Assembly: GCF_001570565.1 (NCBI RefSeq)
Contig: NZ_BBXE01000017.1
Coordinates: 1-64,000 of the forward strand
DNA length: 64,000 nt
Reading direction: 5' to 3'
DNA from: Herbidospora yilanensis
GTDB taxonomy: Bacteria > Actinomycetota > Actinomycetes > Streptosporangiales > Streptosporangiaceae
The notes under the pieces are model-generated. The model searched no databases. It saw only the letters and a program-made list of their open reading frames with translations, and was not told where the DNA came from. Positions 1 through 64,000 of the stretch are shown here, piece by piece (position 1 is the first letter of the stretch; each line of letters begins with the position of its first letter). A program made the position numbers and the translations under genes.

Positions 1-1019
1 GCCCCGACCACCCGCCCCGCCTGCACCGGATCGTCGGACCGCGTCCAGACCGCCGGCACGTCGTAAGCGCCGATCACCCGCGCCACCAGCTCGGCGTCAC
101 CCACCTCCTCGGCCGCCTCCACCGCCGCCGCACGATGCTCCCGCGCCGCCACCAGCCCCTCGCCGCCGGTCACCGCCAGCCCCCGCATCAACCCGACCGC
201 CGCCTCCAGCCTCGGCCCCGCCCCCGGCGCCACCCGATCATGCGCCGCCGCCGCGCTCGCCCACACCCGCGCCGCCGCGTCACCGAACGCCAGCCCGTCG
301 TCCTGCCGCAGAATCGCCGCCTCCAGATCCCGCAACCCCGGCCCCGGATCGAGCCCCAGCCGCCCCGCCAGCTCCGCCCGCGCCCCCCGCAGCACCGCCA
401 GCGCGTCGGCCTGCCGCCCCGCCCGATAGAGCGCCAGCGCCAGCAGCCGCCACATCTCCTCCCGCCACGGATGGGCCCGCGCCTGCGCGTCCAGATCCGG
501 CACCGCCTCGGCCGCCCGCCCCAGATCCAGCAACGCCTGCGCCCGCCGCTCCACCACCCGCAACCGCACCTCCGCCAGCCGCGCCCGCTCCCCCTCGGCC
601 CACGCCATCCCCGCGTACGCCGGCCCCCGCCACAACGCCAGCCCCGCGTCGAGCCCCGCCAGCACCGCCGCCGGCGGCCCGGCCACCCGCGCCGCCTCCT
701 CGAACCGCCACACGTCCGCCTCGGCCCGCAACGCGTAACCCGGCCCCGCCGTCACGATCACCCTCGCCGGCGTCCGCGGCGGGCGGCCCGGCTCCAACGC
801 CCGCCGCAACGCCGCCACGAACGTCCGGATCGCCGCCACCGCGCCCTCCGGCGGGTCGTCCCACAGATCGGCCGCCAGCACCTCGACCGGCACCACCCGG
901 CCCCCGGCCGCGACCAGCCGCGCCAGCACCTCACGATGACGCGGCCCCCGCAACACGATCGCCGCCCCCACCGCGTCCCACGCCTCCACCGGCCCGAGGA
1001 CCCCCACCACAACGGACAC
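1..1019 (-). CDS. SARP/BTAD-domain transcriptional regulator (3' end outside window)
   Basis: The reverse strand reads openly from a GTG at 1019 to the window edge (339 codons, no stop), so the C-terminus is missing. Residues 1-90 look like an OmpR-type winged helix of SARP regulators (GPVEAWDAVG..., LRGPRHREVLARLV, then AAIRTFVAALRRALEP). Residues about 95-245 form a bacterial transcriptional activation domain (VWRFEEAARVAG, LWRGPAYAGMAW, AHPWREEMWRLLALALYRAGRQADALAVL, LGLDPGPGLRDLEAAIL). Further helical, TPR-like sequence follows. SARP/BTAD proteins activate adjacent promoters through direct repeats, and GCTCATCGG is repeated with 11-bp periodicity in the 55-bp gap to the divergent hydrolase. 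That hydrolase is the obvious candidate target. Family assignment is firm; the target is inferred. Confidence 0.85.
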   Translation of the reverse strand, partial: MSVVVGVLGPVEAWDAVGAAIVLRGPRHREVLARLVAAGGRVVPVEVLAADLWDDPPEGAVAAIRTFVAALRRALEPGRPPRTPARVIVTAGPGYALRAEADVWRFEEAARVAGPPAAVLAGLDAGLALWRGPAYAGMAWAEGERARLAEVRLRVVERRAQALLDLGRAAEAVPDLDAQARAHPWREEMWRLLALALYRAGRQADALAVLRGARAELAGRLGLDPGPGLRDLEAAILRQDDGLAFGDAAARVWASAAAAHDRVAPGAGPRLEAAVGLMRGLAVTGGEGLVAAREHRAAAVEAAEEVGDAELVARVIGAYDVPAVWTRSDDPVQAGRVVG

Positions 1020-1034
1020 ACCGCCACGCTAACC

Positions 1035-1054
1035 GCTCATCGGATGCTCATCGG
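1035..1054. promoter_or_regulatory. Direct repeat GCTCATCGG x2, 11-bp period (candidate SARP box)
   Basis: GCTCATCGG occurs at 1035-1043 and 1046-1054, exactly one helical turn apart, between the divergent SARP gene (GTG 1019) and the hydrolase (start 1075/1078). SARP regulators classically bind direct repeats with 11-bp periodicity, so the arrangement fits autoregulation and/or activation of the hydrolase. The assignment rests on spacing alone. Confidence 0.5.
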
Positions 1055-1077
1055 CACCCGGCAACCTCAACCCCGTG

Positions 1078-1929
1078 ATGACCGACTTCACCCAGCACCG
1101 CGTCCCCGTCGCCGACGACGTCACCCTCACCGCCGCCGTCGGCGGCGACGGACCCGCCGTCGTCCTCCTCCACGGCTTCCCGCAGACCCGCCTCATGTGG
1201 CGGCACGTCGCCCCCGACCTCGCCACCACCCACACCGTCATCTGCCCCGACCTGCGCGGATACGGCGACAGCGACAAACCCGCCACCGGATACTCCAAAC
1301 GCGAGATGGCCGCCGACATCATCGCCCTCGCCCACGCCCTCGGCCACGACAGGTTCGCCCTGGCCGGCCACGACCGCGGCGCCCTCGTCGCCTTCCGCGC
1401 CGCCCTCGACCACCCGGCCACCATCACCCACCTGGCCTGCCTCGACGTCCTGCCCACCCTCGACATGTGGAACGTCCTGCACGGCGCCCCCGCCGCCGTC
1501 GCCTGGCACCTCTACCTCATGGCCCAGCCGCCCGGCCTGCCGGAAACCCTCATCGCCGCCGACCCCGACACCTTCTTCGGCCACTTCCTCGACGCCTGGA
1601 CCGGCGACCCCGCCGCCCTCCACGACGTCCGCGACACCTACCTGACCGCCGCCCGCCAGGCCATCCCCTCGATCGTCGCCGACTACCGCGCCTCCGCCGG
1701 CGTCGACCTCGACCACGACACCACCGACCGCGCCAACGGCACCCGGCTCACCATGCCCGTCACCGTCATCCAGCAGGACTGGGGCGCCGCCCTCGGCTAC
1801 GACGCCGCCGCCCTCTGGCGCGCCTGGGCCCCCGACCTCCGCCACCACACCACCACCGCGGGCCACTTCATGGCCGAGGAGGCCCCCGCCGAGATCACCC
1901 GCCGGCTCCGCGAACTCCTCGCTCGCTGA
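1078..1929 (+). CDS. Alpha/beta-hydrolase (haloacetate dehalogenase / epoxide hydrolase-like)
   Basis: A 283-aa cytoplasmic hydrolase. The oxyanion region is LLHGFPQTRLMW (about residues 30-41). GYGDSDKP follows, and the nucleophile elbow is AGHDRGALVAFRAALDHP, where Asp replaces Ser. The HDRG elbow is typical of haloacetate dehalogenases and soluble epoxide hydrolases. The C-terminal catalytic His lies in TTAGHFMAEEAP. GTG at 1075 directly precedes ATG 1078 and either could be used; there is no clear Shine-Dalgarno, so a leaderless mRNA is possible. It is divergent from the SARP/BTAD regulator and is its likely target. Substrate is unknown: haloacid, epoxide or lactone are all compatible with the fold. 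Confidence 0.85.
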   Translation: MTDFTQHRVPVADDVTLTAAVGGDGPAVVLLHGFPQTRLMWRHVAPDLATTHTVICPDLRGYGDSDKPATGYSKREMAADIIALAHALGHDRFALAGHDRGALVAFRAALDHPATITHLACLDVLPTLDMWNVLHGAPAAVAWHLYLMAQPPGLPETLIAADPDTFFGHFLDAWTGDPAALHDVRDTYLTAARQAIPSIVADYRASAGVDLDHDTTDRANGTRLTMPVTVIQQDWGAALGYDAAALWRAWAPDLRHHTTTAGHFMAEEAPAEITRRLRELLAR

Positions 1930-2034
1930 CCAGGTCAAATTCCGGCAAACCCCACTGCCCCCTGGCACGTCGACACCGCCAGGGGGCACCCGCCCGTGAA
2001 CATCATGGAGCCCTTCGACAGAAGGGAAGACCCA

Positions 2035-2523
2035 ATGCGTCCGCTCCTGTGCGCCGCCGCCCTCGCGCTCACCCTCGCGCCCCTCCAGCCGGCCTCGGCC
2101 GACACCGGCGACATCACCTGCCACGGCGGCAGCATCAGCCTGAACTACACCCCCGGGCTCACCTTCAAGAAGACCACCACCTGGATGACCGGGAACGGCG
2201 ACCTCGGCGTCTGCTCCTCCACCCGGCACCCCGCCATCACCGGCGGATCCATCCACGTCGAAGGCGGCCTCACCACCCAGTGCCCCGGCCCGATCGGCCC
2301 CGGCTACACCCGCCTCACCATCACCTGGAACGACGGCACCACGAGCACGATCAACCAGGCGACCCACCGCGGCGACCTCACCTCCTACACCATCGAAGGC
2401 GGCACCGCCCACCTCACCGGCCGCACCACCAGCAACCTCGTCGAACTCGGCGCCGGCTGCGTCCTCAACGGCGTCACCCAGACCAGCGCCACCATCGACA
2501 CGCTCACCACCAGCCACGGATGA
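2035..2523 (+). CDS. Small secreted protein of unknown function
   Basis: A 162-aa protein with a clear Sec signal peptide (MRPLLCAAALALTLAPL, cleavage probably after QPASA). A purine-rich ribosome site (GAAGGGAAG) precedes ATG 2035, so I prefer this start to upstream in-frame codons. The mature chain is Thr/Gly rich and polar. Cysteines are at DITCHGG, LGVCSSTRH, TQCPGP and GAGCVLNG, which suggests two disulfides in a compact beta-rich extracellular domain. The pattern recalls small exported proteins common in Streptosporangiales, but I do not recognise a named family. It ends 4 bp from the convergent prenyltransferase stop. Confidence 0.7.
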   Translation: MRPLLCAAALALTLAPLQPASADTGDITCHGGSISLNYTPGLTFKKTTTWMTGNGDLGVCSSTRHPAITGGSIHVEGGLTTQCPGPIGPGYTRLTITWNDGTTSTINQATHRGDLTSYTIEGGTAHLTGRTTSNLVELGAGCVLNGVTQTSATIDTLTTSHG

Positions 2524-2527
2524 CCGG

Positions 2528-3313
2528 TCACCGGCCGAAACGGCGACCCCGGCCCGCATACGAACGAAGCGCCCGCAGAAAATCGATCTCCCGGAAATCC
2601 GGCCAGTAGCACTCGCAGAAGTGCATCTCCGCGTACGCCGACTGCCACAACATGAAACCCGACAGGCGCTGCTCGCCGCTGGTCCTGACGATCATGTCGA
2701 GCGGCGCCTGCGCCGCCGTGTACACATGCCGCGAGATCGACTCCGCGTCGAACCCCTCCAGGATCTCCTCCAACGGGACACCCGCCGCCAGCCGCTCCCC
2801 GATCGCCGACCGGACCGCGTCGGCGATCTCCCGCTGACCCCCGTACCCGATCGCGACGTTCACCCTCACCCCGCCCCGCCGCCCCACCGTCCGGGCCGCC
2901 GCGTCCTTGATCGCCCGAGCCGTCGCGTCCGGCAGCAGATCCAGGCTCCCGATCGGCGTGACCTCCCACCGGCGACCCGGCGCGGCCAGCTCCTCGACGA
3001 CGCCCTCGATGATGCCCAGCAGGGCCGCGACCTCGTCCTCCCCACGGCCCAGGTTGTCGTCGGACAGCAGGTAGATCGTCACCTGCTCGATCCCGTACGC
3101 GTCGCACCAGCGCAGGAACGTCGGGATCTTCGCCCCACCGGCCCGATGGCCGTCGGCCGGATCAGGGAGACCCGCCGACCGCGCCCAGCGGCGATTGCCG
3201 TCGACCATGATCCCGATATGCCGCGGCATCAGCTCCCGGGGAAGCCGCCCCGCGAGCCTGCGCACGTAGAGCCGGTCGAGCACGCTCCTCAGCCGCCGTC
3301 GCATCCACACCAT
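2528..3313 (-). CDS. uppS: Isoprenyl transferase (cis-prenyl diphosphate synthase)
   Basis: A 261-aa UppS/cis-prenyltransferase that condenses isopentenyl diphosphate onto an allylic primer to make polyprenyl phosphate carriers for cell-wall synthesis. The catalytic Asp and first diphosphate loop are in HIGIMVDGNRRWARSAGL. Later hallmarks are GAKIPTFLRWCDAYGIEQVTIY, the LSDDNLGR loop (LSTEN position), VNVAIGYGGQREI, and the C-terminal MIVRTSGEQRLSGFMLWQSAYAE...DFREIDF block that binds Mg and isopentenyl diphosphate. The reading frame stays open to 3532, but ATG 3313 (MVWMRRRLRS) gives normal family length; the upstream segment is Arg-rich and untypical. Product chain length cannot be read; paralogs outside the main cell-wall locus are often short-chain (Z)-synthases. 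Confidence 0.92.
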   Translation of the reverse strand: MVWMRRRLRSVLDRLYVRRLAGRLPRELMPRHIGIMVDGNRRWARSAGLPDPADGHRAGGAKIPTFLRWCDAYGIEQVTIYLLSDDNLGRGEDEVAALLGIIEGVVEELAAPGRRWEVTPIGSLDLLPDATARAIKDAAARTVGRRGGVRVNVAIGYGGQREIADAVRSAIGERLAAGVPLEEILEGFDAESISRHVYTAAQAPLDMIVRTSGEQRLSGFMLWQSAYAEMHFCECYWPDFREIDFLRALRSYAGRGRRFGR

Positions 3314-3411
3314 GGGTTCATCGTCGACCGGCCCCGCCGCCCGGGACAACCGCCTGCACCGAACCCCCACCGAAAATCGACCGGGGGCACGCTTCGTGTT
3401 GTCGCAGCCGA

Positions 3412-3430
3412 GCGCCTTTACAAAGTAGAT
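3412..3430 (+). promoter_or_regulatory. 19-bp box GCGCCTTTACAAAGTAGAT, copy 1
   Basis: Identical to 6888-6906. It ends 10 bp upstream of the predicted -35 (3441-3446) of the DUF385 gene promoter. It contains a CTTT-AC-AAAG dyad and is AT-rich in very GC-rich surroundings, as expected for a regulator site. It also lies about 100 bp upstream of uppS on the other strand. Confidence 0.5.
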
Positions 3431-3440
3431 TTCCTGGAGG

Positions 3441-3469
3441 TTGACGGGCGAACGCCGGGCGCGTCTAAT
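3441..3469 (+). promoter_or_regulatory. Sigma-70-type promoter for the DUF385 gene
   Basis: -35 TTGACG (3441-3446), 17-bp spacer, -10 TCTAAT (3464-3469); expected start near 3476. This would give an unusually long leader of about 170 nt before ATG 3650. Confidence 0.55.
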
Positions 3470-3649
3470 GAGGCCCGATGTCGCGTGACTCCGGCCAAAG
3501 AGCAGTGGGCCGGCCGGTGATCGGGCGAACATCCTTCACGCGAAGGGTCTTGCGCGCCCCGCCTCTCAGCCGGCACGCCTTCGGCGACCGCCGCTTCCCC
3601 CTTTTTCACCGCAGTCGGTCACCCCTGATCTCCGGAGACACGCATCCAC

Positions 3650-4072
3650 ATGCCCACGCCATTCGACCGATCCGTCATCGCCGAGTTCCGCGCCAACGCG
3701 GGCCGGGTCGGCGGCCCCTTCGCGGGCGGCGACCTGCTCCTGCTCACGACCACCGGCGCGAAGTCGGGAAAGGAGACCACCACTCCCCTGGGCTATGTCC
3801 GCCACGGCGGCTCGCTGCTGGTCGTCGGCTCCAACCTGGGGGCCCCGCGGCACCCCGGCTGGTACCACAACCTGCTGGCCCATCCCTCGGTACGGGTGGA
3901 GCTCGGCGCCGAGACCTTCCCAGCCCTGGCGACCCCCGCCGGGGGAGCCCACCGTGACGAGCTGTTCGAGCAGGTCGTGAAGGTCTCCCCCGGCTACGGC
4001 GACTACCAGGCCCGGACCACCCGGCTCCTCCCGGTCGTCGTCCTCGAACGGGCCGGCGACCGCGCCGGGTGA
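3650..4072 (+). CDS. Nitroreductase/DUF385 family deazaflavin-dependent (F420) oxidoreductase
   Basis: A 140-aa split-beta-barrel protein of the DDN/DUF385 family, whose members bind F420H2 or FMN and reduce nitro compounds, quinones or unsaturated carbonyls. Hallmarks are LLLLTTTGAKSGKETTTPLGYVRHGGSLLVVGSNLGAPRHPGWYHNLLAHPSVRVELG, in particular TTTGAKSGK for the phosphate/oligoglutamate contacts and the P-W-Y-N-L block, with a C-terminal YGDYQARTTRLLPVVVLER. Length is standard. GGAG in the preceding 20 nt supports ATG 3650. The gene has a good promoter at 3441-3469 with the 19-bp box directly upstream, and a long leader. Native substrate is unknown. Confidence 0.9.
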   Translation: MPTPFDRSVIAEFRANAGRVGGPFAGGDLLLLTTTGAKSGKETTTPLGYVRHGGSLLVVGSNLGAPRHPGWYHNLLAHPSVRVELGAETFPALATPAGGAHRDELFEQVVKVSPGYGDYQARTTRLLPVVVLERAGDRAG

Positions 4073-4150
4073 GGGCGGAGGTCGACGCCCTCACCCGGAG
4101 GTCCCGCGGCCTCCGGCGCGCCCAGAGCTGGACTGACGGCGCCCTTGTTG

Positions 4151-4186
4151 TACTGTTCTAGAACAGTCTCCTGTTCTAGAACAGTA
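4151..4186. promoter_or_regulatory. Tandem GntR-type operators (CTGTTCTAGAACAG x2)
   Basis: Two identical perfect 14-bp palindromes at 4153-4166 and 4171-4184, 18 bp centre to centre. The pair with flanks forms a larger near-palindrome (4151-4186). They lie 18-50 bp ahead of the trpB start and immediately before its GGAGG, so bound protein would block the promoter or transcript start. The GntR/HutC gene that ends this operon is the natural ligand, giving autoregulation. Confidence 0.75.
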
Positions 4187-4201
4187 CGGAGGACGACGTA
4201 C

Positions 4202-5377
4202 ATGAGCGAACACGCCCTGATGAGCGACCCGGGAACCACCGGACGGTTCGGCGACTACGGCGGGCGGTACGTGCCGGAGTCCCTGATCCCCGCCTGCCAC
4301 GAGATCGAGGCCGCCTTCCGGGACGCCTGGGCCGACCCCGGCTTCCGCGACCGGCTCACCACCACGCTCACCGTCTACGCCGGACGCCCCACCCCGCTCA
4401 CCCCGGCCCGGCGGTTGTCGCGGGAGCTCGGGATCACGCTGCTGCTCAAGCGGGAGGACCTCGCCCACACCGGCTCCCACAAGATCAACAACGTGGTCGG
4501 CCAGGCGCTGCTCGCCGAGCGGATGGGCAGGCGGCGGCTGCTGGCCGAGACCGGCGCGGGCCAGCACGGCGTCGCCACGGCCACCGCCGCGGCGCTCCTC
4601 GGTCTGGAGGCGACCGTGTTCATGGGCGAGCGCGACATCGAACGGCAGGAGCTCAACGTCCGGCGGATGAACGTGCTCGGCGCCGAGGTCGTGCCGGTCA
4701 CCACCGGGAGCCGGACCCTCAAGGACGCCTGCAACGAGGCGATGCGGCACTGGGTCGCGTCCGTCGACGACTCCTACTACTGCGTCGGCTCGGTGATGGG
4801 GCCGCATCCCTACCCGTGGATGGTGCGCGAGTTCCAGCGGGTCATCGGCGAGGAGGCCCGCGTCCAGTGCGGCGCCGAACTGCCCGCCGGGGTGCCCGAC
4901 TACGTGGTCGCCTGCGTCGGCGGCGGATCCAACGCCGCCGGCACCTTCGCCGGGTTCGTCGGCACCACCGCGCGGCTCGTCGGGGTCGAGGCCGAGGGCG
5001 GCGCGGCGGCCACCTCCGGCCGCGCCGGGGTGCTGCACGGCTACCGCTCGCTCGTCCTCCAGGACGAGCACGGCCAGGTCAGGGAGGCCCACTCGATCGC
5101 GGCCGGGCTCGACTACCCGGGCATCGGGCCCGAGCACGCCCACCTCCGCGACGGGGGCCGCGCCCGCTACGCGACCGTCACCGACGACGAGGTCGTCCGG
5201 GCGCTCGTGCGCCTGGCCCGCACCGAGGGGATCCTGGCCGCGCTGGAGTCCTCCCACGCCCTGGCCTGGGTGATCCGGGCCGCCGAAACCGGCGCGGTCG
5301 CGCCCGGCTCGACCGTGATGCTGACGCTCTCCGGCCGGGGGGACAAGGACATCGCCGCCATCAAGGAGCTGCCGTGA
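4202..5377 (+). CDS. trpB: Tryptophan synthase beta chain
   Basis: A 391-aa TrpB1-type PLP enzyme joining indole and L-serine to make tryptophan. It shows RFGDYGGRYVPESL at the N-terminus, the PLP lysine (about Lys94) in HTGSHKINN, ETGAGQHGVATA with the catalytic Glu region, the phosphate-binding CVGGGSNAAG and the C-terminal LTLSGRGDKDI. Start ATG 4202 follows GGAGG at 4188-4192 with 9-bp spacing; upstream in-frame codons would translate through the operator palindromes and are rejected. It overlaps trpA by GTGA, so translation is coupled. No other trp genes are nearby and the operon ends with a GntR gene, suggesting a dedicated, induced second tryptophan synthase. A HutC-type ligand (small acid or amino-acid-like) is inferred. 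Confidence 0.95.
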   Translation: MSEHALMSDPGTTGRFGDYGGRYVPESLIPACHEIEAAFRDAWADPGFRDRLTTTLTVYAGRPTPLTPARRLSRELGITLLLKREDLAHTGSHKINNVVGQALLAERMGRRRLLAETGAGQHGVATATAAALLGLEATVFMGERDIERQELNVRRMNVLGAEVVPVTTGSRTLKDACNEAMRHWVASVDDSYYCVGSVMGPHPYPWMVREFQRVIGEEARVQCGAELPAGVPDYVVACVGGGSNAAGTFAGFVGTTARLVGVEAEGGAAATSGRAGVLHGYRSLVLQDEHGQVREAHSIAAGLDYPGIGPEHAHLRDGGRARYATVTDDEVVRALVRLARTEGILAALESSHALAWVIRAAETGAVAPGSTVMLTLSGRGDKDIAAIKELP

Positions 5378-6231
5378 CCCTCGAAGAGTTCCTGATCGCC
5401 CGCCGTGACGCGGGCCGTTCCCTGCTCGTGCCCTACGTCACCGGCGGGATCCGCCCCGGGTGGACGGACGTCGTCCGCGCCTACGTCGACGCCGGCGCCG
5501 ACGCCGTCGAGGTGGGCTTCCCGTTCTCCGATCCGATGCTCGACGGCGTCACCATCCAGGAGGCCTCCGACCGGGCCATCGCGGGCGGGGCCACGGTCGC
5601 GGGCATCCTCGCGGAGCTCGCCGCGCTCGACGTGGCGGTGCCGCTGTTCGCGATGACGTACAGCAACCTGGTCTTCCAGCGGAGCGGCGCCGCGTTCTGC
5701 GCGGCGCTGCGGGCGAGCGGGCTGCGCGGGCTGATCGTGCCCGACTCGCCGCTGGAGGAGGTCGGCGAGCTGGCCGGCGCGGCGGCGGCCGAAGGGCTGG
5801 ACCTGGCGCTGATGGCCGCGCCCTCCTCCTCCCCGGCCCGGCTGCGCGAGATCGCCGGGCGCAGCCGCGGGTTCGTCTACGCGGTGACCCGCATGGGGAC
5901 GACCGGCGAGGGCGGCGGGACGTCCCCGGCGGTGGCGCGGCTCGGCCGTGACCTCAAGGGGCTCACCGACCGGCCGGTCCTGTTCGGCTTCGGCGTGTCC
6001 GACCCGGCACGGGCCGCCGAGCTCGCGGGGCACGCCGACGGCGTCGTGGTCGCCTCGGCGCTGATGCGCCGGCTGCTGGACGGCACAGGGCCGCGCGAGC
6101 TGGGAGAGTATGTGGCGAGCATCCGCCGCGCGCTCGACCACAGGGAGCCCGATGAGCAGTACGCCCCGCTACCGCGCCATCGCCGACGACCTGATCGCCA
6201 AGATCAGGTCGGGCCACTACCGCGCGGGTGA
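5374..6231 (+). CDS. trpA: Tryptophan synthase alpha chain
   Basis: A 285-aa TIM-barrel enzyme that cleaves indole-3-glycerol phosphate to indole and channels it to TrpB. Catalytic Glu is in VEVGFPFSDP and catalytic Asp in SDPMLDGVTIQ. GLIVPDSPLEE and VTRMGTTGEGGG (phosphate loop) and LFGFGVSDPARAAELAGHADGVVVASALMR complete the family pattern, somewhat diverged from the usual ELGVPFSDPLADGPTIQ. GTG 5374 overlaps the trpB stop. The frame runs about 26 codons past the normal end (after RRALDHREP) and overlaps the gntR start by 80 bp. That tail is Arg/Gln rich and reads gntR codons in another frame, so it may be a read-out rather than a functional domain. Confidence 0.92.
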   Translation: MTLEEFLIARRDAGRSLLVPYVTGGIRPGWTDVVRAYVDAGADAVEVGFPFSDPMLDGVTIQEASDRAIAGGATVAGILAELAALDVAVPLFAMTYSNLVFQRSGAAFCAALRASGLRGLIVPDSPLEEVGELAGAAAAEGLDLALMAAPSSSPARLREIAGRSRGFVYAVTRMGTTGEGGGTSPAVARLGRDLKGLTDRPVLFGFGVSDPARAAELAGHADGVVVASALMRRLLDGTGPRELGEYVASIRRALDHREPDEQYAPLPRHRRRPDRQDQVGPLPRG

Positions 6232-6904
6232 GGCCCTGCCCGCGCAGCGTGAGCTCAGCGCCTCCTACGGCGTGACGATGATGACGCTCCGGCAGGCGCT
6301 GCAGGTGCTCAGCGGCGAAGGCCTGATCGACCAGCGGGCCGGCCGCGGCACCTACGTGACGCGGCCCAGCGCCGAATACCCCCTCGACACCCTGCGCAGC
6401 CTCGGCGACGACCTGCGCAGACAGGGCCTCCCCCTGCGGACCGAGGTGCTCTCGGCCGCGCTGCGGCCGGCCCCGCGCGCGCTCACCCGGCTCCTCGGCG
6501 ACGCGCCGGCCGGTCTGCGGGCCCTCCGGCTCGCCCGGGTGCGCCACCTGATGGGCCGGCCCGCCGTCCACCAGATCTCGTGGATCGTCGAGCCGCACGC
6601 CTCGGCGATCAGGGGGACCGATTTCACCGAGACCCCGCTCTACACCGCCCTCGCCGACGCCGGGGCGCGGGTGCACCGGGCGACCGAACGGGTCAGGCCG
6701 GCCCTGCTCACCGCCCCCGTGGCGGCCCGGCTGCGGCGCCCGGCGGGCGACCCGGTGTTCGTCAGCGAACGTGTCACCTATGACGACCGGGGCGAGCTGA
6801 TCGTCACCGACCACGCCACCATCCTCGGCGAGTGGATGGAGATCCGGGCCGAGCGCAAGGCCACCGACCTGTCGCTGCACTGGTCCGGCGCCTTTACAAA
6901 GTAG
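6152..6904 (+). CDS. GntR/HutC-family transcriptional regulator
   Basis: A 250-aa repressor. The N-terminal winged helix (residues 1-70) shows YRAIADDLIAKIRSGHYRAGEALPAQRELSASYGVTMMTLRQALQVLSGEGLIDQRAGRGTYV, followed by a HutC/UTRA effector domain (residues about 85-245: LARVRHLMGRPAVHQISWIV, PLYTALADAG, VTYDDRGELIVTDHATILGEW). It is the last gene of the trpB-trpA operon and starts inside the trpA 3' end (80-bp overlap). Its probable binding sites are the two CTGTTCTAGAACAG palindromes at the operon promoter. The effector is unknown; an indole or tryptophan-pathway intermediate would be logical but is inference. The stop codon lies inside the second copy of the 19-bp box. Confidence 0.92.
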   Translation: MSSTPRYRAIADDLIAKIRSGHYRAGEALPAQRELSASYGVTMMTLRQALQVLSGEGLIDQRAGRGTYVTRPSAEYPLDTLRSLGDDLRRQGLPLRTEVLSAALRPAPRALTRLLGDAPAGLRALRLARVRHLMGRPAVHQISWIVEPHASAIRGTDFTETPLYTALADAGARVHRATERVRPALLTAPVAARLRRPAGDPVFVSERVTYDDRGELIVTDHATILGEWMEIRAERKATDLSLHWSGAFTK

Positions 6905-6906
6905 AT
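6888..6906 (+). promoter_or_regulatory. 19-bp box GCGCCTTTACAAAGTAGAT, copy 2
   Basis: Identical to 3412-3430 and in the same orientation, overlapping the gntR stop codon. It ends 12 bp upstream of the -35 of the riboswitch/desulfurase promoter, the same geometry as copy 1. Confidence 0.5.
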
Positions 6907-6918
6907 CTCGGACCGGGC

Positions 6919-6949
6919 TTGCGTCCCGGCCGGGCCGCCGGGTTATAGT
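6919..6949 (+). promoter_or_regulatory. Promoter of the SAM-IV/desulfurase transcript
   Basis: -35-like TTGCGT (6919-6924), 19-bp spacer, -10 TATAGT (6944-6949). The start would fall at about 6956-6958, just ahead of the first conserved riboswitch base. Confidence 0.5.
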
Positions 6950-6956
6950 TCCGGCG

Positions 6957-7076
6957 AAGGTCATGAGTGCCAGCGCACAGCCCCGGCTCGCTGGCCGGCA
7001 ACCCTCGCGTCCGCGGCGGGGTGCCCCGGGTGAAGACCTGGTCCGTCGCGGGGTGCGGCGGGCAAGCGCGTGGCTC
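6957..7076 (+). ncRNA. SAM-IV riboswitch
   Basis: The segment begins GGTCATGAGTGCCAGCG (6959 on), continues with CCCCGGCT-CGCTGGCCGGCAACC, a variable stem, GGGGTGCCCCGGGTGA-AGACC, and closes with the diagnostic downstream GGCAAGCGCG near 7061-7070. This order of P1, the internal-loop GCCGGCAACC and the outer pseudoknot matches the actinobacterial SAM-IV class from memory. It lies between a promoter and the GTG of a cysteine-desulfurase-like gene. The closing part runs up to the CTCCTGGAGG ribosome site, so SAM probably represses translation initiation. I could not fold it computationally. Confidence 0.88.
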
Positions 7077-7089
7077 TCCTGGAGGCCTT

Positions 7090-8304
7090 GTGTCCCCCGT
7101 GTTCTCCCTTGACGTGCCCGTTCGCGACGGCGCGCTGGTGCCCTACGCCAATCTCGACTACGCCGCCAGCGCCCCCTGTCTCCAGGCGGTCAGCCAGGCC
7201 GTCGCCGAAGCGCTGCCCGCCTACTCCAGTGTCCACCGCGGCGCCGGATACGCCTCGCGGCTCACCACCACCCGCTACGAGCAGGCCCGCCACACGATCA
7301 AGGCGTTCGCCCGCGCCCGGCCCGACGACGCGCTGGTCTTCACCCGCAACACCACCGACGCGATGAACCTGCTGGCCCGCGGCCTGCCCGAGGGCACCAC
7401 GGTTGTGGTCTTCGACACCGAGCACCACGCCACCCTCCTCCCCTGGTCCGCGCCCGTGCGCCTCGCCCCGCCCGCCCTGCCCGGCGAGGCCCTCCGCGCC
7501 GCCGACGAGGCGCTCGCCGCGATCGACGGTCCCGCGCTGCTGGTGGTGACCGCGGCCTCCAACGTCACCGGGGAACTGTGGCCGATCGCGGGCCTCGCGC
7601 ACATCGCCCACCGGCACGGCGCCCGCATCGCCGTCGACGCCGCCCAGCTCGCCCCCCACCGCCCGCTGAACGTCGCCGCCCTCGACCTCGACTACGTCGC
7701 CTTCTCGGGCCACAAGCTCTACGCCCCCTTCGGCGCGGGCGTGCTGATCGGCCGCCGCGACTGGCTGGAGCGGGCCGAGCCCTACCTGAAGGGCGGCGGC
7801 GCCGTCGTGTCGGTCGGCGAGCAGGCCGAGTGGCAGCCCGACGTGGAGGCCCGGCACGAGGCCGGCACCCCCAACGTGCTGGGCGCCATCGCCCTGGCCG
7901 CCGCCTGCGACCACCTGAGCCAGACCGGCTGGACCGGCCTGATCGAGGAGGAGGAGCGCCTGCTCACCCGGCTGCGGACCGGGCTGGCCGCCATCGACGG
8001 CGTCCACGAGCTGGCGTTGTGGCCCGCCGACCATCCCCGGGTCGGGATCGTGTCGTTCGTCGTCGACGGCCTCACCGCCCGCGAGGTGGCCGAACGGTTG
8101 TCGGCCGACCACGGGATCGGCGTGCGCGACGGCAAGTTCTGCGCCCACCCGTTCGTGCGGCACCTGCTCGGCGTGGGCCACGGCGGCTGCGACGAACTCG
8201 GCGGCGCGGTCCGCGCCTCGATCGGCATCGGCAGCACCGAGGAACACGTCGACCGCCTGCTGTCCGCCCTCAGGACGCTCCCGAGGCGGGTTCGGGCCTC
8301 CTGA
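7090..8304 (+). CDS. Class V aminotransferase, cysteine desulfurase-like (SAM-controlled)
   Basis: A 404-aa fold-type I PLP enzyme. It has NLDYAASAP near residue 18, TRNTTDAMNLLARGLPEGTTVVVFDTEHHATLLPW, IAVDAAQLAPHRPL, and the PLP lysine in YVAFSGHKLYAPFGAGVL. Near the C-terminus RDGKFCAHPFVRHLL offers a cysteine at the desulfurase active-loop position. Family relatives are cysteine desulfurases/selenocysteine lyases and isopenicillin-N-epimerase-like enzymes. GTG 7090 is preceded by GGAGG (7081-7085); a GTG at 7099 is the alternative. Because a SAM-IV riboswitch precedes it, its job is probably in sulfur amino-acid supply, for example releasing or moving sulfur when SAM is low. The 3' end overlaps the convergent TetR gene by 35 bp. 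Confidence 0.88.
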   Translation: MSPVFSLDVPVRDGALVPYANLDYAASAPCLQAVSQAVAEALPAYSSVHRGAGYASRLTTTRYEQARHTIKAFARARPDDALVFTRNTTDAMNLLARGLPEGTTVVVFDTEHHATLLPWSAPVRLAPPALPGEALRAADEALAAIDGPALLVVTAASNVTGELWPIAGLAHIAHRHGARIAVDAAQLAPHRPLNVAALDLDYVAFSGHKLYAPFGAGVLIGRRDWLERAEPYLKGGGAVVSVGEQAEWQPDVEARHEAGTPNVLGAIALAAACDHLSQTGWTGLIEEEERLLTRLRTGLAAIDGVHELALWPADHPRVGIVSFVVDGLTAREVAERLSADHGIGVRDGKFCAHPFVRHLLGVGHGGCDELGGAVRASIGIGSTEEHVDRLLSALRTLPRRVRAS

Positions 8305-8854
8305 TCCGGCCGTCGAGGGGGCTGAGGCCCGTCACGGCCAGGCCGAGGAGGCGGTTGGCCTCGGCCGCCGGGTCGGGGTGGTCTTCGGTGGCCAGGGCGA
8401 TGCCGGTGATCAGGGCGATCAGGTCGGTGATGGTGACGCCCGGGGCCAGCACCTCCGCCGCCTGACGGACCAGGGGTTCGCCCGCCTCCGCGAGCTGGGT
8501 CGTGGCGCAGTGTCCGTGTTCGGCGTCGGCCGCCTTGTCGCGGTTGAGGGCCATGGCCAGCCCCCGGATCGTCGCGGCCGAGGTGGTCACCGCGCTCAGC
8601 CACTCCAGCAGCGCCGCGCGGGTGTCGGGGCGGCCGACGCGCTCGCGGGCGTGCGCGCAGAGGTTTTCGACGCGGTCACGGAAGACGGCGGCCAGCAGGG
8701 CGTGCCGGTTGGGGAAGTGGCGGCGGACCGTGCCCGAGCCGACGCCCGCGACGCGGGCGATCTGTTCCAGTGACGCGTCGGCGCCGTTGAGGGCGATCTC
8801 CTCCTCGGCGACGGCGAGCAGGCGCGCGTAGTTGCGCTGGGCGTCGGCGCGCAT
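8270..8854 (-). CDS. TetR-family transcriptional regulator
   Basis: A 194-aa TetR repressor: N-terminal HTH MRADAQRNYARLLAVAEEEIALNGADASLEQIARVAGVGSGTVRRHFPNRHALLAAVF, then an all-helical ligand domain. The C-terminal region (GVTITDLIALITGIALATEDHPDPAAEANRLLGLAVTGL) resembles the SbtR-type dimerisation domain. It is divergent from an NmrA-type oxidoreductase, and the 93-bp gap contains a perfect 9-bp inverted repeat that is its likely operator. The 3' end overlaps the desulfurase-like gene. Confidence 0.9.
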   Translation of the reverse strand: MRADAQRNYARLLAVAEEEIALNGADASLEQIARVAGVGSGTVRRHFPNRHALLAAVFRDRVENLCAHARERVGRPDTRAALLEWLSAVTTSAATIRGLAMALNRDKAADAEHGHCATTQLAEAGEPLVRQAAEVLAPGVTITDLIALITGIALATEDHPDPAAEANRLLGLAVTGLSPLDGRIRRPEPASGAS

Positions 8855-8911
8855 CAGGCCTCACCTCGGGGATTGCTAAACGGCGGGGGTCTCCGTATCG
8901 TACCGGAACAG

Positions 8912-8932
8912 AAACGGCGGGGTCCGCCGTTT
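8912..8932. promoter_or_regulatory. Inverted repeat AAACGGCGG / CCGCCGTTT (TetR operator)
   Basis: Perfect 9-bp arms (8912-8920 and 8924-8932) separated by 3 bp, 15 bp before the NmrA-family start. A further half site AAACGGCGGGG lies at 8878-8888, near the TetR start. Placed to control both divergent genes. The following T run makes it look like a terminator, but no gene ends upstream of it. Confidence 0.7.
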
Positions 8933-8947
8933 TTTGAGAGGAGAGTC

Positions 8948-9835
8948 ATGTCCCACGTTCTGGTCACCGGCGCCACCGGACAGCAGGGGGGCGCCGCCGC
9001 CCGCGCCCTGATCGAGGCGGGCGTGCCCGTCAGGGCGCTGGTCAGGGATCCGTCGACGGCGAAGGCGAGGGCGGTCGAGGCTCTCGGGGCCGAACTCGTG
9101 AAGGGTGACCTCTACGACCGTGACTCGCTGGTCGCGGCCGCGCAGGGGGTCAGGGCGGTGTTCTCGGTGCAGATGCCGCCGATGAAGGACGACGTCATCG
9201 ACTTCGACGGCGAACGCGCCCAGGCGGAGAACCTGATCGAGGCCGCGCTGGCCGCCGGGGTGCCGCAGTTCGTGCACACGGCCGTGTCGGGGGCCGCGCA
9301 GAAGATCACCAGGGAGCGGTGGGCGCCGCTGCAGCCCTACTACACCACCAAGTCGGCCATCCAGGACCGGGTCCGCGAGGCCGGGTTCACCCACTGGACG
9401 CTGATCAACCCGGGCTGGTTCATGGAGAACTTCCTGCCGTCGGCGGCCTACCTGCTGCCCCGGGGCGTCGAGGGCGGCCTGGTCACGGTGCTGAAGCCGG
9501 AGACCAGGTTGTCACTCGTCGCGGTCGACGACATCGGGCGGGCCGCCGCCGCGGCCGTGCTCGACCCCGGGCGGTTCCACGGGATCGAGCTGGAGCTGGC
9601 GAGCGACCTCCTGTCGATGACGGAGATCGCCGCGATCCTCTCCAAGGCGTTCGGCGCCGAGCTGGCCGCGCCCGACCTGACCGAGGAGGAGGCGCTCGCC
9701 AAGGGGATGCCCGTGTGGGCGGGCGTCTCGCACGAGCGGACCGGGGCCGTCGGGCAGCCCGCGCGACCGGAGTACGCGCGGGCGCTCGGCATCCCGCTGA
9801 CCAGTTTCGAGGAGTGGACCCGGAAGTACCTCTAA
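8948..9835 (+). CDS. NmrA-family NAD(P)-binding protein
   Basis: A 295-aa atypical SDR. It has the Rossmann motif VLVTGATGQQGGAAARALIEAGVPVRALVRDP at the N-terminus (GxxGxxG), GAELVKGDLYDRDSLVAAAQGVRAVFSVQ, and the NmrA-like loss of the catalytic Tyr-Lys pair. AYLLPRGVEGGLVTVLKPETRLSLVAVDDIGRAAAAAVLDP follows. Such proteins are NAD(P)H-dependent reductases (quinone or aldehyde) or redox sensors. GAGAGG precedes ATG 8948. TetR-controlled by context. It ends with a 4-bp overlap with the convergent GH5 gene. Confidence 0.9.
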   Translation: MSHVLVTGATGQQGGAAARALIEAGVPVRALVRDPSTAKARAVEALGAELVKGDLYDRDSLVAAAQGVRAVFSVQMPPMKDDVIDFDGERAQAENLIEAALAAGVPQFVHTAVSGAAQKITRERWAPLQPYYTTKSAIQDRVREAGFTHWTLINPGWFMENFLPSAAYLLPRGVEGGLVTVLKPETRLSLVAVDDIGRAAAAAVLDPGRFHGIELELASDLLSMTEIAAILSKAFGAELAAPDLTEEEALAKGMPVWAGVSHERTGAVGQPARPEYARALGIPLTSFEEWTRKYL

Positions 9836-11202
9836 CCGGCCATGAGCTGGTCGCGCAGGGTGGTGCGGACGTCGCAGTTGGCCAGCGCGAACGAGTCGGC
9901 CAGGGCGATCAGCTCGTCGTCGGTGAGGCCGCGGAAGAGCTCCGCGTACTCGTGGGCGAGCGGCTGGGCCACCGTCAGGTTGAGCAGCAGGGTGCGGACC
10001 CAGTCGTACTGCCCCCACGGGTAGGGGTCGAAGCCGGGGAACTCCTCGGCGATCATCCGGTAGAACGGGCCGGTCACCTCGGCGACGCCCGTGCCGTCGC
10101 TGCCCCACTGGTCGGCGCCCAGGCGCACCTTCTTGGCGACGAAGTCGCCGAACCGCTTCAGGTACGGGGAGTCGGGACGCACCATGACCAGGCCCTGGCG
10201 GCCCAGGTCCTTGTACATCCAGATCGACCACCCGGCGCCGTCGCGCCTGAAGATGTCGAGCTGGTCGGCCAGCAGCCGGCGGAGCTCGGCGTCGCGGGGC
10301 TCGGAGCCGGTGTAGATGGGGCCGAACTCGCCGACCCACACGGGGGTGCCGGTGCGGGTGCAGTATTCGGTGCGCTCGGCGTACTTGGCCTCCAGGGCGG
10401 CCTTGTCCCAGTGTTTCCCGGCGGTCTCACCCGGATAGGGGCCGCCGCCGCCAAGGCCGGGGGCGGCGTAGTCGTGGGCGACGTACACCGTGTTCTCCCA
10501 CGGCTCGTCGAAGACGTCGAACTCGGTGGAGTAGGTGTTGCCGTCCAGGAAGAGGATGTGCCGGTCGTCGATCGCGCGGATGGCCTCGACCAGGCGGGTG
10601 TAGAACGGGCCGACCACCTTGCGCGACTCGTCGGCGGGCTCGTTGATCGGGTTGTAGCCGGCCACCCAGGGGTTGTCCTTGTAGTGCTCGGCGATGTGCT
10701 CCCACATCGTCACCACGCGGTCCTGGAAGTGGGGGTGGTCCCAGAACAGGGGGCGGTGGGTGATGTTGTCGGAGTGCCAGTGGTGGTTCTGCGAGCCGGG
10801 CAGGGCGTGCAGGTCGATGACGGTGTAGATGCCGTGCTGCGCGCACGCCTCCACCGCGCGGTCGAGGTGCCGGAAGCCCTCGGTCTTGAACTCGAAGGGG
10901 CGTTCGTCGTCCTCGAAGTGGCGGTAGTTGACGGGGAGGCGCACGCAGTTCATGCCCATCTCGGCCAGCAGCCTGGCGTCGTCCTCGTTGAAGAAGGCGG
11001 TCAGCAGGCGGTCGAAGAACAGTTCGTACTTCTCGTCGCCGAGGACCTCGCGCACCAGGCTGCGCATCAGCGCCTCGTTGGCCGAGTAGCCGGTGATGAA
11101 GTTCTCCATGTTCAGCCAGCCGCCGACCGCGACGCCGCGCAGGCGGACGGGGGCGCCCGACTCGTCGACGAACTGGCGTCCTTCGACCCGGAGGAAGGTC
11201 AT
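9832..11202 (-). CDS. Glycoside hydrolase family 5 (cytoplasmic)
   Basis: A 456-aa GH5-type beta-glycanase/glycosidase with a TIM barrel. It shows RLRGVAVGGWLNMENFITG, MGMNCVRLPVNYRHFE, YTVIDLHALPGSQNHHWHSDN, the acid/base Glu (about Glu188) in YNPINEPADE and the nucleophile Glu (about Glu292) in VWVGEFGPIY. There is no signal peptide, so it acts on imported oligosaccharides, not polymers. Start ATG 11202 has AAAGGA 9 bp upstream; the extra codons to 11229 are rejected. It is the last gene of a minus-strand operon after the binding protein and two permeases, so its substrate is probably what that transporter imports. Exact GH5 subfamily and sugar are unknown. Confidence 0.9.
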   Translation of the reverse strand: MTFLRVEGRQFVDESGAPVRLRGVAVGGWLNMENFITGYSANEALMRSLVREVLGDEKYELFFDRLLTAFFNEDDARLLAEMGMNCVRLPVNYRHFEDDERPFEFKTEGFRHLDRAVEACAQHGIYTVIDLHALPGSQNHHWHSDNITHRPLFWDHPHFQDRVVTMWEHIAEHYKDNPWVAGYNPINEPADESRKVVGPFYTRLVEAIRAIDDRHILFLDGNTYSTEFDVFDEPWENTVYVAHDYAAPGLGGGGPYPGETAGKHWDKAALEAKYAERTEYCTRTGTPVWVGEFGPIYTGSEPRDAELRRLLADQLDIFRRDGAGWSIWMYKDLGRQGLVMVRPDSPYLKRFGDFVAKKVRLGADQWGSDGTGVAEVTGPFYRMIAEEFPGFDPYPWGQYDWVRTLLLNLTVAQPLAHEYAELFRGLTDDELIALADSFALANCDVRTTLRDQLMAG

Positions 11203-11215
11203 GTGAGGGGTTCCT

Positions 11216-12013
11216 TTACTTGATGGCACCGGCCGAGAGGCCGCGTTCGAACAGGCCCTGGAGGCAGAGGTAGGCGACGATCTCGGGGATCGCGGTGATG
11301 ACCGCGCTGGCCAGCACCTTGGTCTGGTCGTTGCTGAACTGGCTGACGAAGAACTGCGGCAGCAGCGTCACGGTCTGCTGGGCCGGGTCCTGGATGAGGA
11401 CCAGCGGCAGCAGGTAGGCGTTCCACGAGCCGATCAGGGTCAGCACCACGATCGCCGCGGCGATCGGCCGCGTCATGGGGATGACGATGTAGCGGAAGGA
11501 GGTGAACGTGCTCGCGCCGTCGATGCGGGCGGCGTCGAACAGCGCGTCGGGCACGCCGTCGACGAACCGGCGGGCGATCAGCACGGTGAAGGGGATCTGC
11601 AGCGCGGCCAGCGGCAGCACGACCGCCCAGTAGGTGTCGTAGACGCCGAGGGCCAGCGTCGTCGCGAACAGCGGGGTGAGCAGGACGACCTCGGGCAGCG
11701 TGAGCGCGGCCAGGATCATCCAGAAGTAGACCTCCTTGCGGCGCACGCGCAGCTTGGAGAACCCGAACGCGGCCAGCATCGTCAGGACGTACACGATGGC
11801 GATCGTCGAGACCGAGATGACGACGCTGCTCTTGAAGAAGGTGCCGATCGTGCCGACCTCGAAGACCGCGCGGTAGTTGCCCCAGCCCTCCCCCGCCAGC
11901 GAGCCCTGCACCATCACGACCAGGGGGAACAGGTAGGGGATGACCATCGCGGTGACCAGGATCTGCAGCAGCAGCCTGGCCGGCGGGCGGCGGGCCTCAA
12001 ACACCGCTCTCAC
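11216..12013 (-). CDS. Carbohydrate ABC transporter permease (MalG-type)
   Basis: A 265-aa membrane protein with about six hydrophobic helices and the cytoplasmic EAA loop DAARIDGASTFTSFRYIVIPMTRP, which contacts the ATPase. It starts at GTG 12013, overlapping the other permease by 17 bp (GTG 12004 is an alternative). It pairs with the MalF-type subunit upstream to form the import channel for the binding protein at 12969-14360. No ATPase gene lies in this operon; in actinomycetes such CUT1 importers usually share the general ATPase MsiK. Confidence 0.93.
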   Translation of the reverse strand: MRAVFEARRPPARLLLQILVTAMVIPYLFPLVVMVQGSLAGEGWGNYRAVFEVGTIGTFFKSSVVISVSTIAIVYVLTMLAAFGFSKLRVRRKEVYFWMILAALTLPEVVLLTPLFATTLALGVYDTYWAVVLPLAALQIPFTVLIARRFVDGVPDALFDAARIDGASTFTSFRYIVIPMTRPIAAAIVVLTLIGSWNAYLLPLVLIQDPAQQTVTLLPQFFVSQFSNDQTKVLASAVITAIPEIVAYLCLQGLFERGLSAGAIK

Positions 12014-12950
12014 CGTCCTTCCGGTTGGAGCGGGCGGCGACGGCGATGGCGCCGAGCAGGGCCAGTACGAGGAGCATGATCGACAGCGCGGCCCCGTAGC
12101 CGACGTGGGCGCTGGGGATGCTGATCCGGTAGATGTAGGTGCCGAGGAACTCGGTGGCGTAGTTGGGGCCGCCGATCGTCACCAGGTAGGGGATGTCGAA
12201 GGTCTTCAGGGCGCCGATCACGCTGAGCATGGCGAGCGCCACGGTGGTGCCGCGCACGCCGGGCCACACGATGCTGACCAGGGTGCGGATGTTGCTGGCC
12301 CCGTCGGTGCGCGCGGCCTCCAGCACCTCGGGGTCGATCTGGCCCATCGCGGCGTAGTAGAGCACGAAGGTCAGGCCGGTGAAGTTCCAGACGGTGATGA
12401 ACATGATCACCGGCATGGCCGTGCCCGACTGGGCCAGCCAGGGCTGAGAGAGGAAGCCCAGGCCGGCGTGGTCGAGGAACCAGTTGAGCTGGCCGTCGGC
12501 GGCGAACATCTGCCGGAACACCGGCGCCATGGTCGCCGGCGCGATGACCACCGGTGTGAACACGATCACCTTGTAGAGGGTGCCGAGCCGCACCTTCGAG
12601 TGCAGCAGCGCCGCGAACACGAAGCCGATCGCGGTCTGCGCGGTGAAGGTCACCACGAAGAAGATCACGGTGTGCCAGATGGCCTGCCAGAAGATCGGGT
12701 CGACCAGGATGTCGCGGTAGTTCTGCAGGCCCACCGGCGTCGGGGTGGGGCTGGTGCCGTCCCAGTCGAGGGTCGACAGGTAGCCCGTCTCGCCGATGCA
12801 GTAGTAGAGGATGCCGACCACGAAGACGAACGCGGGCAGGATCCACGGAAGGCCGGAGGGGCGGATCGCCCCGCCCCGGGAACGGGGTCCCGGGGCGGAG
12901 GATCCGGAAGGACGGCGTGCCCCGGTCTTCGATGTGGTCGTGGAGGTCAA
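11997..12950 (-). CDS. Carbohydrate ABC transporter permease (MalF-type)
   Basis: A 317-aa protein with a Ser/Thr/Arg-rich cytoplasmic N-terminus (residues 1-32) and about six transmembrane helices. The EAA loop is EAARTDGASNIRTLVSIVWPGV. NWFLDHAGLGFL and GGPNYATEFLGTYIYRISI are common in CUT1 permeases. It lies between the binding-protein gene (18-bp gap) and the MalG-type permease (overlap), consistent with a single transcript. Confidence 0.93.
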   Translation of the reverse strand: MTSTTTSKTGARRPSGSSAPGPRSRGGAIRPSGLPWILPAFVFVVGILYYCIGETGYLSTLDWDGTSPTPTPVGLQNYRDILVDPIFWQAIWHTVIFFVVTFTAQTAIGFVFAALLHSKVRLGTLYKVIVFTPVVIAPATMAPVFRQMFAADGQLNWFLDHAGLGFLSQPWLAQSGTAMPVIMFITVWNFTGLTFVLYYAAMGQIDPEVLEAARTDGASNIRTLVSIVWPGVRGTTVALAMLSVIGALKTFDIPYLVTIGGPNYATEFLGTYIYRISIPSAHVGYGAALSIMLLVLALLGAIAVAARSNRKDGESGV

Positions 12951-12968
12951 GGGTTCCGTCCTCGGGGG

Positions 12969-14360
12969 TTACTTGATCTTCGAAGCGGTGTCCTGCAGCG
13001 TGGCCGCGGCCTCCTCGGGGGTGGCCTCGCCGGCCGCCACCGTGGTGGACGCGACGCCGATCGCGGTCTGCAGGTCGGCGACCACCGTGGCCAGGCGCGG
13101 CTCGTCCGACCTGCCGGCGTCGGAGATCAGCTTCTCCAGCGCGGGCTTCTGCGCCTCGGGGTCGACCAGCTTGACGGCGTCCCAGTCGGGCTGGGCGGTG
13201 ACCAGGGCGGGGATGTCGTTGAGGATGTCGGCCACCGCCTGCTGGCCCTCGGCGGAGGTGCCGAGCCAGGTCGCGAAGGTCGTGGCGGCGGCGATGTTCT
13301 TCGACTTCTGGTTGACGGCCAGGCCGAAGTCGGCGTCGCCGTAGAGGGAGCCGACGTTGCCGGTGCCCGCGATGTCGGGGAAGGCGATGGGAAGCTGGGT
13401 GAACGGCTTGGGGTCGGCGACGCCGGCGCCGGAGATGGCGGCCGTCATGCCCTCGACGGTGGAGTACTGCATGTACCAGCTCCCCATCATGACCATGGCG
13501 TACTTGCCGGACATGAAGCCGTTGTTGGCGTCGGGGTACTGCTGGGTGCCGAGCGCGCCCTCCTGCATGATCCCGTCGTCGAACAGGCCCTTCCACAGGG
13601 TCAGCGCCTTGACGATCGTCGGGTCGGTCCAGGGCACCTCCTTCTTGAGCGCCTTCTCCCACACGCCCGGCTGGACGTTGTTGGAGATCGCCTGGAGGGT
13701 GTCCTCGTTGAACGCGGTCTGGGCGGCGCCCTGCACGAAACAGCCGACGTCGTTGGCCTTGAAGGTCGCGCAGACCTTCTTCCACTCGTCGTAGGTGGTC
13801 GGGGGCAGCAGGTGGTACTTGTCGAACAGGTCCTTGTTGATCCAGACCGTGCCGGAGAACACCGAGCCGACCGACAGGGCGGCGAGCTTGTCGCCGTTCT
13901 TCAGGCTGGAGACCCCGATCGGGGCGAGCTTCGACTCCCAGTCGGCGCCCAGCGCCTTCTCGACGGCGGGCTTCAGGTCGACGGCGTTGACGCCGTAGAT
14001 GTCGACGGAGCCGTTGGCCGCGCCCGGGGCGACGTCGAAGACGTCGGGGCCGACCGAGGAGGCGAGCGCGGGCCGGATGGCCGCGTCGTAGCCGTCGATG
14101 GTGAGCTTCTTGAAGGTGACCTTGATGTTCGGGTAGACCTTGTTGAAGGCCTTGATGTATGCCTCGGCGGGCGCCGCGTCGGGGGTCCAGCCCCACCAGG
14201 TGATCTCACCGGAGTCGGCGGATCCCTGATCCGCGTTCTGGGCGCCGTTCTGCGCCGGCGCCCCGCCGCCGGCGCACCCGGCGAGCACCAGCGCGCCGCT
14301 CATGAGCGCGGCGGCGAAGCCGAGGGGACGACGCTTCCAGATTCGCGAAGATCCCAGCAT
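12969..14360 (-). CDS. Extracellular sugar-binding lipoprotein of ABC importer
   Basis: A 463-aa solute-binding protein. The signal peptide ends in lipobox LAGC (GALVLAGCAGGG), followed by an Ala/Gln/Asn-rich linker and a family-1 extracellular solute-binding domain beginning GEITWWGWTPDAAPAEAYIKAFNKVYPNIKV. FDVAPGAANGSVDIYGVNAVDLKPAV, MSGKYAMVMMGSWYMQYSTV and GNVGSLYGDADFGLAVNQKSKN follow. ATG 14360 has AAGGAG 8 bp upstream; the extra nine codons to 14387 are rejected. First gene of the importer-GH5 operon; its upstream region carries several GAAAG/TTTCG operator sites for a LacI regulator. Aromatic-rich, so probably an oligosaccharide binder; sugar unknown. Confidence 0.92.
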   Translation of the reverse strand: MLGSSRIWKRRPLGFAAALMSGALVLAGCAGGGAPAQNGAQNADQGSADSGEITWWGWTPDAAPAEAYIKAFNKVYPNIKVTFKKLTIDGYDAAIRPALASSVGPDVFDVAPGAANGSVDIYGVNAVDLKPAVEKALGADWESKLAPIGVSSLKNGDKLAALSVGSVFSGTVWINKDLFDKYHLLPPTTYDEWKKVCATFKANDVGCFVQGAAQTAFNEDTLQAISNNVQPGVWEKALKKEVPWTDPTIVKALTLWKGLFDDGIMQEGALGTQQYPDANNGFMSGKYAMVMMGSWYMQYSTVEGMTAAISGAGVADPKPFTQLPIAFPDIAGTGNVGSLYGDADFGLAVNQKSKNIAAATTFATWLGTSAEGQQAVADILNDIPALVTAQPDWDAVKLVDPEAQKPALEKLISDAGRSDEPRLATVVADLQTAIGVASTTVAAGEATPEEAAATLQDTASKIK

Positions 14361-14718
14361 GTGTCTCTCCTTGCGCGTGATAGGCACGCACCGTGGTACT
14401 GACGCCGTTCCGCGCCCCGTGAGAACTGTCGAGAGCCGGATCAGGCAAGGCTTCCGAAAACTCCGAAAGTTTCGTTAGCGGTCTCGAAAGAGAGAAACAC
14501 CGAGCTCTCGGCAGTGTCAAGAATTTCGGCTAAATTGTTTCCGTGGAGTTTCGAAACTCCGGATCTTGCAAAGCCCGTCGTCATCACCGTTTCGAGCAAC
14601 CACACCGGGAGTAGATCCACGTTCTCCCAGTTCAAATGCGCTCTGCACGGCACCGGCCCGGCCGGTGCTACGGTGATAGAAAGTTTCGACAGATCGAATC
14701 TACGCATGATGAGGTGTC
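14361..14718. promoter_or_regulatory. Divergent control region with LacI-type operators
   Basis: A 358-bp gap between the importer operon (minus) and the lacI-type gene (plus). It contains CGAAAGTTTCG at 14464-14474, the perfect 16-bp palindrome GGAGTTTCGAAACTCC at 14545-14560, and GAAAGTTTC at 14679-14687 close to the lacI start, with weaker TTTCG half sites between. The region is AT-richer than its neighbours. No gene is visible here. Confidence 0.7.
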
Positions 14719-15765
14719 GTGCCGAAGCGGGTCGCAACCAGGCGCGCCGACCGAGTGACCATCGCCATGGTCGCCTCGGCGGCGGGCGTATCCGTGCCGA
14801 CCGTGAGCAAGGTGCTCAACGGCCGTGACGCCGTGGGCCCGGAGACCCGGCGGCGCGTGCAGGATGCGCTGGAGGCCACAGGCTACCAGCGAAGGGCCAG
14901 GTCAGAGCCGCGCAAAGTGGGTCTGGTCGACTTCGTGATCACCGAGCTCGACACCGCCTGGGCGAGCGAACTGCTGCGCGGTGCCGAGCAGGAGGCCTAC
15001 CGGCTGGGGGCCCGGCTGGTGCTCACCGTCACCCACGACCGGCAGGCCAATCCGCGCGAGTGGCTGGCGGCGATCGCCTCCCGGCCGACCGACGGCGTGG
15101 TCCTGGTCGGATCGGGCGTCCAGCACCTGGCGGCGGCCCGGCTGCGCACGATCGACGCCCCGTTCGTGGTCGTCGACCAGGTCGGGGGCTTCGACAAGGA
15201 CATCCCCACCATCGGGGCGACCAACTGGGCCGGCGGTTTCGCGGCCACCGAGCACCTCATCGGCCTGGGCCACGAGCGGATCGGCATGATCACCGGGCCC
15301 GACGGGGTGCCGTGCGGCATGGAGCGCCTCGACGGCTACCGCGCCGCGCTCCGCCGGGCCGGGCTGCCGGTCGACGAGCGCCTGATCCGGCCGGGCGACT
15401 TCTACCCCGAGAGCGGCCGTCGCGGCGCGGCCGACCTGCTCGACCTGCCCGAACCTCCGACCGCCGTGTTCGCCGCCTCCGACCAGCAGGCCGCCGGCGT
15501 CTACGAGGAGGTGCACGCCCGGGGCCTGCGAGTGCCCGACGATCTCAGCGTGGTCGGCTTCGACGACACCGAGGTCTGCGAGTGGACGACCCCCAAACTG
15601 ACCACCGTCCGGCAGCCGCTGGCGCAGATGGCGATGCTGGCCGTGCGCAACGTGCTGGAGGCCGAACACCCGGCCGAGGAGCCGCTGCGGCTGGAGCTCT
15701 CGACCAGCTTGGTGATCAGGGACAGCACCGCGGCGCCGTCCGAAACTTCCTCGAAACAGGCTTGA
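14719..15765 (+). CDS. LacI-family transcriptional regulator 1
   Basis: A 348-aa repressor. HTH with hinge: VTIAMVASAAGVSVPTVSKVLNGRDAVGPETRRRVQDALEATGY (residues about 14-57). The periplasmic-binding-like effector domain has LVDFVITELDTAWASELLRGAEQEA, GFAATEHLIGLGHERIGMITGP, AVFAASDQQAAGVYEEVHARGLRVPDDLSVVGFDD and LTTVRQPLAQM. It resembles XylR-like LacI proteins of actinomycetes. GTG 14719 follows GAGG closely. Likely binds the GTTTCGAAAC-type sites on both its sides, controlling the importer operon and the downstream catabolic operon. The second LacI (22389-23444) is a close paralog by motif and order. Confidence 0.92.
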   Translation: MPKRVATRRADRVTIAMVASAAGVSVPTVSKVLNGRDAVGPETRRRVQDALEATGYQRRARSEPRKVGLVDFVITELDTAWASELLRGAEQEAYRLGARLVLTVTHDRQANPREWLAAIASRPTDGVVLVGSGVQHLAAARLRTIDAPFVVVDQVGGFDKDIPTIGATNWAGGFAATEHLIGLGHERIGMITGPDGVPCGMERLDGYRAALRRAGLPVDERLIRPGDFYPESGRRGAADLLDLPEPPTAVFAASDQQAAGVYEEVHARGLRVPDDLSVVGFDDTEVCEWTTPKLTTVRQPLAQMAMLAVRNVLEAEHPAEEPLRLELSTSLVIRDSTAAPSETSSKQA

Positions 15766-15790
15766 CGTCCGGAAAAGTCGGCCCTACGGT
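15762..15790 (+). promoter_or_regulatory. Promoter of the sugar-catabolic operon
   Basis: -35 TTGACG (15762-15767, overlapping the lacI stop region), 17-bp spacer, -10 TACGGT (15785-15790). Predicted start near 15797, directly followed by the operator. Confidence 0.6.
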
Positions 15791-15806
15791 GTCTCCGAAT
15801 GCTCGG

Positions 15807-15829
15807 AGTTTCGGATAATTGCCGAAACT
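15807..15829. promoter_or_regulatory. LacI-type operator AGTTTCGG-N7-CCGAAACT
   Basis: Perfect 8-bp inverted repeat (15807-15814 and 15822-15829) with a 7-bp AT-rich spacer, just after the predicted transcription start and 7 bp before the AAGGAG of the first gene. The half site is the same as in the 14545-14560 and 27103-27114 palindromes but spaced apart. Confidence 0.7.
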
Positions 15830-15848
15830 TTCTTTGAAGGAGTCCCCG

Positions 15849-16214
15849 GTGCCTCTCGTGCAGATCGACCTCGACCGTTCCCTCGCCGAACGGCTCGGCC
15901 CGCAGATCAGCGAAGGCGTCCACCAGGCTCTGGTGGACGGGCTCGGGATGGACCCGACCGACAGGTTCCAGATCTTCCGCACGCACGCCCCCGGCGAACT
16001 GGTCGCCGACCCCGGGTACAACGGCGTCGACCGCCGCGACCTGATCAGCATCCAGATCCAGATGGTCCACATGTACGACGTGACCACCAAGTGGACGACC
16101 TTCGACCTGATCGCGAAGAACCTGGCCGGCCTCGGCATCCGCAACGACGACCTGCTGATCAGCGTCGTCGAGAACGGCTTCGAGGACTGGTACGCCGGCA
16201 AGTCCCGCAACTAG
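15849..16214 (+). CDS. Tautomerase-superfamily protein
   Basis: A 121-aa protein beginning fMet-Pro-Leu-Val-Gln-Ile-Asp-Leu; removal of Met exposes Pro1, the catalytic base of 4-oxalocrotonate tautomerase/MSAD-type enzymes. A Leu/Val strand, amphipathic helix (RSLAERLGPQISEGVHQALVDGL) and RDLISIQIQMVHMYD strand repeat give the beta-alpha-beta layout of the superfamily, here with two units in one chain. GTG 15849 has AAGGAG with 6-bp spacing. First gene of the sugar operon, 9 bp before the epimerase gene. In this setting it could isomerise a keto/enol sugar-acid intermediate; that is inference. Confidence 0.82.
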   Translation: MPLVQIDLDRSLAERLGPQISEGVHQALVDGLGMDPTDRFQIFRTHAPGELVADPGYNGVDRRDLISIQIQMVHMYDVTTKWTTFDLIAKNLAGLGIRNDDLLISVVENGFEDWYAGKSRN

Positions 16215-16223
16215 GAGTTCACA

Positions 16224-17240
16224 GTGAAGGTTCTCTACATCGGCGGCACCGGCACGATCAGCTCGTCGTGCGTGGCCGAGTCGGTCCGCCAGGGCCAGGA
16301 CGTGTACGTCCTGAACCGCGGCCAGACCGCCAAGCGCCCCCTCCCCGACGGCGTCACCCCCATCACGGGCGACGTGCGGGACCCCGAGTCGCTGAAGCGG
16401 GCGTTCGAGGAGACGGACTTCGACAGCGTCGTCAACTTCCTCAGCTTCGGCGCCGGCGACGCCGCGGCCATGGCCGGCCTGCTGGACGGCCGGGTCGGCC
16501 AGTACGTGCACATCAGCTCCGCCTCGATCTACCACAAGCCGGTGCGGCAGTGGCCGGTCACCGAGTCGACCACCCGGCGCAACCCCTACCTGGCCTACGC
16601 CCGCGACAAGATCGCCGCCGAGGACGTGCTGCACCGCGCCTACGAGGAGCGCGCGTTCCCGGTCACGATCGTCCGCCCGTCGCACACCTACGACGACGCC
16701 AACCCGCCGCTGCCCGGCGACTGGACCGCCTGGGACCGCATCGCGCGCGGCGACGAACTGCTCGTGCCCGGCGACGGCACCAGCCTGTGGACGCTCACCC
16801 ACGCCCGGGACCTGGCCGTCGGCCTGGCCGGTCTGATCGGCAACTGGCAGGCGATCGGCGAGGACTTCCACATCACCTCCGACGAGTCGCTGACCTGGGA
16901 CGAGATCTACGGCATCATCGCCCGCACGGCCGGGGTCGAGCCCCGGCTGGTGCACCTGCCGTCGGAGTTCCTGCCGAAGGTGGCGCCCGACTGGTTCTGG
17001 TCCGACCTGATCCTCGGCGACCTCGCGCACACCGCCGTCTTCGACAACGGCAAGATCAGGCGGTTCGTCCCGGCGTTCAACCCGACCACGACGTGGTCGG
17101 AGGGCGCCCGCCGCCTGCACGCCTGGCGGGAGGCGCACCCGGACCAGGCCCGCCCCGACGCGGCCACCGACGAGGTGCTCGGCCGTCTGGTGGCGGCGCA
17201 CCACGCGGCCGTCGCCGCGATCACCCCGCCGGCCCTTTGA
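16224..17240 (+). CDS. NAD-dependent epimerase/dehydratase family protein
   Basis: A 338-aa extended SDR. The nucleotide-binding loop is VLYIGGTGTISSSCV, slightly unusual for GxxGxxG. ITGDVRDPESLKRAF, HISSASIYHKP (Ser) and YARDKIAAED (Tyr-x3-Lys) provide the catalytic triad region; LWTLTHARDLAVGLAGL and FHITSDESLTWDEIYGII follow. It probably oxidises or epimerises a sugar or sugar nucleotide. Second gene of the operon; its TGA overlaps the next ATG by 1 bp, so the lactonase is translationally coupled. Confidence 0.88.
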   Translation: MKVLYIGGTGTISSSCVAESVRQGQDVYVLNRGQTAKRPLPDGVTPITGDVRDPESLKRAFEETDFDSVVNFLSFGAGDAAAMAGLLDGRVGQYVHISSASIYHKPVRQWPVTESTTRRNPYLAYARDKIAAEDVLHRAYEERAFPVTIVRPSHTYDDANPPLPGDWTAWDRIARGDELLVPGDGTSLWTLTHARDLAVGLAGLIGNWQAIGEDFHITSDESLTWDEIYGIIARTAGVEPRLVHLPSEFLPKVAPDWFWSDLILGDLAHTAVFDNGKIRRFVPAFNPTTTWSEGARRLHAWREAHPDQARPDAATDEVLGRLVAAHHAAVAAITPPAL

Positions 17241-18085
17241 TGGCCGACGTCTGGCTGGACGTCGGCGGCGTCCATCTGGAGGGTGTGACCTGGGACGACG
17301 TCGCGGGCCGCCTGCGGTTCGTGGACATCCCCCGTGGCCGGGTCTTCGACGCCGGGCCCGAGGGCGACGTCCGCTGGGTCGACCTGCCCGCGCCGGTCAC
17401 GGCCGTGCACATGACCACCGACCCCGGCACCCTGCTGATCGCCGACGGCGACGGCATGGCCCTGACCTCGGGCGGCGTCATCACCGAACGGCTCGCCGCG
17501 CCGCTGGCGGGCCGGCCGGAGATCCGGATGAACGACGGCAACGTCGACCCGGCCGGGCGCTACCTGGCCGGGAGCATGGCCTACGCCTTCACGACCGGCG
17601 CGGCGGCCCTCTACCGGCTCGACGCCGACCGTTCGCTGCACACCGTGCTGACCGGCGTGACGTGCAGCAACGGCATCGACTGGTCACCCGACGGCACCCG
17701 CTGCTACTACGTCGACACCCCGACCCGCCGGATCGACGTCTTCGACGCCGACATGACCGGCCGCCGGACCTACGCCGACACCTCCGACCAGCCCGGCATG
17801 CCCGACGGCCTGACCGTCGACGCCGAGGGCGGGGTGTGGGTGGCCTTCTGGGGCGGCGGCCGGGTGGTCCGCTACCGGGAGGGCGAGCCCGACGTGGTCA
17901 TCGAACTGCCGGTCACGCAGGTCACCTCGTGCGCGTTCGGCGGCCCGGACCTCGACCGGCTCTACATCTCCACCTCCACCGAGGAGCTCTCCCCCGCCCA
18001 GCTCCGCGACCAGCCCGCCGCCGGTGCGATCTTCCGGGCCGAGCCCGGCCACCGCGGCCGACCCGCGAACAGGTTCGTGATCTGA
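17240..18085 (+). CDS. SMP-30/gluconolactonase-family sugar lactonase
   Basis: A 281-aa six-bladed beta-propeller. The metal-site residues appear in HLEGVTWDDVAGRLRFVDIPRGRV (Glu), IRMNDGNVDPAGRYLAGSMAY (Asn-Asp), CSNGIDWSPDGTRCYYVDT (Asn-Gly, Asp) and MPDGLTVDAEGGVWVAFW (Asp). Such enzymes open aldonolactones to aldonic acids, the second step of non-phosphorylative sugar oxidation. It sits between an SDR and an aldo/keto reductase that could supply the lactone, and the IlvD/Edd dehydratase 5 kb on would take the acid. Sugar specificity cannot be read. Confidence 0.92.
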   Translation: MADVWLDVGGVHLEGVTWDDVAGRLRFVDIPRGRVFDAGPEGDVRWVDLPAPVTAVHMTTDPGTLLIADGDGMALTSGGVITERLAAPLAGRPEIRMNDGNVDPAGRYLAGSMAYAFTTGAAALYRLDADRSLHTVLTGVTCSNGIDWSPDGTRCYYVDTPTRRIDVFDADMTGRRTYADTSDQPGMPDGLTVDAEGGVWVAFWGGGRVVRYREGEPDVVIELPVTQVTSCAFGGPDLDRLYISTSTEELSPAQLRDQPAAGAIFRAEPGHRGRPANRFVI

Positions 18086-18086
18086 G

Positions 18087-19025
18087 ATGGACCAACGGCC
18101 CTTCGGCCGGACCGGCCTGCGCGTGACGCCCATCTGCGTCGGCACCAGCCCGCTGGCGAGCATGCCCGACCTGTACGGCTACGCCGTCGACGACGCCCGC
18201 GCCGAGGCGACCGTGGAGGACGTGTTCGACGGCCCGGTCAACTTCCTGGACACCTCCAACAACTACGGCGCCGGCAGCGCCGAACGCCGCATCGGCGCGG
18301 TGATCCGCCGCCGCGGCCTGCCGGAGGGGTTCGTGCTGGCCACCAAGGCCGACGCCGACCCCGGCACCGGCGACTTCTCCGGCGAGCGGGTGCGCCGCTC
18401 GGTCGAGGAGAGCCTGGAGCGCCTCGGCGTCGCCCACATACCGGTCATGTACCTGCACGACCCCGAGTACCACATCACCTTCGAGGAGGCGATGGCCCCC
18501 GGCGGCGCCGTCGAGGCGCTGGTCGCGCTGCGCGAGGAGGGCGTGGTCGGCCACCTCGGCGTCGCGGGCGGCCCGGTGGACCTGATGCGGCGGTTCGTCG
18601 GCACCGACGTGTTCGACGCCGTGATCAACCACAACCGCTGGACGCTGGTAGACCGCTCCGCCGCCCCGCTCATGGACGACGCAGCCGCCAAGGGCGTCGC
18701 CTTCGTCAACGGCGCCCCCTACGGCGGCGGCATGCTCGTCAAGGGCCCCGACGTCCAGCCCCGCTACGCCTACCGGGAGACCGCCGAGCCGGTCCGCGCG
18801 GCGGTCAGGGCGATGGCCGGGGCGTGCGCCGCCCACGGCGTGCCCCTGGCGGCGGCGGCGCTCCAGTTCTCGCTGCGCGACCCCCGCGTGACCTCCACCA
18901 TCGTCGGCGTCTCCGAACCCGGGCGCGTCGCCGCGACGCTGGACCTCGCGACCACCCCGATCCCCGCCGGGTTGTGGGACGAACTCGACCGGCTCACTCC
19001 CCCCTCGGGCGGATGGCCGGCATGA
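18087..19025 (+). CDS. Aldo/keto reductase (aldose 1-dehydrogenase type)
   Basis: A 312-aa TIM-barrel NAD(P)-dependent oxidoreductase. Catalytic residues are in VNFLDTSNNYG (Asp, Tyr), FVLATKADAD (Lys) and VMYLHDPEYH (His); VTSTIVGVSEPGRVAATLDLA is the cofactor end. The pattern resembles D-threo-aldose/L-fucose dehydrogenases, which oxidise C1 of aldoses to lactones. It starts 1 bp after the lactonase stop, so the two act in one operon and plausibly in consecutive steps. Assignment to a particular aldose is not possible from sequence alone. Confidence 0.9.
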   Translation: MDQRPFGRTGLRVTPICVGTSPLASMPDLYGYAVDDARAEATVEDVFDGPVNFLDTSNNYGAGSAERRIGAVIRRRGLPEGFVLATKADADPGTGDFSGERVRRSVEESLERLGVAHIPVMYLHDPEYHITFEEAMAPGGAVEALVALREEGVVGHLGVAGGPVDLMRRFVGTDVFDAVINHNRWTLVDRSAAPLMDDAAAKGVAFVNGAPYGGGMLVKGPDVQPRYAYRETAEPVRAAVRAMAGACAAHGVPLAAAALQFSLRDPRVTSTIVGVSEPGRVAATLDLATTPIPAGLWDELDRLTPPSGGWPA

Positions 19026-19050
19026 ACCGCTGTATCAACCGGAGAGACAC

Positions 19051-21357
19051 ATGACCATCGTGACCAGCCCCGCCGCCCCCTGGAAGGACGCGGGACGGTC
19101 TCCCGAGGAGCGGGCCGAGGCGCTGATGGCGCGGATGAGCCTGCCGGAGAAGATCGCCCAGCTCTACGGCGTGTGGGTCGGCATCGACAACACCGACGGT
19201 GAGATGGCCCCCCACCAGCACGAGTTCACCGCGCTGCCGGTCCCGTGGGACGACCTGGTCAAGGACGGCATCGGCCAGCTCACCCGGCCGTTCGGCACCA
19301 CGCCGGTCGACCCGGTCAAGGGCGCGGCGACCCTCGCGGCGGCGCAGCGCTCCCTCATGACGGCCGGGCGGTGGGGCGTGCCGGCACTCGTCCACGAGGA
19401 GATCCTCACCGGCGTGGCCGCCTGGCAGGCGGGCGTCTACCCCAACCCGCTGTGCTGGGGCGCCACCTTCGACCCCGAGCTGGTCGAGCAGATGGGCGCC
19501 CAGATCGGCGCGACCATGCGCCGCCTCGGCGTCCAGCAGGGGCTCGCCCCGGTCCTGGACGTCGCCCGCGACCTGCGCTGGGGCCGGGTCGAGGAGACCA
19601 TCGGGGAGGACCCGCACCTGGTGGGCCTGATCGGGAGCGCCTACGTCAGGGGCGTGCAGTCGCAGGGCGTCGTCGCCACGCTGAAGCACTTCGTGGGCTA
19701 TTCGGCGTCCAAGGGCGGCCGGAACCTCGCCCCGGTGTCGGCGGGCCGCCGGGAGGTCGCCGACGTGCTGCTGCCGCCGTTCGAGATGGCCCTGCGCGCG
19801 GGCGCGGGGTCGGTGATGAACTCCTACGCCGACATCGACGGCATCCCCGTCGCCGCCGACGCGGCCCTGCTGACCGACCTGCTGCGCGACGCCTACGGCT
19901 TCACCGGCACGGTCGTGGCCGACTACTTCTCGGTGGCGTTCCTGCAGACCCTGCACCACGTGGCCGAGTCGCCCACCGACGCGGCCCGGCTGGCGCTGAC
20001 CGCCGGGATCGACGTCGAGCTGCCCACGGTGAACACCTTCGGGCCGGCGCTGGTCGAGGCGGTGGAGCGGGGCGAGGTCGACCTCGCGCTGATCGACCGC
20101 GCGCTGCGCCGGGTGCTGGTCCAGAAGGCCGAGCTCGGCCTGCTCGACGAGGACTGGAACCCCGAGCCGCCCATCCTGCACGAGGCCGACCCCGTGCTCG
20201 ACGGGCCCGAGGTCCGGGAGCTGGCCGGCCGGCTGGCCCGGCGCTCGATCGTGCTGCTGCACAACCGGGACGCCGCGCTGCCGCTCGCCCCCGGCGTGCG
20301 GCTGGCCGTGGTCGGGCCGCGCGCCGACACCGCCCAGGCCATGATGGGCTGCTACTCCTTCCCGATGCACGTCGGCGTGCACCACCCGGAGACGGGCATG
20401 GGCGTCGAGATCCCCACCCTGCTCGACGCGCTCAGGACCGGGTACGACGTGACCTACGCGCAGGGCGTGCCGGTGACCGGCGGCGACGACGAGGGCATCG
20501 CGGCGGCGGTCGCGGCCACCGCCGGGGCCGACGTGATCGTGGCCGTGCTGGGCGACCAGGCCGGGCTGTTCGGGCGCGGCACCTCCGGCGAGGGCTGCGA
20601 CGCCCCCGGCCTGGCGCTGCCCGGCCGTCAGGAGGAGCTGCTGGAGGCGCTGCTGGCCACCGGCAAGCCGGTCGTGCTGGTGCTGCTGGTCGGCCGCCCC
20701 TACGAGCTGGGCCGGCAGATCGACCGGCTGGCCGCCGTGGTGTGCGGGTTCTTCCCCGGCGAGGAGGGCGCGGCGGCGCTGGCCGACGTGTTGTCGGGCC
20801 GGGCGAACCCGGCCGGGCGGCTGCCGGTCAGCTTCCCGCGCGACGGCGGCAACCAGCCGGCCACCTACCTCGGCGCGCCCCTCGCCCAGCGGAGCGAGGT
20901 CAGCGACGTCGACCCGACCGCGCTGTTCGCCTTCGGCCACGGCCTGTCCTACGCGCCCGTGACGTGGGGCGAGGTCACCGGCTCCGGCGCGTGGACCACC
21001 GACGGCACGTTCGACGTCACCGTGACGCTGCGGAACGAGACCGGGCGGGAGTCCTCCGAGGTCGTCCAGGTCTACCTGCACGACCCGGTCGCCGAGGTCG
21101 CCCGGCCGGCGCAGGCGCTCATCGCCGCGCGGCGCGTCGACCTGGCCCCCGGCGAGAGCCGCGAGCTCACCCTCACCCTGCACGCCGACCAGACCTCCTA
21201 CACCGGGGCGTCGTGGCGGCGGCAGGTCGACCCCGGCGACGTGGAGGTGCGGGTGGGCGCGTCCAGTGCCGACATCCGCGCCGTGCTCGCCGTCACGATG
21301 ACCGGCCCGCGACGTTTCGTCGGATTCGACCGCGTCATGGAAGCATCCGTCGTCTGA
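19051..21357 (+). CDS. Glycoside hydrolase family 3 (beta-glucosidase/xylosidase-like)
   Basis: A 768-aa cytoplasmic GH3. N-terminal TIM-like domain: RMSLPEKIAQLYGVWVG, GAPVLDVARDLRWGRVEETIGEDPHLVG, VVATLKHFVGYSASKGGRN, and the nucleophile Asp (about Asp291) in GTVVADYFSVAFLQTLHH. The middle alpha/beta sandwich has LLHNRDAALPLAP, DVIVAVLGDQAGLFGRGTSGEGCD and VVLVLLVGRPYELG. The end is a fibronectin-III-like domain (LFAFGHGLSYAPVTW, VVQVYLHDPVAEVARPAQALIAARRVDLAPGES). It removes non-reducing sugars from imported oligosaccharides. No signal peptide. RBS GGAGAG precedes ATG 19051. Followed by a GC hairpin that may lower expression of the last gene. Confidence 0.94.
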   Translation: MTIVTSPAAPWKDAGRSPEERAEALMARMSLPEKIAQLYGVWVGIDNTDGEMAPHQHEFTALPVPWDDLVKDGIGQLTRPFGTTPVDPVKGAATLAAAQRSLMTAGRWGVPALVHEEILTGVAAWQAGVYPNPLCWGATFDPELVEQMGAQIGATMRRLGVQQGLAPVLDVARDLRWGRVEETIGEDPHLVGLIGSAYVRGVQSQGVVATLKHFVGYSASKGGRNLAPVSAGRREVADVLLPPFEMALRAGAGSVMNSYADIDGIPVAADAALLTDLLRDAYGFTGTVVADYFSVAFLQTLHHVAESPTDAARLALTAGIDVELPTVNTFGPALVEAVERGEVDLALIDRALRRVLVQKAELGLLDEDWNPEPPILHEADPVLDGPEVRELAGRLARRSIVLLHNRDAALPLAPGVRLAVVGPRADTAQAMMGCYSFPMHVGVHHPETGMGVEIPTLLDALRTGYDVTYAQGVPVTGGDDEGIAAAVAATAGADVIVAVLGDQAGLFGRGTSGEGCDAPGLALPGRQEELLEALLATGKPVVLVLLVGRPYELGRQIDRLAAVVCGFFPGEEGAAALADVLSGRANPAGRLPVSFPRDGGNQPATYLGAPLAQRSEVSDVDPTALFAFGHGLSYAPVTWGEVTGSGAWTTDGTFDVTVTLRNETGRESSEVVQVYLHDPVAEVARPAQALIAARRVDLAPGESRELTLTLHADQTSYTGASWRRQVDPGDVEVRVGASSADIRAVLAVTMTGPRRFVGFDRVMEASVV

Positions 21358-21364
21358 CGGACCC

Positions 21365-21393
21365 GGGGGCGGCCGGCCGGCCGGGCCGCCCCC
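21365..21393 (+). terminator. GC-rich hairpin with pyrimidine tract (intra-operon attenuator?)
   Basis: Arms GGGGGCGGCC (21365-21374) and GGCCGCCCCC (21384-21393), 9-nt loop, followed by TTCTCTCTC. It lies between GH3 and the Gfo/Idh/MocA gene, so it is a terminator or partial attenuator. Confidence 0.55.
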
Positions 21394-21414
21394 TTCTCTC
21401 TCCCAGGAGTAGTC

Positions 21415-22404
21415 ATGACCACTTCCCCTCCCCTGCGCTGGGCCGTCATCGGCACCGGAGGCATCGCCAGGCAGTTCGCCGACGACCTGCGCCGGTCGGA
21501 GTCCGGTGAGCTGGTCGCGGTCGGCTCGCGCACCACGGCCCGCGCCGAGGCCTTCGCCGCCCAGGTGGGCGCGCCCCGCGCCCACGGCGACGTGGCCGCG
21601 ATGCTGGCGGCCGACGACGTCGACGCCGTGTACGTCGCCACGCCCCACCCCGCCCACCACGCCGGCGCCCTGGCCGCGATCGAGGCGGGCAAGGCCGTCC
21701 TGGTCGAGAAGCCCTTCACCATCAACCGGCGCGAGGCCGAGGAACTCGTCGCGGCGGCCCGCGCCCGGGGCGTGTTCCTGATGGAGGCCATGTGGACACG
21801 CTTCCTGCCCCACATGGTCCGCATCCGCGAGCTGCTGGCCGAAGGGCGGCTCGGCGACGTGCGCCTGGCCGTGGCCGAGCACGGGGTGTGGTTCCGCCAC
21901 GACCCGGTCCACCGCATGTTCGACCCCGCCCTCGGCGGCGGCGCACTGCTCGACCTGGGCGTCTACCCGGTCTCGTTCCTGTCGATGGTCTTCGGCACGC
22001 CGGTGTCGGTGACCGCGTCGACGCAGTTCGGCGACACCGGCGTCGACGGCCAGACCGCCGTCGTCACCCGGTACGAGGGCGGCCGGCAGGGGGTCGCGAC
22101 CAGCAGCATGGAGGCCTTCCTGCCCAACCGGGCCTCGATCGCGGGCGTGGACGCGCGCATCGACATCGACCCCTGGTGGTACCGCCCCACGTCGTTCACC
22201 CTCACCACCCGCGGCGGCGCGGCCGAACGGTACACCTTCGACGTGCCCGGCAACGGGCTGCGCTTCCAGGCCGAGGAGGTCGCCCGCTGCGTGCGCGAAG
22301 GCCTGCTGGAGAGCCCGATCCTCACCCTTGGGGAGTCGTGCCGGATCATGGGCACGATGGACGAGGTGCGCGCCCAGGCCGGGCTGCGCTACCCCGGCGA
22401 GTAG
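21415..22404 (+). CDS. Gfo/Idh/MocA-family oxidoreductase
   Basis: A 329-aa NAD(P)-dependent sugar dehydrogenase. The Rossmann N-terminus has RWAVIGTGGIARQFADDL and DVDAVYVATPHPAHHAGALAAIEAGKAVLVEKPFTINRREAEEL, with the family lysine in EKPF. The C-terminal domain has GVFLMEAMWTRFLPHMVRIRELLAEG and ALGGGALLDLGVYPVSFL (DxGxYP with catalytic-region residues). Relatives include xylose, trans-dihydrodiol and 1,5-anhydrofructose dehydrogenases. AGGAG precedes ATG 21415. Last gene of the plus-strand operon, overlapping the convergent lacI-2 by 16 bp. Confidence 0.92.
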   Translation: MTTSPPLRWAVIGTGGIARQFADDLRRSESGELVAVGSRTTARAEAFAAQVGAPRAHGDVAAMLAADDVDAVYVATPHPAHHAGALAAIEAGKAVLVEKPFTINRREAEELVAAARARGVFLMEAMWTRFLPHMVRIRELLAEGRLGDVRLAVAEHGVWFRHDPVHRMFDPALGGGALLDLGVYPVSFLSMVFGTPVSVTASTQFGDTGVDGQTAVVTRYEGGRQGVATSSMEAFLPNRASIAGVDARIDIDPWWYRPTSFTLTTRGGAAERYTFDVPGNGLRFQAEEVARCVREGLLESPILTLGESCRIMGTMDEVRAQAGLRYPGE

Positions 22405-23444
22405 GGGGCGGTGCTGGCCCGGACCACCAGCTTGGTCGACAACTCGACCCGGCCCTCGGTCATCTCGGCCCCGTCCTGGTGGCCGAGCAGCGACCGGACG
22501 GCCAGCGCCGCCATCTTCGCTATCGGCTGCCGGACCGTCGTCAGCGGCGGGGCCATCCACTGCGCCATCGGCACGTCGTCGAACCCGACGACGCTCACGT
22601 CGGCGGGCACCCGCAGGCCGCGCTCCTGGATCGCGGCGTAGACGCCGAGGGCCTGCTCGTCGTTGCCCGCGAAGATCGCCGTCGGCGGTTCGGGCCGGTC
22701 GAGCAGGGCCTGGGTCAGCGAGAACCCGCTGTGGTAGTGGAAGTCGCCGTGCTGGACGAGGTCGTCGTCGAGCGTGAGCCCGGCCCGCTCAAGCGCCGCC
22801 CGGCACCCGGCCAGCCGGGCCTGGCTGCACAACAACCGCATCGGCCCGGTGATCATGCCGATGCGGCGGTGGCCGAGCTCGACCAGATGCTTCGCCGCGG
22901 CCATGCCGCCGCCCCAGTTGCCCGCCCCGATCGACGGGATCGTGCCGTCGGCGTCGCCCACCGGGTCGACCAGCACGGCGGGCAGCCCCAGTTTGGCGAT
23001 GCGCGCCAGGTCGGCCGACGTCAGCTCCGACAGGGCCAGGATGATGCCGCCCGGCGCCCGGTCGGCGATGTCCTCCAGCCACTGCTGCCCGTGCCCCGGC
23101 GCGCCGTCGAACACCGACACCACGACGCCGACCCGGGCCGGTCGTGCCTCCTGCTCGGCGCCGCGGATCACCTCGGCCGCCCACGGCGAGTTCACGTCGC
23201 TCACCACCAGCTCCAGCAGCCCGCCCCGCCGGGCGGCGGCCCGGGGCAGGGGCAGGTGCAGCGGGCGTTTGGTGCGCTTGGTGGGGACGTATCCGCGGGT
23301 GGCGAGGAGGGCCTCGATCTGCGACCGGGTGGCGGGCGCCACGTCCGAACGGCCGTTGAGCACTTTCGAGACCGTCGCGCGCGAGACCCCCGCCTCGGCG
23401 GCGATGTCGGCGACGGTGACGCGAGAATCTAACGAGTCGGACAC
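22389..23444 (-). CDS. LacI-family transcriptional regulator 2
   Basis: A 351-aa repressor. HTH VTVADIAAEAGVSRATVSKVLNGRSDVAPATRSQIEALL; effector domain LLELVVSDVNSPWAAEVIRGAEQEA, GGGMAAAKHLVELGHRRIGMITGP, AIFAGNDEQALGVYAAIQERGLRVPADVSVVGFDD and LTTVRQPIAKMAAL. The order of motifs matches LacI 1 at 14719-15765, pointing to a duplication. It is the last gene of the adh-sdr-ilvD-lacI operon (18-bp gap after the dehydratase), whose promoter carries AGTTTCGAAACT, so autoregulation is likely. The HTH differs from LacI 1 at the second helix entry (SRAT versus SVPT), so the two may discriminate site variants. Confidence 0.92.
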   Translation of the reverse strand: MSDSLDSRVTVADIAAEAGVSRATVSKVLNGRSDVAPATRSQIEALLATRGYVPTKRTKRPLHLPLPRAAARRGGLLELVVSDVNSPWAAEVIRGAEQEARPARVGVVVSVFDGAPGHGQQWLEDIADRAPGGIILALSELTSADLARIAKLGLPAVLVDPVGDADGTIPSIGAGNWGGGMAAAKHLVELGHRRIGMITGPMRLLCSQARLAGCRAALERAGLTLDDDLVQHGDFHYHSGFSLTQALLDRPEPPTAIFAGNDEQALGVYAAIQERGLRVPADVSVVGFDDVPMAQWMAPPLTTVRQPIAKMAALAVRSLLGHQDGAEMTEGRVELSTKLVVRASTAPYSPG

Positions 23445-23462
23445 CGACCGATCGTACCCAGG

Positions 23463-25208
23463 TCAGTGCGAGTCGCGCGGCACGTCGCTGCCGCGGCCAC
23501 CTCGCAGGAAGCCGAAGTCGGCGCCGCCGTCGGCCCCGAGCACGTGCTCCCGGTAGAGCCACCGGTACCCGCCGACGTCCTCGCTGAGGCGCGGCGACCA
23601 GTCGGCGCGGCGCTTCTCCAGCTCCTCGTCCGTCACGAGCAGCGTCAGGCTGCGGTTCGGCACGTCGAGCTCCACACGGTCGCCCGTCCGGACAAGTGCC
23701 AGCGGCCCGCCCACGGCCGCCTCGGGCGAGACGTGCAGGACGACCGTGCCGAAGCCGGTGCCGCTCATCCGGCCGTCGCTGATCCGCACCATGTCGGTCA
23801 CCCCGGCGCGCAGCAGCTTGGCCGGGAGCGGCACGTTGGCCACCTCGGGCATGCCCGGGTAGCCCTTCGGGCCGGCCCCCCGGATGATCAGGACGTCGTC
23901 GGCGGTCACGTCGAGGTCGTCGTCGTCGCAGACCGCGTGGTAGGCCTCCGGCGAGTCGAACACCAGCGCCCGGCCGGTGTGCGTCATCAGCGCGGGCGAG
24001 GCCGCCGACTGCTTGATGACCGCGCCGTCCGGGGCGAGGTTGCCGCGCAGGATCGCGGTGCCGGTGCCCGCGGGCTGGAGCGGCTCGGCCATCGGGCGGA
24101 TGACCTCGGTGTTCCAGTTGACCGCCGTCCGCACGTTCTCCCTGAGCGTGCGGCCGGTCACCGTGAGGGCGCCGGGGTTCAGCAGGCCGGCCCCGTCGAG
24201 CTGGTTCAGCACGACCGGCAGGCCGCCCGCGTAGCAGAAGTCCTCCATGAGGAACCGCCCCGAGGGCATCAGGTCGACGATCGTCGGCACGTCGCGGGCC
24301 AGCGCGTCGAAGTCGTCGAGGGGCAGGTCGACGCCGAGCCGCCCGGCCAGCGCCGTCAGGTGGACGATCGCGTTGGTCGAGCCGCCGATCGCGGCGTTGG
24401 CCCGGATCGCGTTCTCGAACGCCGCGCGGGTCATGATCTGGCTCGGCCTCAGGTCCTCCTCGACCATCGCCACGATCCGCCTGCCCGCCTCCTGCGCGAC
24501 CTCGTAGCGGCGGGAGTCGACGGCGGGCCAGGTGGCCGACCCGGGAAGCTGCATGCCGAGCGCCTCGGCCAGGCACGCCATCGTCGAGGCGGTGCCCATC
24601 GTCATGCAGTGGCCGTTCGACCGGGCCATGCAGCCCTCGGCGACGTAGCCGTCCTCGGCCGACATGCGGCCGGCCTTGATCTCGGCCTCGAACTTCCACA
24701 CGTGGGTGCCCGACCCGACGTCCTGCCCGCGGAACTTCCCGTTCAGCATCGGCCCGCCCGTGACCATGACGGCCGGCAGGTCGACGCTGGCCGCGCCCAT
24801 GAGCAGGCCCGGCGTGGTCTTGTCACACCCCGACAGCAGCACGACGCCGTCGAGCGGATTGGCCCTGATCAGCTCCTCGGCCTGCATGGCGAGCATGTTG
24901 CGGTAGAGCATCGCGGTCGGCCGCAGCAGCGTCTCGCCGGTGGACATCACCGGGAACACGAGCGGGAAGCCGCCCGCCATCCAGACGCCGCGCTTGACCG
25001 CGTCGGCGACCCGGTCGAGGTGGGCGTTGCAGGGGGCCAGCTCCGACCACGTGCTGGCGATGCCGATGACGGGCCGGCCGTCGAAGACCTCCGGCCCGAA
25101 CCCCTGGTTGCGCATCCAGGAGCGGTAGACCATGCCGGAGCGTCCTTCGGCCCCGAACCAGTGCTGACTGCGTCGCGTCACGTTCGCGTTCTCGTTCACA
25201 TCATCCAT
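23463..25208 (-). CDS. IlvD/Edd-family sugar-acid dehydratase
   Basis: A 581-aa iron-sulfur dehydratase. The cluster region includes VVLLSGCDKTTPGLLMGA and CMARSNGHCMTMGTASTMACLAEALGM. Also seen are GIASTWSELAPCNAHLDRVADAVKRGVWMAGGFPLVFPVMSTGE, AIGGSTNAIVHLTALAGR, DLMPSGRFLMEDFCYAGG and VRISDGRMSGTGFGTVVLHVSPEAA. The ...SNGHC... and PSGxFLMEDFxxAGG features fit the pentonate/hexonate branch (arabonate, xylonate, galactonate) rather than dihydroxyacid dehydratase. It removes water from an aldonate to give a 2-keto-3-deoxy acid. ATG 25208 overlaps the SDR stop by 13 bp. The lactonase in the plus-strand operon would supply its substrate. Confidence 0.92.
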   Translation of the reverse strand: MDDVNENANVTRRSQHWFGAEGRSGMVYRSWMRNQGFGPEVFDGRPVIGIASTWSELAPCNAHLDRVADAVKRGVWMAGGFPLVFPVMSTGETLLRPTAMLYRNMLAMQAEELIRANPLDGVVLLSGCDKTTPGLLMGAASVDLPAVMVTGGPMLNGKFRGQDVGSGTHVWKFEAEIKAGRMSAEDGYVAEGCMARSNGHCMTMGTASTMACLAEALGMQLPGSATWPAVDSRRYEVAQEAGRRIVAMVEEDLRPSQIMTRAAFENAIRANAAIGGSTNAIVHLTALAGRLGVDLPLDDFDALARDVPTIVDLMPSGRFLMEDFCYAGGLPVVLNQLDGAGLLNPGALTVTGRTLRENVRTAVNWNTEVIRPMAEPLQPAGTGTAILRGNLAPDGAVIKQSAASPALMTHTGRALVFDSPEAYHAVCDDDDLDVTADDVLIIRGAGPKGYPGMPEVANVPLPAKLLRAGVTDMVRISDGRMSGTGFGTVVLHVSPEAAVGGPLALVRTGDRVELDVPNRSLTLLVTDEELEKRRADWSPRLSEDVGGYRWLYREHVLGADGGADFGFLRGGRGSDVPRDSH

Positions 25209-25942
25209 CCGGCGTCGACGATCCAGTTCTGTCCGGTGCACATGGCGCTGTCGTCGGCGGCCAACCACAACACCAGCCGCGCCACGTCCGACGGCGCGAG
25301 GTTGTCGGGCAGGCACTGCACCTCCGCGAGTTTCTCGCGGACCTCGGGGGTGACCCAATGGGTGAGTTGCCGTTCGGTGAAGACCCAGCCGGGGACGACG
25401 CAGTTGACGCGGATGTGGTCGGGGCCGAGTTCGCGGGCCATCATCCTGGTCAGGCCCTCGACGGCCGACTTCGAGGAGACGTAGGCGGGCAGGCCGAGGA
25501 GGCCGACGTGCGGGCTGACCGAACCGAGGTTGACGATCGAGCCGCCGCCGAGCGTGCGCATCCCGGCCAGTACGGCCTGGGCGGCGAAGAACTGGTGGCG
25601 GAGGTTGACCGCGATGCCCTGGTCCCATTCGGCGGGTTCGAGGGTCTCGATGCCGGTGCGGGTGTCGTCGGCGGCGTTGTTGACGAGGATCGAGACGGGG
25701 CCGAGGGCCTGTTCGACCATGACGATCGCGCCGCGCAGGGCGTCGATGTCGGTGACGTCGGCGTGGACGTAGAGGGCCTGGCCGGTCAGTTTCCGGGCGC
25801 CCTCGTCGTCGACGTCGAGGAAGGCGACCCTGGCCCCCTGGGCGGCGAGCTGGGCGACGAACTCGGCGCCGAGGCCGGTGGAGCCGCCGGTGACGAGGGC
25901 GACCTTGCCGCGCAGGCTGGGGTAGACGGCGTACTCGCTCAT
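25196..25942 (-). CDS. Short-chain dehydrogenase/reductase
   Basis: A 248-aa classical SDR: VALVTGGSTGLGAEFVAQLAAQGARVAFLDVDD (cofactor loop followed by acidic residues, suggesting NAD), LVNNAADDTRTG, SIVNLGSVSPHVGLLGLPAYVSSKSAVEGLTRMMAREL (Ser, Tyr-x3-Lys) and IRVNCVVPGWVFTERQL. In this operon it probably oxidises a sugar or a 2-keto-3-deoxy sugar acid. ATG 25942 overlaps the ADH stop (ATGA), and its own 3' end overlaps the dehydratase start, so the three are translationally coupled. Confidence 0.93.
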   Translation of the reverse strand: MSEYAVYPSLRGKVALVTGGSTGLGAEFVAQLAAQGARVAFLDVDDEGARKLTGQALYVHADVTDIDALRGAIVMVEQALGPVSILVNNAADDTRTGIETLEPAEWDQGIAVNLRHQFFAAQAVLAGMRTLGGGSIVNLGSVSPHVGLLGLPAYVSSKSAVEGLTRMMARELGPDHIRVNCVVPGWVFTERQLTHWVTPEVREKLAEVQCLPDNLAPSDVARLVLWLAADDSAMCTGQNWIVDAGWMM

Positions 25943-27033
25943 GGCACGATCACTCCACGGCCGACGGCGCCGCCGGTGAGGTCGGCGAACGCCTCGTTGA
26001 TCTGGTCGAGCCGGTAGCGCCTGCCGATCAGGAGGTCGAGGGGCAGGCGTCCGGCGAGGTAGAGCTCGAAGATCTTCGGCAGGTCGACGAGGGGGTTGGC
26101 GGAGCCGTAGAGGCTGCCGACGACCCGCTTCTCGCGCTGCACCAGCAGGTTGACCGGCACGTCGAAGGTCTGGCCGACCTTGCCGAGGCCGACGGCGACC
26201 AGGGTGCCGCCGGGGCGGAGCACCTCGAAGGCGGTCTCCAGGGTGCCGGGGCGGCCGATGGCCTCGATGGCCCATTCGGCGCCGCCGGGGCGGATGTCGT
26301 GCAGGGCGTCGGCGACGTCGGCGGCGGAGGCGTCGACGACGTGGGTGGCGCCCAGTCGCTCGGCGGTCTCCAGGCGGTCGGCGACGACGTCCACGACGAC
26401 GATGGGGTTGGCGCCCGCGAGCACGGCGCCGAGGACGGCCGACAGGCCGACCCCGCCGGCGCCGAAGATGACGACGCCGTCGCCGGCGCACTCGCCGATG
26501 GCGTTGAGCACCGCGCCGACGCCGGTGATGACGGCGCATCCGGCGATGGCGGCGATCTCCGGGGGCACCCCGTCGGGGACCGGGACGACCGCGCGCTCGG
26601 ACACCACGCAGTATTCGGCGAAGCAGGAGACGCCGAGCAGGTGGTGGACCTTCTCCCCGTCGGCGCCGAGCCGGGTGGTGCCGTCGAGGAGGCCGCCCGA
26701 CCCGGCCATGACGCCGGCGGCCTCGCACAGGGCGGGGCGGCCCACGAGGCAGTTGCGGCACTGGCCGCACCGGGGCCGCCACATGAGGCAGACGCGGTCG
26801 CCGGGCCGGAACCGGGTCACGCCGGGGCCGACGGCCTCGATCACGCCGCTGCCCTCGTGCCCGGGGACGACCGGCAGCGGGCACGTCAGGTCGCCGGCGA
26901 GGTAGTGCCGGTCGCTGTGGCAGACGCCGGCCGCCTCGACCCTGACCAGCACTTCTTCCGGCCCGGGTGGCGCGAGGTCGAGGTCGCGTACGACGAGGGG
27001 CGCCCCGACCCGTTCCAGCAGCGCGGCTCTCAT
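25939..27033 (-). CDS. Zinc-dependent alcohol dehydrogenase
   Basis: A 364-aa MDR alcohol dehydrogenase. Catalytic zinc ligands are in AAGVCHSDRHYL and VPGHEGSGVIEAVG. The structural-zinc lobe CGQCRNCLVGRPALC is intact. The NAD fold has GVVIFGAGGVGLSAVLGAVLAGANPIVVVD. It is the class-III-like branch common in actinomycetes. First gene of the operon adh-sdr-ilvD-lacI, with a promoter at 27073-27101 and an AGTTTCGAAACT operator abutting its -35. Likely oxidises an alcohol or aldose of the pathway; could also reduce glycolaldehyde-type products. Confidence 0.93.
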   Translation of the reverse strand: MRAALLERVGAPLVVRDLDLAPPGPEEVLVRVEAAGVCHSDRHYLAGDLTCPLPVVPGHEGSGVIEAVGPGVTRFRPGDRVCLMWRPRCGQCRNCLVGRPALCEAAGVMAGSGGLLDGTTRLGADGEKVHHLLGVSCFAEYCVVSERAVVPVPDGVPPEIAAIAGCAVITGVGAVLNAIGECAGDGVVIFGAGGVGLSAVLGAVLAGANPIVVVDVVADRLETAERLGATHVVDASAADVADALHDIRPGGAEWAIEAIGRPGTLETAFEVLRPGGTLVAVGLGKVGQTFDVPVNLLVQREKRVVGSLYGSANPLVDLPKIFELYLAGRLPLDLLIGRRYRLDQINEAFADLTGGAVGRGVIVP

Positions 27034-27072
27034 CTGACCCCGTCCCTCCGGTTGCCGTACTCGATCGCAGCA

Positions 27073-27101
27073 AACGTAGATGTAACGAACGTAAGGGTCA
27101 A
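27073..27101 (-). promoter_or_regulatory. Promoter of the adh operon
   Basis: On the minus strand: -35 TTGACC (27101-27096), 17-bp spacer, -10 TACGTT (27078-27073), about 40 bp before the ADH start. Confidence 0.6.
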
Positions 27102-27102
27102 T

Positions 27103-27114
27103 AGTTTCGAAACT
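27103..27114. promoter_or_regulatory. LacI operator AGTTTCGAAACT
   Basis: Perfect 12-bp palindrome, the same 12-mer as in 14547-14558, directly upstream of the adh -35. A second pair of half sites, GTTTCGG at 27184-27190 and CCGAAAC at 27209-27215, lies about 80-110 bp further upstream and could support looping. Confidence 0.7.
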
Positions 27115-27221
27115 TTCACCTTCACCGGACCGCCGATCAGCCGAGGTGAGTGGCTTTCATCTGCGGCTATTCGCCGATCCGGGGTTTCGGAACGACCGCT
27201 CCCGAGGACCGAAACTTTCCG

Positions 27222-28157
27222 TCAGGGCACCAGCACGACCTTCCCGCGCGCGTGCCGGGTCTCGACGAGTTCGTGCGCGGCCACGACCTCGTCCATCGGG
27301 AACGCCGCCGCCACCGGCACCCGCAGCCGGCCCTCCCCCGCGAGGGCGACCGCGTCGGCGAGCCCGTGCCAGGCCGGCGGGTCGCCCGCGCCCGCCTCCG
27401 CGGCGGGTGCTCCGTGGGACAGGTGCACCCCGTGGGCCCGCGCGGCGAAGTCGGCGATCGTCACCACGCGCGCCGGGTCGCCCGCGACGGCGACCAGGTC
27501 GGGCAGCGCGCCTCCGGCGCAGTCGAGGACGGCGTCGACCCCGCCGGGCGCCAGCGCGCGGACCCGGTCCACCAGCCCCGGCCCGTACGTCGCCGGCAGC
27601 ACCCCCAGGGAGCGCAGGAAGTCGTGGTTGCGTTCGCTCGCGGTGCCGATGACCGTGGCTCCGCGCGCGACCGCGAACTGCACGGCGACCGAGCCCGTCC
27701 CCCCGGCCGCGCCCTGGACGAGCACGGTCTGGCCGGGGACGACGGCGAGCCGGTCGAGGACCCGGGCGGCGGTCTCGGCCGCGCCCGCCGCGCCGCCCGC
27801 CTCCTCCCACGTCCACGCGGCCGGCTTGGCCGCCCACGCGGTCAGCACCGCGTACTCGGCGTTGGCTCCGCGCCGGGCGGGATCGGCCGCGCCGAACACC
27901 TCGTCGCCCATACGCACTCCGGTGACGCCGTCGCCGACCTCGTCGACCACGCCCGCGGCGTCGAAGCCGGTGCGGAACGGGAGCGCGACGGGCACCAGGT
28001 CACGCAGCCGGCCGGAGCGGATGGAGACCTCGCCGGGCGCCACCCCCGACGCGCGCACGGCGACGCGGATCTCCCCCGGCCCGGCGTGCGGTTCCGGGAC
28101 CTCGGCGACGTGGACGACGGCGGGCGGGCCGTATGCGGTGAACTGGACTGCTCTCAT
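27222..28157 (-). CDS. MDR-family NADP-dependent oxidoreductase (quinone reductase-like)
   Basis: A 311-aa zinc-independent medium-chain reductase: MRAVQFTAYGPPAVVHVAEVPEPHAGPGEIRVAVRASGVAPGEVSIRSG, FRTGFDAAGVVDEVGDGVTG, and cofactor motif VLVQGAAGGTGSVAVQFAVARGATVIGTASERNHDFLRSLG. No zinc-binding cysteine cluster. It reduces quinones or enones with NADPH. Divergent from a TetR gene with a 50-bp gap, so it is probably TetR-controlled and part of a detoxification cassette, independent of the sugar locus beside it. Confidence 0.9.
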   Translation of the reverse strand: MRAVQFTAYGPPAVVHVAEVPEPHAGPGEIRVAVRASGVAPGEVSIRSGRLRDLVPVALPFRTGFDAAGVVDEVGDGVTGVRMGDEVFGAADPARRGANAEYAVLTAWAAKPAAWTWEEAGGAAGAAETAARVLDRLAVVPGQTVLVQGAAGGTGSVAVQFAVARGATVIGTASERNHDFLRSLGVLPATYGPGLVDRVRALAPGGVDAVLDCAGGALPDLVAVAGDPARVVTIADFAARAHGVHLSHGAPAAEAGAGDPPAWHGLADAVALAGEGRLRVPVAAAFPMDEVVAAHELVETRHARGKVVLVP

Positions 28158-28207
28158 GTCCGGGGACCGTAACGGAACACCCCGTCCGGTTGACTAAAGT
28201 GAGAGCG

Positions 28208-28828
28208 GTGACGGCACAAGTGGGAACGCGACTGCGTTCCGACGCCCGCGACAACCGCGAACGCATCCTCGCGGTGGCCCGCCTCGCGTTCGCCACCGAG
28301 GGCCTCGACGTGCCGATCAGGGAGATCGCCCGCCGCGCCGAGGTCGGCGCCGCGACCCTCTACCGCCACTTCGCGACCAAGGACGCGTTGTTGTCCGAGG
28401 CGTTCGCCGAGCAGATGGAGACGTGCTCGGCGATCGTGGCCGAGGGGCTGGCGGCCCCCGATCCGTGGCAGGGTTTCCGCCTGGTCGTCGAGCGGCTCAT
28501 GGAGCTGCACGCCCTCGACCGGGGCTTCGCCCGCGTGTTCACCTCACGGCTCCCCGAGGCCGTCTTCGCCGCCGACCGCGACCGCACGCTGCGGATGCTG
28601 CTCGACCTCGTCGGGCGGGCGAAGAAGGCGGGCCCGCTGCGCCGCGACTTCGTCATCGAGGACCTCAGCCTGGCGCTGATGGCCAACGAGGGCATCCGCG
28701 CCGAGTCGCCCGAGACGCGGGTCGCCGCCTCGCGCCGCTTCGCGGCCCTGATGCTTCAGTCGTTCATGGCCGACCCGGTCGCCGCGCCGCTGCCCCCGCC
28801 GGTGCGGCTGCCGCTGTCGCGGGCCTGA
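28208..28828 (+). CDS. TetR-family transcriptional regulator
   Basis: A 206-aa TetR protein: LRSDARDNRERILAVARLAFATEGLDVPIREIARRAEVGAATLYRHFATKDALLSEAFAEQM, then a SbtR-like C-terminal domain (VVERLMELHALDRGFARVF, DLSLALMANEGIRAES). Several in-frame starts exist (TTG 28190, GTG 28199, GTG 28208); I take 28208. A TAAAGT -10-like hexamer at 28195-28200 raises the option of a leaderless message. The 50-bp gap to the divergent MDR gene holds GGAAC-N4-GTCC, a weak dyad that may be the operator. Confidence 0.85.
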   Translation: MTAQVGTRLRSDARDNRERILAVARLAFATEGLDVPIREIARRAEVGAATLYRHFATKDALLSEAFAEQMETCSAIVAEGLAAPDPWQGFRLVVERLMELHALDRGFARVFTSRLPEAVFAADRDRTLRMLLDLVGRAKKAGPLRRDFVIEDLSLALMANEGIRAESPETRVAASRRFAALMLQSFMADPVAAPLPPPVRLPLSRA

Positions 28829-28871
28829 CGCGGGACGAGCACGCCCCGCCGCCTTGCGGTCGAAGCTGCCT

Positions 28872-29078
28872 TCATCGTCCCGCCAGGGTGATCGGCGCCA
28901 GGAGCAACAGCACCCCGGCGTAGCCCCAGGTCAGGCCGCGGTGCTCCCACCGGTCGGCGGCCCGGCCGCCCAGATGGTTGCCGGCCGCCATGCCGAGGCC
29001 GAAGACGGCCAGCGCCACGGGGATGAGCGCGGGGTCGCGCCGCGCGGCGTCGGTGACGAACGGGCCGATGAACGTGCA
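28872..29078 (-). pseudogene. MFS transporter remnant (C-terminal fragment)
   Basis: The minus strand translates as FIGPFVTDAARRDPALIPVALAVFGLGMAAGNHLGGRAADR..., then WGYAGVLLLLAPITLAGR and a stop at 28872-28874. This matches the second half of drug-efflux MFS proteins (GxxxGNxxGGRxADR loop between helices). Only about 68 residues remain: there is no start codon, and the upstream sequence changes to unrelated, GC-rich non-transporter sequence at about 29080. Probably what is left of a neighbour of the TetR or WYL gene. Confidence 0.7.
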
Positions 29079-29199
29079 GGGCCGGCAACTGCGCCTGCTG
29101 ACGCGGGCCCGGGTCGAGCCCGACGCCGTCGGGATGGGCCGACCCGGTCACGGCTGTCGGCTCCCGTCTGGACGTCGCGGATTCGGGTGCCGGGTGTCC

Positions 29200-30132
29200 T
29201 CAGGCTCGGGCATACCGCCCCGCCAGGCGGTGGAGGTACTCCTTGAGCTCGGGCGGGTCGAGCACGGTGAAGTCGACGCCCAGGCTGCCGAGGAAGGCCG
29301 CCAGGTCGCCCAGTGAGTCGGCGCCCGTCTCCAGCACGCCGTCGTCCGCGAGCACCCCGGCCGCCGGGGTGAGCAGTTCGGTCAGCCGCTCCATCGGGGC
29401 GTGCAGCCGCACCCGGGCCGGGTAGCGGTAGGCCGCCGAGCCGACCCCGCGCATGACCTGGGTCGCCGCGTCCTCCGGAGGTTCGCGGGGGACGAAGCGC
29501 GGCCCGTTCGGCACGCGGGGCCGCACCCGGTCCACGCGGAAGGTGCGCCAGTCGGCGCGGTCGACGTCCCAGGCGAGCAGGTACCAGCGGCGGCCGGTGT
29601 AGACGAGCCGGTGCGGTTCGACGTCGCGCACGCCGGGGGTGCCGTCGCGGAGCCGGTAGTCGAAGCGCAGGCGTTCGCGGTCGCGGACGGCGGCGGCGAT
29701 GTGGGTGAGGGTGGCGGCGTCGACGGTCGGGCCGCGCCGGGCGACCGACACGGTCGCCATGCCGACGGCGTCGATGCGGTGCCGCAGCCGGGAGGGCAAC
29801 ATCCGCTGCAGTTTCGTCAGCGCCCGCAGCGAGGTCTCCTCGATGCCGGTGACGGTGCCTCCGGCGGCGGCGTGCAGGCTGACGGCGACCGCCACCGCCT
29901 CCTCGTCGTCGAGCAGCAGCGGCGGCAGGGCCGCGCCCGCGCCGAGCCGGTAGCCGCCCGCGACGCCGGGGGTGGACCGGATCTCGTAGCCGAGGATGCG
30001 CAGGCGCTCCACGTCGTTGCGGACGGTCCGGCCGGTCACGCCGAGCCGGGCGGCGAGCTCGGGGCCGCCCCAGTCGGGGCGCGACTGGAGCAGGGACAAC
30101 AGGCGGAGCAGCCTGACGGAGGTTTCCAGCAT
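29200..30132 (-). CDS. WYL-domain transcriptional regulator (HTH_11)
   Basis: A 310-aa DeoR/PafC-like regulator: N-terminal HTH LLRLLSLLQSRPDWGGPELAARLGVTGRTVRNDVERLRILGYEIRSTPGVAGGYRLG, then a WYL domain (LRFDYRLRDGTPGVRDVEPHRLVYTGRRWYLLAWDVDRADWRTFRVDRV, with the W-Y-L triplet) and a WCX-like C-terminus. ATG 30132 chosen; TTG 30144 is an alternative inside the operator. Divergent from VOC-ydeI genes across a perfect 10-bp inverted repeat, so it controls them and itself. Confidence 0.93.
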   Translation of the reverse strand: MLETSVRLLRLLSLLQSRPDWGGPELAARLGVTGRTVRNDVERLRILGYEIRSTPGVAGGYRLGAGAALPPLLLDDEEAVAVAVSLHAAAGGTVTGIEETSLRALTKLQRMLPSRLRHRIDAVGMATVSVARRGPTVDAATLTHIAAAVRDRERLRFDYRLRDGTPGVRDVEPHRLVYTGRRWYLLAWDVDRADWRTFRVDRVRPRVPNGPRFVPREPPEDAATQVMRGVGSAAYRYPARVRLHAPMERLTELLTPAAGVLADDGVLETGADSLGDLAAFLGSLGVDFTVLDPPELKEYLHRLAGRYARA

Positions 30133-30143
30133 GGTCCCAGTCA

Positions 30144-30168
30144 ATCGCGGAACCGCACGTTCCGCGAT
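30144..30168. promoter_or_regulatory. Inverted repeat ATCGCGGAAC-N5-GTTCCGCGAT (WYL operator)
   Basis: Perfect 10-bp arms (30144-30153, 30159-30168) between the divergent WYL regulator (start 30132) and VOC gene (start 30207). Confidence 0.75.
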
Positions 30169-30206
30169 CGGACCTAGTGTTCGGAGGGAGACGAAGGGAG
30201 CAGCCC

Positions 30207-30596
30207 ATGCTGCGAGGACCGGCCACCATCACGTTCTGGGCCCAGGATCTGACGGCCGCCAAGGAGTGGTACACCGACGTGCTCGGAATCGAGCCCTACT
30301 TCGAGGTGCCGGGGTATGTGGAGTTCCGGATCGGCGACTACCTGGCGGAACTGGGCATCATCGACTCCCGGCACGCCCCCGAGGACGCCCCGGCCACGCC
30401 CGGCGGGGCGATCATGCACTGGCACGTCGACGACCTGGAGGGGTCGCTCGAACGGCTGATCAAGCTGGGCGCCACGCCCCACCTGCCGCTGACCAAGCAC
30501 GGGGAGGGGTTCGTGACGGCCTCGGTCGTCGACCCCTTCGGGAACGTGCTCGGGATCATGCACAACCGGCACTACCTGGAGGTGCTCGGCCGATGA
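30207..30596 (+). CDS. VOC-family protein (glyoxalase/bleomycin resistance-like)
   Basis: A 129-aa VOC-fold protein with paired beta-alpha-beta-beta-beta modules: ATITFWAQDLTAAKEWYTDVLGIEPYFEVPGYVEFRIGDY and GGAIMHWHVDDLEGSLERLIKLGATPHLPLTKHGEGFVTASVVDPFGNVLGIMHN. The last motif is the typical DPxGN end. AAGGGAG supports ATG 30207. Overlaps the YdeI-like gene. Role is undefined: metal-dependent lyase, dioxygenase or sequestering resistance protein. Confidence 0.92.
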   Translation: MLRGPATITFWAQDLTAAKEWYTDVLGIEPYFEVPGYVEFRIGDYLAELGIIDSRHAPEDAPATPGGAIMHWHVDDLEGSLERLIKLGATPHLPLTKHGEGFVTASVVDPFGNVLGIMHNRHYLEVLGR

Positions 30597-31147
30597 TGCA
30601 CTTCCCCGACGCCGCGGCGTGGGAGGCCTGGCTCTCGGCCAACCACGCCGGTGAGGGCGTGTGGCTGCGCATCGCCAAGAAGGGCGCGCCGCTGACCTCG
30701 GTCACGATCGGCCAGGCGCTCGACGTGGCGCTCTGCTACGGCTGGATCGACAGTCATCGCAGGGGCCACGACGAGCACAGCTACCTGCAGCGGTTCTCCC
30801 GGCGGCGGCGGGGCGGCGCGTGGTCGCGGGTCAACGTCCGCCTGGCCGAGGCCCTGATCGAGGCCGGGCGGATGCGGCCGCCGGGGCTGGCGGAGGTGGA
30901 ACTGGCCCGCGCCGACGGCCGCTGGCAGGCCGCCTACGCGGCCCAGAGCGAGTTCACGGTCCCGGCCGACCTGGAGGCGGCGCTCGACGCCCGGACCCGG
31001 GCGGTCTTCGAGGGACTCGACCGGACCGCGCGCTACCTGCTGGTCCTGCCGCTGCTCAAGGCGCGCAGCCCGCAGGGGCGGGCGGCGCGGCTGGAGAAGC
31101 TGCTCGGTGAACTCCACACCCGTATGGCCGGCCAGGCGGAGCCGTAA
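30593..31147 (+). CDS. YdeI/OmpD-associated family protein
   Basis: A 184-aa protein of the YdeI family: WEAWLSANHAGEGVWLRIAKKG, SVTIGQALDVALCYGWIDSHRRGHDEHSYLQRFSRRRRGGAWSRVNVRLAEALIEAGRMRPPGLAEVELARADGRW. The C-terminal YdeI helix bundle has LEAALDARTRAVFEGLDRTARY. Function in actinomycetes is not established; Bacillus YdeI-type proteins relate to antimicrobial-peptide resistance. ATG 30593 overlaps the VOC stop (ATGATG; 30596 is an equal alternative), so the two are coupled. A small inverted repeat CGGGAA/TTCCCG follows the stop. Confidence 0.88.
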   Translation: MMHFPDAAAWEAWLSANHAGEGVWLRIAKKGAPLTSVTIGQALDVALCYGWIDSHRRGHDEHSYLQRFSRRRRGGAWSRVNVRLAEALIEAGRMRPPGLAEVELARADGRWQAAYAAQSEFTVPADLEAALDARTRAVFEGLDRTARYLLVLPLLKARSPQGRAARLEKLLGELHTRMAGQAEP

Positions 31148-31400
31148 CGGGAAGAAGCAGTTCCCGGGTTGCGAAGCCGACGCCCACTCGTTATCAGGCG
31201 TTATAAAGGGACATCCGGGACCGGCGTGACCCGTGTGACCTGGTAATATGTCAGATACCACAGGTTTTGACAGTGTTTTGTTGAGTTTTCCTGTCTCTTG
31301 TCCCTTTTTTACCGTTCCATTACCGTCCGCAGTGGCTTTCGTACTCCCTCGGACGGGCTCCTCTCCCGAGCACCCCCGTCCCCTCCGCCCTGGAGGCGAC
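31148..31400 (+). promoter_or_regulatory. AT-rich leader/promoter region of the M14 peptidase
   Basis: Low-GC for this genome, with T runs. Candidate elements are TAATAT (31244-31249, -10-like) and a consensus TTGACA (31267-31272), but no correctly spaced pair is convincing. No gene seen. Confidence 0.35.
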
Positions 31401-34199
31401 ATGCGGTTCCGCGCGACAATGCGCAGAAAAACCCCCTACGTCGCGGCACTGGGCGCCGCGGCCCTGGTGGCGGCCGGCCTCACCCTGACGCCGACCGCCT
31501 CGGCGCAGTCGGCGGCGGCCGACTGCGCCAGCGACCCCGGCGCCCACATCGCGTCGGTCCCGAGCCCTCAGCAGTTCTTCGGCTTCCCGCTGGGCACGGG
31601 CCAGACCCGGATCCTGACCACCCAGGAGCTCATCGACTACACCCACGCCGTGGGCGCCGCCTCCGACCGCGTGCGCCTGGGCGTCATGACCAACAGCGTG
31701 CTGGGCACCGAGATGCCCTACGCGATCGTGTCGAACGCGGCCAACGTCACCGACGCGCGGCTGAAGAAGATCGCGGACGACATCGTGTCGCTGCGGGACC
31801 CGCGCACCCTGACCGACGCCAAGGCCGCCAAGATCGCGCAGGACGCCCCCGCGATCGTCTACGTCGCCGGCAACGTGCACGGCGGCGAGAAGAGCGGCGC
31901 CGACGCCTCGCTGCAGACCCTCTACGAGCTCGCCTCGGGCCTGTCGTGCGACGTCAAGACGCGCAACGACAACCTGATCACGATCATCGTGCCGACCCAG
32001 AACCCGGACGGCCGCGACGCCAGCCGCCGGCAGAACGAGTTCGGCTTCGACCTCAACCGTGACTGGTTCGCGCGCACCCAGAAGGAGACCGACGCCAAGC
32101 TGGAGCTGCTGCGGAAGTATCCGCCGCAGGTCTTCATCGACGCCCACGAGATGGGCGGGCGGCAGTACTTCTTCCCGCCGAACGCCGACCCGATCCACCA
32201 CGAGATCGCCGACCAGCCGGTCGACTGGATCAACCGCATCGGCGAGGCCAACAAGGCCGGCTTCGGCTTCAACGGCGCCTGCGGCGGCTCGGTGACCGTC
32301 GAGTGCTACTTCAACTACGCCACGTACGACATGTTCTACATGGGCTACGGCGACACCGTCCCGGCCACCGGGTTCGGCGCCGCGGGCATGACGTTCGAGA
32401 AGGGCTCCTCCTCGGCCGTCCCCGACCGCGTGCAGCAGCAGTTCAACACCCAGTGGGCCACCACCGGCTGGGCCGCCGCCAACAAGCACGAGATCCTCGG
32501 CAGCTACTGGGACATCTGGAAGACCGCGCTGGCCGAGGGCCAGCAGGGCGTCCTGGAGCCCAACGAGGTCGTGCAGCCGACCAACACCGTCCGGTTCCCG
32601 GTGCCGGACGTCAAGATCCGCTCGTACTTCCTGCTGCCCGACCGGCAGATCGGCGACGTGCGCAAGCTGGTCGAGCGCCTGCGTCAGATGGACGTCGAGG
32701 TCTACCGCCTCACCAAGCCGCTCACGGTGCCCAACGCCAAGATCTTCGGCGGCCGGTCCGAGAGCGACAAGGTGATCCCCGAGGGCTCGTACTACATCCC
32801 GATGGCCCAGCCGCAGAAGCACTGGATCCAGGCGACGCTCGGCGAGGACCCGTACGTGCCGTTCCCGTACTTCTACGACGTCTCGTCCTGGAGCAACCCG
32901 CTCCTGGCGGGCGTGGACACGGTGTACTCCGGTGACGTCGTGTCGCCGCAGGCCCAGCTCGTCCGCAAGATGGAGGGCGGCGTCGCGCAGGGCGCGTCCA
33001 AGAAGGGCTCGTTCTCCTACCCGCTCGACTCCGCCGCCGCCTCGGAGCTGACCTTCAAGCTCCTCGGCCAGGGCGTCGCGCTGCGGCGCGACCTCACCAC
33101 CGGCGTCGTCTCCTTCTCGCCCGGCGAGATCGGCCGCGCCGAACTCGACGAGCTCGCCACCTCCCTCGGCGTGACCGTCGCCGGCGGCGGCGACGCTCCT
33201 TCCGGCACGCTGCTGACCATCCCCGACGTCGGCCTCTACAACGGCACGGGTGTCTCCACCACCTCCGGCTCCTACGGCGAGGCCCGCTTCGTCCTGGGCG
33301 CCAAGTGGGGCCTGACCCTCAAGCCGGTCACCACCGCCGACATCAACAACAACACCGCCGCCTTCACCGAGCGCGGCGTCCTGCTGATGCCCGACGGCAG
33401 CAACGCCACCGGCGGTCTGACCGCCCAGGGCCAGGCCAACCTCAAGGCGTGGGTCTCGAACGGCGGCACGTACATCGGCCTGCGCAACCAGGGCACCCGC
33501 GTCGCCCGCGCGGCCGGCCTGACCAGCACCACCGAGAAGGCCAAGCCGACCGGCTACCAGGTCATCGGCTCGCACTTCCGCGTCGACACCGCGACGTCGG
33601 ACCCGGTCGCCCTGGGCCGCCCGGCCGAGGACTTCCAGTTCAACAACGGCGACCCGATCCTCAACCCGTCGACCACCGGCACCAACGTGCTGACCTACCC
33701 GGCCGACGGCACCTGGTGGGTCAACGGCACCACCAACGGCGCCGACGCCCTCAAGGGCTCGGCCGCGCTGACCAACGAGCCGACCGGGGCCGGGCACGCG
33801 GTGCTGTTCGCGTACAACCCGCTGTTCCGGGCGTACAACGAGAACGGCATCCACCTGGTCGCCAACGCCCTGCTGATGCCGAAGGGCGCCGCCGCCCCCG
33901 CCGCGCAGAAGCGGGCGCTCGCCCGGACCGCCGCCCCCGCCGCCTCGGCGGAGGAGACCCCGCTGATCGGCGGCGAGTGGCGTCCGTTCCAGATCCAGGT
34001 GGCCGACGCCGACCTCGCCCGCACCCAGGCCGTGGTCGCGAAGTACACCGACACCGCGACGGTCGCCAGCGCGGCCGGGTCGTCCTACCTGACGATCCCG
34101 AACCCGGAGGGCCTCGACATCCACGAGCACCCCTTCCTGCGTGACCTGGTCAACGAGCTGAACGTGGCGGGCATCCCGCTCCGCTCGGTCGTCGGCTGA
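31401..34199 (+). CDS. Secreted M14-family zinc carboxypeptidase, large multidomain
   Basis: A 932-aa exported peptidase. Signal peptide: basic MRFRATMRRKTPYVAALG, hydrophobic core AAALVAAGLTL, cleavage near TASA. The M14 domain (about residues 45-400) has zinc ligands in NVHGGEKSG (His, Glu) and FIDAHEMGG (His), substrate residues in NPDGRDASRRQNEFGFDLNRDW, and the likely catalytic Glu in GAAGMTFEKGSSS. The remaining 500 residues contain beta-rich segments and a class-I-glutaminase-like fold region (GVLLMPDGSNATGGLTAQGQANLKAWVSNGGTYIGLRNQGTRVARAAG), as in other large actinobacterial M14 proteins. ATG 31401 follows TGGAGG. It stands alone, with an AT-rich leader upstream and a strong terminator downstream; probably extracellular nutrient proteolysis. 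Confidence 0.93.
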   Translation: MRFRATMRRKTPYVAALGAAALVAAGLTLTPTASAQSAAADCASDPGAHIASVPSPQQFFGFPLGTGQTRILTTQELIDYTHAVGAASDRVRLGVMTNSVLGTEMPYAIVSNAANVTDARLKKIADDIVSLRDPRTLTDAKAAKIAQDAPAIVYVAGNVHGGEKSGADASLQTLYELASGLSCDVKTRNDNLITIIVPTQNPDGRDASRRQNEFGFDLNRDWFARTQKETDAKLELLRKYPPQVFIDAHEMGGRQYFFPPNADPIHHEIADQPVDWINRIGEANKAGFGFNGACGGSVTVECYFNYATYDMFYMGYGDTVPATGFGAAGMTFEKGSSSAVPDRVQQQFNTQWATTGWAAANKHEILGSYWDIWKTALAEGQQGVLEPNEVVQPTNTVRFPVPDVKIRSYFLLPDRQIGDVRKLVERLRQMDVEVYRLTKPLTVPNAKIFGGRSESDKVIPEGSYYIPMAQPQKHWIQATLGEDPYVPFPYFYDVSSWSNPLLAGVDTVYSGDVVSPQAQLVRKMEGGVAQGASKKGSFSYPLDSAAASELTFKLLGQGVALRRDLTTGVVSFSPGEIGRAELDELATSLGVTVAGGGDAPSGTLLTIPDVGLYNGTGVSTTSGSYGEARFVLGAKWGLTLKPVTTADINNNTAAFTERGVLLMPDGSNATGGLTAQGQANLKAWVSNGGTYIGLRNQGTRVARAAGLTSTTEKAKPTGYQVIGSHFRVDTATSDPVALGRPAEDFQFNNGDPILNPSTTGTNVLTYPADGTWWVNGTTNGADALKGSAALTNEPTGAGHAVLFAYNPLFRAYNENGIHLVANALLMPKGAAAPAAQKRALARTAAPAASAEETPLIGGEWRPFQIQVADADLARTQAVVAKYTDTATVASAAGSSYLTIPNPEGLDIHEHPFLRDLVNELNVAGIPLRSVVG

Positions 34200-34210
34200 C
34201 CCCTGTGAGA

Positions 34211-34243
34211 AGCCCGGCCGGGTGCCACCCCGGCCGGGCTTTT
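34211..34243 (+). terminator. Rho-independent terminator after the M14 peptidase
   Basis: Arms AGCCCGGCCGGG (34211-34222) and CCCGGCCGGGCT (34229-34240), 6-nt loop, then TTT. Confidence 0.85.
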
Positions 34244-34302
34244 CCCTTTCCTGTACGTCGCCTACCGGATACACCCGATCACACGGGGTTATCTTCGACA
34301 CC

Positions 34303-34641
34303 ATGATTCGTTTCGCCACCCTCGCCGGCCTGATCGCCTTCGCCTCCCTGACCGTCGCGGCGCCCGCCGCCCAGGCGACGCCCGGCGACATCTGCATGTT
34401 CAGCGGACGCGACTACAAGGGCTCGTCGTGGTGCTGGAACCCGGGCGACGGCTACGTGGACATGCCCCCGGTGCTGCACGACAACGTGGGCTCCTTACGG
34501 GCCACGTCCGGCGGGTGCTTCATCAACTGGATCGAGGTGCCGTCGAAGAAGGAGACCCGCGCCGTCCGCGGCGGCGACTTCCGCAAGGCCTACGACGACG
34601 ACTTCGGGGCGAAGATCGACGCCGTCGCCCCGAAGTGTTAG
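34303..34641 (+). CDS. Secreted peptidase inhibitor family I36-like protein
   Basis: A 112-aa exported protein: signal peptide MIRFATLAGLIAFASLTVAAPAAQA, mature domain with Greek-key-like DICMFSGRDYKGSSWCWNPGDGYVDMPPVLHDNVGSLRAT and cysteines suited to two disulfides. The layout matches I36/beta-gamma-crystallin-like Streptomyces metalloprotease inhibitors such as SMPI. ATG 34303 has no Shine-Dalgarno, but TTATCT lies about 8 bp upstream, so translation may be leaderless. Its place right after an extracellular peptidase gene is suggestive but unproven as a functional pair. 4-bp overlap with the convergent DUF5685 gene. Confidence 0.8.
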   Translation: MIRFATLAGLIAFASLTVAAPAAQATPGDICMFSGRDYKGSSWCWNPGDGYVDMPPVLHDNVGSLRATSGGCFINWIEVPSKKETRAVRGGDFRKAYDDDFGAKIDAVAPKC

Positions 34642-35708
34642 CAGTCGCAGGAACAGTCGCAGCACTCACAGCAGTCACAACAGTTCCCGCAGCCGGAACA
34701 GGCGTCGCACCCGCCGCAGTCGCAGCGTTCGGTGCATGACTTGTACCGCTCCTCGTCCCACGGGGGGCGGTACAACCCGCAGGTGCAGCACGCGGCGGCC
34801 GAGCACACCAGCGACACGAGGCCGCCGGGGTCGGGCTTGAGCCGGCGGTCCTTCTTCGGTGCCTCCGCCTCGGCGAAGGTGCGCTCGACGGCGCGTCCGG
34901 TCTCCCTGACGAGCAGCGCCCTGGCCAGGCCGCGGCGTTCGAGGTCGAGATCGGCCAGCGCCAGCCTCAGCCCGCCGACCGCGTCGTCACAGTGCCGCCG
35001 GGCGGTGGCGAGGTCGGTGCCGGACGCGACGAGCGGGTTGTAGGCGCCCTGCGCGCGGTCCCGTTCGAGGTCCTCGACGGCGTCGAGCAGATGGGCGAGC
35101 CGCCCGAAGTAGCGACCGGCCTCCTCCAGCGTCTCCTGGTTGCCCGGCTTCCCGGCGAGCACCGCCGTGTGCCCGAAGGCCGCCGCGACGGCGTCCTCCG
35201 TCGGGGCGGTGAGCTGGAGCAGGGACCTGTCCGGGAGCCGTTCCACCCGCGCCTGTTCCCGCACGGCCGTCAGCAGCGGCCCCGGGTCGAACGCCAGCGC
35301 CCCCGCCGTGGCCGTCCCCGCCCGCGACCACCGCTCGGCCAGCCTGCCGCCGCCCGCGGCCACGAAGCGGCTCCCGAACGGCCCGTCGCCGTCTTCGATG
35401 TGGTCCTTGAGCTTGCCCGACGCCAGGATGAGCGACACCGCGGCGGCCAGGCGCACGCCCTCCGCCTCGCTGATGTCGGCGCCCTTGAACCCGCGCAGGG
35501 CGCAGGGGGCGGCGCGGCGGTGCCTGGTCTCCTTCGACTGGGCCTCGGTGAGCACCGAGACGAGCAGGCCGTCGTAGTTGGTGACGAGGCGCGCGGCGTG
35601 GCCGTGCTCGTCACGGAGGGCCACGCAGAGGCCGCACAGGTGGGCCATCCACTCCGCGAACAGGCCGCCGCACAGGTTGTGCTTGCAGGGCCGAACAATC
35701 CCGAACAA
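34638..35708 (-). CDS. DUF5685-family protein with cysteine-rich C-terminal tail
   Basis: A 356-aa protein starting MFGIVRPCKHNLCGGLFAEWMAHLCGLCVALRDEHGH, the DUF5685 signature with paired cysteines, then a long helical region. Near the C-terminus come CSAAACCTCGLY and a tail with 15 cysteines in the final 32 residues (CDCGGCDACSGCGNCC..., then Cys-Asp/Glu pairs). The start is a TTG (35708) with AAGGA 7 bp upstream; an overlapping ATG belongs to another frame. The N-terminal Cys pattern and tail suggest metal binding. In the family it is described only as a regulator or hypothetical; the function is unknown. Confidence 0.82.
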   Translation of the reverse strand: MFGIVRPCKHNLCGGLFAEWMAHLCGLCVALRDEHGHAARLVTNYDGLLVSVLTEAQSKETRHRRAAPCALRGFKGADISEAEGVRLAAAVSLILASGKLKDHIEDGDGPFGSRFVAAGGGRLAERWSRAGTATAGALAFDPGPLLTAVREQARVERLPDRSLLQLTAPTEDAVAAAFGHTAVLAGKPGNQETLEEAGRYFGRLAHLLDAVEDLERDRAQGAYNPLVASGTDLATARRHCDDAVGGLRLALADLDLERRGLARALLVRETGRAVERTFAEAEAPKKDRRLKPDPGGLVSLVCSAAACCTCGLYRPPWDEERYKSCTERCDCGGCDACSGCGNCCDCCECCDCSCDC

Positions 35709-35826
35709 ACCATGATCCTTCCCGAGAATTCGGGATCAGCATGCCAGCGCCGGCTTGCACACCGCTTGGAGACCACCGGGTCATCATCTCCGCCCGAGCG
35801 CGCACCCCCCGGCTTCGGGAGCGACG

Positions 35827-36243
35827 TCACGTGACGAGCACGGCGGTGAGCATGGAGAGATACGACTCGTGGGCGAGACGCAGGCTGTCAAGGTCGGACG
35901 TCTCGAACCACGTCACGGCGTCGTGCTCGTCCGGCGCGGCGTTGACGGGTGTTCCGGTCCACCTGTCGACCAGCCAGATCCACATGTGGAACGTCGCGGT
36001 CCGGATCTCGTGCATCGGCGGGCCGCACGGCTCCGGCACCGTGATTCCCAGCTCCTCCCGAAGCTCGCGGACCAGGCTCTCCTTCGCATCCTCCCCCTCC
36101 TCGACATGACCGCCCGGCAGGTCCCACACGTCGGGATACCAACGGCGTCCGGCGCTTCGATGACACAACAACTCCCGATCGCCGTCGCGAAGAACGGCCG
36201 TCACGATCCGGACCGGACCGGACTCGTCAGCGGAGATCGTCAT
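35827..36243 (-). CDS. NUDIX hydrolase
   Basis: A 138-aa protein with a complete Nudix box, GGHVEEGEDAKESLVRELREELGI (G-x5-E-x7-RE-x2-EE-x-G-hydrophobic), preceded by VRIVTAVLRDGDRELLCHRSAGRRWYPDVWDLP. Hydrolyses nucleoside diphosphates linked to another moiety (oxidised dNTP, ADP-ribose or similar). The frame stays open upstream to 36438, but that part is basic and unlike the family, so ATG 36243 is chosen. Confidence 0.92.
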   Translation of the reverse strand: MTISADESGPVRIVTAVLRDGDRELLCHRSAGRRWYPDVWDLPGGHVEEGEDAKESLVRELREELGITVPEPCGPPMHEIRTATFHMWIWLVDRWTGTPVNAAPDEHDAVTWFETSDLDSLRLAHESYLSMLTAVLVT

Positions 36244-36957
36244 CGGCACATTCTGACCCGTGCGGATCTGCCGCGTCCAAGGCGCGTCGCGCCTCCGGCG
36301 TGAGCGGTGCGCCGGCCGACGACAGACCCATCTCGCCTGCGCGAGACTCATGACGGCTGTGGGCCGATCGCCGACCTCGCGGCATCGGGCGGTCATCTGT
36401 GACTCCGTGCCGCACCCGCTCATCGCATGGATGCGCACGTGCCCGGCTTCGTTTCGCCTTCCGCACGTCGCTTGGGCTGATGGGCCACGCGTCGGCCATA
36501 GCGCGATGATGACGGTATGTCGTCACGTCGCCCGAAATGGGCCGACTCGTCGCTGATCTACCACGGCTTCAGCCGCGCCATGCCTGTCCTCCCGCCGCCG
36601 CTTCAGCGAGAGATCAACAACACACCGCAGCTCATTCTGTTAGGAGCTCTCAGCCCCCCTTTGGCGGCGGCATCGGTCAATCTGGCGACCGCGGCGCTTC
36701 ATCAGGCCGTGGGTGCGGGGAGGACGGGCGCGCGGCATCGTGCTGGTGCTCGCCCTGGCCGGATCACGACGCTGGCGAAGGGCCTGGGAGGCTGAGGGTG
36801 AGCATCCGGAAGTGGCATCCGGACGACAAGCCACTTCGGGGCGACGAAACCGTCCGCCGACTGAACCGATAAGCCACAGTGGTCCTGCCCGGCGCGCGAA
36901 CTCTCGGCAGCTCCACGCGCCTTCGCCGCTGACCATCCGGCTTTCTGAGGAGGCCGT
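36244..36957. other. Poorly coding region, no confident gene
   Basis: About 700 bp without a recognisable product. One plus-strand frame (36517-36795, listed separately) has acceptable codon bias in its first half. A short stretch near 36798-36872 reads VSIRKWHPDDKPLRGDETVRRLNR, which looks like a genuine protein end without a start. The region is likely decayed coding sequence at the edge of an accessory segment. Confidence 0.5.
36517..36795 (+). CDS. Hypothetical protein, doubtful
   Basis: A 92-aa frame starting MSSRRPKWADSSLIYHGFSRAMPVLPPP with a hydrophobic middle (LILLGALSPPLAAASVNLATAALHQAV) and an Arg-rich end. Codon third positions are G/C-rich for the first 60 codons, then lose bias. 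No family recognised. It could be the N-terminus of a disrupted gene or chance. Confidence 0.2.
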   Translation: MSSRRPKWADSSLIYHGFSRAMPVLPPPLQREINNTPQLILLGALSPPLAAASVNLATAALHQAVGAGRTGARHRAGARPGRITTLAKGLGG

Positions 36958-37458
36958 CTACCAGTCGTCGGAGTTGAAGGTCTCCGGGTCGTGGGTGGTC
37001 AGCCAGACAGCCTCATCGAGCCGGGCCTGCTGCCGGTCGCGGTATGCGGTGCCATCCACATAGGCGCGATCGCGTTGAAGCGCGGCCATCCGGTCACGGA
37101 CGCGCTGTTCGGCCTTGCTCACGGGCGGCTTAGGGCGCCTGGCGGCCTTCGCCTCGGCTCGCGCCTGATCGAATCTCGCCTGCTTGGGCTTGAGCACAGC
37201 CCATTCCGCGGCGATCTGATCCAGCAGGAACTGCCGTTCAGCGGCCAGCTCGCGCCGCTCACGGATGATAGCGCGCTCTTCGGGGCTGACCTTGGACTCC
37301 TTGCCGCTTTGCCGCACACCCGTTTCACGGAATACACGAGACCGTTCCCGGTTGAAGTCGGCCAGCAGACTGCCGATCTCATCGTCCCGGGCTGCGATCT
37401 CCAGCCCCCGCCGCATCCGGGGTGTCAGAGGCGGGCGGCTGTCACCAGATTCCGTCAT
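36958..37458 (-). CDS. Hypothetical highly charged coiled-coil protein
   Basis: A 166-aa protein of almost only helix-forming, charged residues: RRGLEIAARDDEIGSLLADFNRERSRVF, RAIIRERRELAAERQFLLDQIAAEWAVLKPKQARFDQARAEAKAARRPKPP, VRDRMAALQRDRAYVDGTAYRDRQQARLDEAVWL. Long coiled coils are likely. No signal peptide, membrane segment or known family. Its position next to immunity and transposase remnants suggests an accessory element gene, possibly structural or DNA-associated; no function is assigned. Confidence 0.6.
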   Translation of the reverse strand: MTESGDSRPPLTPRMRRGLEIAARDDEIGSLLADFNRERSRVFRETGVRQSGKESKVSPEERAIIRERRELAAERQFLLDQIAAEWAVLKPKQARFDQARAEAKAARRPKPPVSKAEQRVRDRMAALQRDRAYVDGTAYRDRQQARLDEAVWLTTHDPETFNSDDW

Positions 37459-37818
37459 CTGCTCTCCTGCTGAAGCTGAAGGGCCTGGCCGAGGTCATTC
37501 CGCCATGGCACTCCTCAACTTCGACCCACGGGGTGGCGGGCTGGCTAGTTGCCTAATCACCACAATCCCGCACCGGCCCGACCAAACGGCTTTACCGCAG
37601 ATCTCAACCCCGCACCGATCAGCAGCCACTCGAGCGAGGAAAGAGGTCTGCGAGGCGTCATGCTCAGCCTCTGTTCAGGTGGTGTCGTCATTTCACAGGC
37701 GGTGGCCTATGAAACAAAGTCGGCGTCAGCCTGTTCTCGCGCGGCCAACATGTTGCCACACGCGATCTTGTTGCCGGGTGAGACACCCTGACATGCCTGG
37801 CAGCTCGGGCACTGCTTG
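37459..37818. other. Non-coding or decayed interval
   Basis: 360 bp with lower G+C and no frame with convincing coding bias or recognisable protein. Possibly the remains of a gene disrupted when the flanking accessory genes were acquired. Confidence 0.4.
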
Positions 37819-38334
37819 CTAGGCCAGGGAGAGCCGGGTGGTTGGAGAGAACCTGATGAGGATGAGGTAGGCCATCGGAATCTCCATGTAGGCGGCTTCG
37901 GCTGTGTAGTCGCCTGGTGGGAGGTCCAGGCGCAACTGCTCCTGACGGCTCCGCAGAACGTGCGGATAGTCGTAGACGGAGTCGAAGAGAATCAAGGGCT
38001 CGGTGATCCTCCAGTTCAGCCAGGATTCCCAGTTGACGGTGGAGAGCAGGCCGGGAACCGCTTCGATGGCTTTGTCCTCGTCATCGCTGGCGACCTCGCG
38101 CAGCAGCAGACCGTGCTGTGGAAGAAAGGTAGTGCGGGCTGGGACATCGCCTAGGACGAGCGCCTGTGCGGTCCCGACGTCGATCAGGCCGATGTAGTCG
38201 TCAACGGCACAGGCCCGGCCGTAGTCCCCCTCTTCATCCGGGAAGTTCATCGGGGCCCCGGCCCAGAGATCACAAGCGGATTCAGGGATCAAGATCAACG
38301 GGCCGCCAAGGGACGTCACCCAGGTGCGTTTCAC
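37819..38334 (-). CDS. Imm21-family immunity protein
   Basis: A 171-aa protein: TWVTSLGGPLILIPESACDLWAGAPM, GDYGRACAVDDYIGLIDVGTAQALVLGDVPARTTFLPQHGLLLREVASDDE, WLNWRITEPLILFDSVYDY, LRLDLPPGDYTAEAAYMEI. These blocks match the Imm21 family, cytoplasmic antidotes to contact-dependent or polymorphic toxins. GTG 38334 has AGGAG 6 bp upstream. No toxin gene is adjacent; beside it are a coiled-coil hypothetical and a broken IS481 transposase. So it is an orphan immunity gene, perhaps kept against toxins of relatives. Confidence 0.8.
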   Translation of the reverse strand: MKRTWVTSLGGPLILIPESACDLWAGAPMNFPDEEGDYGRACAVDDYIGLIDVGTAQALVLGDVPARTTFLPQHGLLLREVASDDEDKAIEAVPGLLSTVNWESWLNWRITEPLILFDSVYDYPHVLRSRQEQLRLDLPPGDYTAEAAYMEIPMAYLILIRFSPTTRLSLA

Positions 38335-38356
38335 GACGTACTCCTCTTAGGTGGAG

Positions 38357-38723
38357 CTACTCAGACTGCCACCCGACGACAAGGCGGTTCAGGCCGTAGC
38401 GGGTCAGGATGCGGTGGGCCGTTGAGGGCGGCAGACCCACGATCGGCCCCAGGCTGGCGGGACCCAGTTTGCGGGCGGCACACAGCCGGCACACCCGTGT
38501 TTCCAGCACCGCCGGGGTTCGACGCGGCGTGGTGAGGGGACGGCTGGAGCGGTCGTGAAGGCCGGCCGGGCCTTCTTCCCGCCAGCGGCGCACCCACTTG
38601 TGGGCGGTGGCGCGGGAGATGCCCATCCCGGGCAGCCACGTGCACAACGGGCCGCCCGGATTGGACCCGGTCGATGAGCAGTTGGCGGCCGTAGATGGTC
38701 AGGCGAGCGTTGTGGTGAGGCAC
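38357..38723 (-). pseudogene. IS481-family transposase fragment, frameshifted and truncated
   Basis: The minus strand gives HHNARLTIYGRQLLIDRVQSGRPVVHVAA and, after a +1 shift near 38640, MGISRATAHKWVRRWREEGPAGLHDRSSRPLTTPRRTPAVLE, then LGPASLGPIVGLPPSTAHRILTRYGLNRL, ending VVGWQSE. This is the N-terminal double-HTH part of IS481 transposases (normally about 320 aa). The shift is one extra base in GCTGCCCGGGATGGG. The DDE catalytic domain is absent. The mark of a past insertion; no intact terminal repeats were found. Confidence 0.85.
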
Positions 38724-38821
38724 GAAGACCTCCGGCGGGCGGTTCCTAGACAGCTCCACCACATCGGAAGTCTTCGCTATAGATCAATCCCCACCGTCAA
38801 CAACGTTGGTGGTCACTACAC

Positions 38822-39070
38822 CTAGGTGGGCCGCACCAGCGCGGTACTGGTGTACTGGCTGGCAGAGTGCAGGCGAGGTTCTCGAAAGTGGTCCAGCCGT
38901 CGTTCCTTGCGGAGCTTCCGGGGAACCACGTTGGCGGGGAAGAACGGGTATCCGAAGGAGCCCTGGATGTTGCCGTCGATCTCGTCGACGTCGCTGCGAA
39001 GCCGGGCCACCCACTGCACCACGCTCGTGCCGAGGATCTGACGAGCACGGCTTGAGCCGCTCGACATCAT
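38822..39070 (-). CDS. Hypothetical small protein coupled to HEAT-repeat gene
   Basis: 82 codons from ATG 39070, which overlaps the TGA of the HEAT-repeat gene (ATGA type), to a stop at 38822. Codon third positions are strongly C/G biased, as in real genes. Sequence: QILGTSVVQWVARLRSDVDEIDGN, QGSFGYPFFPANVVPRKLRKERRLDHFREPRL. No family recognised. It ends about 100 bp before the IS481 remnant, so it may be the N-terminal part of a gene cut by the insertion. Translational coupling is the best evidence it is (or was) expressed. Confidence 0.5.
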   Translation of the reverse strand: MMSSGSSRARQILGTSVVQWVARLRSDVDEIDGNIQGSFGYPFFPANVVPRKLRKERRLDHFREPRLHSASQYTSTALVRPT

Positions 39071-39543
39071 TCTTGCGACCCTGTGTCGAGAACGACACTC
39101 GCCGCCAGGGCCGCGACGTCGTCGCCCGTGCCGAGTTCCTCCAGGACCGCGATCGCCACGTCGGCCGGACGCGGCGCGACCGCGATCTGGTAGCGCACGC
39201 CCCGGTCCCCCTCCACGGAAAGCCGGGCCCGCAGCGCCTCCCCCGACGCGCCCAGTGTCGCGGCGGCGCGCACCCGGAGGTCCTCGTCGGCCAGGGCGCG
39301 GTCGAACACCTCCCCGTAGGCCCCGGGCGCGGCGAGGGCGGCCAGGGCCCCGACCGCGATGAGGCGGACCGGTGTGCGGGCCGATTCCGGGGGGTCGCTA
39401 CATTCGTCCCGATCATCGAACTCGCCGGGGTCGTCGAGCAGAGCCGCGGCGGTCGCGGGTGTGCCGCGCCGGGCGAGCCGGCGCAGGGCGTTCGCGCGGA
39501 CGCGCGGGTCGTCCGAGGTCAGGTCCGCCTTCACGGTTCGCAT
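39067..39543 (-). CDS. HEAT-repeat domain protein
   Basis: A 158-aa protein made of HEAT-like helix pairs: DDPRVRANALRRLARRGTPATAAALLDDP, PVRLIAVGALAALAAPGAYGEVFDRALADEDLRVRAAATLGASGE, PADVAIAVLEELGTGDDVAALAASVVLD. Usually a protein-protein scaffold. ATG 39543 chosen; the upstream extension lies over the ABC gene on the other strand. Divergent from the sulfonate-type ABC operon by 55 bp. Confidence 0.8.
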   Translation of the reverse strand: MRTVKADLTSDDPRVRANALRRLARRGTPATAAALLDDPGEFDDRDECSDPPESARTPVRLIAVGALAALAAPGAYGEVFDRALADEDLRVRAAATLGASGEALRARLSVEGDRGVRYQIAVAPRPADVAIAVLEELGTGDDVAALAASVVLDTGSQE

Positions 39544-39585
39544 GATTGCGGCCGGTACCCCGTTATGTCTATCGGTTTGGTAGGA

Positions 39586-39598
39586 TATAGTCCGTTTC
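39586..39598 (+). promoter_or_regulatory. -10 element TATAGT and leaderless start of the ABC operon
   Basis: TATAGT at 39586-39591 lies only 7 bp before the GTG at 39599, leaving no room for a Shine-Dalgarno, so translation is probably leaderless. An AT-rich TATCGGTTTGGTAGGATA block (39570-39587) overlaps it and may be a regulator site. Confidence 0.5.
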
Positions 39599-40384
39599 GT
39601 GACGATCACTACCGCACCCGCGGGTGTCTCGCTGCGCGGCGTCGGCCGGGCTTTCGGCGACCATGTCGTGCTGCGCGACATCGACCTGGACATCGCTCCC
39701 GGTGAGGTCGTCGCCCTGCTCGGGGCGTCCGGATGCGGCAAGTCCACGCTGCTCCGCATGGTCGGCGGGCTCGACCTCGCCACCTCGGGGACGGTGCGGG
39801 TCGACGGGCGGGACGTCACCGGGATCGACCCGCGGTGCGCCGTCGTGTTCCAGGAGCCCCGGCTCCTTCCCTGGCGCACCCTGGCGGGCAACGTCGCCCT
39901 CGGCCTGCCCCGCGACCTGCCGCGGAACCGGCGTGACGCCGAGAGCCGCCAGTGGCTCGCCGAGGTGGAGCTGCGCGGGTTCGCCGACCACCGGCCCCGG
40001 CAGGTGTCGGGCGGCATGGCGCAGCGCACGGCGCTGGCCCGCGCCCTCGCGCGGCGGCCCGGGGTGCTGCTGCTCGACGAGCCCTTCGCGGCGCTCGACG
40101 CGCTGACGCGGCTGCGGATGCAGGACCTCGTCGAGGACGTGCAGCGGCGATCGGGCACCACCGTCGTCCTCGTCACCCACGACGTCGACGAGGCGTTGAA
40201 GCTGGCCGACCGGGTCGTGCTCCTGGGCGGCGCTCCCACCGGAGTGAGCGTCGTCCTGGACGTGCCGGGTGATCGGCCCCGGGACCATCATCAGCCGGAA
40301 CTGGCCGCGCTGAGGTCCGAACTGCTGGCAGGCCTCGGCGTGCCGCGACGTACCCCCCTGGAAAGAGAGACCCACGCACGATGA
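39599..40384 (+). CDS. ssuB: Nitrate/sulfonate/taurine-type ABC transporter ATPase
   Basis: A 261-aa ABC ATPase of the SsuB/TauB class. Walker A GASGCGKST, Q-loop VFQEPRLLPWRTLAGNVALGL (typical of this subfamily), signature QVSGGMAQRTALARAL, Walker B LLLLDEPFAALD and switch VTHDVDEA. GTG 39599 appears leaderless. Its stop overlaps the binding-protein start (ATGA). Energises uptake by the SsuC permease. No sulfonate monooxygenase (SsuD/TauD) is in the window, so the exact organosulfur or other ligand is open. Confidence 0.9.
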   Translation: MTITTAPAGVSLRGVGRAFGDHVVLRDIDLDIAPGEVVALLGASGCGKSTLLRMVGGLDLATSGTVRVDGRDVTGIDPRCAVVFQEPRLLPWRTLAGNVALGLPRDLPRNRRDAESRQWLAEVELRGFADHRPRQVSGGMAQRTALARALARRPGVLLLDEPFAALDALTRLRMQDLVEDVQRRSGTTVVLVTHDVDEALKLADRVVLLGGAPTGVSVVLDVPGDRPRDHHQPELAALRSELLAGLGVPRRTPLERETHAR

Positions 40385-41394
40385 GCAGACTCCGGATCAC
40401 GCTGACCCTCGCCCTGGCCGCGACGCTCGCCACCGCCTGCGTCAGCGGGGAGGACGCGACGGGGCGGCCCGCCGCGGAGAACACGGGCGGGCAGCAGACC
40501 GAACTGCGGCTCGACTACGCCTACTACAACCCGTCCAGCCTGGTCATCCGCGACCAGAAGTGGCTGGAGACCGAGCTGGCCGCCAAGAACGTCAAGGTCA
40601 CCTGGACGTTGTCGGCGGGCTCCAACAAGGCCAACGAGAACCTGCGCGGCAACGTGATCGACCTCGGCTCCACTGCGGGGGCCGCCGCGTTCCAGGCCCG
40701 GTCGAACGGGACGCCCATCAAGGCCGTCGGCATCTTCAGCCAGCCCGAGTGGGCGGCCGTCGTGGTGGCGAAGGACTCGCCGATCACCGACGTGGCGGGG
40801 CTCAAGGGCAAGCGCGTGGCCGCCACCAAGGGCACCGACCCCTACTTCTTCCTGCTCCAGTCGCTGCACGAGGCCGGCCTGGCGGCGACCGACGTCGAGG
40901 TGGTCAACCTCCAGCACGCCGACGGCAAGACCGCGCTGGAGCGCGGCGACGTCGACGCGTGGGCGGGGCTCGACCCGCTGATGGCGCAGAGCCAGATCGA
41001 CGCGGGGTCCAAGGTCATCTACCGCAACGCGGGCTTCAACTCCTACGGCTTCCTCAACGCCCGCGAGGCGTTCATCACCGAGCACCCCGATCTCGTGCAG
41101 GCGACCGTCAACGCCTACGAGAAGGCCCGTGACTGGATCCAGAAGAACCCCGACGCGGCCGTCGAGCTGCTGTCGAAGGAGTCGAAGGTGTCGCCCGAGG
41201 TCGCCAGGCTGGTGCTGACCGAGCGCACGAACCTGACCGTCAGCCCGGTGCCGGGCGCCGACCAGCGCGCGGTGCTGGAGCGCATCCTGCCGACCCTCGT
41301 CGAGGAGAAGCAGGTCAAGGCCGAGCAGGACGCGACGACCGCCCTCGGCAGCCTCTTCGAGCCGAAGTTCGCCGAACAGGCGGCCCAGCCGTGA
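40381..41394 (+). CDS. ssuA: Aliphatic sulfonate-type ABC substrate-binding lipoprotein
   Basis: A 337-aa lipoprotein with signal MSRLRITLTLALAATLATAC (lipobox ATAC) and an SsuA/NMT1-like binding domain: LDYAYYNPSSLVIRDQKWLETELAAKNVKVTW, GAAAFQARSNGTPIKAVGIFSQPEWAAVVVAKDSPITDVAGLKGKRVAATKGTDPYFFLLQSL, DAWAGLDPLMAQSQ. ATGA overlap with ssuB and GTGA overlap with ssuC show strict coupling. Ligand inferred from family: alkanesulfonates or related. Confidence 0.9.
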   Translation: MSRLRITLTLALAATLATACVSGEDATGRPAAENTGGQQTELRLDYAYYNPSSLVIRDQKWLETELAAKNVKVTWTLSAGSNKANENLRGNVIDLGSTAGAAAFQARSNGTPIKAVGIFSQPEWAAVVVAKDSPITDVAGLKGKRVAATKGTDPYFFLLQSLHEAGLAATDVEVVNLQHADGKTALERGDVDAWAGLDPLMAQSQIDAGSKVIYRNAGFNSYGFLNAREAFITEHPDLVQATVNAYEKARDWIQKNPDAAVELLSKESKVSPEVARLVLTERTNLTVSPVPGADQRAVLERILPTLVEEKQVKAEQDATTALGSLFEPKFAEQAAQP

Positions 41395-42212
41395 CGGTGA
41401 CCGGCGACGTGGAGACGGTCGCCGGGACCGGCGCGAAGGACGGGCGGGCGGCCGGGTCGAGGCGGCGGTGGACGTCGGCCGCCGCCGCGTTGTCGCTGCC
41501 GGTCGTGGTGCTGGCGGCATGGCAGGCCGCGGCCTCGTCCGGGGCCTATTCGACCGCGCAGCTCCCGCCGCCGCTGTCGGTGCTGGAGGCGCTGGGCGAG
41601 CTGGCCGGGGACGGGTCTCTCTGGACGCACATCGCCATCAGCGTGCAGCGGGTGCTCATCGGATTCGCCGCCGGGGCCGGGCTCGGGTTCCTCCTCGGCG
41701 CGGTCGTCGGCCTGTCCCCCGCCGTGCGGGCGGTCGTCGCGCCGAGCATCGCGGCGCTGCGGGCGGTGCCGTCGCTGGCGTGGGTGCCGCTGCTGGTGTT
41801 GTGGCTCGGCATCGGCGAGGGGCCGAAGATCACGCTGGTCGCGATCGGCAGTTTCTTCCCCGTCTACACGACCATCTCGGCCGCCCTCGCGCACGCCGAT
41901 CCGCACCTCGTGGAGGTCGGGCGTGCCTACGGGCTGCGCGGCGGGGGGCTGCTGGGCCGCATCATGCTGCCCAGCGTCGCGCCGGCGATCTTCTCGGGGC
42001 TGCGGCTCGGGCTGGCGCAGGGGTGGTTGTTCCTGGTCGCCGCCGAGCTGATCGCGTCGTCGATGGGCCTGGGCTTCCTGCTCACCGACAGCCAGAACAC
42101 CGGGCGGACCGACATCCTGCTACTGGCCATCCTGCTGCTCGCCGCCCTCGGCAAGTCGTGCGACGTGGTGCTGGGGCTGGTCGAACGCCGGATCCTGCGC
42201 ACCCACCGCTGA
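41391..42212 (+). CDS. ssuC: Sulfonate-type ABC transporter permease
   Basis: A 273-aa membrane protein with six predicted helices and the EAA loop LVEVGRAYGLRGGGLLGRIMLPSVAPAIFSGLRLGLAQGWLFLVAAELI, characteristic of SsuC/TauC. N-terminal 25 residues are cytoplasmic and basic. GTG 41391 overlaps the ssuA stop. Its last 93 bp are antisense to the 3' end of the MerR gene. Confidence 0.92.
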   Translation: MTVTGDVETVAGTGAKDGRAAGSRRRWTSAAAALSLPVVVLAAWQAAASSGAYSTAQLPPPLSVLEALGELAGDGSLWTHIAISVQRVLIGFAAGAGLGFLLGAVVGLSPAVRAVVAPSIAALRAVPSLAWVPLLVLWLGIGEGPKITLVAIGSFFPVYTTISAALAHADPHLVEVGRAYGLRGGGLLGRIMLPSVAPAIFSGLRLGLAQGWLFLVAAELIASSMGLGFLLTDSQNTGRTDILLLAILLLAALGKSCDVVLGLVERRILRTHR

Positions 42213-42890
42213 GTCCGCGCGGGCCAGGTAGTCGCCGAGCAGCGCCGCCGCGCGCAGCGTGGCCAGCCCCCGGGTGGTGAGGCGGCGCCGCCAGTCGTCC
42301 AGGGCACGGGCGAGCGAGCCGGCGCCGCCCGCCGTGCGGACCTGCCGGACCACCGCGGCGATGTGCGCCGGCGGGTAGCCGCCGCGCCGCAGCAGGTGGG
42401 CGAGCTCGGCGTCGCGGACGTCCTCGGCGCGGAAGAGGCGGTGGCCGGTGGCCGGGTCGCGGCCGGGGTCCAGGATCCCGGCCCGCTCCCATTTCCGCAG
42501 CGTGGCCGGGGTGATCCGGAGCCGGCGCGCGAGCGCGCCGATGCTCTTCACCGCCGGGGCGGCGGGCCCGGTCGTCAGGTGGTGGACGGCGCCGCGGACC
42601 GCGTCGAGGGTCTCCCGGTCGCGGAGCGACTGGGCGTGGCCCGCGTCGACGAGGGCCAGCGCGTCGTCGAGCCGGTCGTCGTGGACGGCGTTCATGATCT
42701 GGACGGCGGTCGCGTGCCCGTACGCCGGGACGAGCGCCAGGAAGGCCCGCAGCGCCGCCGCGTGGACCTCGGTGTAGACGCGGTAGCCGCTGGGGGTGCG
42801 CCCGGCGGGCGGGAGGCAGCCGGCCTGTTCGTAGTTGCGGACGGCCTGGGTCGAGATGCCGTGCTCACGGGCGAGGTCGGTCGGTCGCAA
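42120..42890 (-). CDS. MerR-family regulator with two MerR HTH domains (TioE-like)
   Basis: A 256-aa regulator with two DNA-binding MerR units. The first (residues 1-70) is MRPTDLAREHGISTQAVRNYEQAGCLPPAGRTPSGYRVYTEVHAAALRAFLAL; the second (about residues 115-180) is KSIGALARRLRITPATLRKWERAGILDPGRDPATGHRLFRAEDVRDAELAHLLRRGGYP. This matches the TioE group. The start is TTG 42890; ATG/GTG just upstream are in other frames. Divergent from an erythromycin-esterase-like gene across a long 18-bp-arm dyad, the likely binding site. 93-bp tail-to-tail overlap with ssuC. Confidence 0.88.
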   Translation of the reverse strand: MRPTDLAREHGISTQAVRNYEQAGCLPPAGRTPSGYRVYTEVHAAALRAFLALVPAYGHATAVQIMNAVHDDRLDDALALVDAGHAQSLRDRETLDAVRGAVHHLTTGPAAPAVKSIGALARRLRITPATLRKWERAGILDPGRDPATGHRLFRAEDVRDAELAHLLRRGGYPPAHIAAVVRQVRTAGGAGSLARALDDWRRRLTTRGLATLRAAALLGDYLARADSAVGAQDPAFDQPQHHVARLAEGGEQQDGQ

Positions 42891-42904
42891 GGGTCATCAC
42901 CGTT

Positions 42905-42952
42905 TTGAGACTTTAGCCGCTTGGTCACCGGAAAAAGCGGCAAAAGTCTCAA
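42905..42952. promoter_or_regulatory. Long dyad operator for the MerR regulator
   Basis: TTGAGACTTTAGCCGCTT (42905-42922) and AAGCGGCAAAAGTCTCAA (42935-42952) are inverted copies with one mismatch over 18 bp, spacer 12 bp, filling the gap between the divergent starts. The right arm ends 1 bp before the GGAGG of the esterase gene. Confidence 0.8.
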
Positions 42953-42963
42953 CGGAGGCTTCA

Positions 42964-44109
42964 ATGTTACGCTTGCAGCACATGAGTCAGGACATTCGAG
43001 ACTTCGTCCCTCCGTCATGTGAACTCCTGGGGCTCGGCGAGCCCACCCACGGCGAGCCCGCCTTCGGGTGGTTGCGCAACGACCTGTTCGACCGGCTGAC
43101 CGGCCTCGGCTTCCGCTCGATCGCCCTGGAGATCGACCGCGTCGCGGCGCTGGCCGTCGGCGACTACGTCCAGGGCGGCCCCGGCTCCCTGGACGCCGTC
43201 ATGCGCGACGGCTTCTCGCACGGCTGGGGGGAGTTCGAGCCCAACCGGGCCCTGGTCGCCTGGATGCGCGACCACAACGCCGCGCGGCCCCCGGAGGAGC
43301 GGCTGACCCTCCACGGCTTCGACGCCCCCACCGAGAACACCTCGGCCCCCAGCCCGCGCGCCTACCTGGAGCACGCCCGCGACCACCTGGGCCTCGACCT
43401 CGACCTGGCCGGGTTGCTGGGCGACGACGAACGCTGGAGCCACACCGACGCGATCATGGATCCGGTCCGGTCGCCGGGCGCGACCCCGGAGGCCGACAGG
43501 GCGCGTGTCATCGCCGACGAGATGCTCGCCCGGCTGTACGAGAGAGCGCCGGAGAGCCCGCGCGCGGCCTGGTCGCGGGCCAAGACCCATCTGACGGCGG
43601 GGATCGGCCTGCTCCGCTACCACCGGCAGGCGGCGGTCCCCCTCGACCAGGGCGCGCGGATCCGGCTGCTGCTCGCCACCCGCGACGCCATCATGGCCGG
43701 GAACCTCTTCGACATCCGCGACCTGGAGGCCCGCCGGGGCCGGACCCTCGTCTTCTCGCACAACCTCCACCTGAAGAAGACCGCGAGCGCCTGGCGACTG
43801 GGCGACAAGGCGCTGACCTGGCACTGCGCCGGAGAGATCGTGGCGTCGTTGTGGGGAGACCGGTACGCCTTCATCGCCGCGAGCCTGGGCCGCAGCACCG
43901 CCCTCGGTCTGGGCGAACCCGCCACGGGCACCTTCGAGGGCGACCTGGGGCGCCGGTTCCCGACATGGGGCCTGACCACTTCGATGCCGCCGGGTGTCCC
44001 CCGCACCGACACGACTCCCCAGATGGGCTACTTCCCCCTGGAAACCGACACCTTCGAGGACGCGGACGCGCTCCTGCACGTCGCCGACGGGACGTCTTTG
44101 GGAGGATAG
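42964..44109 (+). CDS. Erythromycin esterase-like protein
   Basis: A 381-aa member of the erythromycin-esterase/EreA-like (TikI/ChaN-related) superfamily: LLGLGEPTHGEPAFGWLRNDLFDRLTGLGFRSIALEIDRVAA carries the His (HGEP) and Glu (ALE) of the active centre; FSHGWGEFEPNRALVAWMRDHN, RGRTLVFSHNLHLKKTASAW and YAFIAASLGRS complete the pattern. Family members hydrolyse the macrolactone of erythromycin, but many actinomycete homologues have unknown substrates. ATG 42964 follows GGAGG with 5-bp spacing. Control by the divergent two-HTH MerR protein suggests drug- or metabolite-induced expression. Confidence 0.88.
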   Translation: MLRLQHMSQDIRDFVPPSCELLGLGEPTHGEPAFGWLRNDLFDRLTGLGFRSIALEIDRVAALAVGDYVQGGPGSLDAVMRDGFSHGWGEFEPNRALVAWMRDHNAARPPEERLTLHGFDAPTENTSAPSPRAYLEHARDHLGLDLDLAGLLGDDERWSHTDAIMDPVRSPGATPEADRARVIADEMLARLYERAPESPRAAWSRAKTHLTAGIGLLRYHRQAAVPLDQGARIRLLLATRDAIMAGNLFDIRDLEARRGRTLVFSHNLHLKKTASAWRLGDKALTWHCAGEIVASLWGDRYAFIAASLGRSTALGLGEPATGTFEGDLGRRFPTWGLTTSMPPGVPRTDTTPQMGYFPLETDTFEDADALLHVADGTSLGG

Positions 44110-44140
44110 CCCCGGAGAACCACCCCAAAAGGAGCAGATA

Positions 44141-45007
44141 GTGCACATCGTGCGGTTTGTCGGTCCGGTCACCGGCCAGGCCACCATCGGTCTCGACGAC
44201 GGCGCCGGCATCACCGAGGTCGCCGGGTCGATCGGCGAACTGCTCCGGCTGACCGTGGCGGAACTGCGCGACCGGTGCGCCGCCGCCGCCGGTCCCCGCC
44301 ACGACCGGTCCTCGGTACGCCTGCTCCCGCCGCTCGACGACCGCATGGAGGTGTGGGCGGCCGGGGTGACCTACGAGCGCTCCAGGGCGGCCCGCATGGT
44401 CGAGAGCGAGAAGGCGGCCGACGTCTACGACCTCGTCTACGACGCCGACCGCCCCGAGTTGTTCTTCAAGTCGGCGGCCTGGCGGGCGACCGGCCACGGC
44501 GGGCACGTGTCGGTCCGGGCCGACTCCGAGATCGACGTGCCGGAGCCGGAACTGGGCCTGGTGGTCAACCGGCACGGCGAGATCGCCGGATACACCGTGG
44601 TCAACGACATGAGCTCGCGCACGATCGAGGGCGAGAACCCGCTCTACCTCCCCCAGGCCAAGATCTACCTGGGCGGCTGCGCCGCCGGCCCGGCGATCAG
44701 GCCGTCGTGGGAGGTGCCCGACCCGTACACGCTGGGCATCGAACTGACGATCACCCGCGACGGCGAGACGGCCTGGCACGGGCGGGCCAGCACGGCCCAG
44801 CTCCACCGCAGGCTCGACGACCTGGTCGGCTACCTGTTCCGCGAGGACGTCTTCCCCGACGGGGTGATCCTGGCGACCGGCACCTGCCTGGTGCCGGAGT
44901 TGCCGTTCACGCTCCGCGCGGGCGACGAGGTCACCATCACGATCTCCGAGGTCGGCACCCTGACCAGCACGGTGGTGGCGGGTAAGACCGCGATGCCCCG
45001 CATATGA
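44141..45007 (+). CDS. Fumarylacetoacetate hydrolase (FAH)-family protein
   Basis: A 288-aa FAH-fold protein. It has VWAAGVTYERSRAARMVESEKAADVYDLVYDADRPELFFKSAAWRATGHGGHVSVRADSEIDVPEPELGLVVNRHGEIAGYTVVNDMSSRTIEGENPLYLPQAK. The metal ligands Glu-x-Glu (EPELGLV) and Asp (NDMSSR) are present. The YERS...E...DVYD...RPELFFK arrangement recalls FAH-type 2-keto-3-deoxy-pentonate dehydratases of oxidative pentose pathways, as well as generic FAH hydrolases. GTG 44141 has AAAAGGAG. If the former, it would supply the step missing from the 15-27 kb sugar locus; it is 17 kb away and separately placed, so this is only a hypothesis. Confidence 0.88.
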   Translation: MHIVRFVGPVTGQATIGLDDGAGITEVAGSIGELLRLTVAELRDRCAAAAGPRHDRSSVRLLPPLDDRMEVWAAGVTYERSRAARMVESEKAADVYDLVYDADRPELFFKSAAWRATGHGGHVSVRADSEIDVPEPELGLVVNRHGEIAGYTVVNDMSSRTIEGENPLYLPQAKIYLGGCAAGPAIRPSWEVPDPYTLGIELTITRDGETAWHGRASTAQLHRRLDDLVGYLFREDVFPDGVILATGTCLVPELPFTLRAGDEVTITISEVGTLTSTVVAGKTAMPRI

Positions 45008-45017
45008 CATTCGTCAT
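45004..45017. promoter_or_regulatory. ATGAC-ATTC-GTCAT dyad (DesR/LuxR-type box)
   Basis: Perfect 5-bp arms with 4-bp spacer, overlapping the stop codon of the FAH gene and about 60 bp before the exporter ATPase start. Spacing and sequence suit a NarL/DesR-type response regulator, and such a gene ends this operon. Confidence 0.6.
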
Positions 45018-45077
45018 TTGAGGAGGGCTGATCGGCGGCACTACAACCCGCCGCCCCCTCCCGGCGAGGCTGGCCCC

Positions 45078-45929
45078 ATGCTGGAACTCACCGAACTGAA
45101 GAAGAACTACGGGGAGATCACCGCGCTCGACGGCGTGAGCCTGCGCGTCCGCGAGGGTGAGAAGGTCGCGCTGCTCGGGCCCAACGGGGCCGGGAAGACC
45201 ACGCTGCTGTCGATCGCGCTCGGGCTGCTCTCCCCCGACTCGGGCGCCGCCCGGCTGCTCGGGCGGCCGCCCCGCGAGGCGCTGGCGGCCGGGCGCGTGG
45301 GGGTGCTGCTGCAGGACGCCGGGTTGCCGGACGACGTCCGGGTCGGCGACCTGGTCGGCGCCGTGGCCGGGATGTATCCGACGCCGTCGGTCCTGGCCGA
45401 CCCGGAACTGGAGGCCCTGGCCGGACGCCGCGTGCTGGGGCTGTCGGGCGGGCAGCGGCAGCTCGTGCGGTTCGCGCTCGCGCTGGCGGGCGACCCGGCG
45501 CTGCTGATCCTCGACGAGCCCACGGTCGGGCTCGACGTCGACGCCCGGCGGGCGTTGTGGCGGCAGGTCAGGGACCGCACCGTCGTGTTCGCCACCCACT
45601 ACCTGGCCGAGGCCGACGACCACGCCGACCGGGTGGTGCTGCTGGCGGGCGGCCGGGTCGTCGCCGACGGGCCGGTGGAGGAGATAAAGGCGCTGGTCGG
45701 GGGCACGGAGGTGCGGCTCACCCTCGATACGATGGACGAGCCCCGGCTGCGGTCTCTGCCGGGCGTGCACGACGTCGTGGTCGAGGGCGCCACGGCCACC
45801 CTGCGGACCGGCGACTCCGACGCGACCCTCCGCGCGCTGTTCGCCGGGTTCGGCGACGTGCGGAACGTGCGCACGTCGGGGGTCGACCTGGAGAGCGCGT
45901 TCGTCAGCCTGACCGGGAAGGGGGCGTGA
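45078..45929 (+). CDS. ABC-2 type exporter ATP-binding protein
   Basis: A 283-aa ATPase: Walker A GPNGAGKTT, Q-loop VLLQDAG, signature LSGGQRQLVRFALAL, Walker B LLILDEPTVGLD, switch FATHYLAEAD, and a C-terminal DrrA-like extension. Forms an exporter with the permease at 45929. Operon of four genes (ATPase, permease, kinase, response regulator) with TGATG/GTGA overlaps throughout. Closest in layout to YvfR-YvfS/DesK-DesR systems. Confidence 0.93.
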   Translation: MLELTELKKNYGEITALDGVSLRVREGEKVALLGPNGAGKTTLLSIALGLLSPDSGAARLLGRPPREALAAGRVGVLLQDAGLPDDVRVGDLVGAVAGMYPTPSVLADPELEALAGRRVLGLSGGQRQLVRFALALAGDPALLILDEPTVGLDVDARRALWRQVRDRTVVFATHYLAEADDHADRVVLLAGGRVVADGPVEEIKALVGGTEVRLTLDTMDEPRLRSLPGVHDVVVEGATATLRTGDSDATLRALFAGFGDVRNVRTSGVDLESAFVSLTGKGA

Positions 45930-46636
45930 TGCGGTCCTTCCTGCGCTTCGAGGTGCGGCGCGCCCTGTCCAACCCGGTCAACCTGGTCTTCCTGGCCGGG
46001 TTCCCGGTGCTGCTCTACCTGCTGTGGACGAAGGTGCTCGACCTGGCGTCGGGGCCGGTGTCGATGGTGTCGATGGCCACGTACGGCGCGATGGGGGGCG
46101 CGCTGTTCATCGGCGGGGCCATCGCCATGGAGCGGTCGAGCGGGTGGTTGCGGCAGCTCGCCGTCACGCCGCTGCCCGCCCACGGATACATCGTGAGCAA
46201 GCTGGCCGGCGGGATGCTGGCGGTGCTGCCGAGCGTGGTGATCGTGCTGGCGGCCGGGGCGCTGCTGGGCGGGGTCCGGCTGCCGGCCGCCACGTGGCTG
46301 GCGCTGCCGTTGCTGATCTGGGCCGGGGTGGTGCCGTTCGCGGCGCTCGGGGTGGCGTTCGGCTATTCGCTGAAGGGCCAGTCGGCCAACATCGCCATGA
46401 TGGTCGTCTACTTCCTGCTGTCGGTGCTCGGCGGGCTCTGGCTGCCGGTGTCGCGGATGCCCGGCGGGCTTCGGGTGCCGGCGGAGTACAGCCCGGCCTA
46501 CCAGGCGGGCTCGCTGGGGTGGCGGGCGCTCGACGGGCTGGCCCCGACCGGGACGTCGGTGCTGGTGCTCGCGGCGTGGACGGCGCTGTTCGTGCTGCTC
46601 GGCGTGTGGCGATACCGGAGCGCCGCGTGGAGGTGA
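45929..46636 (+). CDS. ABC-2 type transporter permease
   Basis: A 235-aa membrane protein with about six hydrophobic segments (NLVFLAGFPVLLYLLW, MATYGAMGGALFIGGAIAMERSSGWLRQLAVTPLPAHGYIVSKL, VVIVLAAGALLGG, LLIWAGVVPFAALGVAFGYSLKGQSANIAMMVVYFLLSVLGGLWLPVSRMP). The RxLxxTPLP and GLWxPxxxMP features are typical of ABC-2 exporters. It overlaps the ATPase by 1 bp (TGATG) and the kinase start by about 10 bp. Confidence 0.92.
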   Translation: MRSFLRFEVRRALSNPVNLVFLAGFPVLLYLLWTKVLDLASGPVSMVSMATYGAMGGALFIGGAIAMERSSGWLRQLAVTPLPAHGYIVSKLAGGMLAVLPSVVIVLAAGALLGGVRLPAATWLALPLLIWAGVVPFAALGVAFGYSLKGQSANIAMMVVYFLLSVLGGLWLPVSRMPGGLRVPAEYSPAYQAGSLGWRALDGLAPTGTSVLVLAAWTALFVLLGVWRYRSAAWR

Positions 46637-47685
46637 GCCGCAGGGCGCAGACCACCGCGCGGCTGGCCTCCCAGGTCTGGCTGCTCGTGCTGGTCTGGCC
46701 GCTGTGGGTCGCGTTCGGGACGCGCGGGCCCGCCGAGATCGCCCTGATCGTGATCCTCGCCTGCGTGTTCGCCCTCTCCTGGGGGCGGATCATGTGGCGG
46801 GTCATGGGCGTCGGCGGGCCCGACCCGCGGAGCGTCGTGCTGCTGCTGGGCTCGGCGGCGGCTCTCTATCCGCTGCTGGGGGCGCCGTGGGCGTACACCT
46901 CGTACGTGCTCGTGATCTCCGTGCTGGGCACGCTGCGCCCGTTGTTCTTCGCGGCCGGGCTGGTCGTGACCATGGTGGTGAACGTCGCGGTGCTGATCGC
47001 CTGCGGAGAGGGGTTCGTGTGGTGGGTGCCGCTGGTCATGGCGCTGGAGGCGGGGGCGGTGCGGGCGCTGGTGCACATGCGTGAGCTGATCATGCAGCTC
47101 AGCCGGGCCAGGGCCGAGAGCGAGCGGCTCGTGGTGGAGAACGAGCGGCTGCGGTTCGCCCGCGACCTGCACGACATCCTCGGCCACACGCTGACCTCGA
47201 TCACCATCCGCAGCCAGCTCGCCGCCCGGCTGGCCGGGACCGACCCGGCGCGGGCCGCCGAGGAGATGGGCGGGGTGGAGCGCACCGCCCGCCAGGCCCT
47301 CGACGACGTGCGCGACGCGGTCGCCGGCTACCGCGCGGTGTCGCTGGCGGAGGAGCTGGGCAACGCGCGCGCGGCGCTCGACCTGGCCGGGATCCGGCTG
47401 ACCGTCTCGGGCGTGGGTCCGGTCCCGCCCGGTTCGGAGTCGCTGCTCGCGTGGGTCGTCCGCGAGGCGGTGACGAACGTGTTGCGGCACAGCGGGGCCA
47501 CCCGCTGCTGGATCACCCTCGGCGCCCGGTCCCTGGAGATCCGCGACGACGGCCGGGCGGGCGCGGGGGCCGCGCCCGGCACCGGGCTGCTGGGCCTGGC
47601 CGAACGGGTCGAGGCGGCCGGTGGCACCCTGGAGGCCGGCGCCCGGTCCGAGGGCGGCTACCGGTTGCGTGTGGAGGTGCCGTGA
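46627..47685 (+). CDS. Sensor histidine kinase (DesK/NarX-type)
   Basis: A 352-aa membrane kinase. Residues about 10-150 hold four to five hydrophobic helices. A HisKA_3 domain follows with phospho-His in LRFARDLHDILGHTLTSITIRSQLAARL. The ATPase end has LAWVVREAVTNVLRHSGATRCWITL (N-box) and GLLGLAERVEAAGGTLEAG (G-box); ATP-lid glycines are in DDGRAGAGAAPGTGLLGL. GTG 46627 has GGAG 6 bp upstream; GTG 46633 is an alternative. Partner of the next gene; senses an envelope or ligand signal related to the exporter. Confidence 0.93.
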   Translation: MEVSRRAQTTARLASQVWLLVLVWPLWVAFGTRGPAEIALIVILACVFALSWGRIMWRVMGVGGPDPRSVVLLLGSAAALYPLLGAPWAYTSYVLVISVLGTLRPLFFAAGLVVTMVVNVAVLIACGEGFVWWVPLVMALEAGAVRALVHMRELIMQLSRARAESERLVVENERLRFARDLHDILGHTLTSITIRSQLAARLAGTDPARAAEEMGGVERTARQALDDVRDAVAGYRAVSLAEELGNARAALDLAGIRLTVSGVGPVPPGSESLLAWVVREAVTNVLRHSGATRCWITLGARSLEIRDDGRAGAGAAPGTGLLGLAERVEAAGGTLEAGARSEGGYRLRVEVP

Positions 47686-48275
47686 TCCGCGTGCTGATCG
47701 CCGACGACCAGGACCTCGTGCGGGGCGGCCTGGCCGCGCTGCTCGGGCTCGAACCCGACCTCGAGGTGGTCGCCGAGGTGGCCCGGGGCGACGAGGTGCC
47801 CGCCGCGGTGGCCGCCCACCGGCCCGACGTGGTGCTGCTCGACATCGAGATGCCGGGCCTGTCGGGGCTGGAGGTGGCCGAGCGGCTCACCGGCGTGCGG
47901 GTCGTGATCGTCACGACGTTCGGCCGTCCGGGCTACCTGCGCCGCGCGCTCGACGCCGGGGTGGCCGGTTTCGTGGTGAAGGACGCGCCCGCGGCCGAAC
48001 TCGCCGCCGCCGTCCGGCGGGTGATGGCGGGCGAGCGTGTGGTCGACGCGAAGCTCGCGGTGACGGCGCTGACGGTGGGGGCGAGCCCGCTGACCGTGCG
48101 GGAGTGCGACGTCCTGCGCGCCGCCGACGGCGGGGCGAGCGTCGCCGACATCGCCCGGTCGCTGTTCCTGACCGAGGGGACGGTGCGGAACTACCTGTCG
48201 TCGGCCATCGGCAAGACCGGGGCGCGCAACCGCGCCGAGGCGGTCACCACGGCCCGCTCGCGCGGCTGGCTCTGA
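47682..48275 (+). CDS. NarL/DesR-family response regulator
   Basis: A 197-aa regulator: receiver IRVLIADDQDLVRGGLAALLGLEPDLEVVAEVARGDEV, phospho-Asp in DVVLLDIEMPGLSGLEVAE, then Thr and Lys switch residues (VTTFGRPGYLRRALDAGVAGFVVKDAP). The LuxR HTH has LTVRECDVLRAADGGASVADIARSLFLTEGTVRNYLSSAIGKTGARNRAEAV. GTG 47682 overlaps the kinase stop. Likely binds the ATGAC-ATTC-GTCAT dyad at the operon front. Confidence 0.94.
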   Translation: MIRVLIADDQDLVRGGLAALLGLEPDLEVVAEVARGDEVPAAVAAHRPDVVLLDIEMPGLSGLEVAERLTGVRVVIVTTFGRPGYLRRALDAGVAGFVVKDAPAAELAAAVRRVMAGERVVDAKLAVTALTVGASPLTVRECDVLRAADGGASVADIARSLFLTEGTVRNYLSSAIGKTGARNRAEAVTTARSRGWL

Positions 48276-48328
48276 GACCTGGCCCTATACCGGACCTATA
48301 CGCGGGTGCCGGATGCTCGTGACAGCCT

Positions 48329-48355
48329 CCGCCCGGCGTTCCCACCGCCGGGCGG
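48329..48355. terminator. Hairpin between convergent genes
   Basis: Arms CCGCCCGGCG (48329-48338) and CGCCGGGCGG (48346-48355) with a 7-nt loop, between the response regulator and the convergent SDR. No U tract; works for both strands in principle. Confidence 0.6.
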
Positions 48356-48360
48356 CGGCC

Positions 48361-49194
48361 TCAGCCGTCGAGCAGCCGTTCGGTCTCCCGCCACAGCCGC
48401 GCCCGGAGCTCGGGGTCGTCGGCCGGGGGCACGGGGCGGATCGGGCGCGCTCCGGGGACGGAGTAGTAGCCGCCCGTACGACCCGCGAAGTCCGGGTCGG
48501 CGGCGAGCGCGACGATGAGGGCCGCGCCCCGCGCGGGGTCGCCGATCGACAGGCGGGTGAGGAGCTTCTCCAAGAGAGCCGCGAAGCGCAGTTCGCGGCC
48601 CAGGCCCGTGGTGTTGAAGCCGGGGTTGAGGCAGTTGGCCGTGACGCCCGTGCCGGCCAGGCGGCGGGCGAGTTCAAGGGTGAACATGATGCCGAGCAGC
48701 TTGCTCCGGCCGTAGTGCGCCGAGGATCCGCGCGCGGTGAACGGGACCGTCTCCGTCAGGTCCTCGGGCAGGCGGAGCGTGCCGTGGCGGCGGGCGGCCT
48801 CGGAGACGACGGTGACGACCCGCGCGGCCGGGGCCCGGCGCAGCGCCGGGAGGAGTTCGCGGGTGAGCAGCCACGGGGCGAGGTAGTTGACGGCGACCAT
48901 CTCCGGGAGGCCGTCGGGGGTGGCGCGGGGCGTGAAGGCGTGCAGCCCGGCGTTGTTGACGAGCACGTCGACGTGCTCGTGGCGGTCGGTGATCTCGCGG
49001 GCGAGGCGGCGGACGTCGCCGAGGCGGCCGAGGTCGGCGAAGAGGACTTCCACATCGGCCTCGGCGCGGAGCCGTTCGGCCTTCTCGGGGTCGCGGGCGA
49101 CGGCGACGACCCGGGCGCCCTTCCGGGCCAGGTCGAGCGCGGCCAGGCGGCCCAGGCCGCGGGTCGCGCCGGTGATGACGACAGTAGTTTGCAT
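48361..49194 (-). CDS. Short-chain dehydrogenase (retinol dehydrogenase-like SDR)
   Basis: A 277-aa SDR: VVITGATRGLGRLAALDLARKGARVVAVARDPEKAERL, LFADLGRLGDVRRLAREI, VDVLVNNAGLHA, VVTVVSEAARRHGTL and HYGRSKLLGIMFTLELARRLAGTGVTANCLNPGFNTTGL (Tyr-x3-Lys). The WW-domain/retinol-dehydrogenase-like branch, NADP preferring. ATG 49194 lies in a MarR-type operator (GTTTGCATATG) with no Shine-Dalgarno, so it may be leaderless. Divergent from the MarR gene that most likely represses it. Confidence 0.92.
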   Translation of the reverse strand: MQTTVVITGATRGLGRLAALDLARKGARVVAVARDPEKAERLRAEADVEVLFADLGRLGDVRRLAREITDRHEHVDVLVNNAGLHAFTPRATPDGLPEMVAVNYLAPWLLTRELLPALRRAPAARVVTVVSEAARRHGTLRLPEDLTETVPFTARGSSAHYGRSKLLGIMFTLELARRLAGTGVTANCLNPGFNTTGLGRELRFAALLEKLLTRLSIGDPARGAALIVALAADPDFAGRTGGYYSVPGARPIRPVPPADDPELRARLWRETERLLDG

Positions 49195-49235
49195 ATGCCC
49201 ATCACTCTAGGAGGATATAGTTTGCATGTGCAAAC
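49188..49235. promoter_or_regulatory. MarR operators over both divergent start codons
   Basis: GTTTGCATGTGCAAAC (49220-49235) is a perfect-arm dyad (GTTTGCA/TGCAAAC, 2-bp centre) over the marR start. GTTTGCATATGCCC (49188-49201) is a second, half-matching copy over the SDR start. Both genes therefore begin with the coding repeat M/V-Q-T-T. Confidence 0.75.
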
Positions 49236-49695
49236 CACTCCTGACGGGAGACGCGACCTCGAACTCGCGCTGGGTGAGCAGCTCAACGCCCTGCTAAGCG
49301 CCGGCCGGGCCCTGAGCGAGCGCAGCGCCGCCCACTTCCACCCCGGGCTGCAACCGGCCGCGTTCCACATCGCGCGCTGGCTCTACGCGTTCGGTCCCGC
49401 CACGCCCAGCGCCGTCGCCGAGGCCGTCGGCATGGACCGCAGCTCCACCAGCACCCTTATCGGGAGGATGCGGTCACTCGGGCTGCTGGAGAGCACGCCC
49501 GCGCCCGGCGACCGGCGCAGCGTCATCGTCGGGCTCACCCAGACGGGACGCGAGCGGGTGGCGGCGACGCTGGAGGAGCGCGGGCGGGAGTTCCGCGCCC
49601 GCACCGAAGACTGGCCCGACGACGATCTGGCCCGCCTCACCGAGCTGCTCGCCCGGCTCACCGGTTCCGGGCGCGGTAGCGCAGCCCGTCGATGA
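49228..49695 (+). CDS. MarR-family transcriptional regulator
   Basis: A 155-aa winged-helix protein: PAAFHIARWLYAFGPATPSAVAEAVGMDRSSTSTLIGRMRSLGLLESTPAPGDRRSVIVGLTQTGRERVAATLEERGREF. The wing motif D-R-R is present. The start is uncertain: GTG 49228 lies inside the operator; TTG 49222 has an ideally spaced GGAGG (49210-49214); ATG 49195 is also in frame. Represses itself and the divergent SDR by arrangement. The 3' end overlaps the convergent TetR gene by 38 bp. Confidence 0.88.
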   Translation: MQTTPDGRRDLELALGEQLNALLSAGRALSERSAAHFHPGLQPAAFHIARWLYAFGPATPSAVAEAVGMDRSSTSTLIGRMRSLGLLESTPAPGDRRSVIVGLTQTGRERVAATLEERGREFRARTEDWPDDDLARLTELLARLTGSGRGSAARR

Positions 49696-50239
49696 GCAGG
49701 GCGACCATGCGCCCGCTGTAGTCGGCGCCGGTCTCGGCCGACGGGACGCACAGGGTGGCGACGGCGTAGAGCAGGTCCTGGGGGCTCACGTCGGCGCGGA
49801 TCTCGCCGTCGGCCGCGGCGGCGTCGAGCAGGGCTCCGAGGGTGGGGCGCAGGCGGCCCATGAAGTAGCCGGGCAGGGCGTCAAAGGCCGGGTCGCCCGA
49901 GTGGAGGGCGGCGGCCAGGCCCCTCTTGGTGGCGATGAACCCGGTGTAGCGCAGCACCCACCGTTCGAGGGCCTCCCCCGGCCCGTATTCGGCGCTCAGC
50001 GCCGGGCCGGCGTCGGCGCAGGCGTCGACCTCGCGCTGGAACACCGCTTTGACCAGGTCTGATCGCTGCGGGAAGTGGCGGTAGAGGGTGCCGACGCCCA
50101 CGGAGGCCAGGTCGGCGATCTCCTTGGCGGGGGCGTCGACCCCGGACGTGCCGAAGACGGTCTTCGCCGCCTCCAGCAGGGCGTCGACGTTGCGCTGCGC
50201 GTCGGCGCGCAGCCGTCGCGGCGCTCCGTTCGTTTGCAT
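49658..50239 (-). CDS. TetR-family transcriptional regulator
   Basis: A 193-aa protein: LRADAQRNVDALLEAAKTVFGTSGVDAPAKEIADLASVGVGTLYRHFPQRSDLVKAVFQREVDACA, C-terminal SbtR-like domain (GYFMGRLRPTLGALLDAAAADGEIRADVSPQDLLYAVATLCVP). Divergent from an aldo/keto reductase; the 71-bp gap is packed with nested palindromes. A common actinobacterial TetR-AKR cassette. Confidence 0.92.
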   Translation of the reverse strand: MQTNGAPRRLRADAQRNVDALLEAAKTVFGTSGVDAPAKEIADLASVGVGTLYRHFPQRSDLVKAVFQREVDACADAGPALSAEYGPGEALERWVLRYTGFIATKRGLAAALHSGDPAFDALPGYFMGRLRPTLGALLDAAAADGEIRADVSPQDLLYAVATLCVPSAETGADYSGRMVALLIDGLRYRARNR

Positions 50240-50283
50240 AAGCGGAAAGGCTTTCCATATAGTTCCGGAAACGCGTTCCGCTT
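50240..50283. promoter_or_regulatory. Nested palindromes between tetR and AKR gene
   Basis: AAGCGGAA (50240-50247) pairs with TTCCGCTT (50276-50283). Inside lie GGAAAGGCTTTCC (50244-50256) and TTCCGGAA (50263-50270), with GGAAACGCGTTCC at 50267-50279. Fills the divergent promoter region; the TetR binding site is here. Confidence 0.65.
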
Positions 50284-50310
50284 AATCTACCTCCTGTCAG
50301 GAGAGACCGC

Positions 50311-51321
50311 ATGCACTACCGCACGCTCGGGCGCACCGGGATCATGGTCAGCCCCTACGCCCTCGGCACGATGATGTTCGGGGCCATCGGCAACCCCGAC
50401 CACGACGACGCGATCCGCATCATCCACAAGGCGCTCGACGCGGGCATCAACCTCGTCGACACCGCCGACGTGTACTCGCGCGGCGAGTCGGAGGAGATCG
50501 TCGGCAAGGCGCTCAAGGGGCGCCGGGAGGAGGTCGTCCTGGCGACCAAACTCGGTCTCCCGATGAGCGACGACCCCAACCACCGGGGCGCCTCGCGCCG
50601 CTGGATCATGACCGCCGTGGAGGACTCGCTCCGCCGTCTGGGGACCGACCACATCGACCTCTACCAGATCCACCGGCCCGACCCCGGCACCGACGTCGAG
50701 GAGACCCTGTCGGCGCTGACCGACCTGGTCAGGAGCGGGAAGGTGCGGGCGGTCGGGTCGTCGGCGATGCCCGCCTCCGACATCGTCGAGGCGCAGTGGA
50801 CGGCCGAGCGGCGCGGCCTGGAGCGGTTCCGCACCGAGCAGCCGACGTACTCGATCCTGAACCGGGGCATCGAGTCGGAGGTGCTGCCGGTCGCCCGCCG
50901 CCACGGCATGGGCACGCTGGTGTGGAGCCCGCTCGCGAAGGGCATGCTGACCGGCCGGATCAGGAAGGGCCGGGCGACCGATCTGCGGCGGGCGAGCCGG
51001 TTCCGCAGCTTCGGCGACGAGCGGCGGCTCGACGCCGTCGAGCGGCTCGTCCCGCTCGCCGAGGAGGCGGGGCTGCCGCTGACGCACCTCGCGATGGCCT
51101 TCGCCACCGCCCACCCGGACGTGTCCAGCGCCATCATGGGGCCGCGCACGATGGAGCAGCTCGACGACCTGCTGGCCGGTCTCGACGTGGTCCTCTCCGG
51201 GGAGATCCTCGACCGCGTCGACGAGATCGTGCCGCCCGGCACCGACGTCGGCGCCCGCGACGAGTCGGCCTACCTGCCCCCGGCCCTCGTCGAGCCGGGC
51301 CTGCGGAGGAGGGCCGCGTGA
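50311..51321 (+). CDS. Aldo/keto reductase
   Basis: A 336-aa NADP-dependent TIM-barrel oxidoreductase: MHYRTLGRTGIMVSPYALGTMMFG, catalytic INLVDTADVYSRGESEEIVGKAL (Asp, Tyr), VLATKLG (Lys), DLYQIHRPDPGTD (His), and VSSAIMGPRTMEQLDDLLAGLDVVL. The yakC/general-stress AKR branch. Start ATG 50311 with AGGAG upstream. Controlled by the divergent TetR. Reduces reactive aldehydes or ketones in family members; the natural substrate is unknown. Confidence 0.93.
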   Translation: MHYRTLGRTGIMVSPYALGTMMFGAIGNPDHDDAIRIIHKALDAGINLVDTADVYSRGESEEIVGKALKGRREEVVLATKLGLPMSDDPNHRGASRRWIMTAVEDSLRRLGTDHIDLYQIHRPDPGTDVEETLSALTDLVRSGKVRAVGSSAMPASDIVEAQWTAERRGLERFRTEQPTYSILNRGIESEVLPVARRHGMGTLVWSPLAKGMLTGRIRKGRATDLRRASRFRSFGDERRLDAVERLVPLAEEAGLPLTHLAMAFATAHPDVSSAIMGPRTMEQLDDLLAGLDVVLSGEILDRVDEIVPPGTDVGARDESAYLPPALVEPGLRRRAA

Positions 51322-51330
51322 GAGAACGAA

Positions 51331-51360
51331 GGAGCCGGTCCGCCACCGCGGACCGGCTCC
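51331..51360. terminator. Bidirectional hairpin between AKR and esterase genes
   Basis: Arms GGAGCCGGTCCG (51331-51342) and CGGACCGGCTCC (51349-51360), loop 6 nt, between convergent stops. Confidence 0.75.
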
Positions 51361-51372
51361 CGTAGGCGGAGA

Positions 51373-53712
51373 TCAGTCGTCGTCGGTGACGACCAAGCGG
51401 GCGAAGCCGTCGCCGATGGTCGCGCCGGCCGAGACGCCGGCCACGACCTGGTACGACTGCGCGGCCGTCGCCTTGACGGCGTTGCCGGTGACGGGCACCG
51501 TGAACGTCGCGCCGGTCGACCCGGCCGGGAGGGTGACCGACGCCGCCAGCGACGTGATCACCGGGCTGGTGCCGCTCTGGAGGGCCTGCACCGACACGGT
51601 CACCGGCCGGTCGGAGACCCGCGACAGGGTCAGCGGGATCACCGCCGTGCTCGCCCCGTCCCCCTCGACCACGGTCACGTCGCCCACCGAGACCTGCGGC
51701 AGCGCGGCGATGGTCTCCTCGCCTACGCGGTAGCGGGTGAACGACAGGTCGGCCAGGTAGACGCCGCCGGCCGGCGAGGCGCCGGTCAGCGACACCTCCT
51801 TGATGTCCTTCTTGTCGATGCCGCTGAGCCCGGACAGCGGCAGGCGGACCGCCCGCAACCAGGTCTTCGGCAGCGGCGACGCGAGGCCGGGCAGCGCGTC
51901 GAGGGCGGTGCTCAGCGAGGAGACCGGCACGCTGACACTGCGGTCGCGGCCGTCGACCAGCGTGAGGGTGAGGTCGAGCGGCTGGGCGGCCGGGATCGTC
52001 TCGTCGCGGGCGACCCGGAAGGTCAGGTACTCGGCCTTCGAGATGTTCCGCTCGGGCAGCGTGACGGTCAGCTTCCCGGTGGTGTCGGTCCAGGCGAACC
52101 GCATGAGCGAGGTCGCCGTGGCGTTCGGCAGGTACGTCGCCGGGGTCCACGACGGCGCCTGCGAGGTGGTGAGCCGGGTCGCGCACGACGGCAGCCCGCT
52201 CTGCGGGGAACGGTCGAGCATGCTGGCGCAGACGACGCCGGTCGCGCCTCCGGAGACCGTGGAGATGGTCGAGCCGGAGAAGGTGTCGACGTCGATCCGG
52301 CTGGAGGCCGGGGCCTGGGCGACGGAGTAGACGACGGCGCGGCCGGCCGAGGCGACGGTCTTGTTGCTGCCGTCGAACAGCGGCAGCAGCGCCGTCTCCT
52401 GGCCCTGGACGAGCCGGAAGAACCCGGCCATCAGGGCGGTGCCGACGGCGTACTGCTCGCTCGCCGACAGGCGGGAGGGCGCCCGGTTGCCGCAGACGGG
52501 GTCGTTGTTGTTCGACCAGTCGTCGGAGGCGGGGGCGGTGGCGACGCCGGGCGTCCACTCGGTGTTGAAGAAGTTGTGGTCGGTGCCCATGACCATCTGG
52601 ACCGAGCGGAAGGCGGTGTCGCCGGGGACGGCGTACAGGGAGTCGTCGTAGAAGTGCTGGCCCTGCTGGTTCGACACGTCGCCGTCGCAGTACGGCAGGA
52701 TCGTCAGCGTCGGGATGCCGGGCAGCGAGGCCCGCGCGAAGTCGGTCGGCGCGAGCGGCAGCACGGCGCGGATGCCGTAGGGCTTGGCCCGCCCGGCGTT
52801 CATCAGCACGGCCTTGGCCACGCCCTCGCCGCCGCGCGAGTGCCCCATCAGGCCGACGTTGTCCAGGTCGACCCGGCCCGCGAACAGGGAGACCAGGCGG
52901 GGGTCGCCCTTGCCCTTCTCGGCCTCGTTGATCAGGTCGAGGTGCCGCATGACGACCTCGCCGCGCGCCAGCGCGCCCCGGTCCTCGGAGAAGTTGGCGT
53001 CGAAGGCGTTGACCGCGTTGGCGCTGACCGACACCACGATGTAGCCGTGGCTGGCCAGCGCGTCGGCCGGGCCCTTGTAGCCGGTGTAGCTGTCGATCGG
53101 GATCTGCGGCGCGGGGCACGGCCAGGCGGTGTTGCTGGTCCGCCGCGTCGCCGCGTCGTAGCAGGCGGAGTGCCGGCCGTGCAGGAACAGCACCAGCGGA
53201 CGCCGCCCGGTGGCACCCGACGGCGCGTAGACCCTGGCCTTCAGTTCGCCGAGCCGCCCGCCGAGCCCTTCCAGGGCGATGGCCTGCGAGCCCAGGTCGT
53301 AGTCGGTCTCGGTGACCGGGAACGGTCCCGGCACACCCGGGTCGGTGGCGATCGTCGACGGCTGGGGGTCGGCCGGCGGGGTGTAGACCGCCCGCGACCT
53401 GACCTGCGCCGCCGACTCGACGACGCCGTTCCAGGCGACCTCGACGCTCTGCGCCCCGGCGGCGCGCGGATCGTCGGTGAGCAGGGTCAGGGTGTGGCCG
53501 TCGGCGCTCTCGGTGGCGTACCCGAGCGGCTCTCCGTCGACCGCGAGTTCGGGGACGGCGTTCCGTACGGGAAGGGGTTCGTCGAGCGTCAACGTGATCT
53601 TGTATCCGCCGTCGACCTCGACGACCGACCAGGTGTCCGCGGCCGCGGGGAGGGGCAGGGCGAGCAGCCCCGTCACCACCGCCAGGATCGCGGTGGCCCT
53701 AGAAAGCCTCAT
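51373..53712 (-). CDS. Large secreted alpha/beta-hydrolase (lipase/esterase) with Calx-beta-like tail
   Basis: A 779-aa exported protein. Signal peptide MRLSRATAILAVVTGLLALPLPAAA. After a 100-residue beta-rich domain, the hydrolase has RPLVLFLHGRHSACYDA (oxyanion region), a cysteine-containing insert, the nucleophile in NVGLMGHSRGGEGVAKAVL (Ser in GHSRGG), acid/His region around LTILPYCDGDVSNQQGQHFYDDSL and MGTDHNFFNTEW. Residues about 680-779 (VSVGDVTVVEGDGASTAVIPLTLSRVSDRPVTVSVQ...) resemble a Calx-beta domain, a Ca2+-binding adhesion-type module. ATG 53712 with AGAGGA chosen. Substrate unknown. Confidence 0.88.
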   Translation of the reverse strand: MRLSRATAILAVVTGLLALPLPAAADTWSVVEVDGGYKITLTLDEPLPVRNAVPELAVDGEPLGYATESADGHTLTLLTDDPRAAGAQSVEVAWNGVVESAAQVRSRAVYTPPADPQPSTIATDPGVPGPFPVTETDYDLGSQAIALEGLGGRLGELKARVYAPSGATGRRPLVLFLHGRHSACYDAATRRTSNTAWPCPAPQIPIDSYTGYKGPADALASHGYIVVSVSANAVNAFDANFSEDRGALARGEVVMRHLDLINEAEKGKGDPRLVSLFAGRVDLDNVGLMGHSRGGEGVAKAVLMNAGRAKPYGIRAVLPLAPTDFARASLPGIPTLTILPYCDGDVSNQQGQHFYDDSLYAVPGDTAFRSVQMVMGTDHNFFNTEWTPGVATAPASDDWSNNNDPVCGNRAPSRLSASEQYAVGTALMAGFFRLVQGQETALLPLFDGSNKTVASAGRAVVYSVAQAPASSRIDVDTFSGSTISTVSGGATGVVCASMLDRSPQSGLPSCATRLTTSQAPSWTPATYLPNATATSLMRFAWTDTTGKLTVTLPERNISKAEYLTFRVARDETIPAAQPLDLTLTLVDGRDRSVSVPVSSLSTALDALPGLASPLPKTWLRAVRLPLSGLSGIDKKDIKEVSLTGASPAGGVYLADLSFTRYRVGEETIAALPQVSVGDVTVVEGDGASTAVIPLTLSRVSDRPVTVSVQALQSGTSPVITSLAASVTLPAGSTGATFTVPVTGNAVKATAAQSYQVVAGVSAGATIGDGFARLVVTDDD

Positions 53713-53832
53713 GGCATTCCTCTCGTGCATTTATGTCCCGCAAGCCACACAAAGCTCACGAAACAGCACGAGTTAAACTTTCAACTATTGTCCCGGCATT
53801 AACCTCCGTTGCGGGGACGTAAACGATCTACC

Positions 53833-54414
53833 TCACCGAGAGGTTCGGCCAGGTGAGAAGAGGCAGCCCAGCGCCCGCCGGATGACGTCGGCGAACGGCT
53901 GGTTCGCGGCCGGGGTCAGCCAGTGTCTGCCCGCCACCCTGATCGCGGCGACCACCGCCGCCGCCGTGACCTCGGGGCAGAGGCCGGTCTCCCCGCCGCG
54001 TTCCGCGATCGCCTCGGCCAGCGACGCCTCCCCCACCGCGAAGGCGCGCAGCGCCTCGCCCTCCAGCTCGGGGGTCAGCATGATCATGCGCAGCCCGGCC
54101 CGGTCGGGCTCGGGGTCGGTGAACAGGCCGACCATCGCCTCGGTCACCGCCACGTCGAGCGGCTCGCCGGCGGGCCGGGCGCGGAGCGCGTCGCCCGCGC
54201 GCCGCGACTGGTCGGCCTGCCCGCCGCAGATGGCCTCTTCCCTGCTGGAGAAGTAGTTGTTGTACGTCCGGGGCGACACCCCCGCCGCCGAGGCGATGTC
54301 GTTGACCCGGACGAGCGCCAGGCCGCCGGGGCCCTGTTCGACGGCCAGGCGCAGCGCGGCGGTGGTGATCGCCTCGCGGGTGGCCTGCCTGTTGCGGGCC
54401 CGCAGGTCGCTCAT
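53833..54414 (-). CDS. TetR-family regulator (MftR-like), probable controller of the assembly-line promoter
   Basis: A 193-aa TetR protein: ARNRQATREAITTAALRLAVEQGPGGLALVRVNDIASAAGVSPRTYNNYFSSREEAICGGQADQSRRAGDAL, the NYFSSREEA motif typical of MftR-like actinobacterial regulators, C-terminal domain ELEGEALRAFAVGEASLAEAIAERGG. It starts 18 bp after the stop of the TIM-barrel gene in the same direction, so the two share a transcript. Best candidate to bind the twin TTGCGT(G/C)TCACGCA sites ahead of that operon and the PKS-NRPS gene. Confidence 0.92.
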   Translation of the reverse strand: MSDLRARNRQATREAITTAALRLAVEQGPGGLALVRVNDIASAAGVSPRTYNNYFSSREEAICGGQADQSRRAGDALRARPAGEPLDVAVTEAMVGLFTDPEPDRAGLRMIMLTPELEGEALRAFAVGEASLAEAIAERGGETGLCPEVTAAAVVAAIRVAGRHWLTPAANQPFADVIRRALGCLFSPGRTSR

Positions 54415-54432
54415 GAGGGCAGCATATTCAGC

Positions 54433-55437
54433 TCACGCGACGCCCGGGGATGTGCGTCCGTAGACGTCGGCGAGGGCGTGGAAGGACGCCTTCGGCTCCC
54501 ATCGCAGGCCGTGGCCGGGCACCTTCACCACGCCGGGGCTCGCGACGTCGAACTCACCCGGCAGGTCCCACCGCGCGAAGGTGTACCAGAACGCCGCGTC
54601 GACCCCCTCGCCGTCGAGCACCTCCAGCACCTCGCGCAGGTAGCGGGCCTGCTCCTCCTCGTCGCGCACGACCTCCCGGGTCAGCCGCGCGGGCGGGCCG
54701 TGGTCGCTCCACTCCACGATCGCGTCGCCGCGCTCCCCCGCGTCGGCCGCGCCCCGGAAGGTCACGCAGCCGAACTCGTTGACCGAGACGGGCTTGCCGA
54801 GCGCCCGGCCCTGCTCGACCAGCGCGCGGACCGACTCGCGGTAGGTCGCGGCGGTGGCGGCCGACCGGTATCCGGCGTCGGTGGCGACGATGTCGAAGAT
54901 CGTCCAGTCGACCCGCTCGAACGGCAACGACGAGTAGGTCACGCGCCCGCCGAACCGTTCGCGCACCAGCTTCACCGCCTCGGCGAGGAACGTGTTCACC
55001 TTTCCGGCCACGTCCGCGACGCCCTCGCCCAGCCGGGGCAGCCGCTCGCGCAGCGTCTCCCCGGGCAGGAAGCCGGTGGTCATCATGCTCACCTCCGATC
55101 CGGTGACCATGACCACCTCGGCGCCGTCCCGCCGCAGCCTCTCGGCGTGGTCGGCGCAGCCGGCGATGACGTCGAGCAGCTCGGCGGCCGTGATGTCGCA
55201 GGTGAACGGGGACAACCAGACCTCCAGCCCGGCGCGGGCGGCGGCGGTGGCGGCGGTCTTCAGCCGGTCGGGGTACTGCCCGCTGATCCGGACGGCCGTG
55301 CAGTGCAGCTCGTCGCGGATGACCCGCATGTCGCGGGCGACCTCGGCGGGGTCGAAGGGCTCGTGGGTGGTGTGCCCGGCGGCGCGGGCGTGGACGTCGG
55401 CGAAGCCGGTGTCGTAGTTGACGCCTCTCGTCTGCAT
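54433..55437 (-). CDS. TIM-barrel (glycosidase-like) protein of unknown substrate
   Basis: A 334-aa cytoplasmic protein: MQTRGVNYDTGFADVHARAAGHTTHEPFDPAEVARDMRVIRDELHCTAVRISGQYPDRLKTAATAAARAGLEVWLSPFTCDITAAELLDVIAGCADHAERL, VVMVTGSEVSMMTTGFLPG (Glu), ITYSSLPFERVDWTIFDIVATDAGYR, GKPVSVNEFGCVTFRG (Glu at the nucleophile position of clan-A glycosidases) and VDAAFWYTFARWDLPGEFD. Two suitably placed Glu residues support a glycoside-hydrolase-like fold, but no GH family is certain. ATG 55437 has no Shine-Dalgarno. Divergent from the PKS-NRPS gene and co-transcribed with tetR. Confidence 0.75.
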   Translation of the reverse strand: MQTRGVNYDTGFADVHARAAGHTTHEPFDPAEVARDMRVIRDELHCTAVRISGQYPDRLKTAATAAARAGLEVWLSPFTCDITAAELLDVIAGCADHAERLRRDGAEVVMVTGSEVSMMTTGFLPGETLRERLPRLGEGVADVAGKVNTFLAEAVKLVRERFGGRVTYSSLPFERVDWTIFDIVATDAGYRSAATAATYRESVRALVEQGRALGKPVSVNEFGCVTFRGAADAGERGDAIVEWSDHGPPARLTREVVRDEEEQARYLREVLEVLDGEGVDAAFWYTFARWDLPGEFDVASPGVVKVPGHGLRWEPKASFHALADVYGRTSPGVA

Positions 55438-55458
55438 GCCGCCGAACCTAGCAAGAAC

Positions 55459-55490
55459 TTGCGTGTCACGCACTATTTGCGTCTCACGCA
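55459..55490. promoter_or_regulatory. Tandem TetR-type operators TTGCGTGTCACGCA / TTGCGTCTCACGCA
   Basis: Two 14-bp near-identical sites (55459-55472, 55477-55490), 18 bp centre to centre, each with TGCGT...ACGCA dyad symmetry (the first is TGCGTG-T-CACGCA, perfect). They sit between the divergent TIM-barrel/tetR operon and the assembly-line gene, 56 bp before its ATG. Confidence 0.75.
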
Positions 55491-55545
55491 ATTCACGGGT
55501 TCTCTGTCATCATGTCCGGAAAATGCGGAGAGCCGGGGGCGAACG

Positions 55546-58500
55546 ATGCTGCTTGATGTGCTGCTGGGGGCGGCCGAGGACGCGCCCGGCCAGGTCGTCG
55601 TGCACGTGCGCGGCGACGGGAGCGAGCGGGTCGTCACCCACGCCGAGTTACGCGACCAGGCGCTGCGCGCCGCCGGCGCGCTGCTGCGAGAGGGGATCGC
55701 GCCGGGCACCCCCGTCCCGCTGGTCGCCGACCGGAGCGAGGACTTCCTGCCCCTCTTCTGGGGGCTGGTCGCGGCCGGGCTCGTGCCGGTCCCGCTGGCC
55801 CCGGATCCGCGAAGGGTCCGGCCGGTGTGGGAGTTCCTCGGCCGCCCGCCGATGGTGGCCGACGAGCCGCCGATCGCGGCGGCGCGCACGTTCTCCCCCG
55901 CCGCTCTGCTGCGGGGGGAGCAGGCCACCGATCTGCCGGTACGGTCCCCGCACGACGTGGCCTTCCTCCAGTTCTCCTCCGGCAGCACCGGAGACCCGAA
56001 GGGCGTCGAGCTCACCCACGCCGCCGTCGTGGCGAACCTGGCGCAGATCCGGGCCGCCGCCGCGATCACCCCCGCCGACGTCTCGGTGAGCTGGATGCCC
56101 TACTTCCACGACATGGGCCTGATCGGCACCCATCTCGCGCCGCTGGCCGCGCGGATCAAGCAGGTCAAGTTGTCGCCGCTGGCCTTCGCGAAGCGCCCGG
56201 CGCTCTGGCTGGAGACGGCGGCGCGGCATCGGGCCACCGTGCTGACGGCGGCCAACTTCGCGCTGGCGCTGGTCGAGCGGCGGGTGCCCGACGAGGTGAT
56301 CGCCCGGCTCGACCTGTCGAGCGTGCGGCTGATGCTGGTCGGCGCGGAGCCGATCTCGCCGCGCGTCTGGCGCGCCTTCCTGGCCAGGACCGGGCTGCCG
56401 CCCCACGTGCCGCAGCCGGTCTACGGGCTGGCCGAGGCGACGCTCGCGGTGACCGTGCCGCCGCCGGGCGCCACGGCCGAACCGCTGGTGCTCGACCGGC
56501 GGGCGCTGGCCGAGGGCCGGGTCGAGTTCACCTCGGCCGGGCCGCACGCGGTCGAGCTCATGGACGTCGGCGTGCCGGTGCCGGGCTGCGAGGTCCGCAT
56601 CGCCGGGGACGACCGGGTCGGGCCGATCCAGGTGCGGGGGCCGCAGGTCGCCCGCGGCTACCACCGCGACGCGCCGTTCGGGACCTGGCTCGACACCGGC
56701 GACCTGGGGTTCCTGCACGAGGGCCGGTTGTGCGTCACCGGCCGGGCCAAGGACGTCGTGTTCGTCAACGGCGCCACCTTCCACGCCGCCGACCTGGAGG
56801 AGGTGGCGGCGGGCACGGTGAGGGGCGCGGTCGCGGTCGTCGGCGCGTCGGGGCCCGAGGGCGAGCGGGTCGTGGTGTTCGTCCAGGCGCCCGCCCCGGC
56901 CGAGGTCGCCGGCGAGGTCCGGCGGCGGGTCGCGGAGGCGTGCGGGCACGACGACGTCACCGTCGTGGTGGTGCCGTCGACCGCGTTCGCCCGCACGACC
57001 AGCGGGAAGCTGCGCCGGTCGGTGCTGCGGGCGCGGTTCGAGGCCGGGGAGTTCACCCCGGCCCCGCGCTCCCGGGCCGACGTCGAGGCGGCCGTCGCGG
57101 CGATCTGGGCCGAGGTGCTCGGCGTCGAGGCCGTGGGGCCGCACGACCGGTTCGCCGCGCTCGGCGGGTCGTCGCTCAAGGCGATGCAGGTCCTGGCCGC
57201 CGTGGAGGACCGGTTCGGGGTGCCGCTGCGGCCCTCCGACGTGCGCGACCACGACACCGTCGCCGCCCTCGCCGCCCACCTGCTGGCCCCGGCCGCGCCC
57301 GCACGCCGCCCGGCCCGGACGAGCGGCGGATCATCGGTGGCGATCGTCGGGATGGCCTGCCGGTTCCCCGGCGCCGACACCCCGGAGCGGTTCTGGGAGC
57401 TGCTCGAAAGCGGCTACGACGCCATCACCCCCGTCACCCGCTTCGATTACCCGGGCCACGGCGGGTTCCTCGACGACCCGGCCCTGTTCGACGCCCCCTT
57501 CTTCGGCCTGTCCGACGAGGAGGCCGCCGCGACCGACCCGCAGGCCCGGCTCCTGCTCGAACTCGCCCACGAGGCGCTCGAACGGGCCGGGTACGCGGGC
57601 CCGCGCCGCCTCGGCCGCCGGGTCGGCGTGTTCGCCGCCGCCGGGGAGAGCGGCTACCGGGAGATCCTCGAAGCCGCCCACGGCGCGGGCGGCCTCCCGG
57701 CCGAGGCGCTGACCGGGAACCTGCCGAACCTGCTGGCCGCCCGCGTCGCCCACACCCTCGACCTGACCGGCCCGGCGCTGACCGTCGACACGGCCTGCTC
57801 GTCGGCGCTGGTCGCCCTCCACCTGGCCCGGCGCGGCCTCCAGCAGGGCGAGTGCGACCTCGCGGTGGTGGCGGGCGTCAACCTCACCCTCACCCCGGCC
57901 GGTTACCGGGCCCTCGGGAAGACGCGGGCGCTCTCCCCGACCGGACGGTGCCGCGCGTTCGGCGCGGCGGCCGACGGGTTCGTGCCGGGCGAGGGCGGCG
58001 CGGCGCTGGTGCTGGCCCGGCTCGACGACGCGGACCGGTCGGGTGACACCGTCCTGGCCGTCGTCAGGGGCACCGCCGTCAACAACGACGGCCGGTCGCT
58101 CAGCCTGCTCGCGCCCAACCCGCTCACCCAGCGCGAGGTGATCACCCAGGCGTACGCGGAGGCGGGGGTCGACCCGGCCGAGGTCACCTACGTCGAGGCC
58201 CACGGGACGGGCACCCCGGTCGGCGACCCGATCGAGTTGCGGTCGCTGCGGCACGCCTTCCCGACCGGCACCCGGCTGCTGGGCTCGGTGAAGACCAACG
58301 TGGGCCACCTGCTGAACGCCGCCGCGATGCCGGGCCTGGTCAAGGTCGTGCTGGCGCTGGGGCGGAAGAAGGTGCCGCCGTCGCTGCACGCCGCTCCCCC
58401 CGCCGGCGGCCTCGACGGGTTCACGGTCCCGGACCGGCCGGTCGAGTGGACCGCCCCGCGGACCGCCGGGGTCAACGCGTTCGGCTTCGGCGGCACGAAC

Positions 58501-61500
58501 GCGCACGCCATCCTGTCCGAGGCCCCCGCCCGCGAGGTCGAGCGCACGCCCCACGAGGGGCTCAGCCTGCTCACGCTGTCGGCGTGGAGCGCGCCCGCGC
58601 TGCGCCAGGCCGCCGGCGACCTGGCCGCCTTCCTCCCCGGTCACGACGAGGGCGACGTCTGCGCATCGGTCGCGCTGGCCCGCGACGAGGGCCCGCACCG
58701 CCTCGCGGTCGTCGCCGGGGGCGACCTGGCCGAGCGGCTGACCACCGCCGAGGGGCGGGTGGCCGGGCCGCGTCCCCGGCTGGTGTTCCTGCTGCCCGGC
58801 CAGGGCGCGCAGGGCTCCGGCGCGGACCTCTACGCGAACGCGCCGGTGTTCCGGCAGGTCATCGACGAGGCCTCCGATCTGGTCGGCCCGGTCGGCGGGC
58901 GGACCCTGAAGGACTGGTGCGCCGGCCCCGCCGCCGGGGTGGTCCGCACCGACGTGGTGCAGCCGCTCCTGGTCGCGTACGGGATCGCGCTCGCCCGCCA
59001 GCTCCACGCCTGGGGCGTGACACCGGACGCGGTCGCCGGGCACAGCGTGGGCGAGATCGCCGCCGCCTGCGTGTCCGGCCGGATCGGCCTCGCCGACGCC
59101 GTCACGTTCGCGGCCGAACGCGGCCGGTTGATGCACGAGTTGTGCCCGCCGGGCGCGATGGCGGTCGTGCCCGGCGACGCCGACCTGCCGCCCGGGGTGA
59201 CGGTGGCGGCGGTCAACGCCCCCGGCCAGGTCGTGGTGGCCGGGCCTCCGCGGGCCGTCGAGGCGCTCGGCGGACGGCGGCTCGACGTCGCGCGGGCGTT
59301 CCACTCGCCGCTGATCGATCCGGCGCTCGACCCGCTGGCGGAGGCCGCGGGCCGGATCACCGTACGGCCGCCGGAGATCCCGCTGCTCAGCACCGTCACC
59401 ACCACGTGGAACCCATCCTTCGACGCGGCCTACCTGCGCGACCACGCCGCCCGGCCGGTGCGGTTCGCCGACGCGGTCGGCCGGTTGGTGGCCGAGGGGT
59501 ACGACACGTTCCTGGAGCTCGGGCCGTCGCCCGCGCTCGGCGGCGCGGTGCGGGCCGCCTCGGGCGCGGTGACGACGATGGCGGCCGGGCACGAGGGCGG
59601 CGCGCGGGCGCTGCTGGAGACCGTGGGCGTGTTGTGGCAGCGCGGCCTGCCGATCGACCGCACCGCCATGGACCGGGGGCGGGCCCGGGTGGGCGTGCCG
59701 ACGTATCCGTTCCAGCGCCGCCGCCACTGGCCGTCTTCGCGGCTGCCGCACCGGCTGGTCTGGCGGGAGCGGCCGGTCGACGGTCCTCGGGTGACGGTCG
59801 GCAGGCTGGCGGATGCGCTCGAAGCGCCCGGCGTGACCGTGCTCACCGGTGGAGACGTCACGGTCGTCGTGGCCGGGGCGCCCCGGCGGGCCGCGTCGGC
59901 CGAGGCGCTCGACGCCGTGCACCGCGAGCTGACGGCGGCGCTCGTCGCGGTCGACGCGGCGCGGGTGCTCGTCGTCACCCAGGACGTGCACGTCGACCGG
60001 CCCGAGCAGGCGATCCTCGAAGGGCTCGCGGCGGCGCTGGCCCAGGAGACGGGGACCGAGGTCCGGGTCGCCGACCTGGCCTCACGGGAGCCCCTGGACC
60101 GGCGGGTCGCCGCGGTCGAGCGCGAGCTGGCCGCCCGGGGCCCGGGGCTCGTCGCCTGGCGGGAGGGCAGACGGCTGGAGCGGGAGCCGGAGGCGCTCAC
60201 GCCGGCTTCGCGGGAACTGCCGCCCGACGGGTGCTACCTGATCACGGGCGGCGCGGGCGGGGTCGGGGCGGCGCTCGCGCGGGATCTGGCCGACCGGGGG
60301 CGGCCCACGATCGTGCTGGCCGGGCGGTCGCCCCGGCCGCCCGCCGGGCTGCTGGCCGACCTGCGCTCCCGGGGCGCGACCGTCGACTACCAGGCCGCCG
60401 ACGTGTCGCGGGAGGCCGACGTCGAGGCGCTGCTCGCCCGGCTGCCCCGGCTCGACGGGTTGTTCCACGCCGCCGGGGAGGCGCGTCCCGGCGCGCTGCG
60501 GGGCGGCTCGCCCGGGGAGATCGTGGCGGGCATGGCGGCCAAGACCCGGGGCGGCCTGCTGCTCGCCGAAGGGCTGCGACGGCACGGGCTCACGCCGGTC
60601 GTGTGCGTGGCCTTCTCGTCGGTGTCGTCGGTGCTGCCCGGCCTGGCCGGGGGGCTCGGCGGCTACGCCGCCGCCAACGCCTACCTCGACGCGTTGTGCC
60701 GGGCCGAACGGGGGCCGTGGATCGCGGTGAACTTCGCCGCCTTCGCGGAGGTGGGCCTGGCCGCCCGCGCCGGGCTGACCCGGGGCGCGCTCGACCCGTC
60801 GGCGGCCCTGGCCGCGCTGCGCGGCGCGATCGGATCGGGCGCCGCGCAGGTGGTGGTGGCCGACCTGGCCGCCGTGCCGGAACCGGCTCCCGCGCGGCCC
60901 TCCGGTGACGTCCGCACGGTCGTCAGGCGGCTGGTCGGCGGCGCGCTCAAGCGCGACGACCTCGGCGACGACGAATCGTTCCTCAGCCTCGGGCTCGACT
61001 CGCTCACCGCCGTCGACCTGGTCAAACGCCTGGAGAAGGAGCTCGGCCGCACCCTGCCGGTCACCCTGTTCTTCGAGTTCCGCACGCTGCGCGAGCTGAC
61101 GGCCCACCTCGACGCCGACGGGCCGTTCCCGCTCACGCCGGTGCAGGTGGCCTTCCAGACCCAGCAGCGCCTCTACCCCGGGATCTCGGCGTACGCGCAC
61201 GTCCGGCAGACGATCACCGGCCCCCTCGATCCGTCCTTGCTGGACACGGCGCTGGGCCACCTCGTCGACCGGCACCCGATGCTGCGCCTGCGCGTCGATC
61301 CCGGCGGCACGCAGTCGGCCGGCCCGTCCACGCCCCCGTTCCTGGAGGTCCGCGACACCGGCGACCTCGACGCCCTGGAGCGCGACCTCCGCAACCGGCC
61401 CTTCGACCTCACCAGGGAGGGCCCGCTGCGGGCGGTGCTGGCCCGCACGCCCACCGGGACCCACCTGGTGATCGTCGTCAGCCACGTCGCCGCCGACGGC

Positions 61501-64000
61501 TTCAGCCTGAACGTGCTCGGCGAGGAGCTCTGGACCGTCTACACCGCCCTCTCACGCGGGACCACCCCGGTCCTGCCGCCGCCGGTCACGACCTTCGCCG
61601 AATACGCCGCCGCCTCGGAACCCGCGAGCGCGGCCGATCTGGCGTACTGGACCGAGGTGCTGACGACCACCCCCGGCCTGCGCCTCCCCTACGACGGCGA
61701 CCCGGACGGGCCGCCCCTCGACTCCGTCCAGGTCACGCTGACGGGCGACCGGTCGGCCGCCCTGCGGGCGACGGCCGCCGCGCACGGCGTCTCGCTGTTC
61801 CACCTGCTCCTGGCCGCCTACGTCCGCTGCCTCGCCCGCTGGACCGGCGGCGACACGGTCGCGGTGAACGTCGCCAGGGCGCGCCGCGAGATCCGCCTGC
61901 CGGGCGTCGACCGCCTGGTCGGCCCGCTGGCCGACACCCTCCCGCTGCTCGCCGCCGTGCGCCCCGGCGAGCCGCTGCCGGAACTGGCCGCGCGGCTGCG
62001 GGACCGCTGGCGGGACGCCGAACGCCACGCCACCCCGGCCGCCGCCGACCTGGCCCGGCTGCTGCCCGCCGCGGGCGGCCCGCGCACGGCGAGCCCGGCG
62101 TCGTTCAGCTTCGCCCGCTTCCCGGCCGCGACCGGACCCGGCTGCCCGGTGGAGGCCGTCGTGACCGCCGCCGCGACCGCGTCGGCCGCGACCAGGCTCG
62201 GCCTGCTGTGCTGGGAGTCCGGCGGCGCGTTGCGGTTCTCGTGGAACTTCCCGTCGCGGCTGTTCCGCCGGGCCACGGTCGACCGGCTGGCGGCCGAGCA
62301 CCTGGCCGAGCTCTCCGTCGCCGAGCTCTCCGTCGCCGGGAGGCCCGGGCTGGCGGCCCGGTTGCGCGCGCGGTTCCGCGCCACCCCCGACGCCGTCGCC
62401 GTCGACACCGGCACCACCCGGCTGACCTACGCCGAGCTCGACCGGCGCTCCGCCGCGCTGGCCAACCGGCTGCGCGGGGCCGGCGACCTGATCGGGCTGA
62501 TGACCGAACCCGGGATCGACACGGTCGTCGGCCTGGTCGGCATCGTGCGCGCGGGCGCGGGCTGGGTGCCGCTCGACGCCTCCCATCCGGAGGCCCGCCG
62601 CCGCGACCAGCTCGCCCGCTGCGGGGTGACCACGGTCGTCACCGACACCTCGGGCGAGGGCTCCTACGACGCCCCGGACGACACCCCGGACGTCTCCCCC
62701 GACGCGACCGCCTACGTCATCTTCACCTCCGGCTCGACCGGCCGCCCCAAGGGCGTGCCCATCACCTACCGGTCGGTGGAGAACTACCTCGACTGGGCGC
62801 TGGACACCTTCGGCTACCACGCGGGCGACCGGCTGGCGCAGACGGCGTCGATCTGCTTCGACGCCTCGGTCCGGCAACTGCTGGCCCCGCTGCTGGCCGG
62901 GGCGACGGTGGTGACGTTCACACGGGAGGAGGTGCGCGACCCCGGCCTGCTGGCCGGGCGGCTCCGCGACGTCACGGTGTGGAGCTCGGTGCCGAGCCTG
63001 TGGTCGCGGCTGCTGGACCTCGGGCCCGTCGAGCACCGGCTGCGCTGGATCCACGTCGGCGGCGAGGCGCTGCCGCCGGAGCACGTGCGCCGCTGGTTCG
63101 ACCTGTACGGCCCCGGCGCCCGCATCGCCAACCTCTACGGCCCGACCGAGTCGACCATCAACACCACCTGCCACATCCTCGACGGGCGCCCCGCCGACGA
63201 CGTCACCGTCATCCCGATCGGCCGGCCCGTCGCGGGCACCTTCGTCGAGGTGGACGACTCGGGCGAGCTCCTCATCGCCGGGGCCGGTCTCACCCCCGGC
63301 TACCTCGACGACCCCGGCACGGCGTTCGTCGAACGCGACGGCGTGCGGTGGTACCGCAGCGGCGACCGCGTCCGGCGCGACGCCAACGGCGACCTGGTCT
63401 TCCTCGGGCGGCTCGACGCGCAGGTCAAGGTGCGGGGCCACCGGGTGGAGCCGGGCGAGGTCGAGGCGGCGTTCCACACGCATCCGGACGTCGCGCGGGC
63501 CGCCGTGGCGCTCACCGGCGAACGGCTGACCGCCTTCGTCGAACCCCGGCCCGGCCGCGACCCCGACCCCGTCGCGCTGCGCGGGCACCTGGGGGCGACG
63601 CTGCCCGCGTACATGATCCCGGCCCGGATCGAGATCGTGCCCGCGCTCCCGCAGACCACCACGGGCAAGATCGACCGCCGCGAGCTCGGCGGGACCCCGC
63701 CCGCGACCCCGACCGAGGAGCTGGTCGCCGAGGTGTGGCGCGCGCTGCTGGAGGTGCCGCGGGTGTCGCGTGAGGACGACTTCTTCGCGCTCGGCGGCGA
63801 CTCGATCATGATCCTGCGCGTGTTCGAGATGCTCGGTGAGCACATCGACCCGCTGCCGCGCCCGACGGTCGTCTACGAGCACGGCACGCTGGCCGCGCTG
63901 GCCCGGGCCATCGACGACGCCGAGCCCGCCGCCTTCCTCCCCCAGCCGGCCGGCGGGCCGTTCCCGCTGACATCCGCGCAGCGCGGATTCCGGCTGGCCG
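55546..64000 (+). CDS. Hybrid FAAL-PKS-NRPS assembly-line megasynthase (3' end outside window)
   Basis: One uninterrupted frame from ATG 55546 to the window end, at least 2818 residues. Order: fatty-acyl-AMP ligase-type adenylation domain (1-500; FSSGSTGDPKG about 143, FHDMGLIG about 187, TSGKLRRS about 485). ACP (phosphopantetheine Ser543, LGGSSL). Ketosynthase (597-1010; Cys751 in DTACSS, His886, His921). Acyltransferase (from 1080; GHSVGE Ser1167, RAFHSP, suggesting malonyl-CoA). Ketoreductase (cofactor GGAGGVG about 1568, Tyr1707 in GYAAAN, no LDD motif); no DH or ER. ACP (Ser1819, LGLDSL). Condensation (1862-2290; SHVAADG, the second His kept). Adenylation (2290-2710; FTSGSTGRPKG, FDASV with the alpha-amino-binding Asp, YGPTEST, TTTGKIDR). 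PCP (Ser2753, LGGDS). Start of another condensation/epimerisation domain (FPLTSAQRGF). Predicted: a fatty acid is activated, extended by one ketide reduced to a 3-hydroxyacyl, and joined to an amino acid. Product unknown. Confidence 0.95.
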   Translation, partial: MLLDVLLGAAEDAPGQVVVHVRGDGSERVVTHAELRDQALRAAGALLREGIAPGTPVPLVADRSEDFLPLFWGLVAAGLVPVPLAPDPRRVRPVWEFLGRPPMVADEPPIAAARTFSPAALLRGEQATDLPVRSPHDVAFLQFSSGSTGDPKGVELTHAAVVANLAQIRAAAAITPADVSVSWMPYFHDMGLIGTHLAPLAARIKQVKLSPLAFAKRPALWLETAARHRATVLTAANFALALVERRVPDEVIARLDLSSVRLMLVGAEPISPRVWRAFLARTGLPPHVPQPVYGLAEATLAVTVPPPGATAEPLVLDRRALAEGRVEFTSAGPHAVELMDVGVPVPGCEVRIAGDDRVGPIQVRGPQVARGYHRDAPFGTWLDTGDLGFLHEGRLCVTGRAKDVVFVNGATFHAADLEEVAAGTVRGAVAVVGASGPEGERVVVFVQAPAPAEVAGEVRRRVAEACGHDDVTVVVVPSTAFARTTSGKLRRSVLRARFEAGEFTPAPRSRADVEAAVAAIWAEVLGVEAVGPHDRFAALGGSSLKAMQVLAAVEDRFGVPLRPSDVRDHDTVAALAAHLLAPAAPARRPARTSGGSSVAIVGMACRFPGADTPERFWELLESGYDAITPVTRFDYPGHGGFLDDPALFDAPFFGLSDEEAAATDPQARLLLELAHEALERAGYAGPRRLGRRVGVFAAAGESGYREILEAAHGAGGLPAEALTGNLPNLLAARVAHTLDLTGPALTVDTACSSALVALHLARRGLQQGECDLAVVAGVNLTLTPAGYRALGKTRALSPTGRCRAFGAAADGFVPGEGGAALVLARLDDADRSGDTVLAVVRGTAVNNDGRSLSLLAPNPLTQREVITQAYAEAGVDPAEVTYVEAHGTGTPVGDPIELRSLRHAFPTGTRLLGSVKTNVGHLLNAAAMPGLVKVVLALGRKKVPPSLHAAPPAGGLDGFTVPDRPVEWTAPRTAGVNAFGFGGTNAHAILSEAPAREVERTPHEGLSLLTLSAWSAPALRQAAGDLAAFLPGHDEGDVCASVALARDEGPHRLAVVAGGDLAERLTTAEGRVAGPRPRLVFLLPGQGAQGSGADLYANAPVFRQVIDEASDLVGPVGGRTLKDWCAGPAAGVVRTDVVQPLLVAYGIALARQLHAWGVTPDAVAGHSVGEIAAACVSGRIGLADAVTFAAERGRLMHELCPPGAMAVVPGDADLPPGVTVAAVNAPGQVVVAGPPRAVEALGGRRLDVARAFHSPLIDPALDPLAEAAGRITVRPPEIPLLSTVTTTWNPSFDAAYLRDHAARPVRFADAVGRLVAEGYDTFLELGPSPALGGAVRAASGAVTTMAAGHEGGARALLETVGVLWQRGLPIDRTAMDRGRARVGVPTYPFQRRRHWPSSRLPHRLVWRERPVDGPRVTVGRLADALEAPGVTVLTGGDVTVVVAGAPRRAASAEALDAVHRELTAALVAVDAARVLVVTQDVHVDRPEQAILEGLAAALAQETGTEVRVADLASREPLDRRVAAVERELAARGPGLVAWREGRRLEREPEALTPASRELPPDGCYLITGGAGGVGAALARDLADRGRPTIVLAGRSPRPPAGLLADLRSRGATVDYQAADVSREADVEALLARLPRLDGLFHAAGEARPGALRGGSPGEIVAGMAAKTRGGLLLAEGLRRHGLTPVVCVAFSSVSSVLPGLAGGLGGYAAANAYLDALCRAERGPWIAVNFAAFAEVGLAARAGLTRGALDPSAALAALRGAIGSGAAQVVVADLAAVPEPAPARPSGDVRTVVRRLVGGALKRDDLGDDESFLSLGLDSLTAVDLVKRLEKELGRTLPVTLFFEFRTLRELTAHLDADGPFPLTPVQVAFQTQQRLYPGISAYAHVRQTITGPLDPSLLDTALGHLVDRHPMLRLRVDPGGTQSAGPSTPPFLEVRDTGDLDALERDLRNRPFDLTREGPLRAVLARTPTGTHLVIVVSHVAADGFSLNVLGEELWTVYTALSRGTTPVLPPPVTTFAEYAAASEPASAADLAYWTEVLTTTPGLRLPYDGDPDGPPLDSVQVTLTGDRSAALRATAAAHGVSLFHLLLAAYVRCLARWTGGDTVAVNVARARREIRLPGVDRLVGPLADTLPLLAAVRPGEPLPELAARLRDRWRDAERHATPAAADLARLLPAAGGPRTASPASFSFARFPAATGPGCPVEAVVTAAATASAATRLGLLCWESGGALRFSWNFPSRLFRRATVDRLAAEHLAELSVAELSVAGRPGLAARLRARFRATPDAVAVDTGTTRLTYAELDRRSAALANRLRGAGDLIGLMTEPGIDTVVGLVGIVRAGAGWVPLDASHPEARRRDQLARCGVTTVVTDTSGEGSYDAPDDTPDVSPDATAYVIFTSGSTGRPKGVPITYRSVENYLDWALDTFGYHAGDRLAQTASICFDASVRQLLAPLLAGATVVTFTREEVRDPGLLAGRLRDVTVWSSVPSLWSRLLDLGPVEHRLRWIHVGGEALPPEHVRRWFDLYGPGARIANLYGPTESTINTTCHILDGRPADDVTVIPIGRPVAGTFVEVDDSGELLIAGAGLTPGYLDDPGTAFVERDGVRWYRSGDRVRRDANGDLVFLGRLDAQVKVRGHRVEPGEVEAAFHTHPDVARAAVALTGERLTAFVEPRPGRDPDPVALRGHLGATLPAYMIPARIEIVPALPQTTTGKIDRRELGGTPPATPTEELVAEVWRALLEVPRVSREDDFFALGGDSIMILRVFEMLGEHIDPLPRPTVVYEHGTLAALARAIDDAEPAAFLPQPAGGPFPLTSAQRGFRLA

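Follow-up and report, generated by a model that had tools for sequence, protein, structure and literature searches.

MycA (mycosubtilin) and ItuA (iturin) each combine on one chain a fatty acyl-AMP ligase (FAAL), a carrier, a single PKS module and an NRPS portion; they also carry an aminotransferase domain and feed further NRPS proteins. The nearest solved relative of the terminal domain discussed below is the TAD of carmabin, from a marine cyanobacterial lipopeptide pathway (PDB entries 9e4s, 9e4u, 9e4x, 9e50 and 9e56); according to the entry titles, one of these structures has Cys2238 disulfide-linked to dephospho-CoA and others are NAD- or NADH-bound. In a literature search covering few subscription journals and no bioRxiv preprints, no listed paper appeared from its title and abstract opening to describe the megasynthase reported here, and none dealing with the carmabin TAD structures was found. 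For VatR (vatiamide) and HcaD (hectoramide B), the relevant passages of one account describe a domain after the PCP, at the end of the synthetase, for which amidation is supposed; the same passages treat amidation by this domain as a hypothesis, its enzymology being unstudied when they were written (PMC10949194). PtTamH, which contains an AAR-like reductase domain, is classed by its authors as an acyl-ACP reductase (AAR) and feeds an aldehyde-using transaminase domain; AAR is there reported to have a catalytic cysteine, and one is proposed in TamH (PMC9594044). In glidonin, the C domain of the terminal module is described as adding putrescine (PMC10587159).

The locus described here differs from the carmabin, VatR and HcaD systems in having one gene and a single amino acid module, and from MycA and ItuA in possessing both a KR and a TAD and in being solitary. 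VatR and HcaD are likened to it solely through the description in PMC10949194, the terminal domain being likewise at the synthetase end.

Gene extent and domain architecture

The window, by which we mean the whole stretch of DNA analysed, comprises the first 64,000 nucleotides of contig NZ_BBXE01000017.1 of Herbidospora yilanensis. An open frame from the ATG at 55546 reaches the window end, and extension of the contig carries the gene (55546–66150, + strand, 3534 amino acids) on to a stop codon at 66148–66150, 2.15 kb beyond the window. The domain order is FAAL-ACP-KS-AT-KR-ACP-C-A-PCP, followed by a second condensation domain (C2) and then by a TAD-like domain. Pfam matches over the whole protein are AMP-binding (two stretches), ketoacyl-synthase, acyltransferase, KR, PP-binding (three) and Condensation (three stretches across the two C domains), with no aminotransferase family of the kind expected for a MycA-type protein among them. 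The first-pass annotation had described the fused polypeptide as far as the PCP, with a single reducing PKS module, and the open frame and Pfam domains confirm this; the KS, AT, KR and carrier residues that it reported are indeed present, as are those of the C and A domains, and they are conserved across relatives. It had also placed a further condensation-type domain at the end of the protein, which the extended sequence corrects to C2-TAD. The protein is a complete stand-alone megasynthase with an architecture conserved across a number of actinobacterial genera: 64 of 79 relatives (Streptomyces, Herbidospora, Nonomuraea, Microtetraspora, Actinoplanes and others) have the whole KS-to-TAD region. 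A TAD-like domain was found in all seven genomes of the genus Herbidospora and in 43 of the 295 Streptomyces-type genomes sampled (about one in seven). The dN/dS values of 0.21–0.49 (seven segments, three pairs) indicate purifying selection on every domain.

The FAAL domain (55546–57060, residues 1–505) matches NF006624 (fatty acyl-AMP ligase) with 345 bits, which is under the model cut-off of 600, and 18 solved structures at E ≤ 1e-20. Six of these 18 are named acyl-AMP or acyl-adenylate ligases, and the others are named generally (acyl-CoA synthase, FadD28 CoA ligase, polyketide synthase, saframycin synthetase, McyG), although we take several of them to be FAALs. The matches ranked first (6ulx) and third (6ulw) are presumably a keto-acid A domain. 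The ligase domain is nearer to FAALs than to CoA ligases or to A domains for amino acids, in agreement with the earlier assignment, and its stretch SPLAFAKRPALWL may correspond to the FAAL-specific insertion, which it resembles.

Downstream lie ACP1 (57058–57315; Ser543, a serine in 65 of 65 relatives) and the PKS module, which consists of the KS domain (57328–58635; Cys751, His886 and His921, each in 65/65), the AT domain (58783–59580; Ser1167 and His1253 in 64/64), the KR domain (60229–60711; Lys1666, Ser1692, Tyr1707 and Asn1711 in 66/66) and ACP2 (60922–61110; Ser1819 in 48/48). These and the following domains are all on the + strand. AT specificity, for which alignment had been proposed, is malonyl-type by motif, RAFH in this protein and [RH]AFH among relatives, with GFH in seven of 64. 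As regards KR stereotype motifs, the KR stretches inspected contain no LDD and no Trp.

The NRPS module begins with C1 (61126–62292; His1980, Asp1984 and Gly1985 in 75/75) and continues with the A domain (62368–63669) and the PCP (63709–63915; Ser2753 in 76/76). The specificity code of the A domain, taken by motif register, is DARSIVLINK, and the form DARS[IV]VL[IV]NK is found in 72 of 74 sequences (36 DARSVVLINK, 23 DARSIVLINK, ten DARSVVLVNK and three DARSIVLVNK, with two others). To our knowledge this code has no exact match. The Arg at position 239 would liken it to the acidic-substrate codes of the microcystin synthetases, and the amino acid is probably acidic; if Arg2443 binds an acid, Asp, Glu or a relative would be the expected substrate.

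The terminal condensation domain C2 extends from 63943 to about 64995, with 63943–64000 in the window. Its HHxxxDG motif (residues 2918–2924) is kept in 76 of 76 relatives, and it sits between PCP and TAD in all 76 loci showing the PCP. The best PDB sequence match is 8z0q (HtmB2-CT, 'Special condensation domain in NRPS'; E 1.3e-21), and the nearest structures are HtmB2-CT, tyrocidine PCP-C and the AmbE dehydrating C domain; these do not settle the reaction of C2. The two-domain C2-TAD model had a pTM of 0.50 and its arrangement of the domains was therefore not used. We note that the intact C2 between PCP and TAD is left unexplained by the amide-release model set out below.

The TAD-like terminal domain

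The most unusual part of the protein is the TAD-like release domain (contig positions 65197–66147, + strand, residues 3218–3534), which lay beyond the window. In profile comparison the domain matches 9e4x at E 1.1e-60 and 9e4s at E 1.3e-60. The predicted fold, modelled from the H. solisilvae domain (91% identical, pLDDT 89), superposes on ten carmabin TAD chains with TMq 0.84–0.89. The residues of interest are the candidate nucleophile Cys3489, a second cysteine, Cys3444, and the NAD-type Asp3388. The candidate cysteine and the PHC cysteine align with cysteines of the carmabin TAD, the candidate not necessarily with Cys2238, and the motifs GxGS[IV]G and DDSxPxC are common to both. In contrast to the carmabin TAD, the domain is actinobacterial, is 27–30% identical to it and has an intact C domain in front instead of a PCP. 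It does not lie directly downstream of the last PCP because C2 intervenes, and we treat this as a difference of architecture and not of family. The candidate nucleophile is present in 79 of 79 relatives read and is missing from one related NRPS; GxGSIG and the Asp that closes strand 2 (LLCD), the latter typical of NAD binding, are invariant in 28 of 28 sequences. The contig scan for relatives was seeded with LTGYGFDV and [VL]VDDSFPH, so that conservation of DDSFPHCFD in its loci partly reflects how those loci were chosen; the seeds did not include the ASC cysteine.

No Pfam family covers the last domain at E ≤ 0.1, and at the same threshold PigE (NF053554; E 1.5e-14, 53 bits, model cut-off 850) is the sole NCBIfam match of the C-terminal piece. 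The predicted fold is also like that of cyanobacterial AAR (PDB entries 6jzq, 6jzy and 6jzz; TMq 0.72–0.75, 19–21% identity), with which we group the AAR-like TamH domain and the N-terminal region of PigE. However, SeAAR scores only 27 bits in the profile comparison and the carmabin TAD 209; the DDSFPHC found here is replaced by DGGYP in SeAAR, and strand 2 of SeAAR does not end in Asp. The AAR model TIGR04058 does not match the C-terminal piece at E ≤ 0.1 and in a genome search finds nothing at the TAD locus, yet it matches in S. elongatus. A canonical AAR was rejected on this result and on the motif differences. By profile and predicted fold, the terminal domain matches the carmabin TAD and is only distantly related to cyanobacterial AAR.

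Proposed assembly and release

Our preferred reading, held tentatively, is that this one gene encodes the whole synthase for an N-(3-hydroxyacyl)-amino acid, which the TAD would release, most likely as an amide. We infer the substrate classes, the order of reactions and the amide release. The FAAL would load a fatty acid onto ACP1, KS-AT-KR would add one malonyl unit and reduce it to give 3-hydroxyacyl-ACP2, and C1 would join the 3-hydroxyacyl chain to one amino acid, probably acidic, on the PCP. The TAD may then take the chain from the PCP onto Cys3489 beside bound NAD(H) and release it; a primary amide is the likeliest product, in line with what has been supposed for vatiamide and hectoramide. 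C2 would have to act at the last step, by holding, modifying or coupling the chain. The distant kinship of the terminal domain to acyl-ACP reductase, an aldehyde maker, counts against this reading, as do the intervening C2 and the related NRPS in which the cysteine is missing.

The main rival is aldehyde release, in which the domain would be a true thioester reductase that takes the chain from acyl-PCP onto Cys3489, from which NADH would free it as an N-(3-hydroxyacyl)-amino aldehyde, an alcohol or a cyclic form. We consider this possible, if doubtful: it draws on the AAR-like fold, the PigE match and the AAR classification of the PtTamH domain upstream of an aldehyde-using transaminase (PMC9594044), and it has to contend with the two TIGR04058 misses and with the low score and divergent motifs of SeAAR. 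It is unlikely that C2 performs the release by joining the chain to a free amine or hydroxyl, with editing, proof-reading or modification left to the TAD. The invariant HHxxxDG, the 8z0q match and the glidonin precedent (PMC10587159) would suit such a role, but a TAD with conserved cysteines and an NAD motif would then have no evident function, and no conserved amine-making gene was seen near the locus in the neighbour comparison.

It seems very improbable that the protein forms the loading part of a larger lipopeptide cluster, with partners in trans. Other condensation domains are numerous in the genome (41 matches, this gene's two included, for example at 129–139 kb of this contig and on contigs C14, C20, C24, C25 and C46). 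On this contig, however, no other Condensation or ketoacyl-synthase match precedes the gene, and the nearest others are Condensation at 129710, 63 kb further, and ketoacyl-synthase at 146636. The genes after 66150 encode an opposite-strand NAD(P)H-binding protein and an HxlR regulator, and no adjacent synthetase or tailoring genes, as expected of multi-gene lipopeptide loading, were seen. No neighbour was consistently shared across genera, in a comparison that may miss shared genes as ORFs were filtered by codon GC and the regions were unequal in length; in an annotated S. fungicidicus record the single CDS lies between unrelated genes. Moreover, a terminal release domain is already in the protein. 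A cluster edge, with the rest of the cluster just outside the window, had been proposed earlier and is rejected by the contig extension, the whole-genome Condensation and ketoacyl-synthase search and the neighbour comparison; the extension, itself suggested as a check, completes the gene at 66150 with C2-TAD and shows no cluster continuation. The proposed lipopeptide start is supported as a 3-hydroxyacyl-amino acid start but not as the loading end of a larger cluster: the gene stands alone.

A pathway that consists of one gene and has a substrate code that hardly varies can be expressed whole, which makes its product directly testable. An actinobacterial system would also allow the function of the TAD (amide or aldehyde) to be learned, and why a C domain precedes it.

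Upstream elements

Two operator-like palindromes (55459–55491) lie upstream of the ATG at 55546. The first, TTGCGTGTCACGCAC (55459–55473), has one mismatch between its arms and the second, TTGCGTCTCACGCAA (55477–55491), is perfect; exact matches to TTGCGTNTCACGCA are only these two in the 7.85-Mb genome. Position 55459 was rejected as the gene start, being the first base of a palindrome, and the start was assigned to the ATG. A TetR-family regulator (53833–54414, − strand) is a candidate ligand of the palindromes.

A wider proposal, which we regard as quite unlikely, is that of a widespread actinobacterial signal. The near-invariant A pocket and active sites would mean that the small 3-hydroxyacyl-amino acid amide or aldehyde hardly differs from one carrier to another; in Herbidospora its production would be gated by the adjacent TetR via the double palindrome, and the C-TAD pair would release it by a new redox-neutral (NAD-cycling) off-loading.

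The divergent gene at 54433–55437 (− strand), the start of which was assigned here, has a weak GH113-like match (E 3e-4, below cut-off) and has homologues in four of the other Herbidospora upstream regions compared.

Gene extent and assembly-line domains

The megasynthase frame lies on the plus strand and is open up to the window end; read further on contig C17 (337 kb, one of 67 contigs in the 7.85 Mb genome, with bases 1–64000 forming the window), it reaches a stop at 66150, giving a protein of 3534 residues. We place the start at ATG 55546, preceded by GGGGGCGAACG; the first-pass annotation began the gene at 55459, which is actually the first base of a palindrome. Pfam matches and motif positions give the order AMP-binding, carrier, ketoacyl synthase, acyltransferase, KR, carrier, condensation (C1), AMP-binding, carrier, condensation (C2), and the last ~310 residues match no Pfam family at E ≤ 0.1.

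The N-terminal ligase is FAAL-like, in agreement with the first-pass annotation: of its 18 matches among solved structures at E ≤ 1e-20, six are named acyl-AMP or acyl-adenylate ligases, the other 12 bearing more general names. The first and third matches, 6ulx and 6ulw, are a keto-acid A domain. The KS, AT, KR and carrier residues that had been reported as present are conserved in every sequence counted (48–76 per domain). Over the window's protein and those relatives covering at least 70% of the given domain, the KS C/H/H residues are kept in 65/65, the AT serine and histidine in 64/64, the KR Lys, Ser, Tyr and Asn (all found in the window's protein) in 66/66, the ACP1 serine in 65/65, the ACP2 serine in 48/48, His, Asp and Gly of C1 in 75/75, the PCP serine in 76/76 and HHxxxDG of C2 in 76/76. 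The AT motif, RAFH here and [RHC][AG]FH among relatives (n = 64; 40 R, 23 H, 1 C; 57 A, 7 G), is close to HAFH, which is typical of malonyl-type ATs. The A-domain specificity code is DARS[IV]VL[IV]NK in 72 of 74 sequences, with DARSILLVNK and DARSAVLINK once each; Asp235, Arg239 and Asn331 are invariant. Comparison with three Herbidospora orthologues gave dN/dS values of 0.21–0.49 across seven segments, so every part of the megasynthase, including C2 and the terminal domain, appears to be under purifying selection.

The terminal domain and proposed chain release

Residues 3218–3534 matched 9e4x and 9e4s, chains of the carmabin terminal domain (TAD), at E = 1e-29 as a single sequence, and a profile of 28 relatives found them at 1.1e-60 and 1.3e-60, respectively; the same profile found PigE (4ppm) at 6e-11 and the acyl-ACP reductase (AAR) of S. 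elongatus at 1.4e-5. The structure predicted for the H. solisilvae counterpart, 91% identical to the window's domain (model pLDDT 89, pTM 0.89), gave TMq values of 0.84–0.89 with ten chains titled 'TAD from Carmabin Biosynthetic Pathway' and 0.72–0.75 with AAR, the next best. Where the megasynthase family has DDSFPHC, AAR has DGGYP. The NCBI model for AAR did not list the C-terminal piece at E ≤ 0.1, and across the genome it found a single weak place, on another contig. The stronger profile and fold matches, together with the AAR motif and model mismatches, thus place the domain, by sequence and predicted fold, beside the carmabin TAD, with AAR as a remote relative.

The titles of the carmabin TAD structures describe NAD and NADH complexes and a Cys2238–dephospho-CoA disulfide. 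Cys3489 (in ASC) and Cys3444 (in PHC) both align with carmabin TAD cysteines in the profile alignment. All 79 readable relatives have the ASC cysteine as well as DDSFPHCFD, the latter partly a seed of the scan. Strand 2 ends in an Asp that is invariant (28/28) and typical of NAD sites. A universal TAD cysteine is countered by a 1565-residue NRPS from another genus of the family (L038, 7670–12367), with the order TubC-C-A-PCP-TAD-like and no ASC cysteine, in which the TAD-like domain is either inactive or acts otherwise.

From known domain chemistry, a fatty acid would be loaded by the FAAL onto ACP1, extended by a single malonyl unit with keto reduction, coupled to one amino acid and off-loaded by the TAD. 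For the terminal domain shared by VatR and HcaD, the authors of PMC10949194 believe in off-loading by terminal amidation and consider a relationship to the carmabin domain possible. The TamH domain, more distant from the megasynthase TAD, is classified as an acyl-ACP reductase in PMC9594044. Release as an amide is modestly favoured, given the far closer relationship to the TAD and an NAD-type site unlike that of AAR. The nearest solved sequences to C2 are the HtmB2-CT 'special condensation domain' (E = 1.3e-21) and tyrocidine PCP-C, and its predicted fold is also near the AmbE dehydrating C domain; C2 may couple, modify or merely position the chain.

The TAD motifs, exact or close, are also found in two distant stand-alone proteins. 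On Pantoea stewartii plasmid pCN101 (region L150:7291–24567), the TAD-like protein, with cysteines and motifs retained, has as neighbours two NRPS proteins, a KS protein and a MupA-type luciferase-like monooxygenase. On a Streptomyces sp. NBC_00470 plasmid (region L151:11815–17340), it lies near a discrete ACP and KS, possibly forming a small lipid pathway. The linker before the TAD (C17:65034–65266; L009:10034–10266 in the locus of the window's own gene) is a tandem array with units of 57 and 81 bases and 83–90% matches, holding about three copies of the first TAD motif (VGYLPPFGQVR..LAGDA). Each orthologue compared has one clear copy, with perhaps traces of more in L025, and the linker therefore seems to have grown by duplication.

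Genomic context and distribution

The neighbours of the megasynthase are, on the 5' side, a gene weakly similar to GH113 and a TetR regulator and, on the 3' side, an opposite-strand NAD(P)H-binding protein and an HxlR regulator. Apart from those of the megasynthase, C17 has no Condensation or ketoacyl-synthase match before 129710, where the next Condensation match lies; the next ketoacyl-synthase match is at 146636. Seven loci were sampled downstream, and each of their frames had relatives in at most 14 of 81 loci, counting its own. The upstream comparison covered 15 regions ranging from 6 to 20 kb in length, with the frames of ten of them listed. Four other Herbidospora regions also carry the GH113-like and TetR genes. 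Across genera, no shared frame is present in more than four other regions; these frames comprise an aldo/keto reductase, parts of ABC transporters, regulators or kinases, antisense frames within the FAAL and one that is unassigned. On an annotated S. fungicidicus plasmid, a 3925-residue CDS (WP_121549379.1), 62% identical to the window's megasynthase over 3461 aligned positions, is flanked by a WGR and a TerB protein. On this evidence the gene, complete at 66150, is a solitary biosynthetic gene and not, as the first-pass reading had it, a cluster edge with the remainder outside the window.

A scan of named genomes found 130 relatives; 80 were kept and, as L108 yielded no frame, 79 read. The 80 come mostly from Streptomyces, with others from Herbidospora (6), Nonomuraea, Microtetraspora, Actinoplanes, Couchioplanes, Ornithinimicrobium and Nocardioidaceae. 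KS to TAD is complete in 64 of the 79 and incomplete in 15, ten of them at contig ends; the FAAL is visible in 47, many fetched stretches beginning inside or after it. PCP is followed by C2 and TAD in all 76 loci showing a PCP. The frames of the other five incomplete loci (L047, L059, L079, L103 and L118) lack upstream domains though the record continues, and so are broken, wrongly sequenced or different copies. In L047 (Streptomyces himastatinicus) the frame lacks the domains that precede the A domain, and a separate 493-residue frame carries the FAAL, which suggests sequencing error or decay.

By genome search, the TAD domain occurs in 7/7 Herbidospora genomes, in 10/297 family genomes at E ≤ 1e-6 (including one weak match), in 43/295 of a genus identified as Streptomyces because it holds S. 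regalis (judged by contig coordinates matching those of L055) and in 26/396 of the phylum at E ≤ 1e-10, 22 of these 26 being weak matches in open frames of 281–458 residues. TAD domains are a known kind, and so are FAAL-fused PKS-NRPS starters; no description of a solitary FAAL-PKS-NRPS-C-TAD synthase conserved over actinobacteria was seen in the literature searched, a set with few subscription journals.

Palindromes and possible core promoter

Two operator-like palindromes that match TTGCGTNTCACGCA exactly, 18 bases apart, lie at window:55459–55491 between the divergent gene and the megasynthase, and the pattern has no other exact match in the 7.85 Mb genome. When one mismatch is allowed, the expected number of matches in the window is 0.05, and two arose in 1 of 100 shuffles. 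By eye, similar pairs precede the megasynthase in five of seven Herbidospora, L031 and L032 lacking them; an automated comparison of the seven flagged a perfect palindrome at this place in the window only. The natural candidate for a regulator acting there would be the TetR protein encoded nearby. A stretch like CTCTGTCATCATGTCC, perhaps the core promoter, lies ~30–45 bases before the ATG in 7/7 Herbidospora promoters, including L031 and L032, with one base changed in L029 and in L032.
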